NCBI GenBank assembly: GCA_903821875.1 | Contig: CAIJMU010000063.1 | Coordinates: forward strand, 1-52,851 | Length of the DNA: 52,851 nucleotides | From: an uncultured Spirochaetota bacterium | Lineage (GTDB): Bacteria > Spirochaetota > Spirochaetia > Treponematales > Rectinemataceae | Direction: 5' to 3' | Part shown: positions 1 to 52,851 of the stretch, in pieces | Layout: each line of letters opens with the position of its first letter | Numbering within the stretch: the stretch's first letter is position 1 | The notes under the pieces: model-generated | What the model saw: only the letters and a program-made list of their open reading frames with translations | Told to the model about the DNA's origin: nothing | Databases searched by the model: none | Position numbers and translations under genes: made by a program

Positions 1-730
1 CCTTGTAATTATCTTTCTTCATGACCGAGACGATCCTGGCATAATCGATGGAACTTTCCTTCACAGAGGTCTGGAGCCTGTCCTTCGCCGCGCCACGTGC
101 GTGGAAGTGGGAGGCGTGGGGAATCAAAACCTCGATTTCGGCATCCGCGAAGCCCAGCTTCGTGAAATGAGTGTAGTCGAGGGTAAGGGTCAGTCCGGCT
201 GTGTTCCTGACCAGTTCCAGTGCCGCCGCAGGAGTGGGTGCAATTGAGCCTAAGTGGGCCTCGACCGAAAACACGAGCCCTGCCTTCTGCGCCTGCTCAC
301 ATCTCCATCCAAGCTCCTCAAAACATCGGGCGAGGGAGGCCTCCTTGCTCTCGTCCTCGAAAAGGACTCCAGGCAGGGCTGATACATGTTTGCCCCCGCA
401 CTCAAGAGTGAACTCAAGGGTTTTAAGGAAATACTCGCGGGCCTTTGTCCTGACGGGCAAATCAGGGTGGTTGGGCGCGACAGTGGTGAAATCCAGGGCG
501 GTCTGAAGGAAGATATCAGCCGCTTCGAGACCCCTGCTACGAAGCTTGTCGCCGAGCTCGCGGGCGCTCTTCTTGAGGTTCGCAAAGGCCCTGGAAGGCC
601 AGAGATGGGATCGGTCTTCGAACAGGCCGATATCGACGCCATCGAAGTCGAGCATCGCGATAAGGTCCAGCACCTTGTCGTGAGGCAAGAGGGGAAAGGT
701 GAAATCTGCGCAGGCCAGCTTGAATGCCAT
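1..730 (-). CDS. Sugar phosphate isomerase/epimerase, TIM barrel (partial, C-terminus outside window)
   Basis: The frame opens at an ATG at 730 and runs off the left edge; 243 codons are present and the C-terminus is missing. A GGAG lies eight bases before the ATG. The protein starts MAFKLACADFTF and has the layout of the xylose-isomerase-like/AP-endonuclease-2 TIM barrel family: FDGVDIGLFED near residue 30, FSVEAHLG near 155, LDYTHF near 185 and HFHARGA near 208. These acidic residues and histidines lie where the family binds a divalent metal. Such enzymes usually epimerise or isomerise free or phosphorylated sugars; the substrate cannot be read from sequence. It lies just downstream of a URO-D-like gene on the same strand and is probably cotranscribed with it. 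Confidence 0.8.
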   Translation of the reverse strand, partial: MAFKLACADFTFPLLPHDKVLDLIAMLDFDGVDIGLFEDRSHLWPSRAFANLKKSARELGDKLRSRGLEAADIFLQTALDFTTVAPNHPDLPVRTKAREYFLKTLEFTLECGGKHVSALPGVLFEDESKEASLARCFEELGWRCEQAQKAGLVFSVEAHLGSIAPTPAAALELVRNTAGLTLTLDYTHFTKLGFADAEIEVLIPHASHFHARGAAKDRLQTSVKESSIDYARIVSVMKKDNYK

Positions 731-808
731 GGGATCAGCTCCTTGTTTAGGATTCTCCACCGTTTCGTACGCTTCGACAGGAAGGCGCAGCTGCGTCCCC
801 CCAGTCGC

Positions 809-2017
809 TCAGCCCCAGCCCAGTCTCTTGGTGAGGTAAGCCAGGTATTCCTGGAAGGTTGCCCAATTGATGTCCGGATGTACGCTGTGGTCCAATTCGG
901 GGATGTAGCCGCCACAGTCGACGAGGGGCATTACGCGATCCACTTCCCTGCGCAGGGCTTCTCCACCCTTGGCGATTTCCTTCTTGTCGATACCACCAAA
1001 TATGACGAAGGCATTTCCAAATTCCTTCCTGACGCGAACAACATCCATTCCAGCCTGGACCTCGAAGGGCCAGAGGATGTCGATGCCCGCGTCGATCCAG
1101 ACAGGGATGAGTTTCCAGACACTGCCATCGCTGTCGAGGCCGATGTGCTTGATCCCCTTGCTCCGAAGCCATTCGTTTACCCTCTTGTAATGGGGCAGGG
1201 CGAATTCGCGGAACATGTCCGGATCGACGAGGGGGCCGTTCTTGAAGGCCATATCCTCCCAATACCAGAAGGTTTCGAAGGAGGTGTATTTAAGCGCTTC
1301 TCCGGTTATCTCGATGATCGCGTCGGCACGGTCGCTCATTATCCTGTGGACAAGCTCCGGCTGATCATAGAAGGCCATGCACAGACCTTCCACGCCAAAG
1401 AGATTGCGCAGCGGACCGAAGAATCCACCCCAGCGGTCGGCCCAACAGAGTCGGGCCCATTCCTCTCCCCCAGGAGCTGCCTTTTCTGATTTCGGCTTGG
1501 TCGAATCCGCTTCGCTTTGGGCGATGGAAACACCCATGGTGATCTGGCTGCGACCGCCCTTGGCCACCTGGTTTTTCCATGAATCGGAAAAACGGAGTTC
1601 CGGGGCCAGGACGAGGCGCTCCCGCCGGAATTTCTCGTAGTCGGCGGCGTTTTCCACAGGGAATTTCAGGAACTGGGGCATGCTCGTATCACGGTGCTGC
1701 TTGAGCTCCCGCATGAGGATCCCCTCTTCGTTGATGTAAGTGACCGTGCGATCGTCTTCTTCGACCACTTCGTGCTTGAACTCGGGGAGGGGGCCGTAAT
1801 AGGGATCGACCCTCTCGAGCCTATCGAGGCCGAAGTACTCGTCGAAGGGCCTGCCGTCGTAGCCTTCCTTGAGCCAATTGTTTTCTGTCTCCGGCCAGAC
1901 AAAGCTGCCCCATCGCACCCAGGGCTTGCCCGAGTTGCTGAACTCGCAGGTATCCAGGAATCGCTGGCGGGAGGTCTTCCCTCCTGTGCCCCTAGTGTCG
2001 TCGCTCTTGCTACTCAA
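809..2017 (-). CDS. Uroporphyrinogen decarboxylase (URO-D) superfamily protein
   Basis: A 402-residue protein of the URO-D fold, the superfamily that includes HemE and the corrinoid-dependent methyltransferases MtaA and MtgB. I chose the TTG start at 2017 because AGGAGG sits six bases upstream; no in-frame ATG precedes residue 100, which is already inside the fold. Visible elements are the aromatic N-terminal segment (WVRWGSFVWPETENNW), DPDMFREFALPHYKRV near residue 245, HIGLDSDG near 275 and FGGIDKKEI near 325. The arginine-rich N-terminal substrate motif of true HemE is not evident and there are two further paralogues nearby, so a role in methyl transfer or sugar-associated metabolism is more likely than haem synthesis. 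It is divergent from 2278-3558, with a LacI-type palindrome between them. Confidence 0.85.
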   Translation of the reverse strand: MSSKSDDTRGTGGKTSRQRFLDTCEFSNSGKPWVRWGSFVWPETENNWLKEGYDGRPFDEYFGLDRLERVDPYYGPLPEFKHEVVEEDDRTVTYINEEGILMRELKQHRDTSMPQFLKFPVENAADYEKFRRERLVLAPELRFSDSWKNQVAKGGRSQITMGVSIAQSEADSTKPKSEKAAPGGEEWARLCWADRWGGFFGPLRNLFGVEGLCMAFYDQPELVHRIMSDRADAIIEITGEALKYTSFETFWYWEDMAFKNGPLVDPDMFREFALPHYKRVNEWLRSKGIKHIGLDSDGSVWKLIPVWIDAGIDILWPFEVQAGMDVVRVRKEFGNAFVIFGGIDKKEIAKGGEALRREVDRVMPLVDCGGYIPELDHSVHPDINWATFQEYLAYLTKRLGWG

Positions 2018-2089
2018 TCAGTGCCTCCTCGTTGTTCGAGACCTGCCAAGCTACCTGCTCTTCCACGGTGGTCGGATTCTTTACGTTTG

Positions 2090-2109
2090 TTGGTTTAACG
2101 TTAAACCAA
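2090..2109. promoter_or_regulatory. LacI-family operator palindrome
   Basis: A perfect 20-bp palindrome, TTGGTTTAACGTTAAACCAA, with the central CG typical of LacI-family operators. It lies between two divergent URO-D genes, 73 bases above the TTG start of the left gene and 169 bases above the ATG of the right one, so it could control either or both. Its AACGTT core recurs upstream of the outer-membrane gene at 9221 and in front of the LacI gene at 21935. Confidence 0.7.
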
Positions 2110-2277
2110 AGATTGTAGCAAGAATAAACCCTGCTTTCTGAGTTGTCAATAAAAAAAGCTCTTTGCTCAGGGCCGAGCCAGTCCTTCCCGATCCGGTCCC
2201 TGCCTTCATCTGAAAAGCGCATCACTTCTGCGCTTTCCTGCATCCCCACTTTCCGATCCATGCGCTATCCTGTTGGC

Positions 2278-3558
2278 ATGAACACCGAAGCAGCAGCCGA
2301 TCGCGAGATACTGAGAAGCCTGGCCCGCCGATGGATGGAGCATGCCAGGGATCCGGTCATGGGAACGCGCAAGCGCATGTGGCAGGCAGTCCACGACCTT
2401 GCTCCCGAGCGTCCGATGATCCTCGTCGAGACGGGATCAGTGGACTGTTTTGTCGAGGCGAAGGAACTCCGCTGCGTCGATCCCCTCCTGCGGGCGGTAG
2501 AACGGAATATGCTCGAGACAGTCAGGCACGCAGACGAGGTGGGCGACGACATCGTGGTTGAACCCTGGTTCCGTCTGGGTTGGCAGATGGTCCTGCCGAG
2601 CTTTGGTGTCGATGTCGAGACCAAGCCGGGGCTCAGGGGCGACAATACTGCCTCCCTTGGCTACACCTTCAACTTCCCGATCAAGACACCCAAGGATATC
2701 TCCATCCTCAAGCGTCGGCAGGTCGGTGTCGATCGCCCGAAGACCGAGGCCTACCGCGGGATACTGGAGGACTGCTTCGGCGACATCCTGCCTGTCCGCG
2801 TGGGCAATTACGATCCCTTCCTGGCCGATTCGGGGGATGAGGGGTTTTGCGGCAATTTCTTTTTCGGCCTGACCTGGCAGATCTACCGCTTCATCGGCAA
2901 TGACGGTCTTCTGTATTGGCTCTATGATTCGCCCGAGACGATCCACGAGCTCATGCGCTACATGCGGGATGACAGGTTGGCGCTCTTCGGATTCCTTGAG
3001 CGTGAGGGGCTCATCGTTTCCAACAGCGACACGCAGATGGCCGGACCGCGCGCCTACGGCTATGTCTCCTCCCTCCCGGGACCCGGGCAGGAGGGACCAA
3101 TTTTACTCAAGCAAGTCTGGGGTTGGGCCGAATCGCAGGAGACCATCAATATCTCGCCGGAAATGTACAAGGAATTCGTTCTCCCCTACCTGGCGGAGCT
3201 CAGCGCGAAATTTGGTCTTATCTATTACGGTTGCTGCGAACCGGTGCACGATCGCCTCGACCTCATCATGGAGGCCATCCCCAACCTGCGTTCGGTTTCG
3301 GTCTCGGGCTGGTCCGATCTCGGTAAGGTGGCTGAAATGCTCGGCAAGCGCTATGTATATTCCCGCAAGCCGACGCCGGCCCTCATAAGTGGGTCAAACC
3401 CGCTCTGGGAACTGGCCAGGGAAGACATGGTAAAGACCCAGCGCGTCACAAAAGATGGCTGTCTGGAGATCCTGTTGCGCGACCTCTACACGGTCGGGGG
3501 AGAGAGGGGACGACTCGCCGAATGGGTGAAGATGACTAAAGCCGTGTTCGGAATATAA
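2278..3558 (+). CDS. Uroporphyrinogen decarboxylase (URO-D) superfamily protein
   Basis: A 426-residue URO-D-fold protein when read from the ATG at 2278. A TTG at 2143 and an ATG at 2260 are also in frame, but the sequence before MNTEAAADREIL does not look like protein. No strong ribosome site decides the start. Recognisable parts are the conserved QVWGWAESQETINISPEMY segment near residue 280 and YYGCCEPVHDRL near 317, where related enzymes carry metal-binding Cys/His residues, then GKRYVYSRKPTP near 358. It is not a close HemE match. The AraC-type regulator gene starts 25 bases after its stop, so the two are probably cotranscribed. Confidence 0.82.
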   Translation: MNTEAAADREILRSLARRWMEHARDPVMGTRKRMWQAVHDLAPERPMILVETGSVDCFVEAKELRCVDPLLRAVERNMLETVRHADEVGDDIVVEPWFRLGWQMVLPSFGVDVETKPGLRGDNTASLGYTFNFPIKTPKDISILKRRQVGVDRPKTEAYRGILEDCFGDILPVRVGNYDPFLADSGDEGFCGNFFFGLTWQIYRFIGNDGLLYWLYDSPETIHELMRYMRDDRLALFGFLEREGLIVSNSDTQMAGPRAYGYVSSLPGPGQEGPILLKQVWGWAESQETINISPEMYKEFVLPYLAELSAKFGLIYYGCCEPVHDRLDLIMEAIPNLRSVSVSGWSDLGKVAEMLGKRYVYSRKPTPALISGSNPLWELAREDMVKTQRVTKDGCLEILLRDLYTVGGERGRLAEWVKMTKAVFGI

Positions 3559-3583
3559 GCCGGCGGAAAGCCAGGCTGTCGCG

Positions 3584-4462
3584 ATGGACGAGGAACCGGA
3601 ACATTTCGCCAAGTATCTTTCCGTCACGGCACGTGATACGCGATGGGGGATCTACGCCACCACCGTAGGCTTCTCGATGCTTCGGTCTGCCCTCCACTAT
3701 CCAGTCGAACCCAGCGCACATCCACCCAAATACCTGTTTCGCTGGGAGATGGGAAGGATTTTCGACGAATACGCCCTTGTCTATATTACCCGGGGCGAAG
3801 GATCCTTCAAGACGGAGGGCGACCGCAGTTACAAGATCGGTCCGGGTTCCCTCATCATGCTGTTTCCCGAGGTCTGGCACTGGTACGCGCCGGACCGTGA
3901 CTCCGGATGGGACGAATACTGGGTGGGCTTCAAGGGAGACTTTCCCGCGCGCTTGGTGGAGGAGGGATTTTTCAGCCCCGAGACGCCTGTGCTCGACATC
4001 GGGCTACATGACTCCGTGCTTGGACTCTACAAGGATATCATTGATTGCGCGCGATATGAGCATCTAGGCTTCCAGCAGATCCTGGCCTCGCACATCATGC
4101 ATCTCCTGGGGCGGCTCTCATCCATCAGCCTTCGCCAGGACGCCGTCACCCTCGAAGATCGTATTATGGAGCGGGCGAAATTCCTGTTGGCTGACAATGT
4201 CGCCGAGGAGTTGGACATCGGGTGGCTCTCCCGAAGCCTCGGTGTAGGCTACTCGCGCTTCCGGACAATGTTCAAGAAGCATACCGGCCTTTCACCCTAT
4301 CAGTATTTCCTGGATCTCAAGATCGCCCGGGCAAAAGAATTGCTGGAATTGGGTCAATACTCGGTCAAGGAGGTCTCCCATATGCTTTCCTTCGATGACC
4401 CCTACTATTTCTCGCATCTCTTCAAGAAAAGGACTGGAATCCCGCCATCGAAGTGGAATTGA
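3584..4462 (+). CDS. AraC-family transcriptional regulator with cupin N-terminus
   Basis: A 292-residue regulator. The N-terminal half has an AraC-type cupin ligand-binding pattern (YALVYITRGEGSFKTEG near residue 63, PGSLIMLFPEVWHWYAPD near 88). The C-terminal hundred residues form two helix-turn-helix motifs, with LDIGWLSRSLGVGYSRFRTMFKK in the first and VKEVSHMLSFDDPYYFSHLFKKRTG in the second. It directly follows a URO-D gene and faces another, so these are its likely targets. The ATG at 3584 lacks a clear ribosome site, and translation may be coupled to the upstream gene. Confidence 0.9.
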   Translation: MDEEPEHFAKYLSVTARDTRWGIYATTVGFSMLRSALHYPVEPSAHPPKYLFRWEMGRIFDEYALVYITRGEGSFKTEGDRSYKIGPGSLIMLFPEVWHWYAPDRDSGWDEYWVGFKGDFPARLVEEGFFSPETPVLDIGLHDSVLGLYKDIIDCARYEHLGFQQILASHIMHLLGRLSSISLRQDAVTLEDRIMERAKFLLADNVAEELDIGWLSRSLGVGYSRFRTMFKKHTGLSPYQYFLDLKIARAKELLELGQYSVKEVSHMLSFDDPYYFSHLFKKRTGIPPSKWN

Positions 4463-4467
4463 CGATG

Positions 4468-4483
4468 GTGCAGCCTGCTGCAC
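4468..4483. terminator. Small perfect hairpin between convergent genes
   Basis: GTGCAG and CTGCAC form a 6-bp stem around a 4-base loop in the 21-base gap between two convergent genes. No T-run follows on either strand, so termination is only a possibility. Confidence 0.3.
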
Positions 4484-5584
4484 TCAGGTTCCGGCGCTCC
4501 CCAGCACTGCGTCAATGAAGAGCTTCACTGTTTCTGGACTCACGTCCGCCTGGATGATGTGTGCAGGTGCCATGAGGTAAGCTCCCTTGGACCCCATGAT
4601 GCTGGCCCGTCGGGCAACCTCGGCCCGGATTGCGGAGGCATCTCCCTTGGGCAGGAGTTCCTGCTGGTCGATTCCGCCGAAGAAGGCCATCCGGCCGCCG
4701 TATTTATCCTGGAGTTCCTGGGGGTCCGAGCCAGGGACGTTCGGCTGGACCGGGTTATAGATGTCCACACCCAGCTCGATGAAATCCTCGATGAGGGGGG
4801 CAACCGCTCCGTCCGAATGGAAGGCGACCAGGAGATCGGGGTTGGCCCGCTTCAGTCGCCGTATGAGTCGGGCATAGCGGGGCTTGAAGCGCTCGCGCCA
4901 CATGTCGGGAGAGATGAGCATGGAGGTCTGGGTGCCGAGGTCCTCTCCGAGCCAGATGGCGTCCACGCCGAGGGCCACTAACTGAAGTGCGAGGCCTGTA
5001 GTCCATTCCTCTACCTGGTCGTTGAGCTTCTCGATCCAGGGCTCTTCCATGGCGAAATCCATGAGGTATTTTTCCATGCCGACAAGGTGCCAGGCCAGTT
5101 CGAAGAGGGAAAGCTCCACGTCGCCGATGACAAAGAAATCCTGGCCGAAGCGGGCGATATCGTTTCGGGCAGCATCGAAGCGGCCGGGAGCGTAGGCGTC
5201 GGGGAAGCGCCAGGCTTCAAGACCCTCGATGGAGGAAACATCCGCGAGGGGACACTTGATGACGTCCACATAGAGCGTCGAGGGCTTCATCCACATGCCG
5301 AACTCATTGAGGCTCGCGCCATCCCCTATCGGTGTCGGGACGAAGCCCCGGGACACCGTGCCCCCGACAACGATGCAATCGGAGCCAAGGGCCGTGCGTA
5401 TGGCATTGGCCGAGATCCTGTAGGTCAGATCCTCATAATAGGAAAGGGCATATTCGGGCTTGATGGAAAGGCGTTGGCCGAACTCCTCGATGAGGGAGCG
5501 GCAGAGATCGAACTGGAGGGGAACCCTGTCGGGCAATCCCTCTCCCCTTCCAAAGGCCCTACGCACACGCTCGCGACTAGTCAT
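4484..5584 (-). CDS. Uroporphyrinogen decarboxylase (URO-D) superfamily protein
   Basis: A 366-residue URO-D-fold protein from an ATG at 5584 with GGGAG upstream. It starts MTSRERVRRAFGRGEGLPDRVPLQFD, the usual opening of URO-D-like methyltransferase relatives. Later elements are IWLGEDLGTQTSMLISPDMW near residue 210, LLVAFHSDGAVAPLIEDFIELGVDIYNPVQP near 250, and FFGGIDQQELLP near 295. The His-Ser-Asp-Gly site corresponds to the metal or substrate site of the superfamily. It is the third paralogue within 5 kb and is convergent with the AraC-type regulator. True haem biosynthesis is unlikely given the context. Confidence 0.87.
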   Translation of the reverse strand: MTSRERVRRAFGRGEGLPDRVPLQFDLCRSLIEEFGQRLSIKPEYALSYYEDLTYRISANAIRTALGSDCIVVGGTVSRGFVPTPIGDGASLNEFGMWMKPSTLYVDVIKCPLADVSSIEGLEAWRFPDAYAPGRFDAARNDIARFGQDFFVIGDVELSLFELAWHLVGMEKYLMDFAMEEPWIEKLNDQVEEWTTGLALQLVALGVDAIWLGEDLGTQTSMLISPDMWRERFKPRYARLIRRLKRANPDLLVAFHSDGAVAPLIEDFIELGVDIYNPVQPNVPGSDPQELQDKYGGRMAFFGGIDQQELLPKGDASAIRAEVARRASIMGSKGAYLMAPAHIIQADVSPETVKLFIDAVLGSAGT

Positions 5585-5740
5585 AGTTTTGCTCCCGATA
5601 TAGCGTTGATCAGTCTGTAATTGTGGATGGATTTACAGGCTTGTGAATGGAGTATTCATGCGAGCTGATGGAAAATACTCGTCGGCCAGGAACCTTCGAT
5701 CCTCGCCTCTCATCCGGAACTATCACCTTCTGTGTCGAAA

Positions 5741-5753
5741 CGCTATGATAGCG
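5741..5753. promoter_or_regulatory. Palindrome overlapping a possible -10 box
   Basis: CGCTATGATAGCG is a perfect 13-bp palindrome with a single central base, about 50 bases before the start chosen for the outer-membrane gene at 5803. It contains TATGAT, a plausible -10 hexamer, but I see no convincing -35. Another imperfect repeat, CTGTAA and TTACAG, lies at 5615-5638. Confidence 0.3.
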
Positions 5754-5802
5754 TACTATGGACAAGCGTGGGCTGAGGCTGTCGGTGGGCGAGGGGTCAC
5801 GA

Positions 5803-7551
5803 ATGAGCTTCGCTTTGAGGATTCTGGGTCTATCTCTCTATGTCACGATGACACTCGGAGCCTTTCCTCAAGCGACAAAAGCCACCGACACAATCGTCTC
5901 CCAGGAAATGCTTCCCCTCACATCTGCGGTGTATGCCGACATGGCTGCCCTCTACTTGATGACGGGAAACGGAACCCCATCGAACGCGAGGCCCTGGAGC
6001 AAGACCGAGGCGAACCTGATCCTCGCGCGTGTTGACAGGACCTCCCTCAGCGATGCTGAAGCCGCCCTCTACGATTCTGTCGCGAAGGTGGTGGAACCGG
6101 GCCTGCGCTTCCGCTTGAGGGATGGGTTCCAGTTTTCCGCCGCCTTTGACACGGCCTTCGAGTCCTACCTGCACAGCAATACGAGCTTCGACCAGGAGAA
6201 GGACTGGGTCTACGATTTCGAGAAGCGCAGGCCCCTGGCGAAGGTGTCTGTCGCCTTTTCCCTCGATGACTTCCTTTATTCCTACTGTGACATGCAATAT
6301 GGCAGGAATATCTACAACACCCAGGACGGACTCTACTTCGCCACCACGGTCTATCCGGGCGGGATAGGCGCTATTGTGTCACCGTCCGACACGACAGCCA
6401 TCCTCACCTCCCATTCGGTGATCTGGGGCGCAGCCTTCCTCAGCAATGTCCTTACAATGCCCAAGGATTTCGACTACCAGTGGCCCAAGCGGGCCATCGC
6501 CTCGGTGGGCGGAGAGCGCTGGAACCTTTCCCTGTCACGCGACAAGCTCAGCTGGGGTAACGGCCATTCGGGAAACTTCATCCTGGACAACCACGTCGAC
6601 TACCAGAACTTTGCCCGGCTCGACTTTTTCTCGGATGCGTTCAAGTACGAATGGCTCAACGTCTTCTTCGAGACCAACCCCTCCCCTGGCGAACCCAAGG
6701 ACAGCAAATTCAAGATCCTCATGGCACACCGGCTGGAGTTCCGGTTTTTCAAGGGCTTGACCCTGGCGGTTTCCGAAAATGTGATGTACCAGAACGATAT
6801 CTTCGAGTTTGGCTACCTCAATCCTGGCTTGATCTTCCACAACCTCAACAACATGTCCCTGTTCAATGCCATCGCCCACACCGAGCTCGACTTTTCCCCG
6901 CTCAAGGGCTTCAAGCTCTACGCCCAGGTCGCGATGGACCAGGGGAAGGCGCCAACGGAGGGCGACGCCCAGGCCGATGCGATGGGCTATCTCGGAGGAG
7001 TCGAATATTCGGTCGCCGTTGGGCCCGGGATCCTGAGTTCCTCCCTCGAGGGTGCCTACACCAGTCCCACACTCTACAGAAGGCAGGCCATTGATTTCCT
7101 GATGTTCAGGAAGTACTACATGAACGGATATCCCACCGGTCCCGGATACGTGCTCAGCCTGAACTACATCGGCTATCCCTACGGGGGTGACGCCGAGGTC
7201 CTCCAGTGGGATTGCTCCTACCGCTTCCCCGGCGTCGGGAAAGTCGCCTTCAGGCTCTTCGGGATGCGACATGGCGTGATGGACTACTTTCTGTCCCACA
7301 GCCAGGATGGCAACAACAGCAACTTTGCCAATTACGCCGGTGTCACCCCCTCGGGCGACGCTGTCCAGGAGAGCCTTGTCGCAAGCCTCAGCGGCGACTT
7401 CGAACTCCCGAGGATCGTGTCATGGGCGGGCTTCAGGTTCTGGGCCGAACTGGACTGGATCAAGGCCCGGACCTTCCAGGCATCGACTGGCCTCTACCTG
7501 GACCCGCGGAGCGACCTCCAGTTCACGAGTGGCTGCTCGCTCTCCCTCTAG
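5803..7551 (+). CDS. Exported outer-membrane beta-barrel candidate (Wzi-like?)
   Basis: A 582-residue exported protein. I start it at the ATG at 5803, because it has a GAGG eight bases upstream and opens with a clean signal peptide (MSFALRILGLSLYVTMTLGA); an upstream in-frame ATG at 5758 would bury that signal. After an N-terminal helical part the protein shows alternating polar and aromatic strands typical of a large barrel. The segment SRDKLSWGNGHSGNFILDN near residue 245 resembles capsule-assembly Wzi-type barrels, but I am not certain of that family. It converges with a second probable barrel at 7557-9221. A role in surface uptake for the neighbouring catabolic genes is inference only. 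Confidence 0.65.
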   Translation: MSFALRILGLSLYVTMTLGAFPQATKATDTIVSQEMLPLTSAVYADMAALYLMTGNGTPSNARPWSKTEANLILARVDRTSLSDAEAALYDSVAKVVEPGLRFRLRDGFQFSAAFDTAFESYLHSNTSFDQEKDWVYDFEKRRPLAKVSVAFSLDDFLYSYCDMQYGRNIYNTQDGLYFATTVYPGGIGAIVSPSDTTAILTSHSVIWGAAFLSNVLTMPKDFDYQWPKRAIASVGGERWNLSLSRDKLSWGNGHSGNFILDNHVDYQNFARLDFFSDAFKYEWLNVFFETNPSPGEPKDSKFKILMAHRLEFRFFKGLTLAVSENVMYQNDIFEFGYLNPGLIFHNLNNMSLFNAIAHTELDFSPLKGFKLYAQVAMDQGKAPTEGDAQADAMGYLGGVEYSVAVGPGILSSSLEGAYTSPTLYRRQAIDFLMFRKYYMNGYPTGPGYVLSLNYIGYPYGGDAEVLQWDCSYRFPGVGKVAFRLFGMRHGVMDYFLSHSQDGNNSNFANYAGVTPSGDAVQESLVASLSGDFELPRIVSWAGFRFWAELDWIKARTFQASTGLYLDPRSDLQFTSGCSLSL

Positions 7552-7556
7552 CTGTC

Positions 7557-9221
7557 TCAATACCTCCACAGCACTCCTGTGGAGAAAAGTACGAACTGCC
7601 GGGAATCGCCCGGGGCATTCAGGTAATTGCTATGATTCCAGTACTGGAGCCTGCCATAGGTCTCGAAACCCAGGGGGAGGGGCCAGTTGACATTCAGTGA
7701 CAGGCCGTGGCTCAGCTGGTCGGGCCTGGCCTCGATGGCGGCGAGGGTCGTGGTCCTGGGAGTGTCGGGCAGGGTGATGAAGGTGGGCATGTCATAGTTG
7801 TAATAAATAGGGTTGCCGTTGGAATCCGTCATGCCCATGTAGATCGGTCCCTTGACCAGGTACTCGTAGGCGAGTTCGGCCGTGGCACCAGAGGGCAGGC
7901 TCGCGGTGGCGAAGAATCCGAGGTGCTTGGCGTCCGGACCGTAGGCAAAGCCCAGGGGCCAGTCGGTGCCCTGGCTTGGATTGATGAGGTGGCGCTGGTA
8001 CATGGTGAGGTAGGGCTGCCAGCGGCTGTAAGCCCATTCGCTGACGAAGCTGTATTCGCCGCCCGCAGTCACGATGATGTCTGAGGTCGGCTTGAATGAG
8101 TAGCGGCCGCCCGTCTGCCATGCGTACGCGGAGGGCTTGCTGATCGCCGGTTCGTCTGCACCGCGCGTATCGTCGAGGGTGAATTCGCCGAAGAGTTCGA
8201 GACCATCGATGGGCAGGACGGCTGCGTTGAGACCCAGCATCACATTCGTATAGCCCGACGAGTAGTTGTTGTGCCAGAACATCGTCGGCAGGATATCGGT
8301 GAGGCTCGGGTATTTGCCTCCGATCATGTTCATCTGGGCGATGCCGAAGCGGAACCTGTCCCAGAAACGGGCTTCCACCTGGCTGTAGGCGAACATCTTG
8401 ATCGGCTCCGTCTGCGTCGTGAAGTCGTGGTCGTTGATCGCGTCCCAGGAGTTGATGCTGATGTCGGTGGAATAGTAGGTATCCCGGGGCAGATACTGGA
8501 TAGCACCTTCAGTCTTGTTCAGATGGGTCGCTGAATTGCCTATGAGGGAAGTGAAGCGGAAGTTCTTGTTGCCGACGACGCCTTGTACCTGATCGTAGAA
8601 CTCGGCCCGGGAATTGAGAAAGGTGTTGCCGAAATGGCCCTCGCCCAGCCCGCTTTTGAATCGTCCAGCGGCTATCCATGCGTTCTGGTCGCCGGCAGAA
8701 AGCCAGCCTTCCTGGGGGAACTTCCAGCTCAGGAGGTCACGAATGAGGGTATCGACCATCCAGGGAGCGAAGAGCGGCATGTCATTGGCGCCCATCTGGG
8801 TTGGCCGCAGGGCGAGGTCGATCTTGACCTTGCCCGCAACCTTGTCGCCAGAGGAAAAGTCGGCCCCGAGATCCAGGAAAACAGGGATGCCATCGATGAA
8901 GTACAGGAGGGTCGGGTCAGAGGTGGTTGCGGGGACATAGGCAGGGATGCCCGATACGCCCTTGATGCCCGGATCAAACTGGAATATGAGGCGGCTTTTG
9001 AAATCAGGGCCATGAAGGCGACCTGAATAATCGGCTATCTCCGCAAGCTCGTTGCCGGTGAACACAAAGCTGTCGGTCACGAGGAGCTTTCCGGACATGG
9101 CGTATTCGGCCAAAGCCCGGCCCACGTCCTTGTCACTCCTGAAGGCCAGGCCTGCACCTTGGGCGCCGAGTGAGAAGAGACAAAGACAAAGCGCGAAAAG
9201 GGTGACCACAGTTCTCTTCAT
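7557..9221 (-). CDS. Exported outer-membrane beta-barrel candidate
   Basis: A 554-residue protein with a signal peptide (MKRTVVTLFALCLCLFSLGAQG) and GGAGG five bases before its ATG. The rest is rich in short amphipathic strands and aromatic residues and ends in an aromatic residue (LWRY), as outer-membrane barrels often do. GRFKSGLGEGHFGNTFLNSRAEFYDQ near residue 190 parallels the SWGNGHSGNF segment of the neighbouring barrel, so the two are probably distant relatives. A LacI-type palindrome lies about 70 bases upstream of the start. It may serve as a sugar porin for the catabolic operon upstream on the same strand, from which a 228-base gap separates it. Confidence 0.65.
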   Translation of the reverse strand: MKRTVVTLFALCLCLFSLGAQGAGLAFRSDKDVGRALAEYAMSGKLLVTDSFVFTGNELAEIADYSGRLHGPDFKSRLIFQFDPGIKGVSGIPAYVPATTSDPTLLYFIDGIPVFLDLGADFSSGDKVAGKVKIDLALRPTQMGANDMPLFAPWMVDTLIRDLLSWKFPQEGWLSAGDQNAWIAAGRFKSGLGEGHFGNTFLNSRAEFYDQVQGVVGNKNFRFTSLIGNSATHLNKTEGAIQYLPRDTYYSTDISINSWDAINDHDFTTQTEPIKMFAYSQVEARFWDRFRFGIAQMNMIGGKYPSLTDILPTMFWHNNYSSGYTNVMLGLNAAVLPIDGLELFGEFTLDDTRGADEPAISKPSAYAWQTGGRYSFKPTSDIIVTAGGEYSFVSEWAYSRWQPYLTMYQRHLINPSQGTDWPLGFAYGPDAKHLGFFATASLPSGATAELAYEYLVKGPIYMGMTDSNGNPIYYNYDMPTFITLPDTPRTTTLAAIEARPDQLSHGLSLNVNWPLPLGFETYGRLQYWNHSNYLNAPGDSRQFVLFSTGVLWRY

Positions 9222-9285
9222 GCGTTCCTCCGTTTACCAGGACTGCTTCATGGAGACAGGCCCCGGATTCGTCCAGATAATTCCC

Positions 9286-9295
9286 CTAACGTTAG
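9286..9295. promoter_or_regulatory. LacI-type operator-like palindrome
   Basis: CTAACGTTAG is a 10-bp palindrome about 65 bases upstream of the outer-membrane gene starting at 9221. It shares the AACGTT core of the palindromes at 2090 and 21897, so it may belong to the same regulon. It is short enough that chance cannot be excluded. Confidence 0.4.
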
Positions 9296-9449
9296 TGTGC
9301 AATGAGGAATCGGTAAAGGTCGAATCAGGGGGGCAGGGGAAACTCCCGAAGATCCTTGCACTTTGTCCTCAAACCGATCTCCAATGGCCTGAATTTCGAA
9401 TCACATACTAATGCGGGATGACTTTGATACAACCGCTGATGCCAATCCC

Positions 9450-10154
9450 TCAGGAAAGCAACAAAGAGAATGTGCCACAGAGATCCTTCTGCACCTGAAA
9501 GGCTCCTGACTCCAGGAGCCGTGCCTCGGAGAAGGTAGTTGAAAGGCCAAGGCACATGGATCCTGCTGCTACGCCAGCACGGATCCCTTCAGGCGCATCC
9601 TCGACAACGAGACAATCGGCAGGCGGGATGGCTATACGTCTAGCAGCCTCGAGATAGATGTCCGGGAAGGGCTTCTTGCGCTCGACGTCGAGGCCTGTCA
9701 ATACTGTATCGAAGTCCTCCTCGACGAGGCCAATCTCCCGCAGGTTGGCGTCGAGCTTGATCTTGTCGGCGCTGGTCGCAATGGCTGTCTTGATGCCCGC
9801 CGCGCGCAGGGAGCGCACGAGCTCGATCGCCCCAGGCACAGCCCGAAGGCGGCCTTGGATCACCTTGAAATAAAGTTCGTAGGTACGCGCTTTTGCCCGC
9901 GCGATGTCAAGCGCCACGCCGTGGGCTTCGGCTACCCCGCCCAGGTAACTGATCTCGCCGGTGCCAATGAAGGGAGCGAATTCCTCGGCCGTCACTGCCA
10001 CCCCATATAGCTCTGCGAACATGAGCACTGCCGCCTCGGCGATGAAGGGTTCCGAATCCACAAGGACGCCATCGACGTCGAAGAGCACTCCCTTGAAGCC
10101 CCCGGCCGGAACAGTGGCGCGTCTGCTCCCGGTGGGATCAGATTGCTGGTGCAT
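9450..10154 (-). CDS. HAD-superfamily phosphatase/phosphoglucomutase-like hydrolase
   Basis: A 234-residue HAD hydrolase. I start it at the ATG at 10154, which overlaps the end of the SorE-like gene by 17 bases; a longer in-frame extension upstream is an artefact of that gene. Motif I is FDVDGVLVDSEP with the catalytic Asp pair, motif II is the Ser/Thr in IATSADK, motif III is the Lys in ERKKPFPDIY, and motif IV is VVEDAPEGIRAG. This arrangement matches beta-phosphoglucomutase and sugar-phosphate phosphatases. Being last in the operon, it probably dephosphorylates or isomerises a sugar phosphate in the pathway. Confidence 0.9.
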   Translation of the reverse strand: MHQQSDPTGSRRATVPAGGFKGVLFDVDGVLVDSEPFIAEAAVLMFAELYGVAVTAEEFAPFIGTGEISYLGGVAEAHGVALDIARAKARTYELYFKVIQGRLRAVPGAIELVRSLRAAGIKTAIATSADKIKLDANLREIGLVEEDFDTVLTGLDVERKKPFPDIYLEAARRIAIPPADCLVVEDAPEGIRAGVAAGSMCLGLSTTFSEARLLESGAFQVQKDLCGTFSLLLS

Positions 10155-11400
10155 TTGCAAGTAGATAGTCCTCCGCTTCCTTGGACCAGAGCATGTCGTA
10201 CTTTGCGGCGATCTGCGCGAGCCTGGCATAGAAAGGCTCGGTCTTCCCGCGCTCGGCGAAATCGGCGATCGCCACAAGTGGAAGCTTTTTATGCGTATAT
10301 ATGAGCTTCTTGCCACCGGGAATCTTGTCGAGGCGCAGGGTCGTGTCGGCTACCGAATCGAGGCCGCCCACATGGGTGATCATCGCAACTGGGTTTAGTC
10401 GTCCGTCGGCCATCATGGCCAGGGATTCCTTGATGTCGTCGGTATTTCCGCCCGAGGTGCCGACGAGGTGGTGGGTTCCATAGTGCACTTCGTAGAAATT
10501 GAGGAGGGCGGAGAAGGTGGTGTCGGTGGGACCGGCGAAGAAATTAAGGCAGCCGTCGGGTCCGAGGAGGCGGTCTCCCATCTCGACGACGGGTCTGACG
10601 GGGGCGAACACGAAGACATCATCGAAGAGCTTGCCGCCATTGAGTTCCTTGAGTTTCGCCACGGGGTCGGCGACATCCCTGGTATTGACATAGATGAGTT
10701 CAACACCGTTCTTCCTGGCCTCTTCTACCGTGAAGATCGAGGCCGCACGGGCGAGCCTTCCCTCGTCGATGTCGGTGACGAGGATGCGGGCAGGCTTCCT
10801 GTCGCAGTGGATGGCGTAGTCGATGGCACCCATGCCCATGGGGCCGACCGCGGCGAGGAGGGCGAGGGAGCCTCCCTTCACAATTCCCATTTCATGGACG
10901 TAGGAACCGCCCTTGGTGTGGTATTGGGCGTGGTAGGCTCCCACGATGCAGGAGACCGGTTCCGAGAGGGAACCCATGAAGAAGGCCTCGGCCTCGTAGG
11001 ACAGAAGGCAGTCCATCTCCATGACTTCCTTGGGTATTATGACAAAGGTAGCCGCTCCACCTATGTATTCATAGGAATAACCTGGGGCGAAGAGGGTCCC
11101 CTCGTAGTTGAGGGCGGGCTGGATGGCGAAGCGGTCTCCAGCCTTGAACTTGTCAGACCACTTTTTGCCTACTTCTACCAGCCTGCCGCAGAACTCGTGC
11201 CCGATTATCACGGGTCTCTTCGCGAGGTCCGACTTGACGCGCTTGTGGGCGTTGCCCTGGCCGGCGAGCTTGTGGCTCGACATGCAGATGGAGTCCGATA
11301 CAATCTCCGCGAGGATCTCGTCGTCCTTGATCTTGGGAAGTTCGAACTCATCGAGCCTGAGGTCGTCCACACCGTGAATCCTGATTGCCTTCGTCTTCAT
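10138..11400 (-). CDS. Zinc-type sugar-phosphate reductase, SorE (L-sorbose-1-phosphate reductase)-like
   Basis: A 420-residue medium-chain dehydrogenase. The opening MKTKAIRIHGVDDLRLDEFELP, then DSICMSSHKLAGQGNAHKRV, IIGHEFCGRLVEVGKKW and, later, LNFFAGPTDTTFSA with GTSGGNTDDIKESLAMM, closely follow the pattern I know for L-sorbose-1-phosphate reductase, which converts L-sorbose 1-phosphate to glucitol 6-phosphate with NAD(P)H. The GHEFCG motif carries the usual zinc-site residues. Its ATG overlaps the stop of the kinase gene by four bases (ATGA), so the two are translationally coupled. The real substrate may be a related ketose or polyol phosphate. Confidence 0.85.
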   Translation of the reverse strand: MKTKAIRIHGVDDLRLDEFELPKIKDDEILAEIVSDSICMSSHKLAGQGNAHKRVKSDLAKRPVIIGHEFCGRLVEVGKKWSDKFKAGDRFAIQPALNYEGTLFAPGYSYEYIGGAATFVIIPKEVMEMDCLLSYEAEAFFMGSLSEPVSCIVGAYHAQYHTKGGSYVHEMGIVKGGSLALLAAVGPMGMGAIDYAIHCDRKPARILVTDIDEGRLARAASIFTVEEARKNGVELIYVNTRDVADPVAKLKELNGGKLFDDVFVFAPVRPVVEMGDRLLGPDGCLNFFAGPTDTTFSALLNFYEVHYGTHHLVGTSGGNTDDIKESLAMMADGRLNPVAMITHVGGLDSVADTTLRLDKIPGGKKLIYTHKKLPLVAIADFAERGKTEPFYARLAQIAAKYDMLWSKEAEDYLLANAPAI

Positions 11401-12959
11401 TCCCTGTCTCCTTTTGTGCCCATGCCCGAGTCGACCTGGCTCTGCCAGGCTGCTCGGTAGGCTTCGAAGCCGGCTACACCCTCCATGGGTTGGACCGGCC
11501 TATATTCCACATCGAAACGGCCCGAGAGGGCGGAGGGATCCTTTTCCTCCAGGGCCGCCATGCCGCACATCGCCGCTCCGAAGGAGGTGGCTTCGGCGAT
11601 GTCGGTTAGATAGCAGGAATTGTGTGGAAGTGCGGCAGCGAGGAGGGTGTTGTATTCGCCGTTCTTCCTGAAGCCGCCTTCCGTGATGACATCCATCCCG
11701 TCCTCGAGGCCGGCGCGGCGGAGGGCCACGAGGGTCTGGATGACAAGGGAGGCATCGAGCGCGGCCGTGGCCATGGAGCGATCCGCGAGGAAGGCAGGCT
11801 TCGCCGTGCCCGCAGTGATCTCAGCCAGGCCGTAGGACTGCCTTGCCTCGATGGCGCGTGGCCTTGAACCGGGGAACTGCCCCGACCCTGGAACGACCTC
11901 GGGAAGGATGAATGTATCCTTGCCGGAAAAGAGCCTCTCAAAGCCCTCGGTGGAGGTTCCCAAAGCGGGAGTCGCCGCTGGTGCCGGGCCGGCGACTCCC
12001 GTTGAGCCGGCAGCCTTCGCGATCGGTGCCGTCCAGGCTTCGTATTCCATCCCGCCGAGGAATATCGCTGTCTTGATGGGTTCGAGATAGGCAGATCGGT
12101 TGAAAAACACGACCTTTCCGAGTTCGCCCTGGGCGAATTGGTAACGCTTCTGTGGATGCATGAGGACGCACCAGGTGCCTGTCGAGTTGAGCACAAAGCC
12201 CCTGTCTCCGCGTTTGGCGAGGTGGGGAAGGAGGCTCGCGTTCGAGTCGTGGATGCCCATAGTCACAATTGTTTCATGTGAGAGGCCAGTCCGCCTCGCA
12301 ACCTCGCCGGAGATGGTCCCGAGGCTGTCCCAGGATTTCCGGAGCGGGGTCGGGAACCAGGCTCTGGCTCCAAGGGCGTCTGTCACCGAGGAATAGTCGT
12401 CCTTTTTCCAGTCCCAGAGGTAGCTGTGGTTGGCGACGTAGGTCCCCTCGGCTCCCGCACAGCCGGTGAAACGATAGCCCCAGTAGGAAGGCAGGCCGAG
12501 TATGAGCCGCGTGCCCTTCCACTGCCCGGGAAAGCGCTTCGACACGAAGAACAGGCCCTTCGCGGGATTGATCAGGGCGCTGAGGACGGGCGTTCCAGTC
12601 ACTGCCTGGAGTTCCACCGGATCGCCTGCCAGGGCGTAGAACTCCTGCTGGAAGTCAAGGCCCGGCTCGTGGGTGTATTGTATGCAAGGTGCGCTTGGAA
12701 GGCCGTCGGCTCCGACGCAGACCATCGTGGCCCCGTGCGTCGTCACGGTGATCGACCTAATAGGGTATTTCTTTCCGAACTCCGCGAGGCGGTCAAGGAA
12801 CCAGTCTTCCATGCCCGCAAGGTCATGGGCGGGTATGCCCTCCACCATGAAGGGCGCAAAGACCCGTGATTCCGAAGCAAGCGGCTTGAGGTCCGGTCCG
12901 TAGACCGCGACCTTCTTGTTGGTCATGCCGATGTCGATGACGGCGACAGCCCTTTCCAT
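11397..12959 (-). CDS. FGGY-family carbohydrate kinase
   Basis: A 520-residue sugar kinase. The N-terminal phosphate-binding motif is VAVIDIGMTNKKVAVYG, the central nucleotide region holds VTMGIHDSNASLLPHL with the likely catalytic Asp, and LNSTGTWCVLMHP resembles rhamnulokinase-like FGGY members. Near the C-terminus, DVITEGGFRKNGEYNTLLAAAL and TSFGAAMCGMAAL complete the ATP site. GGAGG lies five bases before the ATG. It sits between an SDR dehydrogenase and a SorE-like reductase in one operon, so it probably phosphorylates the incoming ketose or polyol. The exact sugar is unknown. Confidence 0.88.
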   Translation of the reverse strand: MERAVAVIDIGMTNKKVAVYGPDLKPLASESRVFAPFMVEGIPAHDLAGMEDWFLDRLAEFGKKYPIRSITVTTHGATMVCVGADGLPSAPCIQYTHEPGLDFQQEFYALAGDPVELQAVTGTPVLSALINPAKGLFFVSKRFPGQWKGTRLILGLPSYWGYRFTGCAGAEGTYVANHSYLWDWKKDDYSSVTDALGARAWFPTPLRKSWDSLGTISGEVARRTGLSHETIVTMGIHDSNASLLPHLAKRGDRGFVLNSTGTWCVLMHPQKRYQFAQGELGKVVFFNRSAYLEPIKTAIFLGGMEYEAWTAPIAKAAGSTGVAGPAPAATPALGTSTEGFERLFSGKDTFILPEVVPGSGQFPGSRPRAIEARQSYGLAEITAGTAKPAFLADRSMATAALDASLVIQTLVALRRAGLEDGMDVITEGGFRKNGEYNTLLAAALPHNSCYLTDIAEATSFGAAMCGMAALEEKDPSALSGRFDVEYRPVQPMEGVAGFEAYRAAWQSQVDSGMGTKGDRE

Positions 12960-12968
12960 GCGACCCTC

Positions 12969-14168
12969 CTAGTTGAGCATTACCTGCCCACCCGTGACGG
13001 GGAGGGCCTGGCCGGTTTCGTACTCCTGTTCCACGAGGTAGTAGATCGCCCTCATCACATCGGGTCCCTCGCAGCCTCGTCCCATGGGTACCTTTGCCTC
13101 GTAGAAGGCCTTGACGTCGGCGACGCTCTTCGCTCCAGGGACCTTGCCGGTCCGCAGGTACTGGACGAAGAGTCCCTTTTCCGGATCGGACCAGAGCGGG
13201 CCGTCGAAGAAATTGCCGGGGCAGATGGCGTTTACCTTGATGCCGTATTCCACAAGCTCGAGGGCGAAGCTCTGGACTAACCCTATCGAGCCGAACTTGG
13301 AGCCGGCGTAGGAGCCATTCTTGTTGGAGCCTGCCAGTCCTGACTTGGAATTGATCTGTACTATGTCGGTCCTGTGCGAGGGCGCTCCAAGGCGCTGGAG
13401 GCGCATGAGGCGGGCCGCGTGCTTGGAAACGAGGAAAAAGCCCGTGTAATTGACCCTGGTGACGAAGTCGAAGGCTCCGAGGTCCTGTTCGAGGACGGAG
13501 GAGGCCTTGAGGACGCCGGCGTTGCTCACCACGAGGTCGAGACCGCCAGTGACATGGGCGATCTGGGCAAAGGCCGCTGCCACCGAGTCCTCATTCGAGA
13601 CGTCCATGGGGAGGGCGATGGCTGACAGGCGGCCCTCCTTTGCGCAGAGCTCGGCTGCGAGGCGTTCGGAACCTTCGCGGTTGAGGTCGGCGATCCAGAC
13701 CAGGGCGCCCGAGGCTGCGAGACCCCGGCTGATTTCCTCGCCAAAACCCTGGGCACCACCGGTTACGAGGGCGACCTTCCCCAGGACGACGCGATCTCGC
13801 CCCTCCGCGCTGCCCCTGCCCGGCTTCGGCGGCAATTTCACCAGGGCTGCAGGCGGGTCTCCAAGGAGGATTGCCCGTGCGCCTTCGAGATCGGAAGCTG
13901 CGGCGAGAAGGATGCCGCCCTGCCCCCCGACCCTTGCCTCGATGAGGGCGGAATATCCCAGGGGGCTTCCGCCAATAGCTTTCTGAAGCGCGCCCAGGAC
14001 CTCTGCCTCATCGGCATCGGCAGCTATGTCGATGCGGAGGTCGCAGTGCCGGCCAGAAGGTTGGCTAAAGGCTTGGCCAGCGGCGGTGGTCACGATGGCG
14101 CGGCCTTCGGGGCCCGCTGCTTCGAGGGCCAGGCCGCGAAGGAGGGGCGCAATCTGGTGGGTTTCCAT
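12969..14168 (-). CDS. SDR-family dehydrogenase (sorbitol-6-phosphate dehydrogenase-like) with N-terminal extension
   Basis: A 399-residue protein. Residues from about 130 on form a classical short-chain dehydrogenase: VALVTGGAQGFGEEISRGLA binds NAD(P), VVSNAGVL is the NAG motif, and the catalytic set is Ser in INSKSG plus the YAGSK motif. The Asp of IADLNREG favours NAD. The first 130 residues are an added domain with no motif I recognise. The gene lies two bases after the PHP-domain gene and nine bases before the kinase, with GGAG near its ATG. It likely oxidises or reduces a sugar phosphate such as glucitol 6-phosphate. Confidence 0.87.
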   Translation of the reverse strand: METHQIAPLLRGLALEAAGPEGRAIVTTAAGQAFSQPSGRHCDLRIDIAADADEAEVLGALQKAIGGSPLGYSALIEARVGGQGGILLAAASDLEGARAILLGDPPAALVKLPPKPGRGSAEGRDRVVLGKVALVTGGAQGFGEEISRGLAASGALVWIADLNREGSERLAAELCAKEGRLSAIALPMDVSNEDSVAAAFAQIAHVTGGLDLVVSNAGVLKASSVLEQDLGAFDFVTRVNYTGFFLVSKHAARLMRLQRLGAPSHRTDIVQINSKSGLAGSNKNGSYAGSKFGSIGLVQSFALELVEYGIKVNAICPGNFFDGPLWSDPEKGLFVQYLRTGKVPGAKSVADVKAFYEAKVPMGRGCEGPDVMRAIYYLVEQEYETGQALPVTGGQVMLN

Positions 14169-14170
14169 GA

Positions 14171-15580
14171 CTAGCTCCAGTTCGCCACAAGCCGGGCGAG
14201 AAGGGTGGGATCCTCGGGCCGGCCGGGGTCGAGGGACCTCCCCGCCTGCGCATAGAGGTCGATGCGTTCAGTTAGTTGTTTATGTGCCAGGGGGTTCACC
14301 GGAGAGAAGAATCCGTACTTCGGATCGAGGCCGGAAAGCTTCTCGTGGGCGATGAGGGCCCAGGTGGCGTCGAGGAGCCGCGACATGGCTGGATCGAGGA
14401 CCTCGGGACAGTTGAAGGACTGTCGCGAGGAGTTGATGTCGACGCCCGAAATTTCCATGAGGCCGTACCTCGCCATCAAGGCGCGCAGGCGTTCGATCTG
14501 GGCGCGGCTGTTCCGTGGCGGCATATATGCGATGGCCTGGAATCCGAGTTCCCCGAGGTAGGGGACCAGCTCGTCGAGGAAGGCATCCTCGAAGTTCTCC
14601 GCCTTCTTGTCGCCTGTCGGAGATTCGGCGATGTCACCGAGGTAGGCGTAGGCAGGGATGGCGCCGACGCGGCGGGCGAAGCCGATGGCCGTCCGGACGG
14701 GGATGCACTCGTCGGGTCCGGGCTGGATGAAGACGCGGTCCAGGAAACCAGACTTGAGGAGCCCGAGGAGGTCGTAGAGATAGTGGGGATTGCCTGGATC
14801 GCCCAGCCATCCGGCGAGCTTGGGGGGAGCGACAATGCCGAGCTGCTTCTCGATCCCTGCTGTCAGTCCCGGTCCCTTGCCATGTTTGGACATGATGGAA
14901 AGAGCTGCGGCGGCGAGGATGTGCCGTTCCGTGACGGAACCGCCTTCGGAGACCTTCGAGAGGGGGAGGACATCGCGGGCGTAATCGATTTTCGAATAAC
15001 CTGCCTCTGTCAGGATCACCGAGATGGCTGCGGTCGTCTTTGCATTCCGAAGGCCGCGCGCGAGTGAAATGGATTTCAGGAATTCAGAGGTCGCGGGGAT
15101 GGCTCGACGCGGCAGGCCCTGGATGGTCATGTAGGCTATGCCTGCCGAGTCGGGGTTGTTGATCTTGCGGGCGGCAAAGGGGGAGTCGAGGAGGGAGACC
15201 CTGAGTTCGAAGCCCACGGTGCTCCCAATTCCCAGGATAGCGGAAGACTCGAGCATCTCTTCGGCGGCTCCGACTGAATCATGGTCTACCGAGCCTGCGG
15301 CGGCGAGGCCGGCCGCCCGGGCCTGCCAGGCAGCCATGGCGGGCGTGTGTGGACTGAAGGAGTAGATGGTATGGACATGGTTGTTCACCTCCCCCGTGGG
15401 CGGAGGCACTGCTGAACCGCCCCTCCTCTGGGAAGGCATAACACTGACGAGCTCGCGCAACGCGTCGATCCTGGAGCCACTTGTGGACTCAGGATCGGCG
15501 GCGCGTTCGAGGAAGGGCAGGGCTGCCGCCTCGGTCCCTGCGGGGAAGGGGGCGAGGGGGAGGGTAGACAAGGCGGCCAC
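14171..15580 (-). CDS. PHP-domain metal-dependent hydrolase-like protein
   Basis: A 469-residue protein read from a GTG at 15580, five bases after the fused E1 gene. NNHVHTIYSFSPHT near residue 67 is the HxH metal motif that opens PHP domains, followed by AAGSVDHDSVGAAEEM with the Asp-His pair and VGFELRVSL with a conserved Glu. Further acidic/histidine sites appear later (ISGVDINSSRQSFNCPE near 400). PHP domains hydrolyse phosphate esters. Here one is embedded in a carbohydrate operon next to a 2-oxoacid dehydrogenase complex, which is unusual. Its substrate is unknown. Confidence 0.75.
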   Translation of the reverse strand: MAALSTLPLAPFPAGTEAAALPFLERAADPESTSGSRIDALRELVSVMPSQRRGGSAVPPPTGEVNNHVHTIYSFSPHTPAMAAWQARAAGLAAAGSVDHDSVGAAEEMLESSAILGIGSTVGFELRVSLLDSPFAARKINNPDSAGIAYMTIQGLPRRAIPATSEFLKSISLARGLRNAKTTAAISVILTEAGYSKIDYARDVLPLSKVSEGGSVTERHILAAAALSIMSKHGKGPGLTAGIEKQLGIVAPPKLAGWLGDPGNPHYLYDLLGLLKSGFLDRVFIQPGPDECIPVRTAIGFARRVGAIPAYAYLGDIAESPTGDKKAENFEDAFLDELVPYLGELGFQAIAYMPPRNSRAQIERLRALMARYGLMEISGVDINSSRQSFNCPEVLDPAMSRLLDATWALIAHEKLSGLDPKYGFFSPVNPLAHKQLTERIDLYAQAGRSLDPGRPEDPTLLARLVANWS

Positions 15581-15585
15581 CCTGC

Positions 15586-18063
15586 CTAGACTCCGAGCCG
15601 CGCCCTGCGGGCGAGCTCGAGGGTACTCTGGTTGGTCGCGGGCGTCCTGCCCGGGAGGGGGAGGATGCGCTCGTGGACTGCGTCGATGAGCCAGTCGTTC
15701 TGGGGGAAGTAGAGTTCCTCCATCTCGGCGGCCGGCGTAATCCAGTTGCGGCTGCCGATCACTGCCACGGGGGCATCGAGGTGGTCGAAGGCCAGGGTCT
15801 GGACGTTCGAGGCGACTGTGTGGAGGAAGGATCCGCGCTCGGCGGCGTCGCTGGCCAACAGGAGCTTCCCGGTCTTTTTCACCGATTCAACTAACACTGT
15901 ATAATCGAGGGGAGCGATGAAGCGGAGGTCGATGACTTCGGTGGAGACCCCGTATTTCGACTCAAGCTCCTTGGCCACGTCCATGGCGCGGTAGAGGGTT
16001 GCCCCAAGGGTCGCGATCGTAAGGTCCTTGCCCTGCTTGCGGACGGCGGGTTGGCCCTCGGGGGTCTCGAAGTAGCCCGCGGGCACCCCGCCCTTCTCGA
16101 ACTGCTCGCCGAGGTCGTAGAGGAGCTGGCTCTCGAAGAAGACCACCGGGTCGGTTCCGCGCAGCGCGAGGTTGAGCATGCCCTTCGCATCGTTGGGGGT
16201 CGCGGGGAAGTAGGCCTTGAGGCCAGGGATATGGGCTACCAACGCTGCCCAGTCCTGCGAGTGCTGGGCTCCGTACTTGTTTCCGACAGATACCCTCAGT
16301 ACTAGAGGCATCTTGAGGAGTCCGGCTGACATGGACTGCCACTTGGACATCTGGTTGAAGATCTCGTCTCCTGCCCTGCCCATGAAGTCACAGTACATGA
16401 GTTCTACCACAGCGCGGCCGCCAGAGAGGGCGTAGCCCACTCCCGAGCCGACGATGGCACCTTCGGAGATCGGGCTGTTGAAGAGGCGGTTGTAGGGGAG
16501 GAGTTCGGTGAGGCCACGATAGACGGCGAAGGCTCCACCCCAGTCGCGGTTTTCCTCTCCCCAGGCCGCCATGGTCGGGTCGATGGCAAAGCGGTGGGCC
16601 ATGGCCTCGAAGAGGCCGTCACGGTACTGATAGAGTTTATTTTTCGAGACGGGCTTGCCCTCGGCGTCGAAGGCGTAGCGGGACTTGCCAGCCAGGGCTT
16701 TCACGCGGGCATTTTCCGCAAGGGGCTGCGAGAGTTCCGGCACGCGGGCCTGTCCCGCAGGAGTGTCCGTGTCGAAGCGCTCGACCCTGCCATTGGAGAG
16801 CATCACGGACTCGATAAAGGCTCCCGTGGCTCGGGGACTGGCGGCGTCATCGACGGAGAGTTTGGCTACAGCCGCGAGCTTCTCGACGAGGGCGGCGCGC
16901 CTGGTGGCGAGGGCATCCTTGGTGGTGACGCCGTTTTCGACGAGCCAGGCACCGTAGCTGTCGATGGGATCGACATCCTGCCAGAGCTTGACTTCTTCGG
17001 GCGTGCGGTAGCTCGAGGCGTCGGAGGGCGAGTGCCCCGAGACGCGATAGGTGATCACGTCGAGGAGGACGGGACCCTTGCCCGCTGCGAGGATCTCTTT
17101 CTTGCGGAGGACGGCGTCGGCTACCGCAAGGGGATCGTAACCATCGACGCGCTCGGCGTGCATGTTTTCCGGATTGACCCCGGCGCCGATGCGGGCGACC
17201 ATCTCATAGCCCATGGTCTCGCCGTTGGTCTGTCCGCCCATGCCGTAGAAATTGTTGAAGATGTTGAAGAGGATGGGAGGGGCGCCACCGACTGCTTCGG
17301 GCCAGATCTTCCGGTACTGATCCATCGCGGCCATGGACATGGCCTCCCAGACGGGGCCGCAACCCATGGAGGCGTCCCCGATGTTTGCCACGACTATGCC
17401 GGGCTTCCTGTTGAGGCGCTTGAAAAGCGCGGAGCCGACCGCGATGTCGCCGGAACCACCAACTATGGCATTGTTGGGCATCGAGCCGAAGGGAGTGAAG
17501 AAGGCGTGCATCGAGCCGCCGAGGCCGCGGTTGAAGCCGGCCTTCCGGGCGAAGATCTCTGCGAGCGTGCCATAGAGGACAAAGTTCTCCGCGAGGTCCT
17601 TGAGACCCTGGTATTTGACACGTTCGGCGATGGCAAGGGTCTCGCCGCCGAGGAAGCCCTTCATGATTGCCTCGAGCTGCTTTTCGTCGAGGGTTGAGAT
17701 GGCTGAATAGCACTTGGCGAGGATCTCACCATGGCTCCGGTGCGAGCCGAAGATGTGGTCCTCGACAAGGAGGGCCGCGCTCTGGCCGACGGCAGCCGAC
17801 TCCTGGCCGATGGAGAGGTGGGCAGGTCCCTTGTGGTTGTATTCGATGCCGTTCCATGAACCCTGGGTCTTGAATGAATTCAGCATTAGTTCGAATTCGC
17901 GGATGGTGACCATGTCGTACCACATGCGCTCGAGCCGCTCGGAGCCCCAGCGTTTCTTTTCCTTCTGGAAATCGCGCTTGTAGGCGTTGACCGGTATTTC
18001 CTTGAACTTGATCGAACCGGGGACCCGGACCGTTTTAGGGTCTACGAGGATTGATTTGGGCAT
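15586..18063 (-). CDS. 2-oxoacid dehydrogenase E1 component, alpha and beta subunits fused
   Basis: An 825-residue thiamine-diphosphate enzyme. The first half is an E1-alpha: [22 protein letters not shown] near residue 78, [11 protein letters not shown] near 180, and the cofactor motif GDASMGCG near 235 running to FNIFNNFYG. The second half, from about residue 455, is an E1-beta: [30 protein letters not shown], then a transketolase C-terminal domain with [12 protein letters not shown]. The alpha and beta halves are normally separate in acetoin, branched-chain and gram-positive pyruvate dehydrogenases. It would decarboxylate a 2-oxoacid or similar substrate and pass the acyl group to the E2 encoded upstream. 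AAGGAG precedes the ATG. Confidence 0.9.
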
Positions 18064-18075
18064 TTCACACTCTCC

Positions 18076-19527
18076 TTAGCTCTTGCTTGCTATCTGCCGG
18101 GCCGCGTCGCGGACGAGTTCCCAGACTGTCGGATGGGGGAGCACAAGCTCCACGAGGTCCTTGATCCGCATTTCCTGTTCGATGAGGGCGACGCCACCCC
18201 AGATGGCTTCGGAAGCGTAGCTGCCGACGCCATGGAGACCGAGGATCCGCCCCGTGGCCGCGTCGGAGACCAGTTTTACTGCGCCCTGGGCCTGGAAGCC
18301 GTTCTCTGCAGCAAAGCGGCCCGAAGCCCGCAGCGGTATTCGTGCGCACTTCACGGAAAAGCCACGACTAGTTGCTTCTTTTTCGGTCATTCCGACCCCT
18401 GCGGCTTCGGGGAGGGAGTAGACCGCCCAGGGTATGGCGTCCCAGCGCATGATCTGGTCGCCGCCTGCGTGGCCCTCTCTGGCTTCAGGGCCGGTGGACA
18501 GGACCGCGTCGATGTCTGCGGCCGCGACCTCGGCCATGCGATAGGCTGAGTGCGCGAGCTGGCTTTTGCCGACAAGGTCGCCTGCGGCCCAGATGCCGGG
18601 GACGTTCGTGCGCATGCGTGCATCGGCGGCGACGCCCTTGGGCGAGCGGTCGAGGCTGATTTTATCGGCACCCCATCCTTCAGTGTTGGGTCTTCTTCCG
18701 ATGGCCGCAAGAATCAGATCAGCCTCGACGGACTCTTCGGCACCTTCCTTGGTGCTGTAGCGCAGGGTCGCGCCCTCTCCTGGACCCTTGTCGATCGAAG
18801 TTACCTTGCAGCCGAGCTTCCACTTGATGGCGGGCATCGCACGCCTGAGCACAGGGGCGAGATCGGCGTCCATGAAGGGAACGATTTCGTCCATCATCTC
18901 GACGACGGTCACCTGGGACCCGAGGCTCGAAAAGAGGCTGGCGAACTCCACGCCTATGACTCCCCCGCCGATGACGCAGAGGCGTTTCGGAACGGCGGTT
19001 ACTTCAAGGATGCCTGTGGAGTCGAGGACGAGGGGATTGTCGCGGAGTCCGGGAATGGGCGGCATCATCGGAGAGGAACCCGTGCAGGCGAGGATGGCCC
19101 TGCACCCGACCGTATTGGCCGCGCTGCCCTGCCCCGCCGGGCTTTCCAGCAGGGCGATCGATACGCGGCCAGGCGACACGATTGTCGCGCTACCGGCGAC
19201 GACCTCGACCTTGGCGTGCTTCATTTCGGCTGCGATACCCGCCCTGAGCTTGTCCACTACCTCGCGCTTCCAGGCCATCATCTTTCCGAGGTCGAAGCTG
19301 ACCGACTCGGCCTTGACGCCGAAGCGCTCGCCTTCGAGGGCGTGCACATAGAGCTTGGCCGAGTTGAGGAGGGTTTTAGTGGGCACGCAACCCACATTCA
19401 GGCAGGTGCCTCCAAGGAGGGCCCCCTCGACAAGGAGGACCTTCCTGCCGAGGTTGCCAAGGGTTTCGGCGGCACGGTAGCCGGCAGGTCCTCCACCAAT
19501 TATGACGACATCGTAGGTACTGTCCAT
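18076..19527 (-). CDS. lpdA: Dihydrolipoyl dehydrogenase (E3)
   Basis: A 483-residue FAD/NAD enzyme that reoxidises dihydrolipoamide. It has VVIIGGGPAGYRAAE for FAD, the redox disulfide GGTCLNVGCVPTKT, the NAD motif VIGGGVIGVEFA, the second FAD motif IWAAGDLVG, and a C-terminal HPTVWEL carrying the catalytic His-Glu pair. I prefer the ATG at 19527 with GAGG eight bases upstream; a GTG at 19536 that overlaps the E2 stop by four bases is the alternative. It lies between E2 and E1, completing a dedicated dehydrogenase complex. Confidence 0.93.
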   Translation of the reverse strand: MDSTYDVVIIGGGPAGYRAAETLGNLGRKVLLVEGALLGGTCLNVGCVPTKTLLNSAKLYVHALEGERFGVKAESVSFDLGKMMAWKREVVDKLRAGIAAEMKHAKVEVVAGSATIVSPGRVSIALLESPAGQGSAANTVGCRAILACTGSSPMMPPIPGLRDNPLVLDSTGILEVTAVPKRLCVIGGGVIGVEFASLFSSLGSQVTVVEMMDEIVPFMDADLAPVLRRAMPAIKWKLGCKVTSIDKGPGEGATLRYSTKEGAEESVEADLILAAIGRRPNTEGWGADKISLDRSPKGVAADARMRTNVPGIWAAGDLVGKSQLAHSAYRMAEVAAADIDAVLSTGPEAREGHAGGDQIMRWDAIPWAVYSLPEAAGVGMTEKEATSRGFSVKCARIPLRASGRFAAENGFQAQGAVKLVSDAATGRILGLHGVGSYASEAIWGGVALIEQEMRIKDLVELVLPHPTVWELVRDAARQIASKS

Positions 19528-19532
19528 TTCGC

Positions 19533-20960
19533 TCACCTCGCCAGCCAGAGATCGATGTCAGCCAGGGCTGCCACCAGGTCGCGGAGGAGCCTGGCTCCAG
19601 GTGCGCCGTCTACCACCTGGTGGTCGAGGGTCAGGGAGAGCCCGATGGCGGGAGCGAAGGCCGTGGAACCATCGGCTCCGGCGAAGGGCTTGGGCAGGAT
19701 GGTCCCGACTCCCAGGACGCAGACTTCAGGCGTGTTGATGACGGGAGTGAAGTACTCCACGCCAAAGGAGCCGAGGTTGGAAACGGTAAAGGTCGAGCCA
19801 GCCAGTTCGTCGGGACTGGCCTTGCCCTCGATGCAGGCTGTCGCAAGGCGCTTGGCCTCAAAGGAAATCTGGCCAAGGCTGAGGATGTCCGCATTTCTTA
19901 TAACTGGTACCATCAGGCCCCGCGGGGTGTCGACAGCGAGGCCGAGATGGACGCGCTCGAAGGTCCTCACGCTGTCGCCGACCTTCAGGGAGTTGCAGTT
20001 GGGATGGTCGGCCAGGACGCGCGAGACGGCGAAGAGCACGAGGTCGCCGACAGTGACGCCGGAGAGGCCGAGGGAGGCAGGTGAGGATTTGAGGCGTGCG
20101 CGGAGGGCCTGGAGCCGCGTCGCGTTGGCTGATGCCTGGAGGGTATACTGTGCTGTCGTGCCCAGCGATTCCCTCATGCGTTCAGCTATGATCTTTCTAA
20201 TGCTCTTGATCGGAGTTTCGGTGAAGGGGCCGGGGAAAGCGGAACTGCCGGCTGCCGAGGCCTTGGCCGTAGCCGTGTCGCCTGTGGCCGACGCGGCAGG
20301 AGCGGATGCAGCGATATCTGCGAGCAGTGCGCGGCCCCCGGTGCCAGAACCACTTGCTGGAGCCAGGGCCCCGGCGCGGACAGCAGCCTGGGCGGCAGCC
20401 GAGAGTGGAGCCCTTCCCTCGAGGGCGCTGCGCACGTCACGCTCGATGACGCGGCCGCCAGGGCCGCTACCCGCGATGGAGGACGCGTTTACGGCTTCCT
20501 TGTCGGCGAGGGCGCGAGCCCGCGGGGAGACAGCGACGGCTGTCGCCAGGCCTTGGACCGGCTGACCCGCCGTGGCAGGTGCTGCAGCGGCTTGGGTCAG
20601 GGCCTGCCCCTGCGCTGCTGTCGTGGCTGCAGCCGGAGCCCCAGCCGAGGCTGCGGAAGGCGTGGATGCCGGGGTATTCGTCACAATTGCATCAAGTCCG
20701 GGAACTTTGCTCCAGTCCTCCCCCGCCTCTCCGATGACGGCAATGGGTTTGAGCACCGGGATGTCGTCGCCTTCACCCGCGAGGAGTTTGAGGACGGTTC
20801 CATCGAAGCCAGCGGGCACCTCGAAGACAGCCTTGTCGGTCTCGACCTCGCAGAGGACTGTCGCCGCCGAGACGTGGTCGCCTTCCTTGGCATGCCAGCC
20901 GACGAGGATGCAGGATTCTACTGTGTTGCCCTGCCGGGGCATCGTAACGATTTTCGCCAC
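19533..20960 (-). CDS. 2-oxoacid dehydrogenase E2, dihydrolipoamide acyltransferase
   Basis: A 475-residue E2. The N-terminal lipoyl domain carries VETDKAVFEVP, with the lysine that is lipoylated near residue 43. An Ala/Pro-rich linker leads to a peripheral subunit-binding domain (AVSPRARALADKEAVN and GPGGRVIERDV), and a second similar Gly-rich segment (SGTGGRALLADI) follows. The catalytic acyltransferase domain begins at about residue 245 and ends with DHQVVDGAPGARLL, which includes the active His and Asp. It starts at a GTG with GGAG six bases upstream. It is the first enzyme gene after the DeoR regulator. Confidence 0.92.
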   Translation of the reverse strand: MAKIVTMPRQGNTVESCILVGWHAKEGDHVSAATVLCEVETDKAVFEVPAGFDGTVLKLLAGEGDDIPVLKPIAVIGEAGEDWSKVPGLDAIVTNTPASTPSAASAGAPAAATTAAQGQALTQAAAAPATAGQPVQGLATAVAVSPRARALADKEAVNASSIAGSGPGGRVIERDVRSALEGRAPLSAAAQAAVRAGALAPASGSGTGGRALLADIAASAPAASATGDTATAKASAAGSSAFPGPFTETPIKSIRKIIAERMRESLGTTAQYTLQASANATRLQALRARLKSSPASLGLSGVTVGDLVLFAVSRVLADHPNCNSLKVGDSVRTFERVHLGLAVDTPRGLMVPVIRNADILSLGQISFEAKRLATACIEGKASPDELAGSTFTVSNLGSFGVEYFTPVINTPEVCVLGVGTILPKPFAGADGSTAFAPAIGLSLTLDHQVVDGAPGARLLRDLVAALADIDLWLAR

Positions 20961-20985
20961 TGGGGTCTCCTTGATGTTCGCGCGT

Positions 20986-21741
20986 TCACACGAGGCAGAG
21001 GTCGATGCCAGAGCCGCGGATTTCTGTCGCGGTGTCGGGGCTTAGGCCATCGTCCATTATGACATGGTCCATTTCCGAGAGGGGAAGGACGGATACAAAA
21101 CCGGTTCGTCCGTATTTTGATGAATCTGAGAGGAGGACCGAGGTCTCGGCACGGGAGACCATGGCCTTCACGATGGCCGCGCCCTCGGCGAGGCGGGCTG
21201 TCATGCCTCGCTCGAGGCTGAAACCGTCGGTGCCGACAAAGGCAAGTCGCACGTTATGGCGCGAGATGGCCTCGAGGGCGAGGGGGCCGACAAGGGATTC
21301 GGTGAGCCTGATGTATTCGCCACCGGTGATGGTGACGGAGAGGGAGGGATTGGCCCTCGCCCAGGTCATGACCAGGGTTGAGTTGGTGACGATGTGGACA
21401 TCGCGCTTTCCCGCGAGCTGGCGCACGACCATGGCTGCGGTTGTTCCCGCTTCTACCATTATATGGTCTCCATCCCGAACGAGGGCTGCTGCTGCCCTGG
21501 CTATACGGCCCTTTTCGACGCTCCGGTCACGGAGCCTTTCCAGCATGCTTGCATGGAAGGCTGGTGCCGCCCCTCCATGGGTACGCTCGAGGTAGCCGAG
21601 CTCCTCGAGGCTTTTGAGGTCAGAACGGATAGTAACCACCGAGACAGTCAGTTGCTCGGAAAGTCGCGTTACCGAAAGGCTCCCCTCGTGGGCGAGAAGG
21701 TCGAGGATGGCACGCGCGCGGTCTGACAAGACATCTTTCAT
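20986..21741 (-). CDS. DeoR/GlpR-family transcriptional regulator
   Basis: A 251-residue regulator from the ATG at 21741; an in-frame TTG at 21771 would add ten residues. The N-terminal DeoR winged helix reads RARAILDLLAHEGSLSVTRLSEQL then VVTIRSDLKSLEELGYLERTHGGA. The C-terminal sugar-phosphate sensor domain contains MVEAGTTAAMVVRQL and LAFVGTDGFSLERGMT. Members of this family usually repress and are relieved by a phosphorylated sugar. It is the first gene of the catabolic operon, 25 bases before E2, so autoregulation and control of the downstream genes are likely. Confidence 0.92.
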   Translation of the reverse strand: MKDVLSDRARAILDLLAHEGSLSVTRLSEQLTVSVVTIRSDLKSLEELGYLERTHGGAAPAFHASMLERLRDRSVEKGRIARAAAALVRDGDHIMVEAGTTAAMVVRQLAGKRDVHIVTNSTLVMTWARANPSLSVTITGGEYIRLTESLVGPLALEAISRHNVRLAFVGTDGFSLERGMTARLAEGAAIVKAMVSRAETSVLLSDSSKYGRTGFVSVLPLSEMDHVIMDDGLSPDTATEIRGSGIDLCLV

Positions 21742-21866
21742 CTGTTGATTGTCTTTCTCTTTCCTTTCCAAAGGCTTTCCAAACGCCTTCGATAGTAGCT
21801 CCGGTCAAAAAAAATGCGCAAGGGGGGAGGGGAGGGCCCAGGAGAAAGGATTTTTTCTTTTTTGCT

Positions 21867-21926
21867 TTGACAAATCCAGAAAACCGGGAAATGATGCATC
21901 GAAACGTTTACGCAAACGTTTCGATG
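21867..21926 (+). promoter_or_regulatory. Promoter and LacI operator of the LacI-ABC operon
   Basis: A perfect -35 box TTGACA at 21867-21872 is followed after 17 bases by AATGAT (4 of 6). Just downstream is an inverted repeat with 13-bp arms, 21897-21909 and 21914-21926, around the spacer ACGC. Each arm contains the self-complementary AAACGTTT, so two LacI-type sites sit side by side across the expected transcription start and just before the ribosome site. This layout fits autorepression by the regulator encoded at 21935. Confidence 0.8.
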
Positions 21927-21934
21927 GAGGATTT

Positions 21935-23020
21935 GTGGGAGCCAAAAAGGCATCCAACAAGAACGCGACGATCCAGGACGTAGCCGACAAGGCAGAAGTG
22001 TCCATCTCGACCGTCTCCCATGTCCTTAATAATACCCGCCATGTTGAAATTGACCGACGGGAGCGCGTGCTGGCCGCCATCGAGGAACTGGGCTACAAGC
22101 CGAACCTCCTTGCCAGGGGCTTGCGCGGTGCCGGATCGAAGACCATTGGCCTCATCATCTCCGATATTCGGGAAGAGTTTTTCGCTCACCTCACCAAATC
22201 CATTGAATCCGTCGCCAGCAAGCGTGGCTTCATGGTCATCCTCTGCGATGCCGAGGAAGATCCAGAGAAGGAAGCACGCTACATCGAGGTCCTCATCAAC
22301 AGGGGTGTGGACGGCATCATCCTGGCTCCCGTGGACAGGGGCAAGCCAGGCTTCCTGCCCGGGAAGGTAGGGGTTCCCATTGTCCTTGTTGACCGCAGGA
22401 TCGATGGCAGTTCCCTTGACTATGTCGGCATCGAGAATGCCCTCAGCGCGGCCGAAGCCACGAGGCACCTTGCCAGGGTGGGCAGGCGGAGAATCGGTTT
22501 CATCTGCCATGAGACCAGCATCTCTACCATGGCAGACAGGGTGGCGGGATTCAGGCTGGCCATGGCTGAGCTGGGGCTGGGCGTGGATCCAGAGGTTCTC
22601 GTCCTCGATTCCCGGGACTCCGGTGAGGATGAGAAGCTCAGGGGCTGGCTGGGGCAGCAACCGGGAGTCGACGCGGTGATCTGCGGCAATGCGAACCTCT
22701 GCTTCACCCTCCTTTCGGCCCTCGAGGAACTTGGCCTTTCCGTGCCCAAAGATATCGCAATTGTGTCATTCGACGACCATGAGTGTTTCCGTTTCCTCCG
22801 GGTTCCGATAACGGCGATCATCCAGCCCACGGAACTCATGGGGCAGACGGCGCTGGAGGTACTGCTATCCCGCATCGAGGGGCAGGGGGCCGAGCCCGGT
22901 TCCGCGATAGCCCTTCCCGCGCGCCTCATCGTGCGCGAGTCCTGCGGATCAGCTCGCAAGGAGGTGGCCATGACCGGAACCAGTGGTTCCTGGTTGCCGC
23001 AAAGGGTGGGGCTGCCATGA
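21935..23020 (+). CDS. LacI-family transcriptional regulator
   Basis: A 361-residue regulator. The DNA-binding head reads ATIQDVADKAEVSISTVSHVLNN with the hinge helix NLLARGLRG, followed by a periplasmic-binding-protein-like sugar domain (TIGLIISDIREEFFAHL, GVDGIILAPVD, VPIVLVDR, SFDDHECFRFLRVPITAI). I start it at the GTG at 21935, with GGAGG four bases upstream. A longer in-frame reading upstream would run through the operator palindrome and promoter, so it is not used. Its stop overlaps the ATPase start by four bases, so it is the first gene of the sugar transport operon and probably its local regulator. Confidence 0.92.
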   Translation: MGAKKASNKNATIQDVADKAEVSISTVSHVLNNTRHVEIDRRERVLAAIEELGYKPNLLARGLRGAGSKTIGLIISDIREEFFAHLTKSIESVASKRGFMVILCDAEEDPEKEARYIEVLINRGVDGIILAPVDRGKPGFLPGKVGVPIVLVDRRIDGSSLDYVGIENALSAAEATRHLARVGRRRIGFICHETSISTMADRVAGFRLAMAELGLGVDPEVLVLDSRDSGEDEKLRGWLGQQPGVDAVICGNANLCFTLLSALEELGLSVPKDIAIVSFDDHECFRFLRVPITAIIQPTELMGQTALEVLLSRIEGQGAEPGSAIALPARLIVRESCGSARKEVAMTGTSGSWLPQRVGLP

Positions 23021-24537
23021 GCCGGCAGATCCTATCGATGCGGCGGATCGACAAGCGCTTTACCGGGGTGCATGCCCTGCGCCAGGTGGATTTCGACCTC
23101 GAGGAGGCGGAGATCCACGCCCTCGTCGGCGAGAACGGTGCCGGGAAATCGACGCTTATGAAGATACTGATCGGGATCAATGCCCGGGACTCAGGCGAGA
23201 TCCACTATCTCGACCACCTGTTCAACCCGAGAAATCCCAAGCACGCGCTTGAGATGGGCATTGGCATCGTCCATCAGGAACTCAACATGATGGACCACCT
23301 TACGGTAGCCGAGAACATCTTCATCGGCCGCGAGTCCACGGGTTTCGGGGGTCTCCTCCTCGACAAGCGGGAGCAGGTCCGGCGCACCGAGAAGCTGTTC
23401 TCCCGGCTCAAGATGGACATCGATCCAACCCTGCCTTTGTCTCGCCTGTCCGTCGGCAAGCAGCAGATGGTGGAGATCGCGAAGGCTGTCTCGCACCGTC
23501 TCCGGATCCTCATCCTCGACGAGCCTACTGCAGCCCTCACCGACAACGAAATAGCCGAACTCTTCACCATCATGCGCGACCTGGCTTCGAAAGGCGTCGC
23601 CATGGTCCATATCTCCCACCGCCTCGACGAGATCCACCAGATCGCCAACCGGGTGACCGTCTTCCGTGATGGCGAGCGCGTCGACACCAAACGCACCTCC
23701 GAGGTGAGCAAGCAACAGATCATAAATATGATGGTCGGTCGTGTCATCTACGAGCAGCCCAAGAGCCACAGCGCGGTGCCGGCTGAAGCCCCGGTGGTAC
23801 TCCGCGTGGACAGGCTCAACGCGGGCAAGCTCGTGCGGGACGTGAGCTTCGAGCTTCACCAGGGCGAGATCCTCGGCGTGGCGGGACTCATGGGATCGGG
23901 ACGCACCGAGACTGCACGGGCCATCTTCGGCGCGGACGAGATCCAGAGCGGGACCATCGATGTGCGCGGCCGCAGGGCCCACATCGAATCGCCCGAGGAC
24001 GCCGTCAGGCACGGCATCGGCTATCTCTCGGAGGACCGCAAGCGCTACGGACTCGCGGTCAACCTGAGCGTCAAGGACAACATGGCCATGGCCACCTACG
24101 AGCGCTTTGAGAGCGGGCCCTTCGTCAATGCCAGGCGCCTCCGGGAAGTCGGCCAGGAATATGTTGACAAGCTCAGCATCCGCACGCCTTCCATCGAGCA
24201 GATCATCCGCAACCTTTCGGGTGGCAACCAGCAGAAAGTGGTCATCGCCAAGTGGCTCATTCGCAATTGCGACATCCTCATCTTCGATGAGCCGACCAGG
24301 GGCATAGACGTAGGCGCGAAAAGCGAGATCTACACCCTCATGAACGAACTGACCCGCGAGGGCAAGTCCATAATCATGATCTCCTCGGAGCTGCCCGAGA
24401 TCCTGCGCATGAGCGACCGCATCGTCGTCATGTGCGAGGGCAGGCTCACCGGAGAGATCCCAATCGAGAAGGCAAGCCAGGAAAGCATCATGGAACTAGC
24501 AACCATGGGGCGCCAGGCAGTCTTGAGCAGGAGTTGA
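23017..24537 (+). CDS. Ribose-type sugar ABC transporter, dual ATPase subunit
   Basis: A 506-residue protein with two ABC cassettes, as in RbsA and MglA. The first has Walker A GENGAGKST, LSVGKQQMVEIAKA in the signature position and ILILDEPTAAL as Walker B. The second has the degenerate P-loop GLMGSGRTETA, a full signature LSGGNQQKVVIAKW and LIFDEPTRGIDVG. The start ATG at 23017 overlaps the LacI stop (ATGA); a longer upstream frame is a shadow of lacI. Together with the next two genes it forms a complete sugar importer. Confidence 0.95.
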   Translation: MSRQILSMRRIDKRFTGVHALRQVDFDLEEAEIHALVGENGAGKSTLMKILIGINARDSGEIHYLDHLFNPRNPKHALEMGIGIVHQELNMMDHLTVAENIFIGRESTGFGGLLLDKREQVRRTEKLFSRLKMDIDPTLPLSRLSVGKQQMVEIAKAVSHRLRILILDEPTAALTDNEIAELFTIMRDLASKGVAMVHISHRLDEIHQIANRVTVFRDGERVDTKRTSEVSKQQIINMMVGRVIYEQPKSHSAVPAEAPVVLRVDRLNAGKLVRDVSFELHQGEILGVAGLMGSGRTETARAIFGADEIQSGTIDVRGRRAHIESPEDAVRHGIGYLSEDRKRYGLAVNLSVKDNMAMATYERFESGPFVNARRLREVGQEYVDKLSIRTPSIEQIIRNLSGGNQQKVVIAKWLIRNCDILIFDEPTRGIDVGAKSEIYTLMNELTREGKSIIMISSELPEILRMSDRIVVMCEGRLTGEIPIEKASQESIMELATMGRQAVLSRS

Positions 24538-24542
24538 CCAGA

Positions 24543-25796
24543 ATGGCAAACAGCAGCATTGATTCCGCCGCCTCGCGGCGCCTCATCGAGAACGTCTTGA
24601 AATGGGCCCTCGCGCCCGCAGCCCTGGTCATCCTCTACGTGTTCTTCGGCATCTTCGGGCGCAACTATTTCTCCTATCCCACCCTCGTCAACATCATCGA
24701 CTCGGCCTTTTACATCGGCTTCATCTCGATGGGCGTCACCTTTGTCATCATCTCGGGAGGGATCGACCTCTCGATAGGCACGGTGATGATGGCCGCCGCG
24801 ATCACGGGGGGGACTGCCCTCAAGCATGGTTTCCCGATGGTGCCCTCCCTTCTCCTCATCATCGTGGTCGGCACCCTCTTCGGCCTGCTCAACGGGCTCA
24901 TGGTCTCGCGGCTCAAGATGCCCCCCTTCATCGTAACCCTGGGTACTATGATGATATCGATGGGATTTGGCTCGATCATCTCGAACGTGTCGAGCGCTAC
25001 CTTCCCCATCCGGAACTCCCCGGGCGGCTGGTTCAAGAGCCTCTTCCTCTACCTCACACCCGATGGTGTGGGCATTCCCACTGGAGCCTTGCTGCTCGGC
25101 CTCGTCGCCGTGATCTGCCATGTCATGCTTTCCAACACCAAGCTCGGGCGCTACACCTACGCGATAGGCAGCAACATGGAAGCTGCCCGCCTCTCCGGCG
25201 TCGACGTGAAGAAGTGGCAGATGCTCGTGTATGTCATCGCCGGCGCCACGGCCGGCATCGGTGGTATTTCCTACGCGGCGATCTATACGACCGTGCTTCC
25301 CGCCCAGGGCCAGGGCTTCGAGCTCTATGCGATAGCGGCGGCGGTCATAGGTGGTACATCCCTTTCGGGAGGCGTTGGAACAATATGGGGCACCATCATC
25401 GGAGTCTTCATCATGTCGGTCCTCGCTACGGGACTTCCGGCCATGAACCTCGAGGCTCATTACCAGACCCTTTTTACTGGCCTCATCGTGATCGGGGCGG
25501 TCCTCCTGGACATGTACCGGAACCGGAAGGCAGCTGAAGTCAAGATCGACACGCCGGCCGATCTCTACAAGGCAGCGATGCTGAAGAAGATCGCGGGGCT
25601 CCGGGCCGAGGCGGCTGCAGGCAAGCAGGTCGATAAGGAAATCGCTTCTACCCAGGCAGAGTTGTCCCAGACCTTCACGAGGATGAAGAAGGAAGAAAGA
25701 ACCGAACTGGCCCGCATCAGGGCCGAGGAAAGAAAGGCCGACAGGGAGTTCGCGGAGATGCTCCGCCACAAGGAGCTCCCACGACAGAAGGAATAG
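24543..25796 (+). CDS. Ribose-type sugar ABC transporter permease with C-terminal coiled coil
   Basis: A 417-residue RbsC-like permease. About 330 residues are polytopic membrane protein with GVTFVIISGGIDLSIGTVM near residue 63, MPPFIVTLGTMMISMG near 128 and the cytoplasmic loop YAIGSNMEAARLSGVDVKK near 207, which contacts the ATPase. The last 80 or so residues are highly charged (Lys, Glu, Arg, Ala) and look like a cytoplasmic coiled coil, which ordinary RbsC proteins lack. The start at 24543 lies five bases after the ATPase stop, with AGGAG upstream. Confidence 0.92.
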   Translation: MANSSIDSAASRRLIENVLKWALAPAALVILYVFFGIFGRNYFSYPTLVNIIDSAFYIGFISMGVTFVIISGGIDLSIGTVMMAAAITGGTALKHGFPMVPSLLLIIVVGTLFGLLNGLMVSRLKMPPFIVTLGTMMISMGFGSIISNVSSATFPIRNSPGGWFKSLFLYLTPDGVGIPTGALLLGLVAVICHVMLSNTKLGRYTYAIGSNMEAARLSGVDVKKWQMLVYVIAGATAGIGGISYAAIYTTVLPAQGQGFELYAIAAAVIGGTSLSGGVGTIWGTIIGVFIMSVLATGLPAMNLEAHYQTLFTGLIVIGAVLLDMYRNRKAAEVKIDTPADLYKAAMLKKIAGLRAEAAAGKQVDKEIASTQAELSQTFTRMKKEERTELARIRAEERKADREFAEMLRHKELPRQKE

Positions 25797-25800
25797 CCGG

Positions 25801-25888
25801 GCCTGCCGGTCGGCAAGGCCAGCACTGGCGCTGGAATCCTGCCGGCATCCCGATTATGCAGGTTGAAAACCTCGGGCGTATGCCCGGG
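25801..25888 (+). promoter_or_regulatory. Two stem-loops between permease and binding-protein genes
   Basis: A stem pairing GCCTGCC with GGCAAGGC lies at 25801-25819 and a second, CTCGGGC with GCCCGGG around GTAT, at 25871-25888. Neither has a following T-run. Hairpins at this position often protect or separate the transcript of the highly expressed binding protein from that of the membrane genes; that role is inference. Confidence 0.4.
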
Positions 25889-25913
25889 GCAGAAAGAAAA
25901 AGAGGAGGAGTCC

Positions 25914-27014
25914 ATGAGAATCAATGGACGGAAAGGCTGGCTGGTACTCGCAGCCACGATCATCATGAGTCTGGGGCTTTCATCATTGGTAACAGCCCAG
26001 GCTAAGGCGCAACTCTACATTCCTGTAATCTCGAAGGGCTTCCAGCACCAGTTCTGGCAGGCGGTCAAGCAGGGCGCAGAGGCTGCGGCCAAGCAGTACG
26101 GCGTGCAGATCACCTTCGAGGGTCCGCCCACCGAGGCTGACATCCAGCCCCAGGTACAGATGCTGGTCAACGCGATGGCGAAGAGTCCCTCCGCGATCTG
26201 CCTCGCAGCCCTCGATACCAACTCTGTCATGGACCAGCTGAACCAGGCTGTCCAGCAGAATATCCCGATTATTGGCTTTGACTCCGGCGTCCAGAACGCG
26301 CCTGACGGCGCGATCTATGCCACCGCAGCCACGAACAGCTACAACGCCGCCGGTGTCGCCGCCGACGAGATGTACAAGGTCATCAAGGCCAAGCTCCAGG
26401 CCGCGACTGCAGCCAAGCCCGTCACGATCGTCGACTTCAACCAGGATGCCACCAGCCAGTCGGTCACCGATCGCGGCAAGGGCTTCCGTGACCAGATGAT
26501 CAAGCTCATTACGACCGATCTCAAGCGCCCCGCCTCCGACATCCGTGTCAAGGGGAACGCCGCCTACATCGGTCCCGATACCCCGACCAGTGGCAAGGCC
26601 ATCATCATCGACGTCGTCGTTCCGCCCTCGCCGAAGGACACTGACATGACCAACGCGGCCCAGGCCATGCTGAACCGTTTCAAGTCAGACAACATCGTCG
26701 GCATCTTCTGCTCGAACGAGGGAGCCTCCCGCGGCATCCTCTCCGCCACCAATGACGGCAGCGCCCTTCCGAAGCAGTACCCCGGCCTCGCGGTCATCGG
26801 CTTTGACGCTGGCAAGGCCCAGAAGGCCGCCGTCAAGGCGAAGTACTTCCTCGGCGCCATCACCCAGGACCCGGTGCAGATCGGCTTCAAGGCTGTCGAA
26901 CTCGCGGTCTTCGCGATCCAGGGCAAGCCTGTCCAGGACATCGATACCGGCGCCAAGTTCTACAACGCCGCCAACATGGACCAGGCTGTTTTCAAGCCCC
27001 TTCTCTACGATTGA
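25914..27014 (+). CDS. Sugar ABC transporter substrate-binding protein
   Basis: A 366-residue exported binding protein of the type 1 periplasmic fold. The ATG at 25914 follows a strong GAGGAGGAG and opens a signal peptide (MRINGRKGWLVLAATIIMSLGLSS) ending near AQA. The mature part has ISKGFQHQFWQAVKQGAEAAAKQYGVQITFEGP, then IPIIGFDSGV and GLAVIGFDAGKAQKAA, typical of RbsB/MglB relatives. It completes the importer with the ATPase and permease genes upstream. The cognate sugar is not evident from sequence; the operon also contains a PfkB kinase downstream. Confidence 0.93.
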   Translation: MRINGRKGWLVLAATIIMSLGLSSLVTAQAKAQLYIPVISKGFQHQFWQAVKQGAEAAAKQYGVQITFEGPPTEADIQPQVQMLVNAMAKSPSAICLAALDTNSVMDQLNQAVQQNIPIIGFDSGVQNAPDGAIYATAATNSYNAAGVAADEMYKVIKAKLQAATAAKPVTIVDFNQDATSQSVTDRGKGFRDQMIKLITTDLKRPASDIRVKGNAAYIGPDTPTSGKAIIIDVVVPPSPKDTDMTNAAQAMLNRFKSDNIVGIFCSNEGASRGILSATNDGSALPKQYPGLAVIGFDAGKAQKAAVKAKYFLGAITQDPVQIGFKAVELAVFAIQGKPVQDIDTGAKFYNAANMDQAVFKPLLYD

Positions 27015-27087
27015 GATAAGGCTGGAAGAGCGCAGGCGCAGGCACACCCACCCGACAATTCCGTCGGGCAGGCGGGCATGATACGCA

Positions 27088-27116
27088 GGGGGCCAGCCGG
27101 AAGGCGGGCCCCCTTT
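27088..27116 (+). terminator. Intrinsic terminator after the sugar-binding protein gene
   Basis: GGGGGCC (27088-27094) and GGCCCCC (27107-27113) form a strong stem followed by TTT. A weaker stem, CCCGAC with GTCGGG, lies just before it near 27051-27067. The terminator would separate the ABC operon from the kinase gene at 27193. Confidence 0.65.
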
Positions 27117-27192
27117 CCAAATCTCCCGCTTGAAGTACCTAATTGTGTGTAATGGTCCGATCGTTCTATTTCCTATCCACTGGAGGTTTTCA

Positions 27193-28200
27193 ATGATCGC
27201 ATGCCTGGGCGAAGCCCTTTTCGACATGGTTCCAATCGGAAACCCAGGTGGCGCGGCAGCCCCCGTTTCCGTATCCCCAGGCCCGGTGGCCCCTAGCCCT
27301 CCGGCTCCCCTCCTCTCCTTCGCTGCCCGGCCCGGAGGCTGCCCCTATACTTCGGCGATAGCCGCTGCCCGTCTGGGCGCAGCGACCAGCTTTCTCGGCC
27401 GGATAGGGACGGACTTCCTCGGGGAGATCCTCGTGAAGCGGCTTGCGGACAATGGAGTAGATACCTCTTTGGTGGCCCGGCGCGAGGGACAGAGCACCCT
27501 GGCCTTCGTGAAGCGCGAAGCCGACGGGAGCGCACGCTATGCATTTTATTCCAGGGGAGCGGCTGATACTTCCCTGGAGGCCGGCGACCTCCCATCCAGG
27601 CTGGGGCCAGAGGTAGTCTTCCTCCTAGTTGGTTCGATTTCTCTCGCCCAGGAACCCTCGGGCTCGACCATCGAGGCCTTTGTTTCCCGCGAAGCCTCCA
27701 GAGTCCTTTTGTCCATTGACCCGAACGCGAGGCCGGGGCTCTTCGGCAATGACGATGCATGGAGAGCCCGCCTGCTCCGGATGATTCCCCATGCGGCCAT
27801 CCTCCGACTCTCGGACGAGGACCTGTCCTGGCTTTGCCCGGCACAAGAGCCGGAAGCGGCTATCGCGGACTTCCTGTCCACGGGCCCAGAGCTCGTCCTG
27901 CTGACCCGCGGTGTCTCCGGCTCGGAACTCCACAGAAAGCTCGGAGTGCTTAGGGTCAAGGCAGTCCCGGTCGAAGTGGTGGATACGATCGCTGCTGGGG
28001 ATACCTTCCACGCGGCCTTCCTCGCCTCCCTCCTTGAATCCGGCGTCCGCGATCGGGCCAGCCTTCGAGCCCTCGATGAGAGCCAGCTCCGTAGGGCCCT
28101 GGAGAGGGCCGGAGCTGCCGCAGCCATGGACTGCCTCCGCGTCGGGGCTGAGCCGCCCACCGCGGTCGAACTCGCAGCCTTTATGGCAGGCCGGAAGTGA
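27193..28200 (+). CDS. PfkB-family sugar kinase (fructokinase-like)
   Basis: A 335-residue ribokinase/PfkB kinase. The start ATG at 27193 has TGGAGG six bases upstream. It opens MIACLGEALFDMVPIG, has the signature 1 region GGCPYTSAIAAARLGAATSFLGRIGTDFLG near residue 55 and signature 2 VDTIAAGDTFHAAFLASLL near 265, where the catalytic Asp lies in AAGD (usually GAGD). A Pro/Ala-rich insertion near residues 20-50 is atypical. It probably phosphorylates the sugar imported by the adjacent ABC system, or a ketose made from it; the exact substrate is uncertain. Confidence 0.88.
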   Translation: MIACLGEALFDMVPIGNPGGAAAPVSVSPGPVAPSPPAPLLSFAARPGGCPYTSAIAAARLGAATSFLGRIGTDFLGEILVKRLADNGVDTSLVARREGQSTLAFVKREADGSARYAFYSRGAADTSLEAGDLPSRLGPEVVFLLVGSISLAQEPSGSTIEAFVSREASRVLLSIDPNARPGLFGNDDAWRARLLRMIPHAAILRLSDEDLSWLCPAQEPEAAIADFLSTGPELVLLTRGVSGSELHRKLGVLRVKAVPVEVVDTIAAGDTFHAAFLASLLESGVRDRASLRALDESQLRRALERAGAAAAMDCLRVGAEPPTAVELAAFMAGRK

Positions 28201-28233
28201 GGGCACCTGACCAGCCTGCGGGTCGCCACCGGA

Positions 28234-28560
28234 TCAGGTCGACTGCAGTAACTCCACGTGCTTTTTCCGTTTGTCGAGGACGGTTGCCTCGGCGCATTCG
28301 GCCATTTCGAGGATGCAGGGAGCGACGAGCCTGTACTCGACCAGGGTCCCCCGCTTTTCGTCTTCGATGAGGCCGACCCTCTTGAGCTGGCTCAGGTGCT
28401 TGGACGCGATCGACTTTTCTATGCCGACCTCGACCGCCAGCTCGCAGACGCACCAGGGCTTTTCCCTGAGCTTTTCGAGCATGAAGATGCGCATGGGGTG
28501 GGAGAGGGCCTTGAACATCTCAGCCCTGAGCTTGTACCTCGCCTTGTCTCGGGCATTCAT
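28234..28560 (-). CDS. ArsR/SmtB-family transcriptional regulator
   Basis: A 108-residue winged-helix repressor. The helix-turn-helix reads ALSHPMRIFMLEKLREKPWCVCELAVEVGIEKSIASKHLSQLKRVGLI. The pair CVC in the recognition region recalls the ELCVCDL metal site of ArsR, so it could sense arsenite or another thiophilic ligand, or a thiol redox state. The ATG at 28560 faces the thioredoxin-permease operon, with two inverted repeats in the 89-base intergenic region, so it probably represses both directions. Confidence 0.9.
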   Translation of the reverse strand: MNARDKARYKLRAEMFKALSHPMRIFMLEKLREKPWCVCELAVEVGIEKSIASKHLSQLKRVGLIEDEKRGTLVEYRLVAPCILEMAECAEATVLDKRKKHVELLQST

Positions 28561-28569
28561 GGACTAAAG

Positions 28570-28626
28570 TTGCAATGTTGCGAAACAAATGTCAACAGCT
28601 ACTTGACAGATTAGTGCAAAGTTGCA
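28570..28626. promoter_or_regulatory. Divergent promoter region with two ArsR-type operators
   Basis: Two related sites, TTGCAATGTTGCGA at 28570-28583 and TGCAAAGTTGCA at 28615-28626, each form an inverted repeat of TGCAA/TTGCA with a 2-base spacer. Perfect TTGACA -35 boxes lie at 28603-28608 (plus) and 28590-28595 (minus), pointing in opposite directions. The sites fall where the -10 region or start of each promoter should be, fitting repression of both genes by the ArsR protein; -10 boxes are weak. Confidence 0.6.
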
Positions 28627-28649
28627 AAATAGAGAAACAAGGGGATTAC

Positions 28650-28883
28650 ATGAAAGTCCAGATTCTCGGTTCGGGTTGTGCCAAATGCAAGCTTCTCGAA
28701 AAGAACGCCAGGGAGGCCGTTGCCGAACTTGCCCTCGAAGCCGAAGTTGTCAAGGTAAGCGACATCGAGAGCATCATGGCCATGGGAGTGATGTCGACGC
28801 CGGCCCTCGCCATCGACGGAGTGGTGAAGAGTTCGGGGCGAGTCCTGAGCAAGGACCAGATCACGGCCTTTCTCGTCCAGTAG
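28650..28883 (+). CDS. Small thioredoxin-fold redox protein (CxxC)
   Basis: A 77-residue thioredoxin-like protein, MKVQILGSGCAKCKLLEKNAREAV, with the redox pair CAKC at residues 10-13 and the cis-proline context MSTPALAIDG near 50. Proteins of this size are often called small redox-active disulfide protein 2 and are found beside ArsP-like permeases. The ATG at 28650 has AAGGGG upstream; an in-frame extension upstream would read through the operator region. The permease gene starts one base after its stop. Confidence 0.9.
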   Translation: MKVQILGSGCAKCKLLEKNAREAVAELALEAEVVKVSDIESIMAMGVMSTPALAIDGVVKSSGRVLSKDQITAFLVQ

Positions 28884-28884
28884 C

Positions 28885-29844
28885 ATGTGGCAAGAAACTG
28901 TCGACCGGCTGGTCGACTGGATTTTCAGCGCGAAAGGCGGTCAGTCCCCCGACTCCGCCCTCGCCCTGGCCCTGAATTTCTTCATCTACGATACCGTGAA
29001 GATATTTATCTTGCTAATTGTGATTATATTTGCGATCTCGCTCCTCCGGAGCTTCTTCCCGCCGGAAAGGACCAAGGGCTTCCTCGAGAAGGTTCCGGAG
29101 TTTGTCGGGAACATCCTCGCCGCCCTCCTCGGCATCGTGACGCCCTTCTGCTCCTGCTCGGCGGTGCCCCTCTTCATCGGTTTCATCGAGGCAGGGGTAC
29201 CCCTCGGTGTCACCTTTTCCTTCCTGGTCTCGGCGCCCATGGTCAACGAGGTGGCCCTCGTCATGCTCTGGGGGCTCTTCGGCTGGAAGATAGCCCTCCT
29301 CTACATCGGGAGCGGCCTGGTCGTCGCAATTGTGAGCGGTGCCATCATCGGGAGGCTCCACCTCGAGAAGTGGGTCGAGGAGTACGTCTACAGGATCCAT
29401 TCGGGCGAGGCGGTTCTCGAGACCTTGACCTGGAAGGACCGGCTCAAGTACGCATCCGCCGCTGTCGGTGAGATCGTGGGAAAGGTCTGGGCCTATGTGA
29501 TCGTCGGGATTGCGATAGGCGGATTCATGCACGGCTATGCGCCGGCCGATCTTCTGGCCCGGTATGCGGGGCCAGCTGTCTGGTATGCCGTGCCGGTGGC
29601 CGTCCTCATCGGTGTCCCCCTCTATTCCAACGCCGCGGGTGTAATACCAATTGTCAAGGTATTGATGGAAAAGGGCATGGCCCTGGGCACCTCCCTCGCC
29701 TTCATGATGGCAGTCACGGCCCTCTCCCTCCCCGAGGCGGTCATCCTCAGGAAGGTGCTGAAGCCCAGGCTCCTGGCCCTCTATTTCGGCATAGTGGCTA
29801 TCGGCATCATGCTGACCGGCTACCTGTTCAACGCGGTCCTCTGA
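28885..29844 (+). CDS. ArsP/DUF318-type permease
   Basis: A 319-residue membrane protein with about eight hydrophobic segments. It has the family signature TPFCSCSAVPLFIGFIEAG near residue 86 and SAPMVNEVALVMLWGLFG near 116, and a second repeat with LIGVPLYSNAAGVIPI near 238. The cysteines in FCSCS are conserved in the family. Relatives export trivalent organoarsenicals or have undefined roles. Cotranscription with a small thioredoxin and divergence from an ArsR regulator suggest metalloid or thiol-compound export, but the substrate is inference. Confidence 0.88.
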   Translation: MWQETVDRLVDWIFSAKGGQSPDSALALALNFFIYDTVKIFILLIVIIFAISLLRSFFPPERTKGFLEKVPEFVGNILAALLGIVTPFCSCSAVPLFIGFIEAGVPLGVTFSFLVSAPMVNEVALVMLWGLFGWKIALLYIGSGLVVAIVSGAIIGRLHLEKWVEEYVYRIHSGEAVLETLTWKDRLKYASAAVGEIVGKVWAYVIVGIAIGGFMHGYAPADLLARYAGPAVWYAVPVAVLIGVPLYSNAAGVIPIVKVLMEKGMALGTSLAFMMAVTALSLPEAVILRKVLKPRLLALYFGIVAIGIMLTGYLFNAVL

Positions 29845-29866
29845 CCGGAAGGGGAAGGAGGAATTC

Positions 29867-31183
29867 TTGAAGAAGCAGCCCATCCTGGAGAAGGCGACCA
29901 TTCCGGACGAGGCCCTCCAGCGCTTTCTGCGCTATGTCAGCTTCGATACCCGTTCGGATCCCGATTCGGAAACCCATCCCTCGACCAGGGGGCAGACGTT
30001 CCTTGCCGAGCTCCTTGAGTCCGAGCTGGAGTCCCTGCATGGACCGTGGAAGACCGACCGCCTTGCCGATGGATCGCTCCTGGTCAGGGTGCCGCCCTCG
30101 CCCGGGAGGGAGTCAGCCATCAAGGCGGCCTTTGTCGCCCATCTGGACACCTACTACGGACTCCAGGGCGCGGCCTCGTCTCGTGTCGTGGATTGTGATG
30201 GAGCTGCCATCCACCTGGGCCAGGATGTCTCCATACCTGGCATGATGCTCGCTCCCTTCGCAGGAAAGCGTCTAGTTGTGACTGACGGAAGCGGCTTGCT
30301 CGGAGCCGACGACAAGGCAGGGGTCGCGGCCCTCATGACTGTCCTGTCGCATCTGGCGAAGGGCGGCGAGGGCTCCAGGCATGGTCAGGGCTACAAGCAC
30401 GGCCCCCTCGATTTCTGGTTCACGACGGACGAGGAAATCGGCCGCATCGGCATCGATGCCCTGCCTCCCGGGCTCGGCGAGTCGTGGAAGGTGCTCTGGA
30501 CCCTGGACGGGGAAGACCTCTCTGAATTGTCCGTCGGTGACCTGGCCATACGCCGTGCGAGGGTGGTTTTCCATGGCGTGGACGCCCATCCCTGCCTCCA
30601 CGGTCAGGACCTCGTTCCGGCACATTACGCGGCTTCGCGCTTTGTCGATCGCCTCGCTGCCCTTCCAAATCCCATGACGACTGCTGGGCGCGACCCCTTT
30701 TTCCAGGTTGCATCCATCGAGGGTCGCCCGGAGAGGGCCGAGGTCTTTTGCCGCTTCGCTTCCTTCGAGGGCCAGGACCTTCCAGGCATGGAGGAGTCCC
30801 TCCTCCGCATCGCGAGAGAATCGGCACTGGCCTACGGTGCCCGCCTTGAGGTCGAACTGTCCACCGGCAGCGCAAATTTCCACGAGGCGGTTGCCTCCCA
30901 TCCGCAGTTGATCGATCCCGGGCGAAGGGCCTTGGCAGCGAGGGGCTTCAGGGTACGGGAAATCGAGATTCGCGGTGGCACGGACGGTGGTCTCCTGTCC
31001 GTGACCTTTCCAGCGCTTCCCACGCCCGATCTCGGGACAGGGGCGAGGAATCCTCATTCCCGCGCCGAGTTCCTTGTCGTCGACGAGTTGCTGGCCCTGC
31101 CGGGTATCGTCCTCGACATGATTTCCGAGTATGCTGCAGCCGCTCCCATGGGAGCTGAAGTCAAGGCGGACGAACAGGAGTAG
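29867..31183 (+). CDS. pepT: Peptidase T (tripeptide aminopeptidase)
   Basis: A 438-residue M20-family di-zinc peptidase. Metal and catalytic residues are visible in FVAHLDTYYG near residue 89, GLLGADDKAGVAALMT near 143, FTTDEEIGRIG near 185, LWTLDGEDL near 207 and RNPHSRAEF near 390. The start is a TTG at 29867 with AGGAGG six bases upstream. Peptidase T removes N-terminal residues from tripeptides in the cytoplasm. Its position ahead of two peptide-type ABC permease genes suggests a role in using imported peptides. Confidence 0.9.
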   Translation: MKKQPILEKATIPDEALQRFLRYVSFDTRSDPDSETHPSTRGQTFLAELLESELESLHGPWKTDRLADGSLLVRVPPSPGRESAIKAAFVAHLDTYYGLQGAASSRVVDCDGAAIHLGQDVSIPGMMLAPFAGKRLVVTDGSGLLGADDKAGVAALMTVLSHLAKGGEGSRHGQGYKHGPLDFWFTTDEEIGRIGIDALPPGLGESWKVLWTLDGEDLSELSVGDLAIRRARVVFHGVDAHPCLHGQDLVPAHYAASRFVDRLAALPNPMTTAGRDPFFQVASIEGRPERAEVFCRFASFEGQDLPGMEESLLRIARESALAYGARLEVELSTGSANFHEAVASHPQLIDPGRRALAARGFRVREIEIRGGTDGGLLSVTFPALPTPDLGTGARNPHSRAEFLVVDELLALPGIVLDMISEYAAAAPMGAEVKADEQE

Positions 31184-31186
31184 TGT

Positions 31187-31510
31187 ATGGCCAAGGCTGT
31201 CGTCGAAGTGGATCCGGGGATATGCGGTTTCCCGGCGCGAATCAGCGCGAGTTCTGAGGATGGCATGGCTTGCTCCCTCGTCATCGAGAGCGGATGCGAG
31301 GCCATTACCGCCCTTGCGGCGGAGTTGACGCAGGTTGACGCCTACGAGGTGGCTTTTACCAATTTCGCCGAGAATCCCGTGTACCTCGCAGCCTCCCGAC
31401 ACTACAAGCACGCAGCCTGCCCTGTCCCCTCAGCCATCGTGAAGGCTGTCGAGATCGCCTGCCGCCTCGCCCTTCCGAAGGCTGTCCATTTTGCGCCGAA
31501 GGTGGAGTGA
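31187..31510 (+). CDS. DUF6951-like small protein
   Basis: A 107-residue cytoplasmic protein that opens MAKAVVEVDPGICGFPARISASSEDGM and ends with a conserved ACPVPSAIVKAVEIACRLALPK segment. I recognise this pattern as the DUF6951 family, of unknown function. The cysteines in GICGF, SGCEAI, AACPVP and EIAC are suggestive of a redox or metal role. It starts three bases after pepT, so it is part of the same operon. Confidence 0.75.
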   Translation: MAKAVVEVDPGICGFPARISASSEDGMACSLVIESGCEAITALAAELTQVDAYEVAFTNFAENPVYLAASRHYKHAACPVPSAIVKAVEIACRLALPKAVHFAPKVE

Positions 31511-31525
31511 AGGAAGGCTCTGGGC

Positions 31526-32587
31526 TTGAAAGACCTCTTAGCGTATTATCCCCTGCGCCGCGTCCTCCACGGCCTGGCGATGTATGTCCTCCTCGTGCTC
31601 GCCCTTTCGGTTGTCTTCAACCAGGTGGCCGAGAAGAGCCTGCGCTCCCAGGTGGACGAAGAGGTTGTCCGGGTCCTGCGCCTGTCCGGAAATCTCGAAC
31701 CTGCGGCCTTTGATGCGCTCAAGGCCTCCACCTACGGGGAGCTGAAGTCACGCTATCACCTCGATGAGAGCTGGGCTTCCAGGGTGCTCTGGCGGGCCGC
31801 GGATGTCCTGAGTTTCCGTTTCGGCCAATCGGACTCGCTGAAATCCGCGAGCGGAGAGCGCTCGGTCCTCGGCCTCCTGCTCGAAGTCCTTCCCAATACC
31901 CTCCTTCTTTTCGGCAGCGAGGCCATCCTCGTCATGGCCCTCGGCCTGGTCGTCGGGCTCCTCGCAGCCCGGCGGCGTGGCGGCATCCTCGACCGGGGCC
32001 TGTCGGTCCTGCCCATGTTCCTGAACGGCTTTCCCCCTTGGTGGATCGGCATGCTTGCCCTGATGGCCCTGGCCTATGCCCTCCCGCTTTTCCCCTCCGG
32101 CGGCATCCAGTCCAATCCCGCACCGGCGGGTCTGCGCAGAGGATTCGACCTCCTGTGGCACCTTGCCCTGCCCCTGCTCGTCCTGGTAGCGCTCAACCTC
32201 TGGGGCTTTGCCCTCCAGGTCCGGAACCTCGTCGTCGGACTCGTGGAAAGCCCCTGGATACGGGCCGCACGATCCCGCGGCGTGCCCGAGACCAGCATCC
32301 TTTTCCGCCATGTCCTGGCGGGGGCGAGGCCCGCCCTCCTGACGATGCTCGTGATGGGACTCCTCCAGTCGATCTCGGGGAACCTATTAATTGAAGGTAT
32401 CTTCGGATGGCCGGGCATCGGCAACCTCTACTTCATCGCAGTGCAGCAGTCCGATGTTCCCGTACTCCTCGGGGTACTCGCCTTCCAGACCTTTCTCAAC
32501 CTCGTGGGCCTGGTCGGGCTCGACCTGGCCTACCGCCTCCTGGATCCCCGCGTGGCGGCGCGCGACCTCGCCGGCGCCCGGGCATGA
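31526..32587 (+). CDS. Peptide-type ABC transporter permease (DppB-like)
   Basis: A 353-residue inner-membrane permease, read from a TTG at 31526 with GGAAGG about eleven bases upstream. Five or six hydrophobic segments are visible, with GLVESPWIRAARSRGVPETSILFRHVL near residue 235, which is the EAA loop that docks on the ATPase, and IEGIFGWPGIGNLYF near 288, a hallmark of DppB proteins. A periplasmic stretch of about 90 residues follows the first membrane segment. The next permease overlaps its stop by four bases. No ATPase gene is in the window. Confidence 0.9.
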   Translation: MKDLLAYYPLRRVLHGLAMYVLLVLALSVVFNQVAEKSLRSQVDEEVVRVLRLSGNLEPAAFDALKASTYGELKSRYHLDESWASRVLWRAADVLSFRFGQSDSLKSASGERSVLGLLLEVLPNTLLLFGSEAILVMALGLVVGLLAARRRGGILDRGLSVLPMFLNGFPPWWIGMLALMALAYALPLFPSGGIQSNPAPAGLRRGFDLLWHLALPLLVLVALNLWGFALQVRNLVVGLVESPWIRAARSRGVPETSILFRHVLAGARPALLTMLVMGLLQSISGNLLIEGIFGWPGIGNLYFIAVQQSDVPVLLGVLAFQTFLNLVGLVGLDLAYRLLDPRVAARDLAGARA

Positions 32588-33801
32588 ATCGCTTTTTCCA
32601 CAGCCGCTCGGGAGTGGCCGGCCTCGTGCTGCTCGGGCTGCTCGGCCTCGTTGGAGCCTTCGGCCCGCTGTTGGCACCCTACCCTGAGGCTGCCAGCCAT
32701 TGGCGTGACATCAGCTACTGGCAGGATAGTCCCGCCGCAGTTCCTCCCGCCTGGACGAGGGGTCCCTGGAATAGCAGCAGAGTCGCAGCCAGTGCACGTG
32801 TGTCAGGCGGCAGTCCCGAGGAAAGCGCCATGGAGGGTGGCGCAAGCAAACTCACCTGGAGGTTTTCCCTCAATCCCTTGGGTACCACAACTGGTCGCGA
32901 CCTGGTTCTGGTCCTCCCGGGTGAGGGCCAGCTACCCGTCCTCGTGGGGGTAAAAGCGCTGGACGGAAATGAGCACGAACTCGCGCGAAAGATCCTTAGG
33001 GTATCCGGGGCGGAACCCGCGCGACTTAGCTTCCCTGCCGTGGTGGGAAGGGAGCTGGTGGTGACCGAGTACAAAGTGCCCGGTAGTCCCCCGCCGGAGT
33101 CGCCGCTACTGATTTTGCCTGGTCAGGTCTCCGGTCTCATGGGGACCGACGTGGCCAAGCGCGACATCTTTACGGGCATCGTGCTCGGGATCCGCTGGGC
33201 TCTCCTCCTCGGGGTCCTGGTGAGCTTCATCACCGTGATGACCGGGATCATCCTGGCAATCGGTGCAGCCTGTACTGGAGGATGGGTGGATCTCCTGATC
33301 AATCGTATCTATGAGTTCTTTTCACTGATGCCCATCCTGCCCTTCCTCATCGTCCTGTCGGCGGTATTCAAGCCCTCGCTGTGGACCTTCGCGGCCCTTG
33401 CACTCCTCTTCTTCTGGACCAAGGCCTTCAAGCCGGTCTACGCGATGGCACTCCAGATCCGTGAGGAAGGCTATATCGAGGCGGGAAAAAGCATCGGGAC
33501 GAGCAGGTGGTACAGAGCATTCAAGTATGTGCTTCCAGCCCTCCTGCCCTATGGCTTTTCCATCATGGCGCTCTCGGTACCCGGCATCATCCTCTACGAG
33601 GCGGGCATCAGCATCCTCGGACTGGGAGACTCGACGGTCGTGACCTGGGGGCAGATGCTCCATGACGCCTTTGCCCAGGGTGCGGTCATCAACAGGCTCT
33701 GGTGGTGGATACTTCCGCCGGGGCTCATGATTTCGATCACTGGAATCGCCTTCTCACTGCTGGGACGGGGCCTGGAGAGGGTCTGGGATCCCAGGGGCTG
33801 A
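32584..33801 (+). CDS. Peptide-type ABC transporter permease (DppC-like) with large periplasmic insert
   Basis: A 405-residue permease. The ATG at 32584 overlaps the previous stop (ATGA); a longer upstream frame is a shadow of that gene. One membrane segment near residues 10-30 is followed by about 150 residues that are probably periplasmic, then DVAKRDIFTGIVLGIRWALLLG and further membrane segments. The EAA loop is IREEGYIEAGKSIGTSRWYRAFKYVLP near residue 295. Ordinary DppC proteins are near 300 residues, so the insert adds about 100. The partner ATPases and possibly the binding protein lie elsewhere or at 34977. Confidence 0.9.
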   Translation: MNRFFHSRSGVAGLVLLGLLGLVGAFGPLLAPYPEAASHWRDISYWQDSPAAVPPAWTRGPWNSSRVAASARVSGGSPEESAMEGGASKLTWRFSLNPLGTTTGRDLVLVLPGEGQLPVLVGVKALDGNEHELARKILRVSGAEPARLSFPAVVGRELVVTEYKVPGSPPPESPLLILPGQVSGLMGTDVAKRDIFTGIVLGIRWALLLGVLVSFITVMTGIILAIGAACTGGWVDLLINRIYEFFSLMPILPFLIVLSAVFKPSLWTFAALALLFFWTKAFKPVYAMALQIREEGYIEAGKSIGTSRWYRAFKYVLPALLPYGFSIMALSVPGIILYEAGISILGLGDSTVVTWGQMLHDAFAQGAVINRLWWWILPPGLMISITGIAFSLLGRGLERVWDPRG

Positions 33802-33828
33802 TTTCGGGGGTAGACTTCCGGAAAGCCG

Positions 33829-33848
33829 GCCTTTTTGCGCGAAAAGGC
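33829..33848. terminator. Bidirectional terminator-like hairpin
   Basis: GCCTTTT and AAAAGGC form a 7-bp stem around TGCGCG between convergent genes ending at 33801 and 33865. The A/T part of the stem could act as the tract on either strand. Confidence 0.4.
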
Positions 33849-33864
33849 AGACCCCGGGCAGTCC

Positions 33865-34932
33865 TCAAGGGTCCCGCATCCTTGCCAGGAAGGTCCGGTA
33901 GTCATCATAGATACCACGATCGAGGAGCATTGTCGTGTGGCTCACCCCGTAGCCGCTCAGATCCTCGATGCCTTGTTCTCGGGCGAATCTAAGGGTCTGG
34001 TCCATTGGAGTCAATTGATCCCATTGGGCGTAGAGCAGCTCGATGTTTCCGGGAGAGGTGAGGGTCCTGACCCCGGCTGGCGAGAAGGCCGCGTAGGCCC
34101 GGGAGAGGAGTCCACGATCGAGGCCGGCAGCCTCGAGGAGTTCGCGCGCCCGTCTGAGGTGGGGATTGTAGAGCAGTGTCATCCAGTCGACGACTGGAAT
34201 GAGAAGGCTCATGTGATCGAGCACATCACGCGAGGACAGTGTCCAGAGGAGCGCTGCGCCCATCGATCCACCCCAGCCCGAAACCGAGGCGACCCCCTCG
34301 CTTTCGAGGAAGGCATAGCCCGAGCGGAGATCAGCGAGGGTTCCAGCAAAGGTACGGAGGTTGACGGTCGTATCGATAGAGAGCAGCCCCTCGCCTGCTC
34401 CATGACCAATTGTTTGCCGTTCGAGATGGTAGGGCAGATCGTAGAAGAGGATCGCATAACCCTCGTCAAGTTCCACTTCAAGGAAATTCCGGATCAGCGC
34501 AAAAGCCAGGTCCGATACCCCGTAGCCCGGTACCCAGAGTATGACCTTTTGTCCAGCGAGCGGCCCGCGGCGATAGAGGTAGAAGACCGAGCGGTCGCCG
34601 AGGGCGGAGGGGAAGCTCAGTCGCTCCTCGACAAGGTCAGGATAGGCCCTGCCTTTCAGGCTCCACCGATCAAGTGCCTCCCGGCGCATTTCCGAAGGGT
34701 CGACGACCGGTATGGCGAAGGGGTCGAAGTCTGCGAGGAAGGCCGTGAGGCCCGCCCTGCTGTCGGTCGGCCTTTCGGCGGCAAGGCGCTTTCCGATTTC
34801 GTCGAGCCCTGAATCGTCCAGGCCCTTCTGGAGGCTCGCGCAGCCGCCGCCAGCCATGAGCAGACCGAGCACAAGGGCGATGAGGAGGGGAAGGGCCGGC
34901 TTGTGCGCGATCATTGGCATTGAGTGTTTCAT
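33865..34932 (-). CDS. Alpha/beta-hydrolase-like lipoprotein
   Basis: A 355-residue protein with a lipoprotein signal peptide (PALPLLIALVLGLLMAGGGC), the cysteine near residue 31 being the lipid site. The mature part has an alpha/beta-hydrolase layout: VILWVPGYGVSD near residue 129 resembles the oxyanion region and SVSGWGGSMGAALLW near 216 is the nucleophile elbow with Ser in GGSMG; a late YGVSHTTM segment may supply the His. It is probably an exported esterase or acylhydrolase anchored in a membrane. It follows the long binding-protein gene by 44 bases on the same strand. Confidence 0.72.
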   Translation of the reverse strand: MKHSMPMIAHKPALPLLIALVLGLLMAGGGCASLQKGLDDSGLDEIGKRLAAERPTDSRAGLTAFLADFDPFAIPVVDPSEMRREALDRWSLKGRAYPDLVEERLSFPSALGDRSVFYLYRRGPLAGQKVILWVPGYGVSDLAFALIRNFLEVELDEGYAILFYDLPYHLERQTIGHGAGEGLLSIDTTVNLRTFAGTLADLRSGYAFLESEGVASVSGWGGSMGAALLWTLSSRDVLDHMSLLIPVVDWMTLLYNPHLRRARELLEAAGLDRGLLSRAYAAFSPAGVRTLTSPGNIELLYAQWDQLTPMDQTLRFAREQGIEDLSGYGVSHTTMLLDRGIYDDYRTFLARMRDP

Positions 34933-34976
34933 GCATGAGTCGCCAGGGTGGCCGGTGCCTTCCGCATTCCTGGATC

Positions 34977-37541
34977 TCAGAACTTCATCAGCACTGTCGA
35001 GGAAAAGCCCGGGGTGTCATCCTTGCCGAGACTGGATTCGGCCACAATCGTATAGGCGCCGACTGCGAGTCCGTCCACGGCCGACGCCGGGAAGAGGGCC
35101 TCGTAATTGCCACCCTTCGTTGACGTGGCGGTCGCGCTAATGGCCCTGTCCCCGACCATGAGGCTCAGGGTGACCGTGGCCCGGTCGGTAGGCGTGGAGG
35201 CTACGGCAGGGAAGCTCACAAGTCCTACCTTCACAAGTACCTTGAGATCCTGGCCCTTTTTCGGATCGGCTACCGTTACGGACTCGACCCGCGAGTAATC
35301 GCTTTTAAGGGCCTTGACCCAATAGCCGGCCTCGAAGGGATAGGCCTTGTCACGGAAGGCAGCGAGTATGCCCGTGTTGCCGGAGGCATCGTAGCGTTCG
35401 AGGAGGAAGCCGCCGTTCGAGATATAGGCATGGCCGTGGGCATCGAGCCAGGCGATCGCGAGCTGGTAGTCCCGCACTGCGGTTTCGGGGCTGAGCTGGC
35501 CGGCCAGGGAGGCAGGCACGCGCCTGGTCGCGACGAAATCGGCCAACTTGGCCTTTAGGTCGGCGACAAGTTTCGGGTTGAGGAGATCCACCTCGACGGA
35601 GGAAGCCTCGGTGTTGAAGGACCAGGCAGTACCGGAGGCGCTTGACTCGGAAACGAGGGACTGGAGGGCTTCGAGGATTTCCCAGGGGAGGATGGCACCG
35701 GAGTTGACTGCGGCTACCTGGAGACTGGGAGCCATCAGGGAGGCGAGCTGGGCCTGGTCCATCGGGTAGAAGGCATCGGACCACACCGTGATGGAGCCAT
35801 CCTTGTTGAAGCTGTAGCCCTTGGCCCGTGCCAGGCGCGGGTTCACGCCCGAAGCGTAGGAAGCGTCGAAGGCTCTGGCGTTTGCGCCGCCTTTGAAGGC
35901 CAGGTCATAGGGGAAGGCCAGCGCGTATCGGTAGTCGTTCTGGTCGACCGCTCGACCGTCATGCCAGGCGCCGAAGCGGAAGGCGAAGGTCGCGCTGCTT
36001 TTTGCTGTGATGGGCGATGATGCGGGCGAATAGCCATACTGTCCCTGGGCATCCTTGGTGTAGCTCAGTCCCGAGGCCCATTTCTGGGTCGAGGCGTTCC
36101 AGATGACAGCATTTCCCGGAACCGGCGTGGGCTCCGACGCTGTCTTGAGGTTGGACCAGGTGGCGCGGACCGCCATGGGTACGCCGGTGGCGGGATGGGC
36201 CTCGAGTTCGAGGTCGCTGAGCTGCTTGACGATGCTGCCCGAATAGGTGTCACCGAAGCCCTGGGTCCCGACGGGGTCCCAGGCGTTCATGAAGAGGGCT
36301 CCGCGCGAGGAAAAGCCCGTCATACGTAGTACTTTTTTGCCTGCGTCGGCTCCGCTTTTCTCCGCCTTCACGTCAGCGGTATAGGTCGACCACTTGTCCA
36401 GGCCATCCCCGATGCCATAGGCGACGCGGGTTGCGAAACGGTCCTTGGCGGCGGTGAAGTAGCTCGTCTTTCCCGCGACCATGATGCGCACCGATTCCTT
36501 CAAGCCCAGGTTCATCGCGGCAGTCATGTTGTCCCAGTATTCCTTGGCGGAAGCGATATTGCCGCCGACGACGGCCTGGGTAAGGCGATCGAGCTCGGGC
36601 TGCTGGTAGTTCCAGAAGGCCTTGTTGTTGCCCCCCGGCATGATGGAGGCCCAGGGGGCGTAATCGTAGGAAATGGTCATTTCCCAGTAGGCCTTGGTCT
36701 CGTTGGATCCGAGCCCCTCCGTGTAGACGCTCCACTGGTAGGTGGCGGGGTCGGTCCGGTTCACCAGTCCGCCTGCCTTGCTCCGGTCGTACTCGAGGCG
36801 CTCAACCTTGATTCCGGCTTTTTCCACCTGGTCTGCGATGTAGCGCCCGACGGGAAGGCGGGAATTGGGATCATCGGCGCGGATGACAAAGCGGATGGTT
36901 ACCGCTGTCCCGTCGAAGATCCAATAGGGGCTGCCCTTCACGAGGCGTCCCTTGAGTTCGGGCAGGGCAGAGGCTGCGTTCATGGCCGCATCGATGTCTG
37001 CGAGGGCCTGCCGCTCATTGCCCTGGTCGCTCATCCCGAGTTTTGTAGCAACCAGGCTGAAGCGCGAGGCGTTGGGGAGGCCTGGAACCACAGGCGTGAA
37101 CATCGGAAGCCCGGCTCCCTCGAAGACCTCGTCCACGATCTTCTGCCGGTTGATGAGCCAGTTGAGGGCATATCGGATCTTCTGGACAGCCAATGGATTG
37201 AATTGGACCTTTCCCGAGGCGTCTACCGAAGCGTCGGTGAGGTAGGGTGCCTTGTTGGGAAAGGGATTGAGGAGGAGGCCGACATAGCTGGCTCCGGAGA
37301 CGGTGTAGGGCTCGAGTTTCGAGCTGACATCGGCCGGGAGGCGCTTGAAGACGCCGCCTGAAGTCCCGTAACTCCAGAGGTCGCTCTTGCCGGCTGCGAC
37401 ATCCATGAGGCCGAGGTCCTCCCCGGATCTCGCATTGAAAAGCACCTTGTCGACAATCGGGCCCTTCTGGACCGCGGTCTGGGCCGTTAGATCGGCTAAT
37501 CCGACCGACAGGGTCAGCAGTGCCGTAAGAATTAGTTTCAT
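34977..37541 (-). CDS. Peptide-type ABC substrate-binding protein, unusually long
   Basis: An 854-residue exported protein with a signal peptide (MKLILTALLTLSVGLADLTAQ) and AGGAGAG before its ATG. The N-terminal half matches the SBP_bac_5 solute-binding fold, for example IRYALNWLINRQKIVDEVFEGAGLP near residue 120 and VRIMVAGKTSYF near 350. Ordinary members are 500-600 residues, and this one carries a further solute-binding half (YRYALAFPYDL, SDAFYPMDQAQ) and a C-terminal beta-rich domain of about 110 residues that looks Ig-like. It is convergent with two peptide-type permeases and probably serves them. Confidence 0.82.
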   Translation of the reverse strand: MKLILTALLTLSVGLADLTAQTAVQKGPIVDKVLFNARSGEDLGLMDVAAGKSDLWSYGTSGGVFKRLPADVSSKLEPYTVSGASYVGLLLNPFPNKAPYLTDASVDASGKVQFNPLAVQKIRYALNWLINRQKIVDEVFEGAGLPMFTPVVPGLPNASRFSLVATKLGMSDQGNERQALADIDAAMNAASALPELKGRLVKGSPYWIFDGTAVTIRFVIRADDPNSRLPVGRYIADQVEKAGIKVERLEYDRSKAGGLVNRTDPATYQWSVYTEGLGSNETKAYWEMTISYDYAPWASIMPGGNNKAFWNYQQPELDRLTQAVVGGNIASAKEYWDNMTAAMNLGLKESVRIMVAGKTSYFTAAKDRFATRVAYGIGDGLDKWSTYTADVKAEKSGADAGKKVLRMTGFSSRGALFMNAWDPVGTQGFGDTYSGSIVKQLSDLELEAHPATGVPMAVRATWSNLKTASEPTPVPGNAVIWNASTQKWASGLSYTKDAQGQYGYSPASSPITAKSSATFAFRFGAWHDGRAVDQNDYRYALAFPYDLAFKGGANARAFDASYASGVNPRLARAKGYSFNKDGSITVWSDAFYPMDQAQLASLMAPSLQVAAVNSGAILPWEILEALQSLVSESSASGTAWSFNTEASSVEVDLLNPKLVADLKAKLADFVATRRVPASLAGQLSPETAVRDYQLAIAWLDAHGHAYISNGGFLLERYDASGNTGILAAFRDKAYPFEAGYWVKALKSDYSRVESVTVADPKKGQDLKVLVKVGLVSFPAVASTPTDRATVTLSLMVGDRAISATATSTKGGNYEALFPASAVDGLAVGAYTIVAESSLGKDDTPGFSSTVLMKF

Positions 37542-37658
37542 GTGGCTATCTCTCCTTTGAGGATTCCCATAACCCGGGGCGGTAACGCCATTCGGGCTCC
37601 GGATCGTGTGTATCGCTGAACTTCATCGCGAACATACTGTATATTTCCGGCCTGATAA

Positions 37659-37672
37659 GTGACCTGCGTCAC
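37659..37672. promoter_or_regulatory. Crp/Fnr-family site candidate
   Basis: GTGA-N6-TCAC, flanked by A on both sides (AGTGACCTGCGTCACA), lies 100 bases before the TDT channel gene and 118 bases above the divergent binding-protein gene. It resembles the Crp or HcpR consensus TGTGA-N6-TCACA with one mismatch. Flanking CGGCC and GGCCG also pair, so an RNA hairpin is an alternative reading. Confidence 0.4.
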
Positions 37673-37771
37673 AGAAGGCCGATTCTGGAAGCGGCATTAT
37701 CACTCTAACGAAGGCGAGGCGGAGCCGGAACATGCATTCCCTGTCCCCGCACATAGATACAAGGAGTCATG

Positions 37772-38839
37772 ATGAACACAGTGGTAAAGACCTTCGCTCC
37801 GAGCTGGCCCGCCACGGTGATGGGAACCGCAGTAGTACCCATTGCCCTTTCCCTCGCTTCCCCCATTCTGCCCTGGATGAAGGAGGCAGCCGCAGGATTC
37901 CTTTTCCTCTCCATCGCGATGCTCGTGGTCATCACGCTTATTACAGGCTTCCGCGCCATCGCTTATTGGGCGGAGTTTTCGAAGGAGTTCCGCCATCCCG
38001 TGGCAGGCAGCTTTATTCCGACCCTGCCCATCGCCTTCATTATTGTTGCCCTCGATTTTCTGAGCCTTGGGGCTCCCTTCTTTGGGGAAGCCCTTTCAAC
38101 GGCCATCGCGCTCTGGCTCTTCGGAATAGGCGCCGCGGGGATCTGGATTCTCGGCCTGGCAGTCCTCTCGAGGCTCTTCGCATCCACCGAAGTCAAGCTG
38201 CCCCACGCTACCTTCGGCTGGTTTATCCCGCCGGTCTCGCAGATCATCATCGCTGTCGGCGGCCTTGAACTCGTAAAGCACATGGAGAGGGGCGCAGGCG
38301 CGGACTTCGTGTACATCCTGGCCCTGGCCGGCCTCGGTATCGGGAGCATACTTTTCCTTTTCGTCGGCGCAAATGTCTACCACCGCTATCTTTTTGCGGA
38401 GCTCCCGGGACCGAAGATGGCGCCAACTGCAGCTATCGGTTTCGCTCCGACTGCGGTCATAGTAATTGCCCTTGCCAAGCTGGCAGCAGCCCAGGCTGTC
38501 CCCAGCTTTGCCCACCCCGATAGCTCGCTCGTAGGCATGTTGGGCTTTCTCGGCATCGCAGCCTGGGGCTTTTCGGCCTTCGGCTTCCTCCTCGCTATCC
38601 TGGTGATCGGTCGCGGCTTCAAGGCCATGCGCGCGCAGTTCGGGCTTCCCTGGTGGGCGATGACCTTTCCCCTCGGTGCCTTTGCCGTGGCGACAGGAGC
38701 CCTCGGCAAGCTTCTCGGGACGAGCCTCTTCGATCCCATCCTCGTCGGACTCACAATACTGCTCCTGATTGTCTGGATTGTTGTCGCCATCGGCACCCTG
38801 CGGGGCATCGGAAACGGTACGATCTTTGCCCGTGACTGA
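37772..38839 (+). CDS. TDT/SLAC1-family membrane channel (TehA-like)
   Basis: A 355-residue membrane protein with about ten hydrophobic segments, opening MNTVVKTFAPSWPATVMGTAVVPIAL. The FAPSWPATVMGTA start and WFIPPVSQIIIAVGG near residue 152 fit the tellurite-resistance/dicarboxylate transporter family, which includes TehA and plant SLAC1 anion channels. AAGGAG precedes two adjacent ATGs (37769 and 37772). It would move an anion across the inner membrane. The next gene, for an iron-sulfur membrane protein, overlaps its end, so the two are coupled. Confidence 0.85.
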   Translation: MNTVVKTFAPSWPATVMGTAVVPIALSLASPILPWMKEAAAGFLFLSIAMLVVITLITGFRAIAYWAEFSKEFRHPVAGSFIPTLPIAFIIVALDFLSLGAPFFGEALSTAIALWLFGIGAAGIWILGLAVLSRLFASTEVKLPHATFGWFIPPVSQIIIAVGGLELVKHMERGAGADFVYILALAGLGIGSILFLFVGANVYHRYLFAELPGPKMAPTAAIGFAPTAVIVIALAKLAAAQAVPSFAHPDSSLVGMLGFLGIAAWGFSAFGFLLAILVIGRGFKAMRAQFGLPWWAMTFPLGAFAVATGALGKLLGTSLFDPILVGLTILLLIVWIVVAIGTLRGIGNGTIFARD

Positions 38840-39383
38840 TGGGCCTGGCGCGGTCGGCATCCATACTGCTGCACCAATCGTCGCAGCGCCGCATATCGCT
38901 GCGCGGGCGCGCCTCCGTCCCGCGCTGCGAAATCGCGCGCGGATGGGGCTTGCCTTTTCGGCGGCAGTCATGGTGGGCGGCTACTTCGTTCCGGAGCTTG
39001 GCCTCGCGGTGCCCCTCATCCTGGCAGTCGCCGTAATCTCGAACAGTCGCCGCACCAGGTGGCTGTGCGCCGAAGCCTGCCCCCGCGGCCTCACCCTCTC
39101 GGGCTTCATGGGACGCTTTTCCGCCTACCGCCAATTGCCGGCGTTTTTTCAGACGCTCGCGTTCAGGTCGATGGCCTGCGGGGTGCTCCTCATGGTTACC
39201 CTGGGACAGGTCATGCGACTCTGGCCCGATGCCGCTGCCCTCGGCCGATTTTTCTGGTGGGTCTGCGTGGGGAGCTTCGCGATAGCCATCAGCATGGCTC
39301 TCGTCTTCAAGCCGCGAAGCTGGTGCGCGGTCTGCCCGATGGGCACACTCCAGAGCACCATGGCGGGCAGACAGGGTCGTTGA
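38832..39383 (+). CDS. Small polytopic iron-sulfur protein with two Cys-Pro motifs
   Basis: A 183-residue membrane protein read from a GTG at 38832 that overlaps the channel gene by eight bases. It has about four hydrophobic segments and two motifs of the NapH/NosR/CcoG type, WLCAEACPRG near residue 77 and WCAVCPMGTLQ near 165, but no ferredoxin domain. In related proteins these Cys-Pro pairs lie at the membrane face and take part in electron transfer. It resembles a stripped-down NapH half and probably pairs with another redox protein, perhaps the one at 39480. Upstream start choices are possible. Confidence 0.65.
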   Translation: MTDGPGAVGIHTAAPIVAAPHIAARARLRPALRNRARMGLAFSAAVMVGGYFVPELGLAVPLILAVAVISNSRRTRWLCAEACPRGLTLSGFMGRFSAYRQLPAFFQTLAFRSMACGVLLMVTLGQVMRLWPDAAALGRFFWWVCVGSFAIAISMALVFKPRSWCAVCPMGTLQSTMAGRQGR

Positions 39384-39479
39384 AACCGATTACCAACTAA
39401 CGAGGAACCCGCCGGCGCCGCAAGGCATCGACGGTTTTTTGCGTGTCGGATTTTCCGCCTTGTCGCAGCCATGGGCGGG

Positions 39480-40850
39480 CTATTCGTGTCCGCCCTCTCC
39501 CTGTATCCGTCGCTCGTGTTCAGCCTGCGCGGCCTCGTTGGCAAGACGGTCCGCTACCAGCTCCACTCTTAGGCGCACTTCCCTGAAGGGCGTATCCGGG
39601 CCGACGTCCTTCGACAATCCAAAGACCTTCTTGAAGGTTTCGATGTCCATGCCGTTGAGCGAAGCGATCACCTCGAGCCTGGCGCTTCCGTAGGCTATGC
39701 CCCAGCTCGTGCTGTCGGTCAGCGAGGGGTCGAGCCCGAGCCGCTGCTTGAGATCGCTGGCCGCAAGGCCGTTGACCTCGGCGAATTTTGAAAGGGGCAT
39801 GGCGTTTTCTATGGCGCTCGACCTCGTCCACGAGGGCAGGCTGCCGGGCAGTGAATAGGATTTCCTGAATTCATCGACTGTCATGCCCGCCTGTTTGGAC
39901 AGCTCGCGGAGGGTTGGTTCCTGCGCCGGACTCAGCCTGTCGAAGCCGAAAAGCTGCATCGCGAAGATCCCGAGGAAGAAGGCCCCGGCGCCCAGCAGGA
40001 CCGCCACCGCCGGATTGATTCGGCTCTTCTTTGAAAAGCCCATGTCGAGGGTTCCCGGCACAGGGCAGACAGCCGCGCACTTTCCGCAGGAAAGGCACTC
40101 GGCGTCAGTCACCGCTTTGGCCTTCGAGACTTCGAGGTTAACCGGACAGGCCTTGTCGCAGAGCGCGCAATTGATACAGGTTTCAGCGTTGCGCCGGGCC
40201 TTGAAGGGCGAGGCGAGACCTACGACCGCGACCATGGCTCCCATCGGGCAGAGGTACTTGCAGAAGGCGCGCTCGTAAAAAAACGAAAGGACGAGCGCGA
40301 GGACGAGGATGACTGCTCCACCAACCATGCTGGCTGCGACCTCCGCTGGCATGAAGATGTGGCCATAGGCCGCCCAGGGATCAAGGGAGTTGATCCAGAG
40401 CGTTCCGGTCATCCATGCCATCGCAATTGCGAGGATCGCGACGGGGTACTTGAGCCAGCGGAGGATGCGGTCGAGCTTCGCAGGGACCACGGGGCGGCGC
40501 TTGCCGAAAACCATGGCGCCCAGTGCGCCGGGCAGATCCTGGAGGGTTCCGAGGGGACAGATCGCGCCGCAGAAAATCCGCTTGAAAAGCAGCGCAGAGC
40601 CGACTGAAACGAAGAAAAGGCCGAGGGTGCCCGAGAAGATCTTTGGAAGCGTCGCGCCATCCAGCGTGATCCAACGGAGGAGCGATTCCAGGCCGCCGAA
40701 GGGGCAGAGCGCATGGGCAGAAGCGTGGACCTTGCTGACGGCGATGTGGGCGTACATCTCCCAGGTGATCCACGCAAGGACGCCTGCGAGGATAGTCCAG
40801 CGGACGACTCCGTGGGAACGCCTACGGAACTGGATGGCTGTCATCGTCAC
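39480..40850 (-). CDS. NapH/CcoG-like polytopic 4Fe-4S protein with C-terminal helical repeats
   Basis: A 456-residue inner-membrane electron carrier. It has membrane segments with the motifs ALCPFGGLES, IFCGAICPLGTLQ and FCKYLCPMGAM, then two 4Fe-4S clusters in CINCALCDKACPV and CLSCGKCAAVCPVPG. After another hydrophobic segment, about 120 residues contain three helical repeats of the type GMTVDEFRKSYSL, GLAASDLKQRLGL and GMDIETFKKVFGL, each followed by a short loop. It starts in the stop of the exported helical protein gene (ATGA overlap), so the two are coupled. Its likely role is to pass electrons from the quinone or cytoplasm to periplasmic acceptors. Confidence 0.88.
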   Translation of the reverse strand: MTMTAIQFRRRSHGVVRWTILAGVLAWITWEMYAHIAVSKVHASAHALCPFGGLESLLRWITLDGATLPKIFSGTLGLFFVSVGSALLFKRIFCGAICPLGTLQDLPGALGAMVFGKRRPVVPAKLDRILRWLKYPVAILAIAMAWMTGTLWINSLDPWAAYGHIFMPAEVAASMVGGAVILVLALVLSFFYERAFCKYLCPMGAMVAVVGLASPFKARRNAETCINCALCDKACPVNLEVSKAKAVTDAECLSCGKCAAVCPVPGTLDMGFSKKSRINPAVAVLLGAGAFFLGIFAMQLFGFDRLSPAQEPTLRELSKQAGMTVDEFRKSYSLPGSLPSWTRSSAIENAMPLSKFAEVNGLAASDLKQRLGLDPSLTDSTSWGIAYGSARLEVIASLNGMDIETFKKVFGLSKDVGPDTPFREVRLRVELVADRLANEAAQAEHERRIQGEGGHE

Positions 40851-41596
40851 TTAGGAAAGTCGCCGAACATGAAGAAGGTCTTCACGAAGGCTGGCTTGAG
40901 CGTGGCAGTCGCATCGGCGAGGGCCTTGCCGTCACCGCCCTTGAGGGCAGCAGCCATGCTGTCCAGGATCCTGGCTACAGCCTGGTACTGGCCCTGGTAG
41001 GCTGGGCCGACCTTTTCTCCGAGCCTGTAGGCGGGGAGGAGATCCTCGCGAGCCTTCACGATTTTCCAGCGGGCGATGGAAATGTCGAGGTAGGCGGCAA
41101 AGACAGCCTCCTCGTTGGCCTTCCACTCCGCAAGGGGCCTGGCCGGTACATTCGCAAGGAGGACCTCCATCGAGCCGTGGAAGTCGGTCAGGCTGTCGAG
41201 GAAGTAGGGGATCTTCTGGCGGCTCCTGGACTCAAGGAGGGTGAGGCGTACTCCCTCAAGAATTTCGTGGGCCTTGGCCATCTCACCCCTGTCCATGAGT
41301 GCGGCCTTGGCCATCGCGACGATCTCGCCGAGATGGGTGAGGTCAGTGGTCCATTCCTCATCGAAGCCGGGTTTGTCGGAGAAGATCGCATTGAAGCCGT
41401 TCCAGGCAGTTTCGAAGGTCGTCATGGCGATCTTGGCCTTGGCCGGATCGGCCTGGCCGGTAAGTCCGAGAGCGGGGATGTAGGCGCGGTCGAGCGCGAC
41501 CATGGCGGGAACGAGGTCGGCGGGCGGGGCGGCGTAGAGGCTGAAGGCGGCCGAGGCGGCCAGTAGCGAAGCGAGGGCGAGACTGCGAAGGCGCAT
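40847..41596 (-). CDS. Exported helical protein of unknown function
   Basis: A 249-residue protein with a signal peptide (MRLRSLALASLLAASAAFSLYAAP) and AAGGAG before the ATG at 41596. The mature part looks almost entirely helical, with several long amphipathic helices and scattered conserved His, for example LTHLGEIVAMAK and LTDFHGSMEVLL. It resembles a four-helix bundle of the cytochrome b562 type but has no CxxCH heme motif, so a cofactor is not proven. It is translationally coupled to the NapH-like protein at 39480 and is probably its periplasmic partner. Confidence 0.7.
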   Translation of the reverse strand: MRLRSLALASLLAASAAFSLYAAPPADLVPAMVALDRAYIPALGLTGQADPAKAKIAMTTFETAWNGFNAIFSDKPGFDEEWTTDLTHLGEIVAMAKAALMDRGEMAKAHEILEGVRLTLLESRSRQKIPYFLDSLTDFHGSMEVLLANVPARPLAEWKANEEAVFAAYLDISIARWKIVKAREDLLPAYRLGEKVGPAYQGQYQAVARILDSMAAALKGGDGKALADATATLKPAFVKTFFMFGDFPK

Positions 41597-41937
41597 GGAA
41601 ACTCCTTGAGGGAAAATAGTCGTCCAGAAGGGCGGACATCTGTAGTACGCAGGTTCCGTGCCAAGTATTGATTTCCTCGAATGTAGAGAATATCCCATAT
41701 AACAGAGGACGTGGAGTAGCATCGCCAGGAGCTTCGGAGAACTCAAGCATTGGGCTTTGGGCAGCTATTTCATCAAGCGGGAAAAAACTTCCCATGACAA
41801 GCCCTATCGCAGTGCTGCGCTTCATACAAAAATCGTCGTGCTGGGTGACCACCATCACATTCGTCAACAGCCTTGCGATGGTACTGTAACGACAGTGGCG
41901 CAGGGAACACTCGGCCACTCAACTACGGAGGAATATC
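41597..41937. promoter_or_regulatory. Divergent intergenic region, no gene seen
   Basis: This 341-base stretch separates the exported helical protein (minus) from the Trx-TrxR fusion (plus). I see TATAAC at 41697-41702 as a possible plus-strand -10 without a good -35, and a small inverted repeat GGGAA-AAAAC-TTCCC at 41779-41793. No convincing coding frame or recognised operator is present. Confidence 0.35.
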
Positions 41938-43224
41938 ATGGCACAGGAAATCACCTCGGCTGATTACGAATCAAAGGTCCTCAAGGCGAAGGGACTCGTC
42001 ATAGTTGACTTCTTTTCGCAGGAATGTGCGCCCTGCGAGGCCCTCGCCCCCAAGTTCGAGTTCTTCGCCGACCTTTACCATGGCGAGATCGCCTTCTACA
42101 AGGTTTTCAGGCAGGGCGACCGGGATCACTCCACAGCCCTGGGAGTGAAGTCGAGTCCGACACTGCTTTTCTACAAGGACGGGAAGGAAGTTGCGCCTCG
42201 CCTCTCCGGTGCCATCAAGAAGAGCGAAATGAAAAAGACTATCGTCGATGCCTTCGGCCTCCCCGACAAGACCCTCGGTACGCTCCGGAAAATCGAGGAA
42301 GTCGACCTCGCCATCATAGGAGCCGGGCCAGCTGGACTCACTGCAGGCATCTACGCCGGACGTGCGATGATCAACACAGTCATGATCGATCAGGGCAACC
42401 CCGGCGGTCAGGTTAACCTGACGCACATGGTGGCCAACTACCCCGGTACCGAGGCCGAGATCGGTGGCTATGCCCTCATGGAAAAGGTAACGAAACAGGC
42501 TGAGGAGTCGGGTGCGCGCATCATCCGCTCAGCCGAGATCGTGCGCCTCGACCTTGCGAAAAAAGAAATCGACATCGATGACGACCGTCGCATCAAGGCC
42601 AAGGCGATCATAATTGCGACAGGTGCCAAGCCACGCGAACTCGGTGTGCCGGGGGAGACGGCCCTCTTCGGGCGCGGCATCTCCTATTGTGCGACCTGCG
42701 ACGGACGCTTCTACGAGGGCAAGGACATCTACGTCATCGGCGGCGGCAACAGCGCGGTCGAGGAGACGCTATTCCTCGCCGAGTTCGTCAATTCCGTGAC
42801 CATGGTTCACCAGTTCGATGAATTCCAGGCCAACAAGACAGCGGCAGAGCAGGCTCTCAAGAACCCGAAAATCAAGGTGCTCTGGAGCCACGAACCCCGT
42901 GCCTTCCACGCCGATACAAAGGGCTTCTCTGGCCTCGAGGTCGAGAACCTCAAGACAGGAGAACGGAAGGTCCTGACGGGCGGCGCCGGCGTCTTTGTCT
43001 TTGTCGGCTATGTTCCCCAGACCCAGCTCTTCGCCGGGCAGCTTCCCACGGACAGGTGGGGCGGCGCCGAGGCCGATCCCATGACCCTCGAGACAAAGAT
43101 GCCGGGCGTCTTCATCGCGGGTGACCTTCGCTCCAAGCCCTTCAAGCAAATCACGACCGCCGTTTCCGACGGCACGGTCGCGGCGCTCTCGGCGCAGAAA
43201 TACCTGCGTTCGCTTGCAGGCTGA
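41938..43224 (+). CDS. Thioredoxin-thioredoxin reductase fusion
   Basis: A 428-residue protein. Residues 1-115 are a thioredoxin domain with the unusual active site CAPC (usual CGPC) in FFSQECAPCEALAPKFEFFADLY and cis-proline SSPTLLFYKDGKE. Residues from about 120 are a thioredoxin reductase: LAIIGAGPAGLTAGIYAGRA binds FAD, YCATCDG holds the redox cysteines, VIGGGNSAVEE binds NADPH, and GVFIAGDLRSKPFKQITTA closes the FAD site. Usually the thioredoxin domain is C-terminal or separate. CGGAGG precedes the ATG. It supplies reducing power to thiol or metalloid chemistry in the surrounding redox island. Confidence 0.93.
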   Translation: MAQEITSADYESKVLKAKGLVIVDFFSQECAPCEALAPKFEFFADLYHGEIAFYKVFRQGDRDHSTALGVKSSPTLLFYKDGKEVAPRLSGAIKKSEMKKTIVDAFGLPDKTLGTLRKIEEVDLAIIGAGPAGLTAGIYAGRAMINTVMIDQGNPGGQVNLTHMVANYPGTEAEIGGYALMEKVTKQAEESGARIIRSAEIVRLDLAKKEIDIDDDRRIKAKAIIIATGAKPRELGVPGETALFGRGISYCATCDGRFYEGKDIYVIGGGNSAVEETLFLAEFVNSVTMVHQFDEFQANKTAAEQALKNPKIKVLWSHEPRAFHADTKGFSGLEVENLKTGERKVLTGGAGVFVFVGYVPQTQLFAGQLPTDRWGGAEADPMTLETKMPGVFIAGDLRSKPFKQITTAVSDGTVAALSAQKYLRSLAG

Positions 43225-43450
43225 ACGCACTCATGCTGATTGATATGAAGTTCCGTCTATCCGAAGCCTCGGTCGAATCGAGTGCACGGCGCGGCCTGGG
43301 CCTCGAGATTGATCGGGCTCAGGGGACCCTCGTCCCTGGGTTTTGGGGATTGTGCCATTCCGGCTCCTGCAGGCGCCAGTCCCAGCGCTTTCCCATTGTT
43401 GGCATTTCCGGAAATTGCCATCGCTGTCCTGTATAGCTGGAGGAAGGACC

Positions 43451-44008
43451 ATGGCCGATCATCATGACCCATCCCGCGTGTTCCACGGTGACGCCACGCG
43501 GCTCCGATCGTCTTCACGACTCGCGCGACTCGAGCTGCCGCGCGTGCTGGAGCTCTGCCTTTCGGGGCTCGCGGTCCGCTCCGCCCTCGACGTGGGAACC
43601 GGCACGGGAGTCTTCGCCGAGGCCTTCGTCGCGGCGGGCCTCACGGTCACAGGCGTCGACCTCGCTCCCGAGTTGCTCACTATTGCTCGCGATATCGTTC
43701 CAGGGGCGATCTTCCTGGAAGCGGGAGCCGAGGACCTCCCCTGCGACGAGCTGGCCTACGACCTTGTCTTTCTCGGCCATGTCCTCCACGAGGCGGACGA
43801 CCCGCTCGGCGTCCTCCGCGAAGCCAGGAGGGTCGCCCGGCTTAGGGTGGCGGTCCTGGAATGGCCCTACCGCGACGACAGTCAGGGCCCGCCCCTCGGA
43901 CACAGGCTGAGGCCGGATGCGGTCGCCGAGCTGGCCGGGCTAGCGGGTTTCCACGAGGTCGAGACCCTCGAACTCGACCACATGACCCTCTACCGCATGA
44001 CAGTCTGA
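43451..44008 (+). CDS. Class I SAM-dependent methyltransferase
   Basis: A 185-residue methyltransferase starting at the ATG at 43451 with AGGAAGG upstream. Motif I is SALDVGTGTGVFAEAF near residue 45, motif II is TVTGVDLAPELL, and LVFLGHVLHEADDPLGVLREARRV near 105 is the motif IV/V region seen in UbiE- and ArsM-like enzymes. The small size leaves little substrate domain. Its location between a thioredoxin reductase fusion and a CGGC protein allows a metalloid or thiol substrate, but nothing in the sequence fixes it. Confidence 0.88.
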   Translation: MADHHDPSRVFHGDATRLRSSSRLARLELPRVLELCLSGLAVRSALDVGTGTGVFAEAFVAAGLTVTGVDLAPELLTIARDIVPGAIFLEAGAEDLPCDELAYDLVFLGHVLHEADDPLGVLREARRVARLRVAVLEWPYRDDSQGPPLGHRLRPDAVAELAGLAGFHEVETLELDHMTLYRMTV

Positions 44009-44882
44009 TCGGTCGACAACTGCAGTTGCCTCGGGGATCGTCCGTAAATGTCCACGGCAACTGCTGCCGGATATATTCTTAATTAGGGCAAAGTCGTCAC
44101 GGGCATCGCGGCGCGAGTTACGACGCGAAGGTCGCCGGAAAATCCTCGGTCGTAGTGATGTATGTCGTACTAAATACGACAAACTGTGCGCCGGAGAGGG
44201 CCAGGATGACGGCGGCCAGCCATTCCTCGCGACCGATGGGCGAGCGCCCGAGATTCGTATGCTGGAGCACAGCGCTCCCGTTGAGCACGGGCTGGTCTCG
44301 CCTCGAAGCTTGGTGCGCCAGTTTCACACGGAGCGCTTTAATGAGTGCCTCCTCATCCAGGGAAAAGCAGCCATGAAGCGGGCCTGCGTTCGCAAGCCTC
44401 TGGCGGAGAGTGGCAAGTTCCTCCTGGAGGAGGAAATACGCGGAAAATTCACCGAGCTCGAGGAGTTTCCCAATAGACGGGATTCGGCGCTGAGGCTCGG
44501 GCGTGCATCTTTCCGAGCTTCTTCCTGTGGTGCGGGCATATGGAAGAGATAGGAGTCGAAGCTGCCATTGCGCCAGACGCGACCAGCGCTTTTGAAGACC
44601 GCGAGAGCCACAAGGCCATCAGCTTCGGGGGTCTCCACTCCGCCAAGATCGCACTCGTCAGCGAGGACTTCCATGACATCGAGGTCCTTCAACGCTCGGG
44701 GGACTGGGGGGCCTTCATCCGGACTGAGAGGTCCCGGAACCCTCGAAAGCAGGGTCAGGCTTGTCAACTTTCGATATTCCGATAGCGCAGATTCCTTGGA
44801 ACTGAAGGCTTGCCAATCAGCTTCAATTTTGGCCTTTGACAATAATCTGACTGAGGCCTAGGTTAAATCCTTGGAGGCAATC
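44009..44882. other. Long intergenic stretch without a confident gene
   Basis: This 874-base region has no reading frame with recognisable protein features on either strand. Several frames of 60-170 codons are open on both strands, as expected of high-GC DNA, and none has a clear ribosome site or family motif. A perfect inverted repeat TGTCGTA-CTAAA-TACGACA lies at 44163-44181, and CAACTGCAGTTG at 44017-44028 is a 12-bp palindrome just after the methyltransferase stop. It could hold a decayed gene, but I cannot name it. Confidence 0.4.
44163..44181. repeat. Inverted repeat TGTCGTA-N5-TACGACA
   Basis: Seven-base perfect arms around a 5-base spacer in non-coding DNA. It could be an operator or a hairpin; the neighbouring sequence gives no further clue. 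Confidence 0.4.
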
Positions 44883-45329
44883 ATGGGAGACACGAGCAAA
44901 ATTGGAATCATCATCTGCGACCGCTACCGGACCTGTGCGGGAGGGAAGTGCTTCCGCGCGCTCAGGGCGAGGGAGGGAGCCTTTTCTGCCTACCACGGCG
45001 TAGAGGTGGAACTCGTTGGATTTACGAGTTGCGGGGGCTGTCCCGGCGGAGCAATCGAGTACGCGGGCGAGGAAATGGTCAAGAACGGCGCGACTGTCAT
45101 TCACCTCGCGACCGGCCTCTTGGTTGGCTATCCTCCTTGCCCCAGCATCGACTACTTCTCCCGTTTCATGGAAGCGCGCTACAAGGTTCGAGTAATCGTG
45201 GGAACCCACCCCATCCCCGAAAAGTACCGCTTGATCCACGGAAAGCTCGGGACCTGGTCGGAGCCCTGCTGGAAAGTCCTCCTCGAGCCGACCCTGGCCG
45301 ATGAGGCGACAAGAAAGGCTTACGATTAG
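44883..45329 (+). CDS. CGGC-domain protein
   Basis: A 148-residue protein from the ATG at 44883 with GGAGG upstream. It opens MGDTSKIGIIICDRYRTCAGGKCFRALRARE and has FTSCGGCPGG near residue 47, the four-residue CGGC motif that defines this family, then PPCPSIDYF near 87 and a conserved HPIPEKY. The family is thought to bind metals or act in redox chemistry; its function is not established. It has seven cysteines in all. It lies in a redox island just before a possible structured non-coding region. Confidence 0.88.
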   Translation: MGDTSKIGIIICDRYRTCAGGKCFRALRAREGAFSAYHGVEVELVGFTSCGGCPGGAIEYAGEEMVKNGATVIHLATGLLVGYPPCPSIDYFSRFMEARYKVRVIVGTHPIPEKYRLIHGKLGTWSEPCWKVLLEPTLADEATRKAYD

Positions 45330-45395
45330 CCCAGGCTCGATTTCCTGGCATCATCGTTCAGGCGCTCAGTTCATGTAAGCCAACCGATTGACTCA

Positions 45396-45675
45396 AAAAA
45401 GGCACATGCCAGATATCTGAGTATCCGCAAATGGGCGAAGCGCCTCGGCTGGTACCGTCGGTACCTTGGGATTACCTAGGGAAAAGGAGGCACGGCGTGC
45501 CTAATTGTAATGGATGAGAACCGATGCGTGAGGTGCAAGAAAGGGGGCTGAGCCCGAAGAGCTTCGTGGTTCACGGTGGGCTATGGGGGCAACCGAATTC
45601 CTTCGCAAGGCCAGGGTTGGGGCTTGGCGGGCTAAGCGCACTAAAGGGCTCCCCTAAGGCCAGCCCCAAAAGGCA
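45396..45675. ncRNA. Candidate structured non-coding element, class unknown
   Basis: About 280 bases without a reading frame but rich in short stems: GGCACATGCC and CAGATATCTG near 45401-45420, GGTACC-GTC-GGTACC at 45451-45465, AGGCACG-G-CGTGCCT at 45488-45502, GGGC-TGA-GCCC near 45544, and a long imperfect hairpin at 45617-45669 whose outer arms are TTGGGGCT and AGCCCCAA. The element begins and ends with AAAAGGCAC, a direct repeat. It matches no RNA class I know (no RNase P, tmRNA, SRP, riboswitch or group II domain 5 signatures). The strand is unclear; it could also be a small mobile element remnant. Confidence 0.35.
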
Positions 45676-45680
45676 CTCAT

Positions 45681-45710
45681 AAAAAAGCCCCCGGAGGCAT
45701 TTCCGGGGGC
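45681..45710 (-). terminator. Intrinsic terminator of the cytochrome-rhodanese operon
   Basis: On the minus strand, GCCCCCGG and CCGGGGGC form a perfect 8-bp stem with an 8-base loop, followed by TTTTTT. It begins 29 bases after the rhodanese stop codon and is a textbook Rho-independent terminator. Confidence 0.9.
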
Positions 45711-45739
45711 AGAGATAATCTTCACCAAGAGGGCTTGGT

Positions 45740-46624
45740 TCAGCGCCAGGTTCCGGCTATGTACTTGACCGAGGGATCGGCTGCGAGCACCTGCGAGGAA
45801 CCGTCGAAATTACGCACGCTCTTCCATCCGAGCATTTCGGACATGATCCACCACCAGGTCGATGCGGCGACGCCGGTGTCGCAGTAGACGATGGTCTCGG
45901 CCTTGGGATCGAGGCCAAGTCTGGCCGCGATGGATTCGAGGTCGGCCTTGGGCTTGAAAAAGCCATCGGCGGTGGCGATCCAGGTACTGGGCAGGGGCCA
46001 GGCGCTTGCGTAGTGGCCGAACTGGGCGGTGGTAGCTGACTTGGAGACGCCGAAGTATGTATCGTAGGTCCGCGCATCGACAATCTGGGCCTTCTTGGCG
46101 GCCATGACATAGGCCTTGTCCGCAAAGAATGCAGGATTGAACTTTACGACAAAGCTTCCTGACTTTGCTGCGACAGGGTCGGTCTGGACCGGCTTGCTGG
46201 CCTTGGTCCAGGCAGCGTAGCCGCCGTCGAGGATGGCGACATTTTCGAGACCTGCGTACTTCAGGGTCCAGCCCACGCGGGTAGCCCAGGCGAGGCGAGC
46301 GCTGGTGTCGGTATCGACTACGACAACCTGGGAGTCGGCGTTTATGCCGGCTGCCTGGAGTACGTCGGTAAGGTCATCGGCCTGGGGTACCTCGTTGAGG
46401 ACATCGCCGGCCTTCACATAGACGCTGGCGCCGATGACATTGACCGCGCCGGTGATGTGGCCTGCCTTGTAGTCCTCGACCTTGCGCATGTCCACGACAA
46501 CGAGCCTGGGATTGGCAAGGTTGGCTTCGAGCCAGGTGGCGTCAACGACCGAGGCAATGTCCCGGGCCATCGCCATCGGGGCGAGGACTGAGAGACCGAT
46601 GAGGGCAATGAGGAACTTCTTCAC
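45740..46624 (-). CDS. Secreted thiosulfate sulfurtransferase (rhodanese, two domains)
   Basis: A 294-residue exported protein with a signal peptide (MKKFLIALIGLSVLAPMAMA). Two rhodanese domains follow. The first has LVVVDMRKVEDYKAGHITGAVNV and no catalytic Cys (VVVVDTDTSARLAW at that site). The second has AQIVDARTYDTYFG and the catalytic loop IVYCDTGVAAS with the active Cys near residue 248. It would move sulfane sulfur, or a selenium analogue, in the periplasm. It starts 11 bases after the multiheme cytochrome gene and is followed by a terminator, so the two form one operon. Rhodanese-cytochrome pairs also occur in selenite/tellurite reduction loci of Geobacter-like bacteria. Confidence 0.92.
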   Translation of the reverse strand: MKKFLIALIGLSVLAPMAMARDIASVVDATWLEANLANPRLVVVDMRKVEDYKAGHITGAVNVIGASVYVKAGDVLNEVPQADDLTDVLQAAGINADSQVVVVDTDTSARLAWATRVGWTLKYAGLENVAILDGGYAAWTKASKPVQTDPVAAKSGSFVVKFNPAFFADKAYVMAAKKAQIVDARTYDTYFGVSKSATTAQFGHYASAWPLPSTWIATADGFFKPKADLESIAARLGLDPKAETIVYCDTGVAASTWWWIMSEMLGWKSVRNFDGSSQVLAADPSVKYIAGTWR

Positions 46625-46635
46625 GCTACACTCTC

Positions 46636-47856
46636 CTACTTGTCAAACTTGAAAATGAGGGCCTGGTTGGATTTTGACCCGCCGACCGGCAGGTCCGATT
46701 CTTTGAGGAAATGAGCCTGCGCTACGTGGCAGGCAGCGCAGTCGCGGGTGCGGTCGGTCCGTTTCTTGGTGTTGTGAGGAACTGCATCCCAGTAGTTGGG
46801 CAGGGAGTCGTAATTGGACTGGGCAATTCCTGCCGGGGCGAAGGTATCCCGGACGGTGGGGATGTGCCTGAGCGTGGTGAGCTGGCCAGCCTTGCGTGGG
46901 TTGTCGCCGAGGATGAGACCGGGGACCGAAGTCGCCCCCGCGCCAAGGTGGCAACCGTAGCAATTGCGATATTCGCTTGAGGAGTGGCAGGCCGAGCAGC
47001 TCGCCTTGCCGGCGTGCGTCGCATGGGCCGTTTTCGCCGCATCGGTCTTCGCCGCTTCCGGTTTGTGGCAACCGACGCAACTAGGCTTTTCGGCCAGGGC
47101 CTTGCGTCCAGGGACGGAGGCCTCCGGACCATGCAGCTCGGCAGGCTTGTGGCAGTCGGTGCAGGTCATTCCCTTTTGATAATGCACGTCGGCATTCCCG
47201 CCATATTCCCCGGTGAACTCGGGGTAGACCCGGCCATTATGGCAAACTGCGCAGGTCTTGGCGTCGTCCTTCCGCACGAAGCGGTGCCCTTGGATGAGGC
47301 CCGTGCTGATGCCGGAAACTGTCGGTCCCTTGACGTGGCAGTCGCCGCAGGAGGCATGGCAGGAGTTGCAGGATTGGACAAAGACCTTGCCGTCGAAGGC
47401 CTTGATGTCCGTCGCGGACAGGCGTGGCCGCACTCCGTTCTTCATCCCGACAGTGGTGAAGTGGAGGGACTTCGAGTAATTGGTCGCGATATCGCCGTGG
47501 CAGGATCCACAGAGATCGGTGTCGTCGGAGGGGCGCTTGACCAGCCCGACGTGGGCAAGGTCGCGGGTGGCGGCGTTCTCGTTTCCGCTGTGGCAGGTGA
47601 CGCAACCTTGGCTGAGATGCACATCGCTTTCGGTCAGGGACGCGTCAATGACGTATCCCATGTATAACTCTTCCGCCCGAACCGGGGGAGGTGGACCCGC
47701 TCAGCCCTCCGCCTCGGAGGCGGCGACCGAGGGTGGGATGAACAGGGCTTGTATCCTGGCGGGATTTGTATGACAGGCGACACAGCTGGATTGGGCCGCA
47801 TGGGCAGCTATCCCGATAAGGAGTGTCGCTGCAAGGGCAAGCGAATGTTTGATCAT
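46636..47856 (-). CDS. Exported multiheme c-type cytochrome with in-frame TGA (possible selenocysteine)
   Basis: From the ATG at 47856, which has GGAGG six bases upstream, a signal peptide (MIKHSLALAATLLIGIAAHA) and one heme motif (CVACH) are followed at codon 52 by TGA (47703-47701). The same frame continues without another stop for 354 codons and carries ten more CxxCH motifs, among them CVTCH, CGSCH, CNSCH, CGDCH and CYGCH, giving 11 in total. An internal ATG at 47661 could restart translation but would have no signal peptide, so heme attachment would fail. A stem with loop GGUUC starts eight bases after the TGA, in the position of a bacterial SECIS. The alternatives are a true nonsense mutation or sequencing error. 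The rhodanese gene follows by 11 bases. Confidence 0.75.
47668..47693 (-). promoter_or_regulatory. SECIS-like hairpin just after the in-frame TGA
   Basis: Counting from the base after the TGA, bases 8-17 pair with 23-33: CCC with GGG next to the loop, then C-G, C-G and U-A beyond a bulged C, with two outer pairs between mismatches. The loop is GGUUC, starting at base 18. Bacterial SelB-binding hairpins lie within about 16-37 bases of the UGA and carry a G early in the loop. The C-rich sequence makes a chance stem possible. Confidence 0.4.
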
Positions 47857-47888
47857 TCAAGACCTCCGGTAACTAAGGGCATATGACC

Positions 47889-47917
47889 GTTATAGCAGGA
47901 GTCCCATTAAAAGTAAA
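47889..47917 (-). promoter_or_regulatory. Promoter of the cytochrome-rhodanese operon
   Basis: On the minus strand TTTACT (47917-47912, 4 of 6) and TATAAC (47894-47889, 5 of 6) are 17 bases apart. The -10 box lies 33 bases before the ATG at 47856, supporting transcription through the signal-peptide start rather than an internal one. Confidence 0.55.
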
Positions 47918-48005
47918 TATATAGATATGTAAAGTAGGCCTCGAAGCCTGTCTCCTTCTCACTTTCAATCACCTCTACGACTATTAGTGACCTCGCCAGA
48001 CTTGA

Positions 48006-48045
48006 CCGGTAATACTTTGTAATCTATATTACGAAGTATTACCGG
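48006..48045. promoter_or_regulatory. 40-bp palindromic operator of the RHH regulator
   Basis: Arms CCGGTAATACTT (48006-48017) and AAGTATTACCGG (48034-48045) flank a centre that is itself symmetric (GTAAT-CTAT-ATTAC), so the whole is palindromic apart from one mismatched pair. The 16-base spacing between AATACTT and AAGTATT equals the spacing of NikR half-sites (GTATGA-N16-TCATAC). It ends nine bases before the ATG of the regulator, overlapping its ribosome site, so it is well placed for autorepression of the metal transport operon. Confidence 0.8.
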
Positions 48046-48053
48046 GGGTGAAC

Positions 48054-48341
48054 ATGGGTGCCGCGAAAACAGATCTCATCACATTCAAGGTCGAACCCTC
48101 TCTCGCCGAGCTGATCAACCGCATGCCCAACAAGTCGGAGTTCATACGCAAGGCCATTCTCGGCGCGCTCGAGAGCAGCTGTCCGCTTTGCCAGGGCACA
48201 GGCGTGCTGACCCCCGAACAGCAGGGACACTGGAAGCGCTTCGCCGAGCACCACCGGGTGGAAACCTGCGGCGAGTGCCAGGCCGTCTACGTCCAGTGCG
48301 ACTCCTCCACTACCTCCGAACCAGCCCCAGCCCACGCCTGA
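48054..48341 (+). CDS. Ribbon-helix-helix regulator with zinc-knuckle cysteines, probable metal sensor
   Basis: A 95-residue protein. The N-terminal 45 residues fit a CopG/NikR-type ribbon-helix-helix: LITFKVEPSLAELINRM for the strand and first helix and NKSEFIRKAILGAL for the second. The C-terminal half has CPLCQGTG and CGECQAV, two Cys pairs, with His residues between (GHWKRFAEHH), so it probably binds zinc. It is much shorter than NikR (about 135 residues, with an ACT-like nickel domain). It starts the operon for a zinc/manganese ABC importer and is preceded by a NikR-spaced palindrome. I infer a zinc-responsive repressor; the usual regulator of such operons is Zur. Confidence 0.8.
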   Translation: MGAAKTDLITFKVEPSLAELINRMPNKSEFIRKAILGALESSCPLCQGTGVLTPEQQGHWKRFAEHHRVETCGECQAVYVQCDSSTTSEPAPAHA

Positions 48342-48354
48342 AGGGAGGATTCGA

Positions 48355-49281
48355 ATGCGCAATCGACCATCTGTCCTCATCATCGTGTCGCTCGGAATGT
48401 TTGCCATGATCCCTGCCTGTACGCCATCCAAACACGCCTCCGCCGCTGGGAAAAAGACCATCGTCGTGACCTATTCCGTGCTCGGTTCCATCGTGCATGA
48501 GCTCGTCGGCGACCTGGCTACGGTGAGGGTCATGATACCGAATGGACTGGATGTCCATGAATGGGAGCCCTCGGCCAAGGACATCGAGAGCCTTACGAAG
48601 GCGGATCTTGTCGTCGAGAACGGGCTCGGGCTCGAAGGGGGCATGGGCAAGGCCCTCGACCAGGCGCGCTCAGCCGGGGTGAAGTTTTTCACCGTATCAA
48701 ACTGCATCACTATTCGCAGGGTCGGCGCGGGCGAAGGCATTCCCTCGGGTGACCCGGACCAGGCTGTCGGCGCAGAGGACCCCCACCTCTGGACAGATCC
48801 GGTCGCGGTCAAGGCGATGGTCGTGGCGCTGACGCCGGAGTTGAAGACGGAGCTCGGACTCGATGTCTCGGCGCGGGCAGCTGATCTGGAGAAGAGGCTC
48901 GATGGCCTCGACAGGGAGATAGGCACCGCCGTCGCAGCCCTAAGGCCTGGACAGCGGAAGCTGGTCACAGGCCACGAGTCCCTCGGCTACTTTGCCCAGC
49001 GCTACGGCTTCACGCTCGTCGGCGCGGTCGTTCCGAGCCTCACGACCGAGGCAGAGAGCTCCGCCGCCGACTTCGTCGCTCTCAAGAGGCTCATCGCGGA
49101 GAACCAGGTGAAGGTTATTTTTACAGAGATCGGGACACCGGCCAGGACCGTCGAGGCGCTCGCCAAGGAGTCCGGCATCACGGCCGTCCCCCTAAAGACG
49201 CACTCTATGCCGGCTGACGGGTCTTACCTCACCTTCGCGCGCGATCTTTCCGCCGTCATCATCGGCGCACTCAGGCAATGA
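48355..49281 (+). CDS. znuA: Zinc/manganese ABC transporter substrate-binding lipoprotein
   Basis: A 308-residue cluster 9 binding protein with a lipoprotein signal (IVSLGMFAMIPAC). Metal ligands of the family are visible: His in LDVHEWEPSAKD near residue 64, His in AEDPHLWTDPVAV near 142 and His in TGHESLGYFAQRYGF near 204. The long His-rich loop seen in many ZnuA proteins is absent, so the specificity for zinc over manganese is not certain; regulation by a Cys-rich regulator favours zinc. GGGAGG precedes the ATG, and the next gene overlaps its stop by four bases. Confidence 0.9.
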   Translation: MRNRPSVLIIVSLGMFAMIPACTPSKHASAAGKKTIVVTYSVLGSIVHELVGDLATVRVMIPNGLDVHEWEPSAKDIESLTKADLVVENGLGLEGGMGKALDQARSAGVKFFTVSNCITIRRVGAGEGIPSGDPDQAVGAEDPHLWTDPVAVKAMVVALTPELKTELGLDVSARAADLEKRLDGLDREIGTAVAALRPGQRKLVTGHESLGYFAQRYGFTLVGAVVPSLTTEAESSAADFVALKRLIAENQVKVIFTEIGTPARTVEALAKESGITAVPLKTHSMPADGSYLTFARDLSAVIIGALRQ

Positions 49282-50144
49282 TGGAGATCTTCATCTCCCC
49301 GTTTTCCTCGAATGTCTTCATGGCCAACGCCCTCATCGCCGGGATCCTTGTCTCGATCGCCTGCGGGATCGTCGGCACCTTGGTCGTGCTTCGGGGTCTG
49401 GCCTTTATCGGCGATGCGCTGGCGCACGGAGTATTGCCAGGCGTGGCGATCGCCCTCCTCCTCGGGTTCCCCGGGATGCTCGGTGCAGCGGTTGGAGCCC
49501 TCGCGATGGTCCTCGGCATCGGCTTCATCACTCGACGGTCCAACCTGAGCTCGGACACAGTAATCGGGCTCCTCTTCGTCGCCATGCTCGCCCTCGGTGT
49601 GGTCATCGTGTCCCGATCGCAGGCCTTCTCAGGCGATCTTGTCCACATCCTCTTCGGAGAGATCCTGGGCATAAGGACGGGCGAGATCCTGCTCCAGCTC
49701 GGAGCCACGGTAGCCATCGCGATCACGGCCCTTGTCTGCTACCGTCCCTTCCTCCTCCTCTGCTTCAGTGCGGAGCAAGCCGAGGTCTCCGGTTATTCTG
49801 CGAGGCGCTATCACTCGATCATGCTCCTCCTGGTCGCAGTGACGGTAGTCGTGTCCTTCCGCACGGTCGGAACCCTCCTTGTCTTTGGCATGCTTCTCGC
49901 CCCAGCGGCCGGAGCAGCGCTCTTCTCCCGGAAGATCACCACCATGATGCTGGTCGCCTCAGTGCTGGGCATCCTTTCGGTCTACGCCGGCCTCCTCGCG
50001 AGCTATCACCTCAACCTCGCAGCTGGAGCGACGGTCACGCTCGTGGCTGCGGGCCTCTTCTTCCTCCTCTTCGCGGCCAAGCAGCTGCTGGGTCTGACGA
50101 GGCCGCCGGTGAGGGGCAACCTGGAAGGGCAGCATGGGCAGTAA
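49278..50144 (+). CDS. znuB: Zinc/manganese ABC transporter permease
   Basis: A 288-residue membrane protein with about eight hydrophobic segments. Family features are IACGIVGTLVVLRGLAFIGDALAHGVLPGVAIA near residue 33, GLLFVAMLALGVVIVS near 97 and FRTVGTLLVFGMLLAPAAGAALF near 193. It starts in the stop of the binding-protein gene (ATGA overlap). The ATPase gene overlaps its last 11 bases, so the three are translationally coupled. Confidence 0.92.
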   Translation: MMEIFISPFSSNVFMANALIAGILVSIACGIVGTLVVLRGLAFIGDALAHGVLPGVAIALLLGFPGMLGAAVGALAMVLGIGFITRRSNLSSDTVIGLLFVAMLALGVVIVSRSQAFSGDLVHILFGEILGIRTGEILLQLGATVAIAITALVCYRPFLLLCFSAEQAEVSGYSARRYHSIMLLLVAVTVVVSFRTVGTLLVFGMLLAPAAGAALFSRKITTMMLVASVLGILSVYAGLLASYHLNLAAGATVTLVAAGLFFLLFAAKQLLGLTRPPVRGNLEGQHGQ

Positions 50145-50952
50145 CCGCCCCGAGAACCGCAAAGGACAGCCTGTCCAGGGTCCTTCGAAAGCTGCTGTCA
50201 CCACTCGCGCACTCAGCGTCGGCTATGGGAGAGAGACTATCGTCGCCGATATCAACCTCATTCTCCCCAAGGGAGAGCTGCTCGCCCTCGTCGGCTCCAA
50301 TGGATCGGGAAAGACCACCTTGCTTCGGACGATCGCCGGTCTCCTCAAGCCAATTTCCGGCTCCCTTGAGGTGCTCGGAGGCCCTCCTCTTGCGCAGCCG
50401 TGGCGCGTCGCCTACATGGGACAGTTCCACCCTTCGAGCTTCATGCTTCCTCTCCGCGCCATCGAAGTCGTCCGCATGTCCCGTTTCGCCGCGCATGGTT
50501 TGCTTGGTCGCCTGACAGCCGAGGATGAGAAGGCGGTCGAGGAGGCCATCGACCTGATGGGCCTCGGCGGAATCGCAATGCGGCCCCTCAACACCCTGTC
50601 AGGGGGGCAGAGGCAGCGGGTCTTCATTGCCCAGGCCTTCGCGCACAAGGCGGAACTCATCCTTCTCGACGAGCCCGCGACCAACATTGACGCCAGTTCG
50701 CGCGAGACCTATCGCAGCCATGTCCGTGATCTGGCGAAGCGGGGAGTCTCGACAATCATCGCCACCCATGACATCGAAGAGGCGGCGGCCTGCGACCAGA
50801 CCCTCCTCCTCGCGCATCGAGTCGTGGCCTACGGGAAGGGCGAGGAGGTACTCACCGCCGAGGCTCTCCTTTCCACCTTCGGAATCGTCGGGAAATACAA
50901 GGAGGGGAGGATCGTCCTCGTCGAACGGGAGCACGGACACGGATGCGATTGA
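50134..50952 (+). CDS. znuC: Zinc/manganese ABC transporter ATPase
   Basis: A 272-residue ABC ATPase. It carries Walker A GSNGSGKTT near residue 52, the Q-loop MGQFHPSSFML, the signature LSGGQRQRVFIAQAF near 150, Walker B ILLDEPATNID and the switch His in IATHDIEE. It has a 20-residue N-terminal extension before the cassette, and the ATG at 50134 lies inside the permease gene. Together with the two genes upstream it forms a complete importer. Confidence 0.93.
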   Translation: MGSNRPENRKGQPVQGPSKAAVTTRALSVGYGRETIVADINLILPKGELLALVGSNGSGKTTLLRTIAGLLKPISGSLEVLGGPPLAQPWRVAYMGQFHPSSFMLPLRAIEVVRMSRFAAHGLLGRLTAEDEKAVEEAIDLMGLGGIAMRPLNTLSGGQRQRVFIAQAFAHKAELILLDEPATNIDASSRETYRSHVRDLAKRGVSTIIATHDIEEAAACDQTLLLAHRVVAYGKGEEVLTAEALLSTFGIVGKYKEGRIVLVEREHGHGCD

Positions 50953-51068
50953 CGGCCAATCGAGATCGGGATTCTCCGATGCGCCGACCCTGTGGGGGAG
51001 CATTGACTCCGTTTCCTTGCCATTGCTGGGGGCGACGGCTATTCTCGCTACCATAGAAAGGAGCCCCC

Positions 51069-51182
51069 ATGAAACTCAGTGCGCGCAATGTCCTGAAGGG
51101 CAAGGTCAAGAGCATCCACCTCGCGTTCACCGACGGGAGCCACGGGATTGTCACCTGGCCCAAGCTCCCGGGTTCCGCCTGA
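51069..51182 (+). pseudogene. Truncated Mop (molybdate-binding) domain
   Basis: AAGGAG and an ATG open a 37-codon frame, MKLSARNVLKGKVKSI, the standard opening of a Mop/TOBE molybdate-binding domain. After about residue 18 the similarity stops (FTDGSHGIVTWPKLPGSA) and a TGA follows, whereas intact Mop proteins are near 70 residues. I read it as a molbindin gene decayed by a frameshift or deletion. A functional small protein is unlikely. Confidence 0.6.
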
Positions 51183-51197
51183 AGACCGGAAAGCGCG

Positions 51198-51785
51198 ATG
51201 GATACTACGATTCGTGAGTTCTTCGACGCCCGCGCCGGGCGATGGGACCAGATAACAACGCATCCGCCAGAGCGCGTCGCCGCTGTGCTCGACCTCCTCG
51301 GGGACATTTCCGCTGCCCGTGTCCTGGATGTCGGCAGCGGGACGGGCGTCCTCCTCGATTCCCTCCTTGAGAGGGTGGGCCCGAAGGGAGAGGTCGTCGC
51401 CCTGGACCTTTCGCCCCTCATGATCGAGGCTTCGCGCGCGAGGCACCAGGGGCCGAACCTGCTTCACGAGATGGGCGACTTTGTCTCATGGAGATCGTCC
51501 GATCCCTTCGACTGCATCATCGCCTATTCCTGCTTTCCCCATTTCCTCGACCCGGAGGGATTCTGGCTGTCTGTTTGCGCCAACCTCAGGTCCGGGGGAT
51601 TGCTCCTTGTCGCGCACATCGAAGGCAGGTTGGCGATCGATCGGGAGCATGGAGGGGCGGCTTCGGCGATCTCCCTGCCCCTGCCCCCCGTCGAGGAGCT
51701 CGCTGCCAGGGCTCGGAGCCTGGGCATGGAGCCCGTCCTCCAGAAAGACAGTGATGACTCCTATTTCTTCCTCGCTCGGAGATGA
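51198..51785 (+). CDS. Class I SAM-dependent methyltransferase
   Basis: A 195-residue methyltransferase from the ATG at 51198. Motif I is RVLDVGSGTGVLLDSLLERVGPKGEVVALDLSPLMIEASR near residue 40, followed by DCIIAYSCFPHFLDPEGFWLSV near 105 and LLLVAHIEGR near 138. The sequence FDARAGRWDQ at the start recalls methyltransferases seen near metal and corrinoid genes. It lies between gene remnants in the flank of the metal transporter operon, with no clear partner. Confidence 0.88.
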   Translation: MDTTIREFFDARAGRWDQITTHPPERVAAVLDLLGDISAARVLDVGSGTGVLLDSLLERVGPKGEVVALDLSPLMIEASRARHQGPNLLHEMGDFVSWRSSDPFDCIIAYSCFPHFLDPEGFWLSVCANLRSGGLLLVAHIEGRLAIDREHGGAASAISLPLPPVEELAARARSLGMEPVLQKDSDDSYFFLARR

Positions 51786-51821
51786 GAAGGTGAGAAGATA
51801 AGATCCATCCCAAGGAAATGG

Positions 51822-51947
51822 GCGACGGAGCCATGGGGCTCAGATCTCCGCTATGGGGTCCGTGGCATTTTCAGCGAGGACGTCACGCTCGAGGATTGTC
51901 GCATCTCCGACTCTCTGGCGGGATTCATGCTCATGGAGTCGTGCGCG
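51822..51947 (+). pseudogene. NosD-like beta-helix fragment
   Basis: In one frame this stretch reads DLRYGVRGIFSEDVTLED and then ISDSLAGFMLMES, the repeat pattern of NosD-type periplasmic copper-binding beta-helix proteins, which typically show RYGVHYM and AGxxLM segments. Only about one and a half coils remain, with no start codon of its own and no full-length frame. It is a gene remnant. Confidence 0.45.
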
Positions 51948-51950
51948 CCA

Positions 51951-52208
51951 TTACTCTCGCCAGAAATTTCCAGACATGATCCTTTTCATGAATTCATCGA
52001 AGAGCGGCAGGGTGAAGGCCGTGTCGCCATGGCTCGGACTGAAGACCATGCCCTTCGCGATGAGCTTACCCCTGGTTGGTCCCAATGAGGTGACCTCCCT
52101 TCCAAGTTCAACGGCTATGTCGCCGGAGCGGTGTGGTCTGGGACCGAGCTCGGCCATGGCGCGCAGATACGCGCGTTCGGCGGGTGTGAGGCGGTGCGTC
52201 CCAGGCAC
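51951..52208 (-). pseudogene. C-terminal fragment of an ATP-binding protein
   Basis: An 85-codon frame, opening GTG, reads THRLTPAERAYLRAMAELG then HRSGDIAVELGREVTSL and ends SPSHGDTAFTLPLFDEFMKRIM. This is the C-terminal winged-helix end of a family of AAA-type ATP-binding proteins as I recall it. The frame is open upstream to about 52270 (with GFFAAT just before) but then meets a stop, and the ATPase domain is missing. I read it as a remnant. A standalone small DNA-binding protein is less likely. Confidence 0.5.
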
Positions 52209-52328
52209 GCAGGTAGCGGCAAAAAAACCGCGCCTGGTGCCTTGTCCCGGGCTTATCGATGCGCCCTATTGCACGCGAGGCCAAATGGGCATATGCTAAT
52301 TAAAATCACTATATCCAAGGAGCGTTCC

Positions 52329-52694
52329 ATGAAAATTGCCGTACCAGCGCGAAATGGCAGCATCGACGAGCATTTTGGTCACTGCAAGGAATTCCTTGTG
52401 TTTCGTGTCGAGGGGGATGCCCTGGTGGCTGAAGCCACCCTGCCTTCTCCGGAAAGCTGTGGCTGCAAGTCAGGGATCGCGGGGGAGCTGGCCAGCATTG
52501 GCGTCACGCATTTAGTGGCTGGCAATATGGGCGAAGGCGCTGTCCGATTACTCGGTGCCAGCGGAATCGCGGTGATCAGGGGAGCTTCGGGAGACGCAAG
52601 GACCGCTGCCCTTGCCTTTGCGCGCGGGGCGATCGTCGATACCGGCCTTGGCTGTGCGGGACATGGCGAAACAGGACACAGCTGCTCACATTGA
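52329..52694 (+). CDS. NifX/NafY/NifB C-terminal-like protein (dinitrogenase iron-molybdenum cofactor family)
   Basis: A 121-residue protein with AAGGAG before the ATG at 52329. It opens MKIAVPARNGSIDEHFGHCKEFLVF, the signature of the dinitrogenase iron-molybdenum cofactor-binding family; HFGH marks the likely metal-cluster site. CGCKSGIA near residue 46, HLVAGNMGEGAVRLL near 63 and a C-terminal metal-rich tail (CAGHGETGHSCSH) follow. Such proteins outside nif clusters are common in anaerobes and have unclear roles in iron-sulfur cluster handling. No nitrogenase gene is in the window. Confidence 0.88.
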   Translation: MKIAVPARNGSIDEHFGHCKEFLVFRVEGDALVAEATLPSPESCGCKSGIAGELASIGVTHLVAGNMGEGAVRLLGASGIAVIRGASGDARTAALAFARGAIVDTGLGCAGHGETGHSCSH

Positions 52695-52789
52695 GGGCCT
52701 CGTTCTTCTCCAAACCCGACTTTCAACTTTCACGGTCAGCTTCGGAGTGGCCCGCTCCGATCAGTGGCGCCATTGTCGACTCGAACGCG

Positions 52790-52851
52790 TCAACGCTCGA
52801 TCGGCGTGCTGATGATCGCAGCGTAGGCCAGCGCGTCCATGTACTGCGGCA
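52790..52851 (-). CDS. C-terminal end of an unidentified gene (partial)
   Basis: On the minus strand the frame entering from the right edge reads PQYMDALAYAAIISTPIER and then TGA at 52790-52792. The composition looks like real protein, but 19 residues are too few to name it. Confidence 0.4.
   Translation of the reverse strand, partial: PQYMDALAYAAIISTPIER

Follow-up and report, generated by a model that had tools for sequence, protein, structure and literature searches.

A probable new family of selenocysteine-containing 11-heme cytochromes, encoded with a rhodanese in Spirochaetota and other lineages

A gene for a multiheme c-type cytochrome that is interrupted by a single in-frame TGA raises the question of whether that codon marks a defect, the boundary between two genes or a position at which selenocysteine (Sec) is inserted. 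Such a gene lies on the reverse strand (46636-47856) of the window, the whole stretch of 52,851 nucleotides of an uncultured Spirochaetota bacterium that was analysed. Two ORFs share one frame here, with the TGA at 47703-47701 as the sole interruption: the upstream ORF (47856..47701; ATG start, 51 aa) encodes a signal peptide and the heme motif CVACH, and the downstream ORF, ending at 46636, carries heme motifs 2-11. Reading through the TGA gives a 406-aa product with 11 CXXCH motifs, which consists of the predicted signal peptide MIKHSLALAATLLIGIAAHA (47797-47856, reverse strand, read from the translation; the first helix of the AlphaFold model spans residues 2-18), heme motif 1 upstream of the Sec codon (CVACH, residues 25-29; 47770-47784, reverse strand; invariant in 72 of 72 sequences), a linker ending in EGU, AGPPPPVRAEELY and ten further CXXCH motifs. 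The upstream ATG is preceded by the ribosome binding site GGAGGT (47862-47867, reverse strand, read from the sequence) at a spacing of 5 nt. The cytochrome is single-copy in the source genome, and this copy has one internal TGA. It forms codon 52 (47701-47703, reverse strand) and falls in a Gly/Pro-rich linker that joins hemes 1 and 2. No Cys is paired with it there, as one would be in a CxxU or UxxC arrangement, a point that counts against the Sec reading. The sequence-only reading had reported one in-frame TGA dividing the signal peptide and heme motif 1 from motifs 2-11, as well as a good ribosome site at the upstream start, and both claims held.

The best overall explanation is that the gene is intact and belongs to a new selenoprotein family with Sec at UGA codon 52, which is considered very likely (probability approximately 0.93). 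That the cytochrome is a selenoprotein is held with slightly greater confidence still; this rests on the comparison of many genomes and there is no protein-level proof. The comparison supports Sec at the site, a SECIS element, exchange with Cys, the presence of sel genes, linkage to a rhodanese and, in spirochaetes, linkage to sel genes.

A homologue scan of 84,980 genomes yielded 80 loci. TGA was found in the codon-52 column of 71 of the 73 close homologues covering the site (46-65% identity, the window's gene counted), where the surrounding motif is GEGUAGAPPPVRAEE (family motif GEGU-A/G-G). With distant members of other classes and phyla included, approximately 80 homologues share a TGA in this column. 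Since homologues at 65 to ~30% identity from several phyla retain it, chance conservation can be excluded. Within the phylum of the source genome a family member occurs in 11 of 393 genomes, and all eleven, distant members included, possess the internal TGA. In another phylum (centred on L092) members were identified in 10 of 379 genomes; at the codon that aligns with the TGA, seven of them have TGA as well and the other three encode Cys. The Cys forms read GGGGCGG (L112) and GECCGG (L114 and L117), and His occupies the codon-52 position in L090. On a tree built without the columns of the site, these states need four changes and Cys appears in two lineages among TGA rows, with the caveat that some branches near the Cys rows are long and their joins unsure. 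In L087 and L088 the TGA motif is out of frame with the rest of the gene, probably through assembly error. The two exceptions among the close homologues (L083 and L086) are paralogues without an equivalent residue, whose genomes also hold a TGA copy (L056, L021). In these Sec-less 11-heme paralogues the next gene encodes a multiheme protein with membrane helices, resembling a cytochrome b fusion; they may represent a subfamily with a different role.

A bSECIS-type hairpin (47672-47689, reverse strand; RNAfold) follows the UGA. It possesses a one-bulge stem and an apical loop GUU (47682-47680) that starts 18 nt after the UGA, and its folding energy is -8.3 kcal/mol. A hairpin 8-33 bases after the TGA with the loop GGUUC had been claimed earlier, which held in part: the hairpin is present, with the stem (47689-47672) and the GUU loop slightly different. 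Published bSECIS criteria (PMC13188914) call for a G at loop position 1 or 2, a UGA-to-loop distance of 16-37 nt and an MFE of -7.5 or lower. The spacing was relaxed to at least 14 nt for the hairpin test; nevertheless, the matches at TGA sites lay at 17-20 nt. A qualifying hairpin was found at 75 of 79 TGA sites (65/69 close and 10/10 deep homologues), compared with 88 of 679 control positions (13%). Relative to synonymous-codon shuffles, the mean folding z was -1.75 for 69 homologues against -0.12 for 1296 control segments; the window's hairpin taken alone is not clearly stronger than its shuffles (z -0.53). Wobble bases under the hairpin are near-frozen in 68 aligned sequences at T15 (65/68), G27 (68/68) and G30 (68/68), numbering the T of TGA as 1, and positions 9, 12, 36 and 48 are free to vary. 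Wobble entropy falls to 0.41 bits at codon 56 and 0.11 bits at codon 61, against ~1.7 across most of the gene. Compensatory stem changes were seen in L043 (a U-A pair, 18T-29A) and in L040, L046 and L065 (19G-28C), where two residues change together (PPPVRA to PPAVRP). Among deep members, L089, L105 and L107 have the GUU loop closed by unrelated stems. In the Cys homologue L112, from a genome (G429) in which no tRNA-Sec was detected, a strong hairpin lies 15 nt downstream of the Cys codon; this could be a relic SECIS or a chance occurrence of the kind seen at 13% of control positions.

The machinery for selenocysteine insertion was identified in the source genome. It encodes tRNA-Sec (68.6 bits; ARAGORN, TCA), SelA (462.9 bits, cut-off 267.9) and SelB (246.6 bits, cut-off 242.25) in one cluster, and SelD (388.6 bits, cut-off 125) as part of a NifS-SelD fusion. 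This fusion, a single 741-aa ORF (L132:2407-4632, contig C140) in which SelD is joined to a NifS/IscS-type cysteine desulfurase, may be a built-in selenium donor. Near selA/selB lies a selenoprotein gene of the GrdB type (glycine/sarcosine reductase; TIGR01918, 472 bits) with an in-frame TGA of its own (UGTC); this gene, one for an alpha subunit and a thioredoxin-reductase-like gene (L131:5720-9562, contig C124) adjoin selC-selA-selB. tRNA-Sec scored above the gathering score in all 36 tested homologue genomes and SelB was clear in approximately 33, leaving three without a clear SelB. Within the phylum of the source genome, tRNA-Sec was present in 11 of 11 carriers of the cytochrome compared with 5 of 20 listed non-carriers (Fisher p 7e-5). 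In the L092-centred phylum it was present in six of the seven TGA carriers and undetected in two of the three Cys carriers. No tRNA-Sec was found in the TGA carrier G686; genomes lacking a clear SelB or tRNA-Sec are possibly incomplete drafts. The sequence-based criteria for a bacterial selenoprotein, namely a UGA conserved in distant homologues, Cys homologues, a bSECIS and selA/selB/selC/selD, are all fulfilled. Cys or TGA at codon 52 across homologues, a conserved hairpin after each TGA and the four sel genes were also the checks proposed by the sequence-only reading, which took the TGA as selenocysteine between hemes 1 and 2. All were favourable (TGA in ~80 homologues, Cys in three genomes, the hairpin at 75/79 sites, all four genes found), and neither outcome that it had named as refuting, no conserved residue at the position or no sel genes, was obtained.

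An exported two-domain rhodanese (45740-46624, reverse strand; Pfam PF00581, 3.7e-28) starts 11 nt downstream of the cytochrome, and the two genes likely form one operon. A rhodanese was identified in 57 of 68 homologous TGA loci, mostly directly downstream, and also beside deep-branching members, so that the earlier claim that the cytochrome is encoded with a rhodanese held; the association is real and deep. Convergent with the rhodanese gene, a CGGC-domain protein (PF08821) is encoded at 44871-45329 (forward strand) of the window. In spirochaetes the cytochrome-rhodanese pair occurs with ResB/CcsA cytochrome-maturation genes, and in several of them within ~1-6 kb of selC-selA-selB. A SelD-like gene is also near the pair in L123-L125, with NifS-like, TusA and YedE-like genes in between in L125. 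As the cytochrome adjoins selC-selA-selB there, it is suggested that it is perhaps one reason why spirochaetes retain selenocysteine. On the contigs of the source genome itself, no co-location of the cytochrome with sel genes was found. At Smithella-type loci the cytochrome carries a fused triheme module, and genes for NrfD and an Fe-S subunit lie upstream of it. In seven such loci of Syntrophaceae/Smithella type (L053, L062, L063, L068, L075, L077 and L085), NrfD, the Fe-S subunit, the triheme-fused Sec cytochrome and the rhodanese constitute one operon. This operon is inferred to encode a quinol-linked complex, no description of which was found in the literature searched.

In the proposed mechanism, SelA, SelB, tRNA-Sec and SelD would decode UGA 52 as selenocysteine, directed by the hairpin with its loop 17-20 nt downstream. 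The product would then be exported, gain 11 c-type hemes and act together with the exported rhodanese; at some Syntrophaceae-type loci, quinol electrons could arrive via the adjacent NrfD/Fe-S pair. The function remains a matter of inference. In an alignment of 72 sequences the 11 CXXCH motifs are essentially invariant, nine non-motif His residues are invariant (71-72/72) and M230 is present in 70/72. If all 11 hemes are assumed to be six-coordinate, there are 22 axial sites. The 11 CXXCH motifs and nine invariant His account for all but two of these, and the conserved candidates for the remaining pair are M230 and residue 52, be it Sec, Cys or His. Sec, Cys and His are each able to bind heme iron. 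In TsdA and SoxAX, a single Cys serves both as heme ligand and as nucleophile towards thiosulfate (PMC6879331). The ligand count and this precedent are the basis for proposing that the cytochrome may be a periplasmic oxidoreductase (reductase or oxidase) for a sulfur or selenium compound, a proposal that is as likely to fail as to hold, and that Sec52 would be its reactive chalcogen, perhaps as distal axial ligand of one heme, which is more tentative again. The heme-ligand idea is without structural support, as the AlphaFold model (mean pLDDT 71.6) contains no hemes and its confidence around the Sec (residues 44-58) is below 50. Foldseek/VIA searches with this model gave no usable fold match, and a sequence profile searched against the PDB gave local heme-motif matches only. 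A bolder reading, which is no more than possible, is that of a multiheme enzyme with His/Sec ligation of a c-type heme (itself inferred), in which Sec would attack a sulfur or selenium compound as nucleophile; in spirochaetes this enzyme, encoded beside the selenocysteine genes along with a rhodanese, would possibly supply the cell with reduced selenium.

Several other explanations of the locus were weighed. A lone stop within an otherwise open frame has the look of a pseudogene or of a sequencing or assembly error, the TGA being a nonsense mutation or a wrong base. This is practically ruled out, as some 80 independent genomes share the TGA at 65 to 30% protein identity, purifying selection acts on both sides of it and the wobble bases just downstream are frozen. 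The mechanical ORF list, with its two ORFs, would suit two genes, one for a short monoheme peptide and another for a separate 10-heme protein starting at ATG 47661. Yet few codons in the family are as well conserved as those separating the TGA from ATG 47661 (AGPPPPVRAEELY), and the three homologues with Cys in place of UGA have a single open frame. Attachment of c-type hemes requires a signal peptide, which a product starting at 47661 would lack, and the two-gene model can be all but dismissed. The frame would likewise be preserved if UGA were decoded by other means, either under a UGA=Trp code or by programmed read-through with a near-cognate tRNA. Against this, Trp was seen at the site in no homologue, the exchange being between Sec and Cys (and His); carriers have tRNA-Sec, the hairpin geometry is of the SelB type, and UGA serves as a normal stop in the same window, where the stop of a znuA-like gene at 49281 overlaps the following ATG. 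Decoding other than as Sec is therefore hardly tenable.

A different kind of objection accepts the Sec and disputes its role: it could be a mobile surface nucleophile, for example a redox switch or a site to which the rhodanese passes sulfane sulfur or selenium, and not a heme ligand. In favour of this are the Gly/Pro-rich linker with its low model confidence, the constancy of the rhodanese partner and the TusA, NifS-like and YedE-like genes adjoining in L125. The His in L090 and the axial-ligand count suit a ligand better; neither is decisive, and the surface role has slightly less than an even chance of being correct.

With regard to novelty, no model of NCBIfam release 20.0 came near its cut-off for the cytochrome, and a 2026 catalogue of 119 selenoprotein families (PMC13188914) lists three that are heme-related, none of the 11-heme kind. 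No such family was found in the open-access literature searched, although some members might already carry a computed annotation in RefSeq. The 11-heme Sec cytochrome is thus likely a new family, distinct from ExtKL (see below) and in no selenoprotein list checked. It adds a widespread selenoprotein family with members in Spirochaetota, Geobacter/Desulfuromonadales, Syntrophaceae, Bacillota and other lineages, the genes of which are split in two by gene callers. Here Sec occurs in a redox protein with 11 hemes and has no Cys to pair with, which opens the idea of a Sec-ligated heme to direct testing.

Among known systems, ExtKL (NF040886), a Sec-containing multiheme cytochrome of the Geobacter ext selenite/tellurite cluster (PMC5877670), is likewise a c-type multiheme selenoprotein, and its cluster also has a rhodanese (ExtH) and other cytochromes. 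In contrast to the window's cytochrome, with 11 hemes and Sec between hemes 1 and 2, ExtKL has five hemes and its Sec follows them in a separate C-terminal stretch (GHSIPDGUPTPN). The N-terminal part of the window's protein scores 10.1 bits against NF040886 and does not meet its cut-off of 250. Profiles for ExtN, ExtM and ExtO (NF040967, NF040943 and NF040968) match the window's protein weakly and only locally, across several heme motifs (E 1e-7 to 6e-5); their scores of ~31, 21 and 31 bits fail the cut-offs for membership (200, 800 and 200, respectively). Other heme-related selenoproteins with CXXCH (PMC13188914) are the GSU2204 family (NF041027), which gave no match to the window's cytochrome, and the Sec form of the tetrathionate reductase-type octaheme cytochrome (TIGR04315), membership of which is not met (9 bits for the N-terminal part, cut-off 375; 11 hemes, not 8). 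TsdA and SoxAX differ in having few hemes and Cys instead of Sec, with no sequence relation shown to the window's cytochrome; by analogy, the likeness would lie in a heme-bound chalcogen that doubles as nucleophile towards thiosulfate or tetrathionate.
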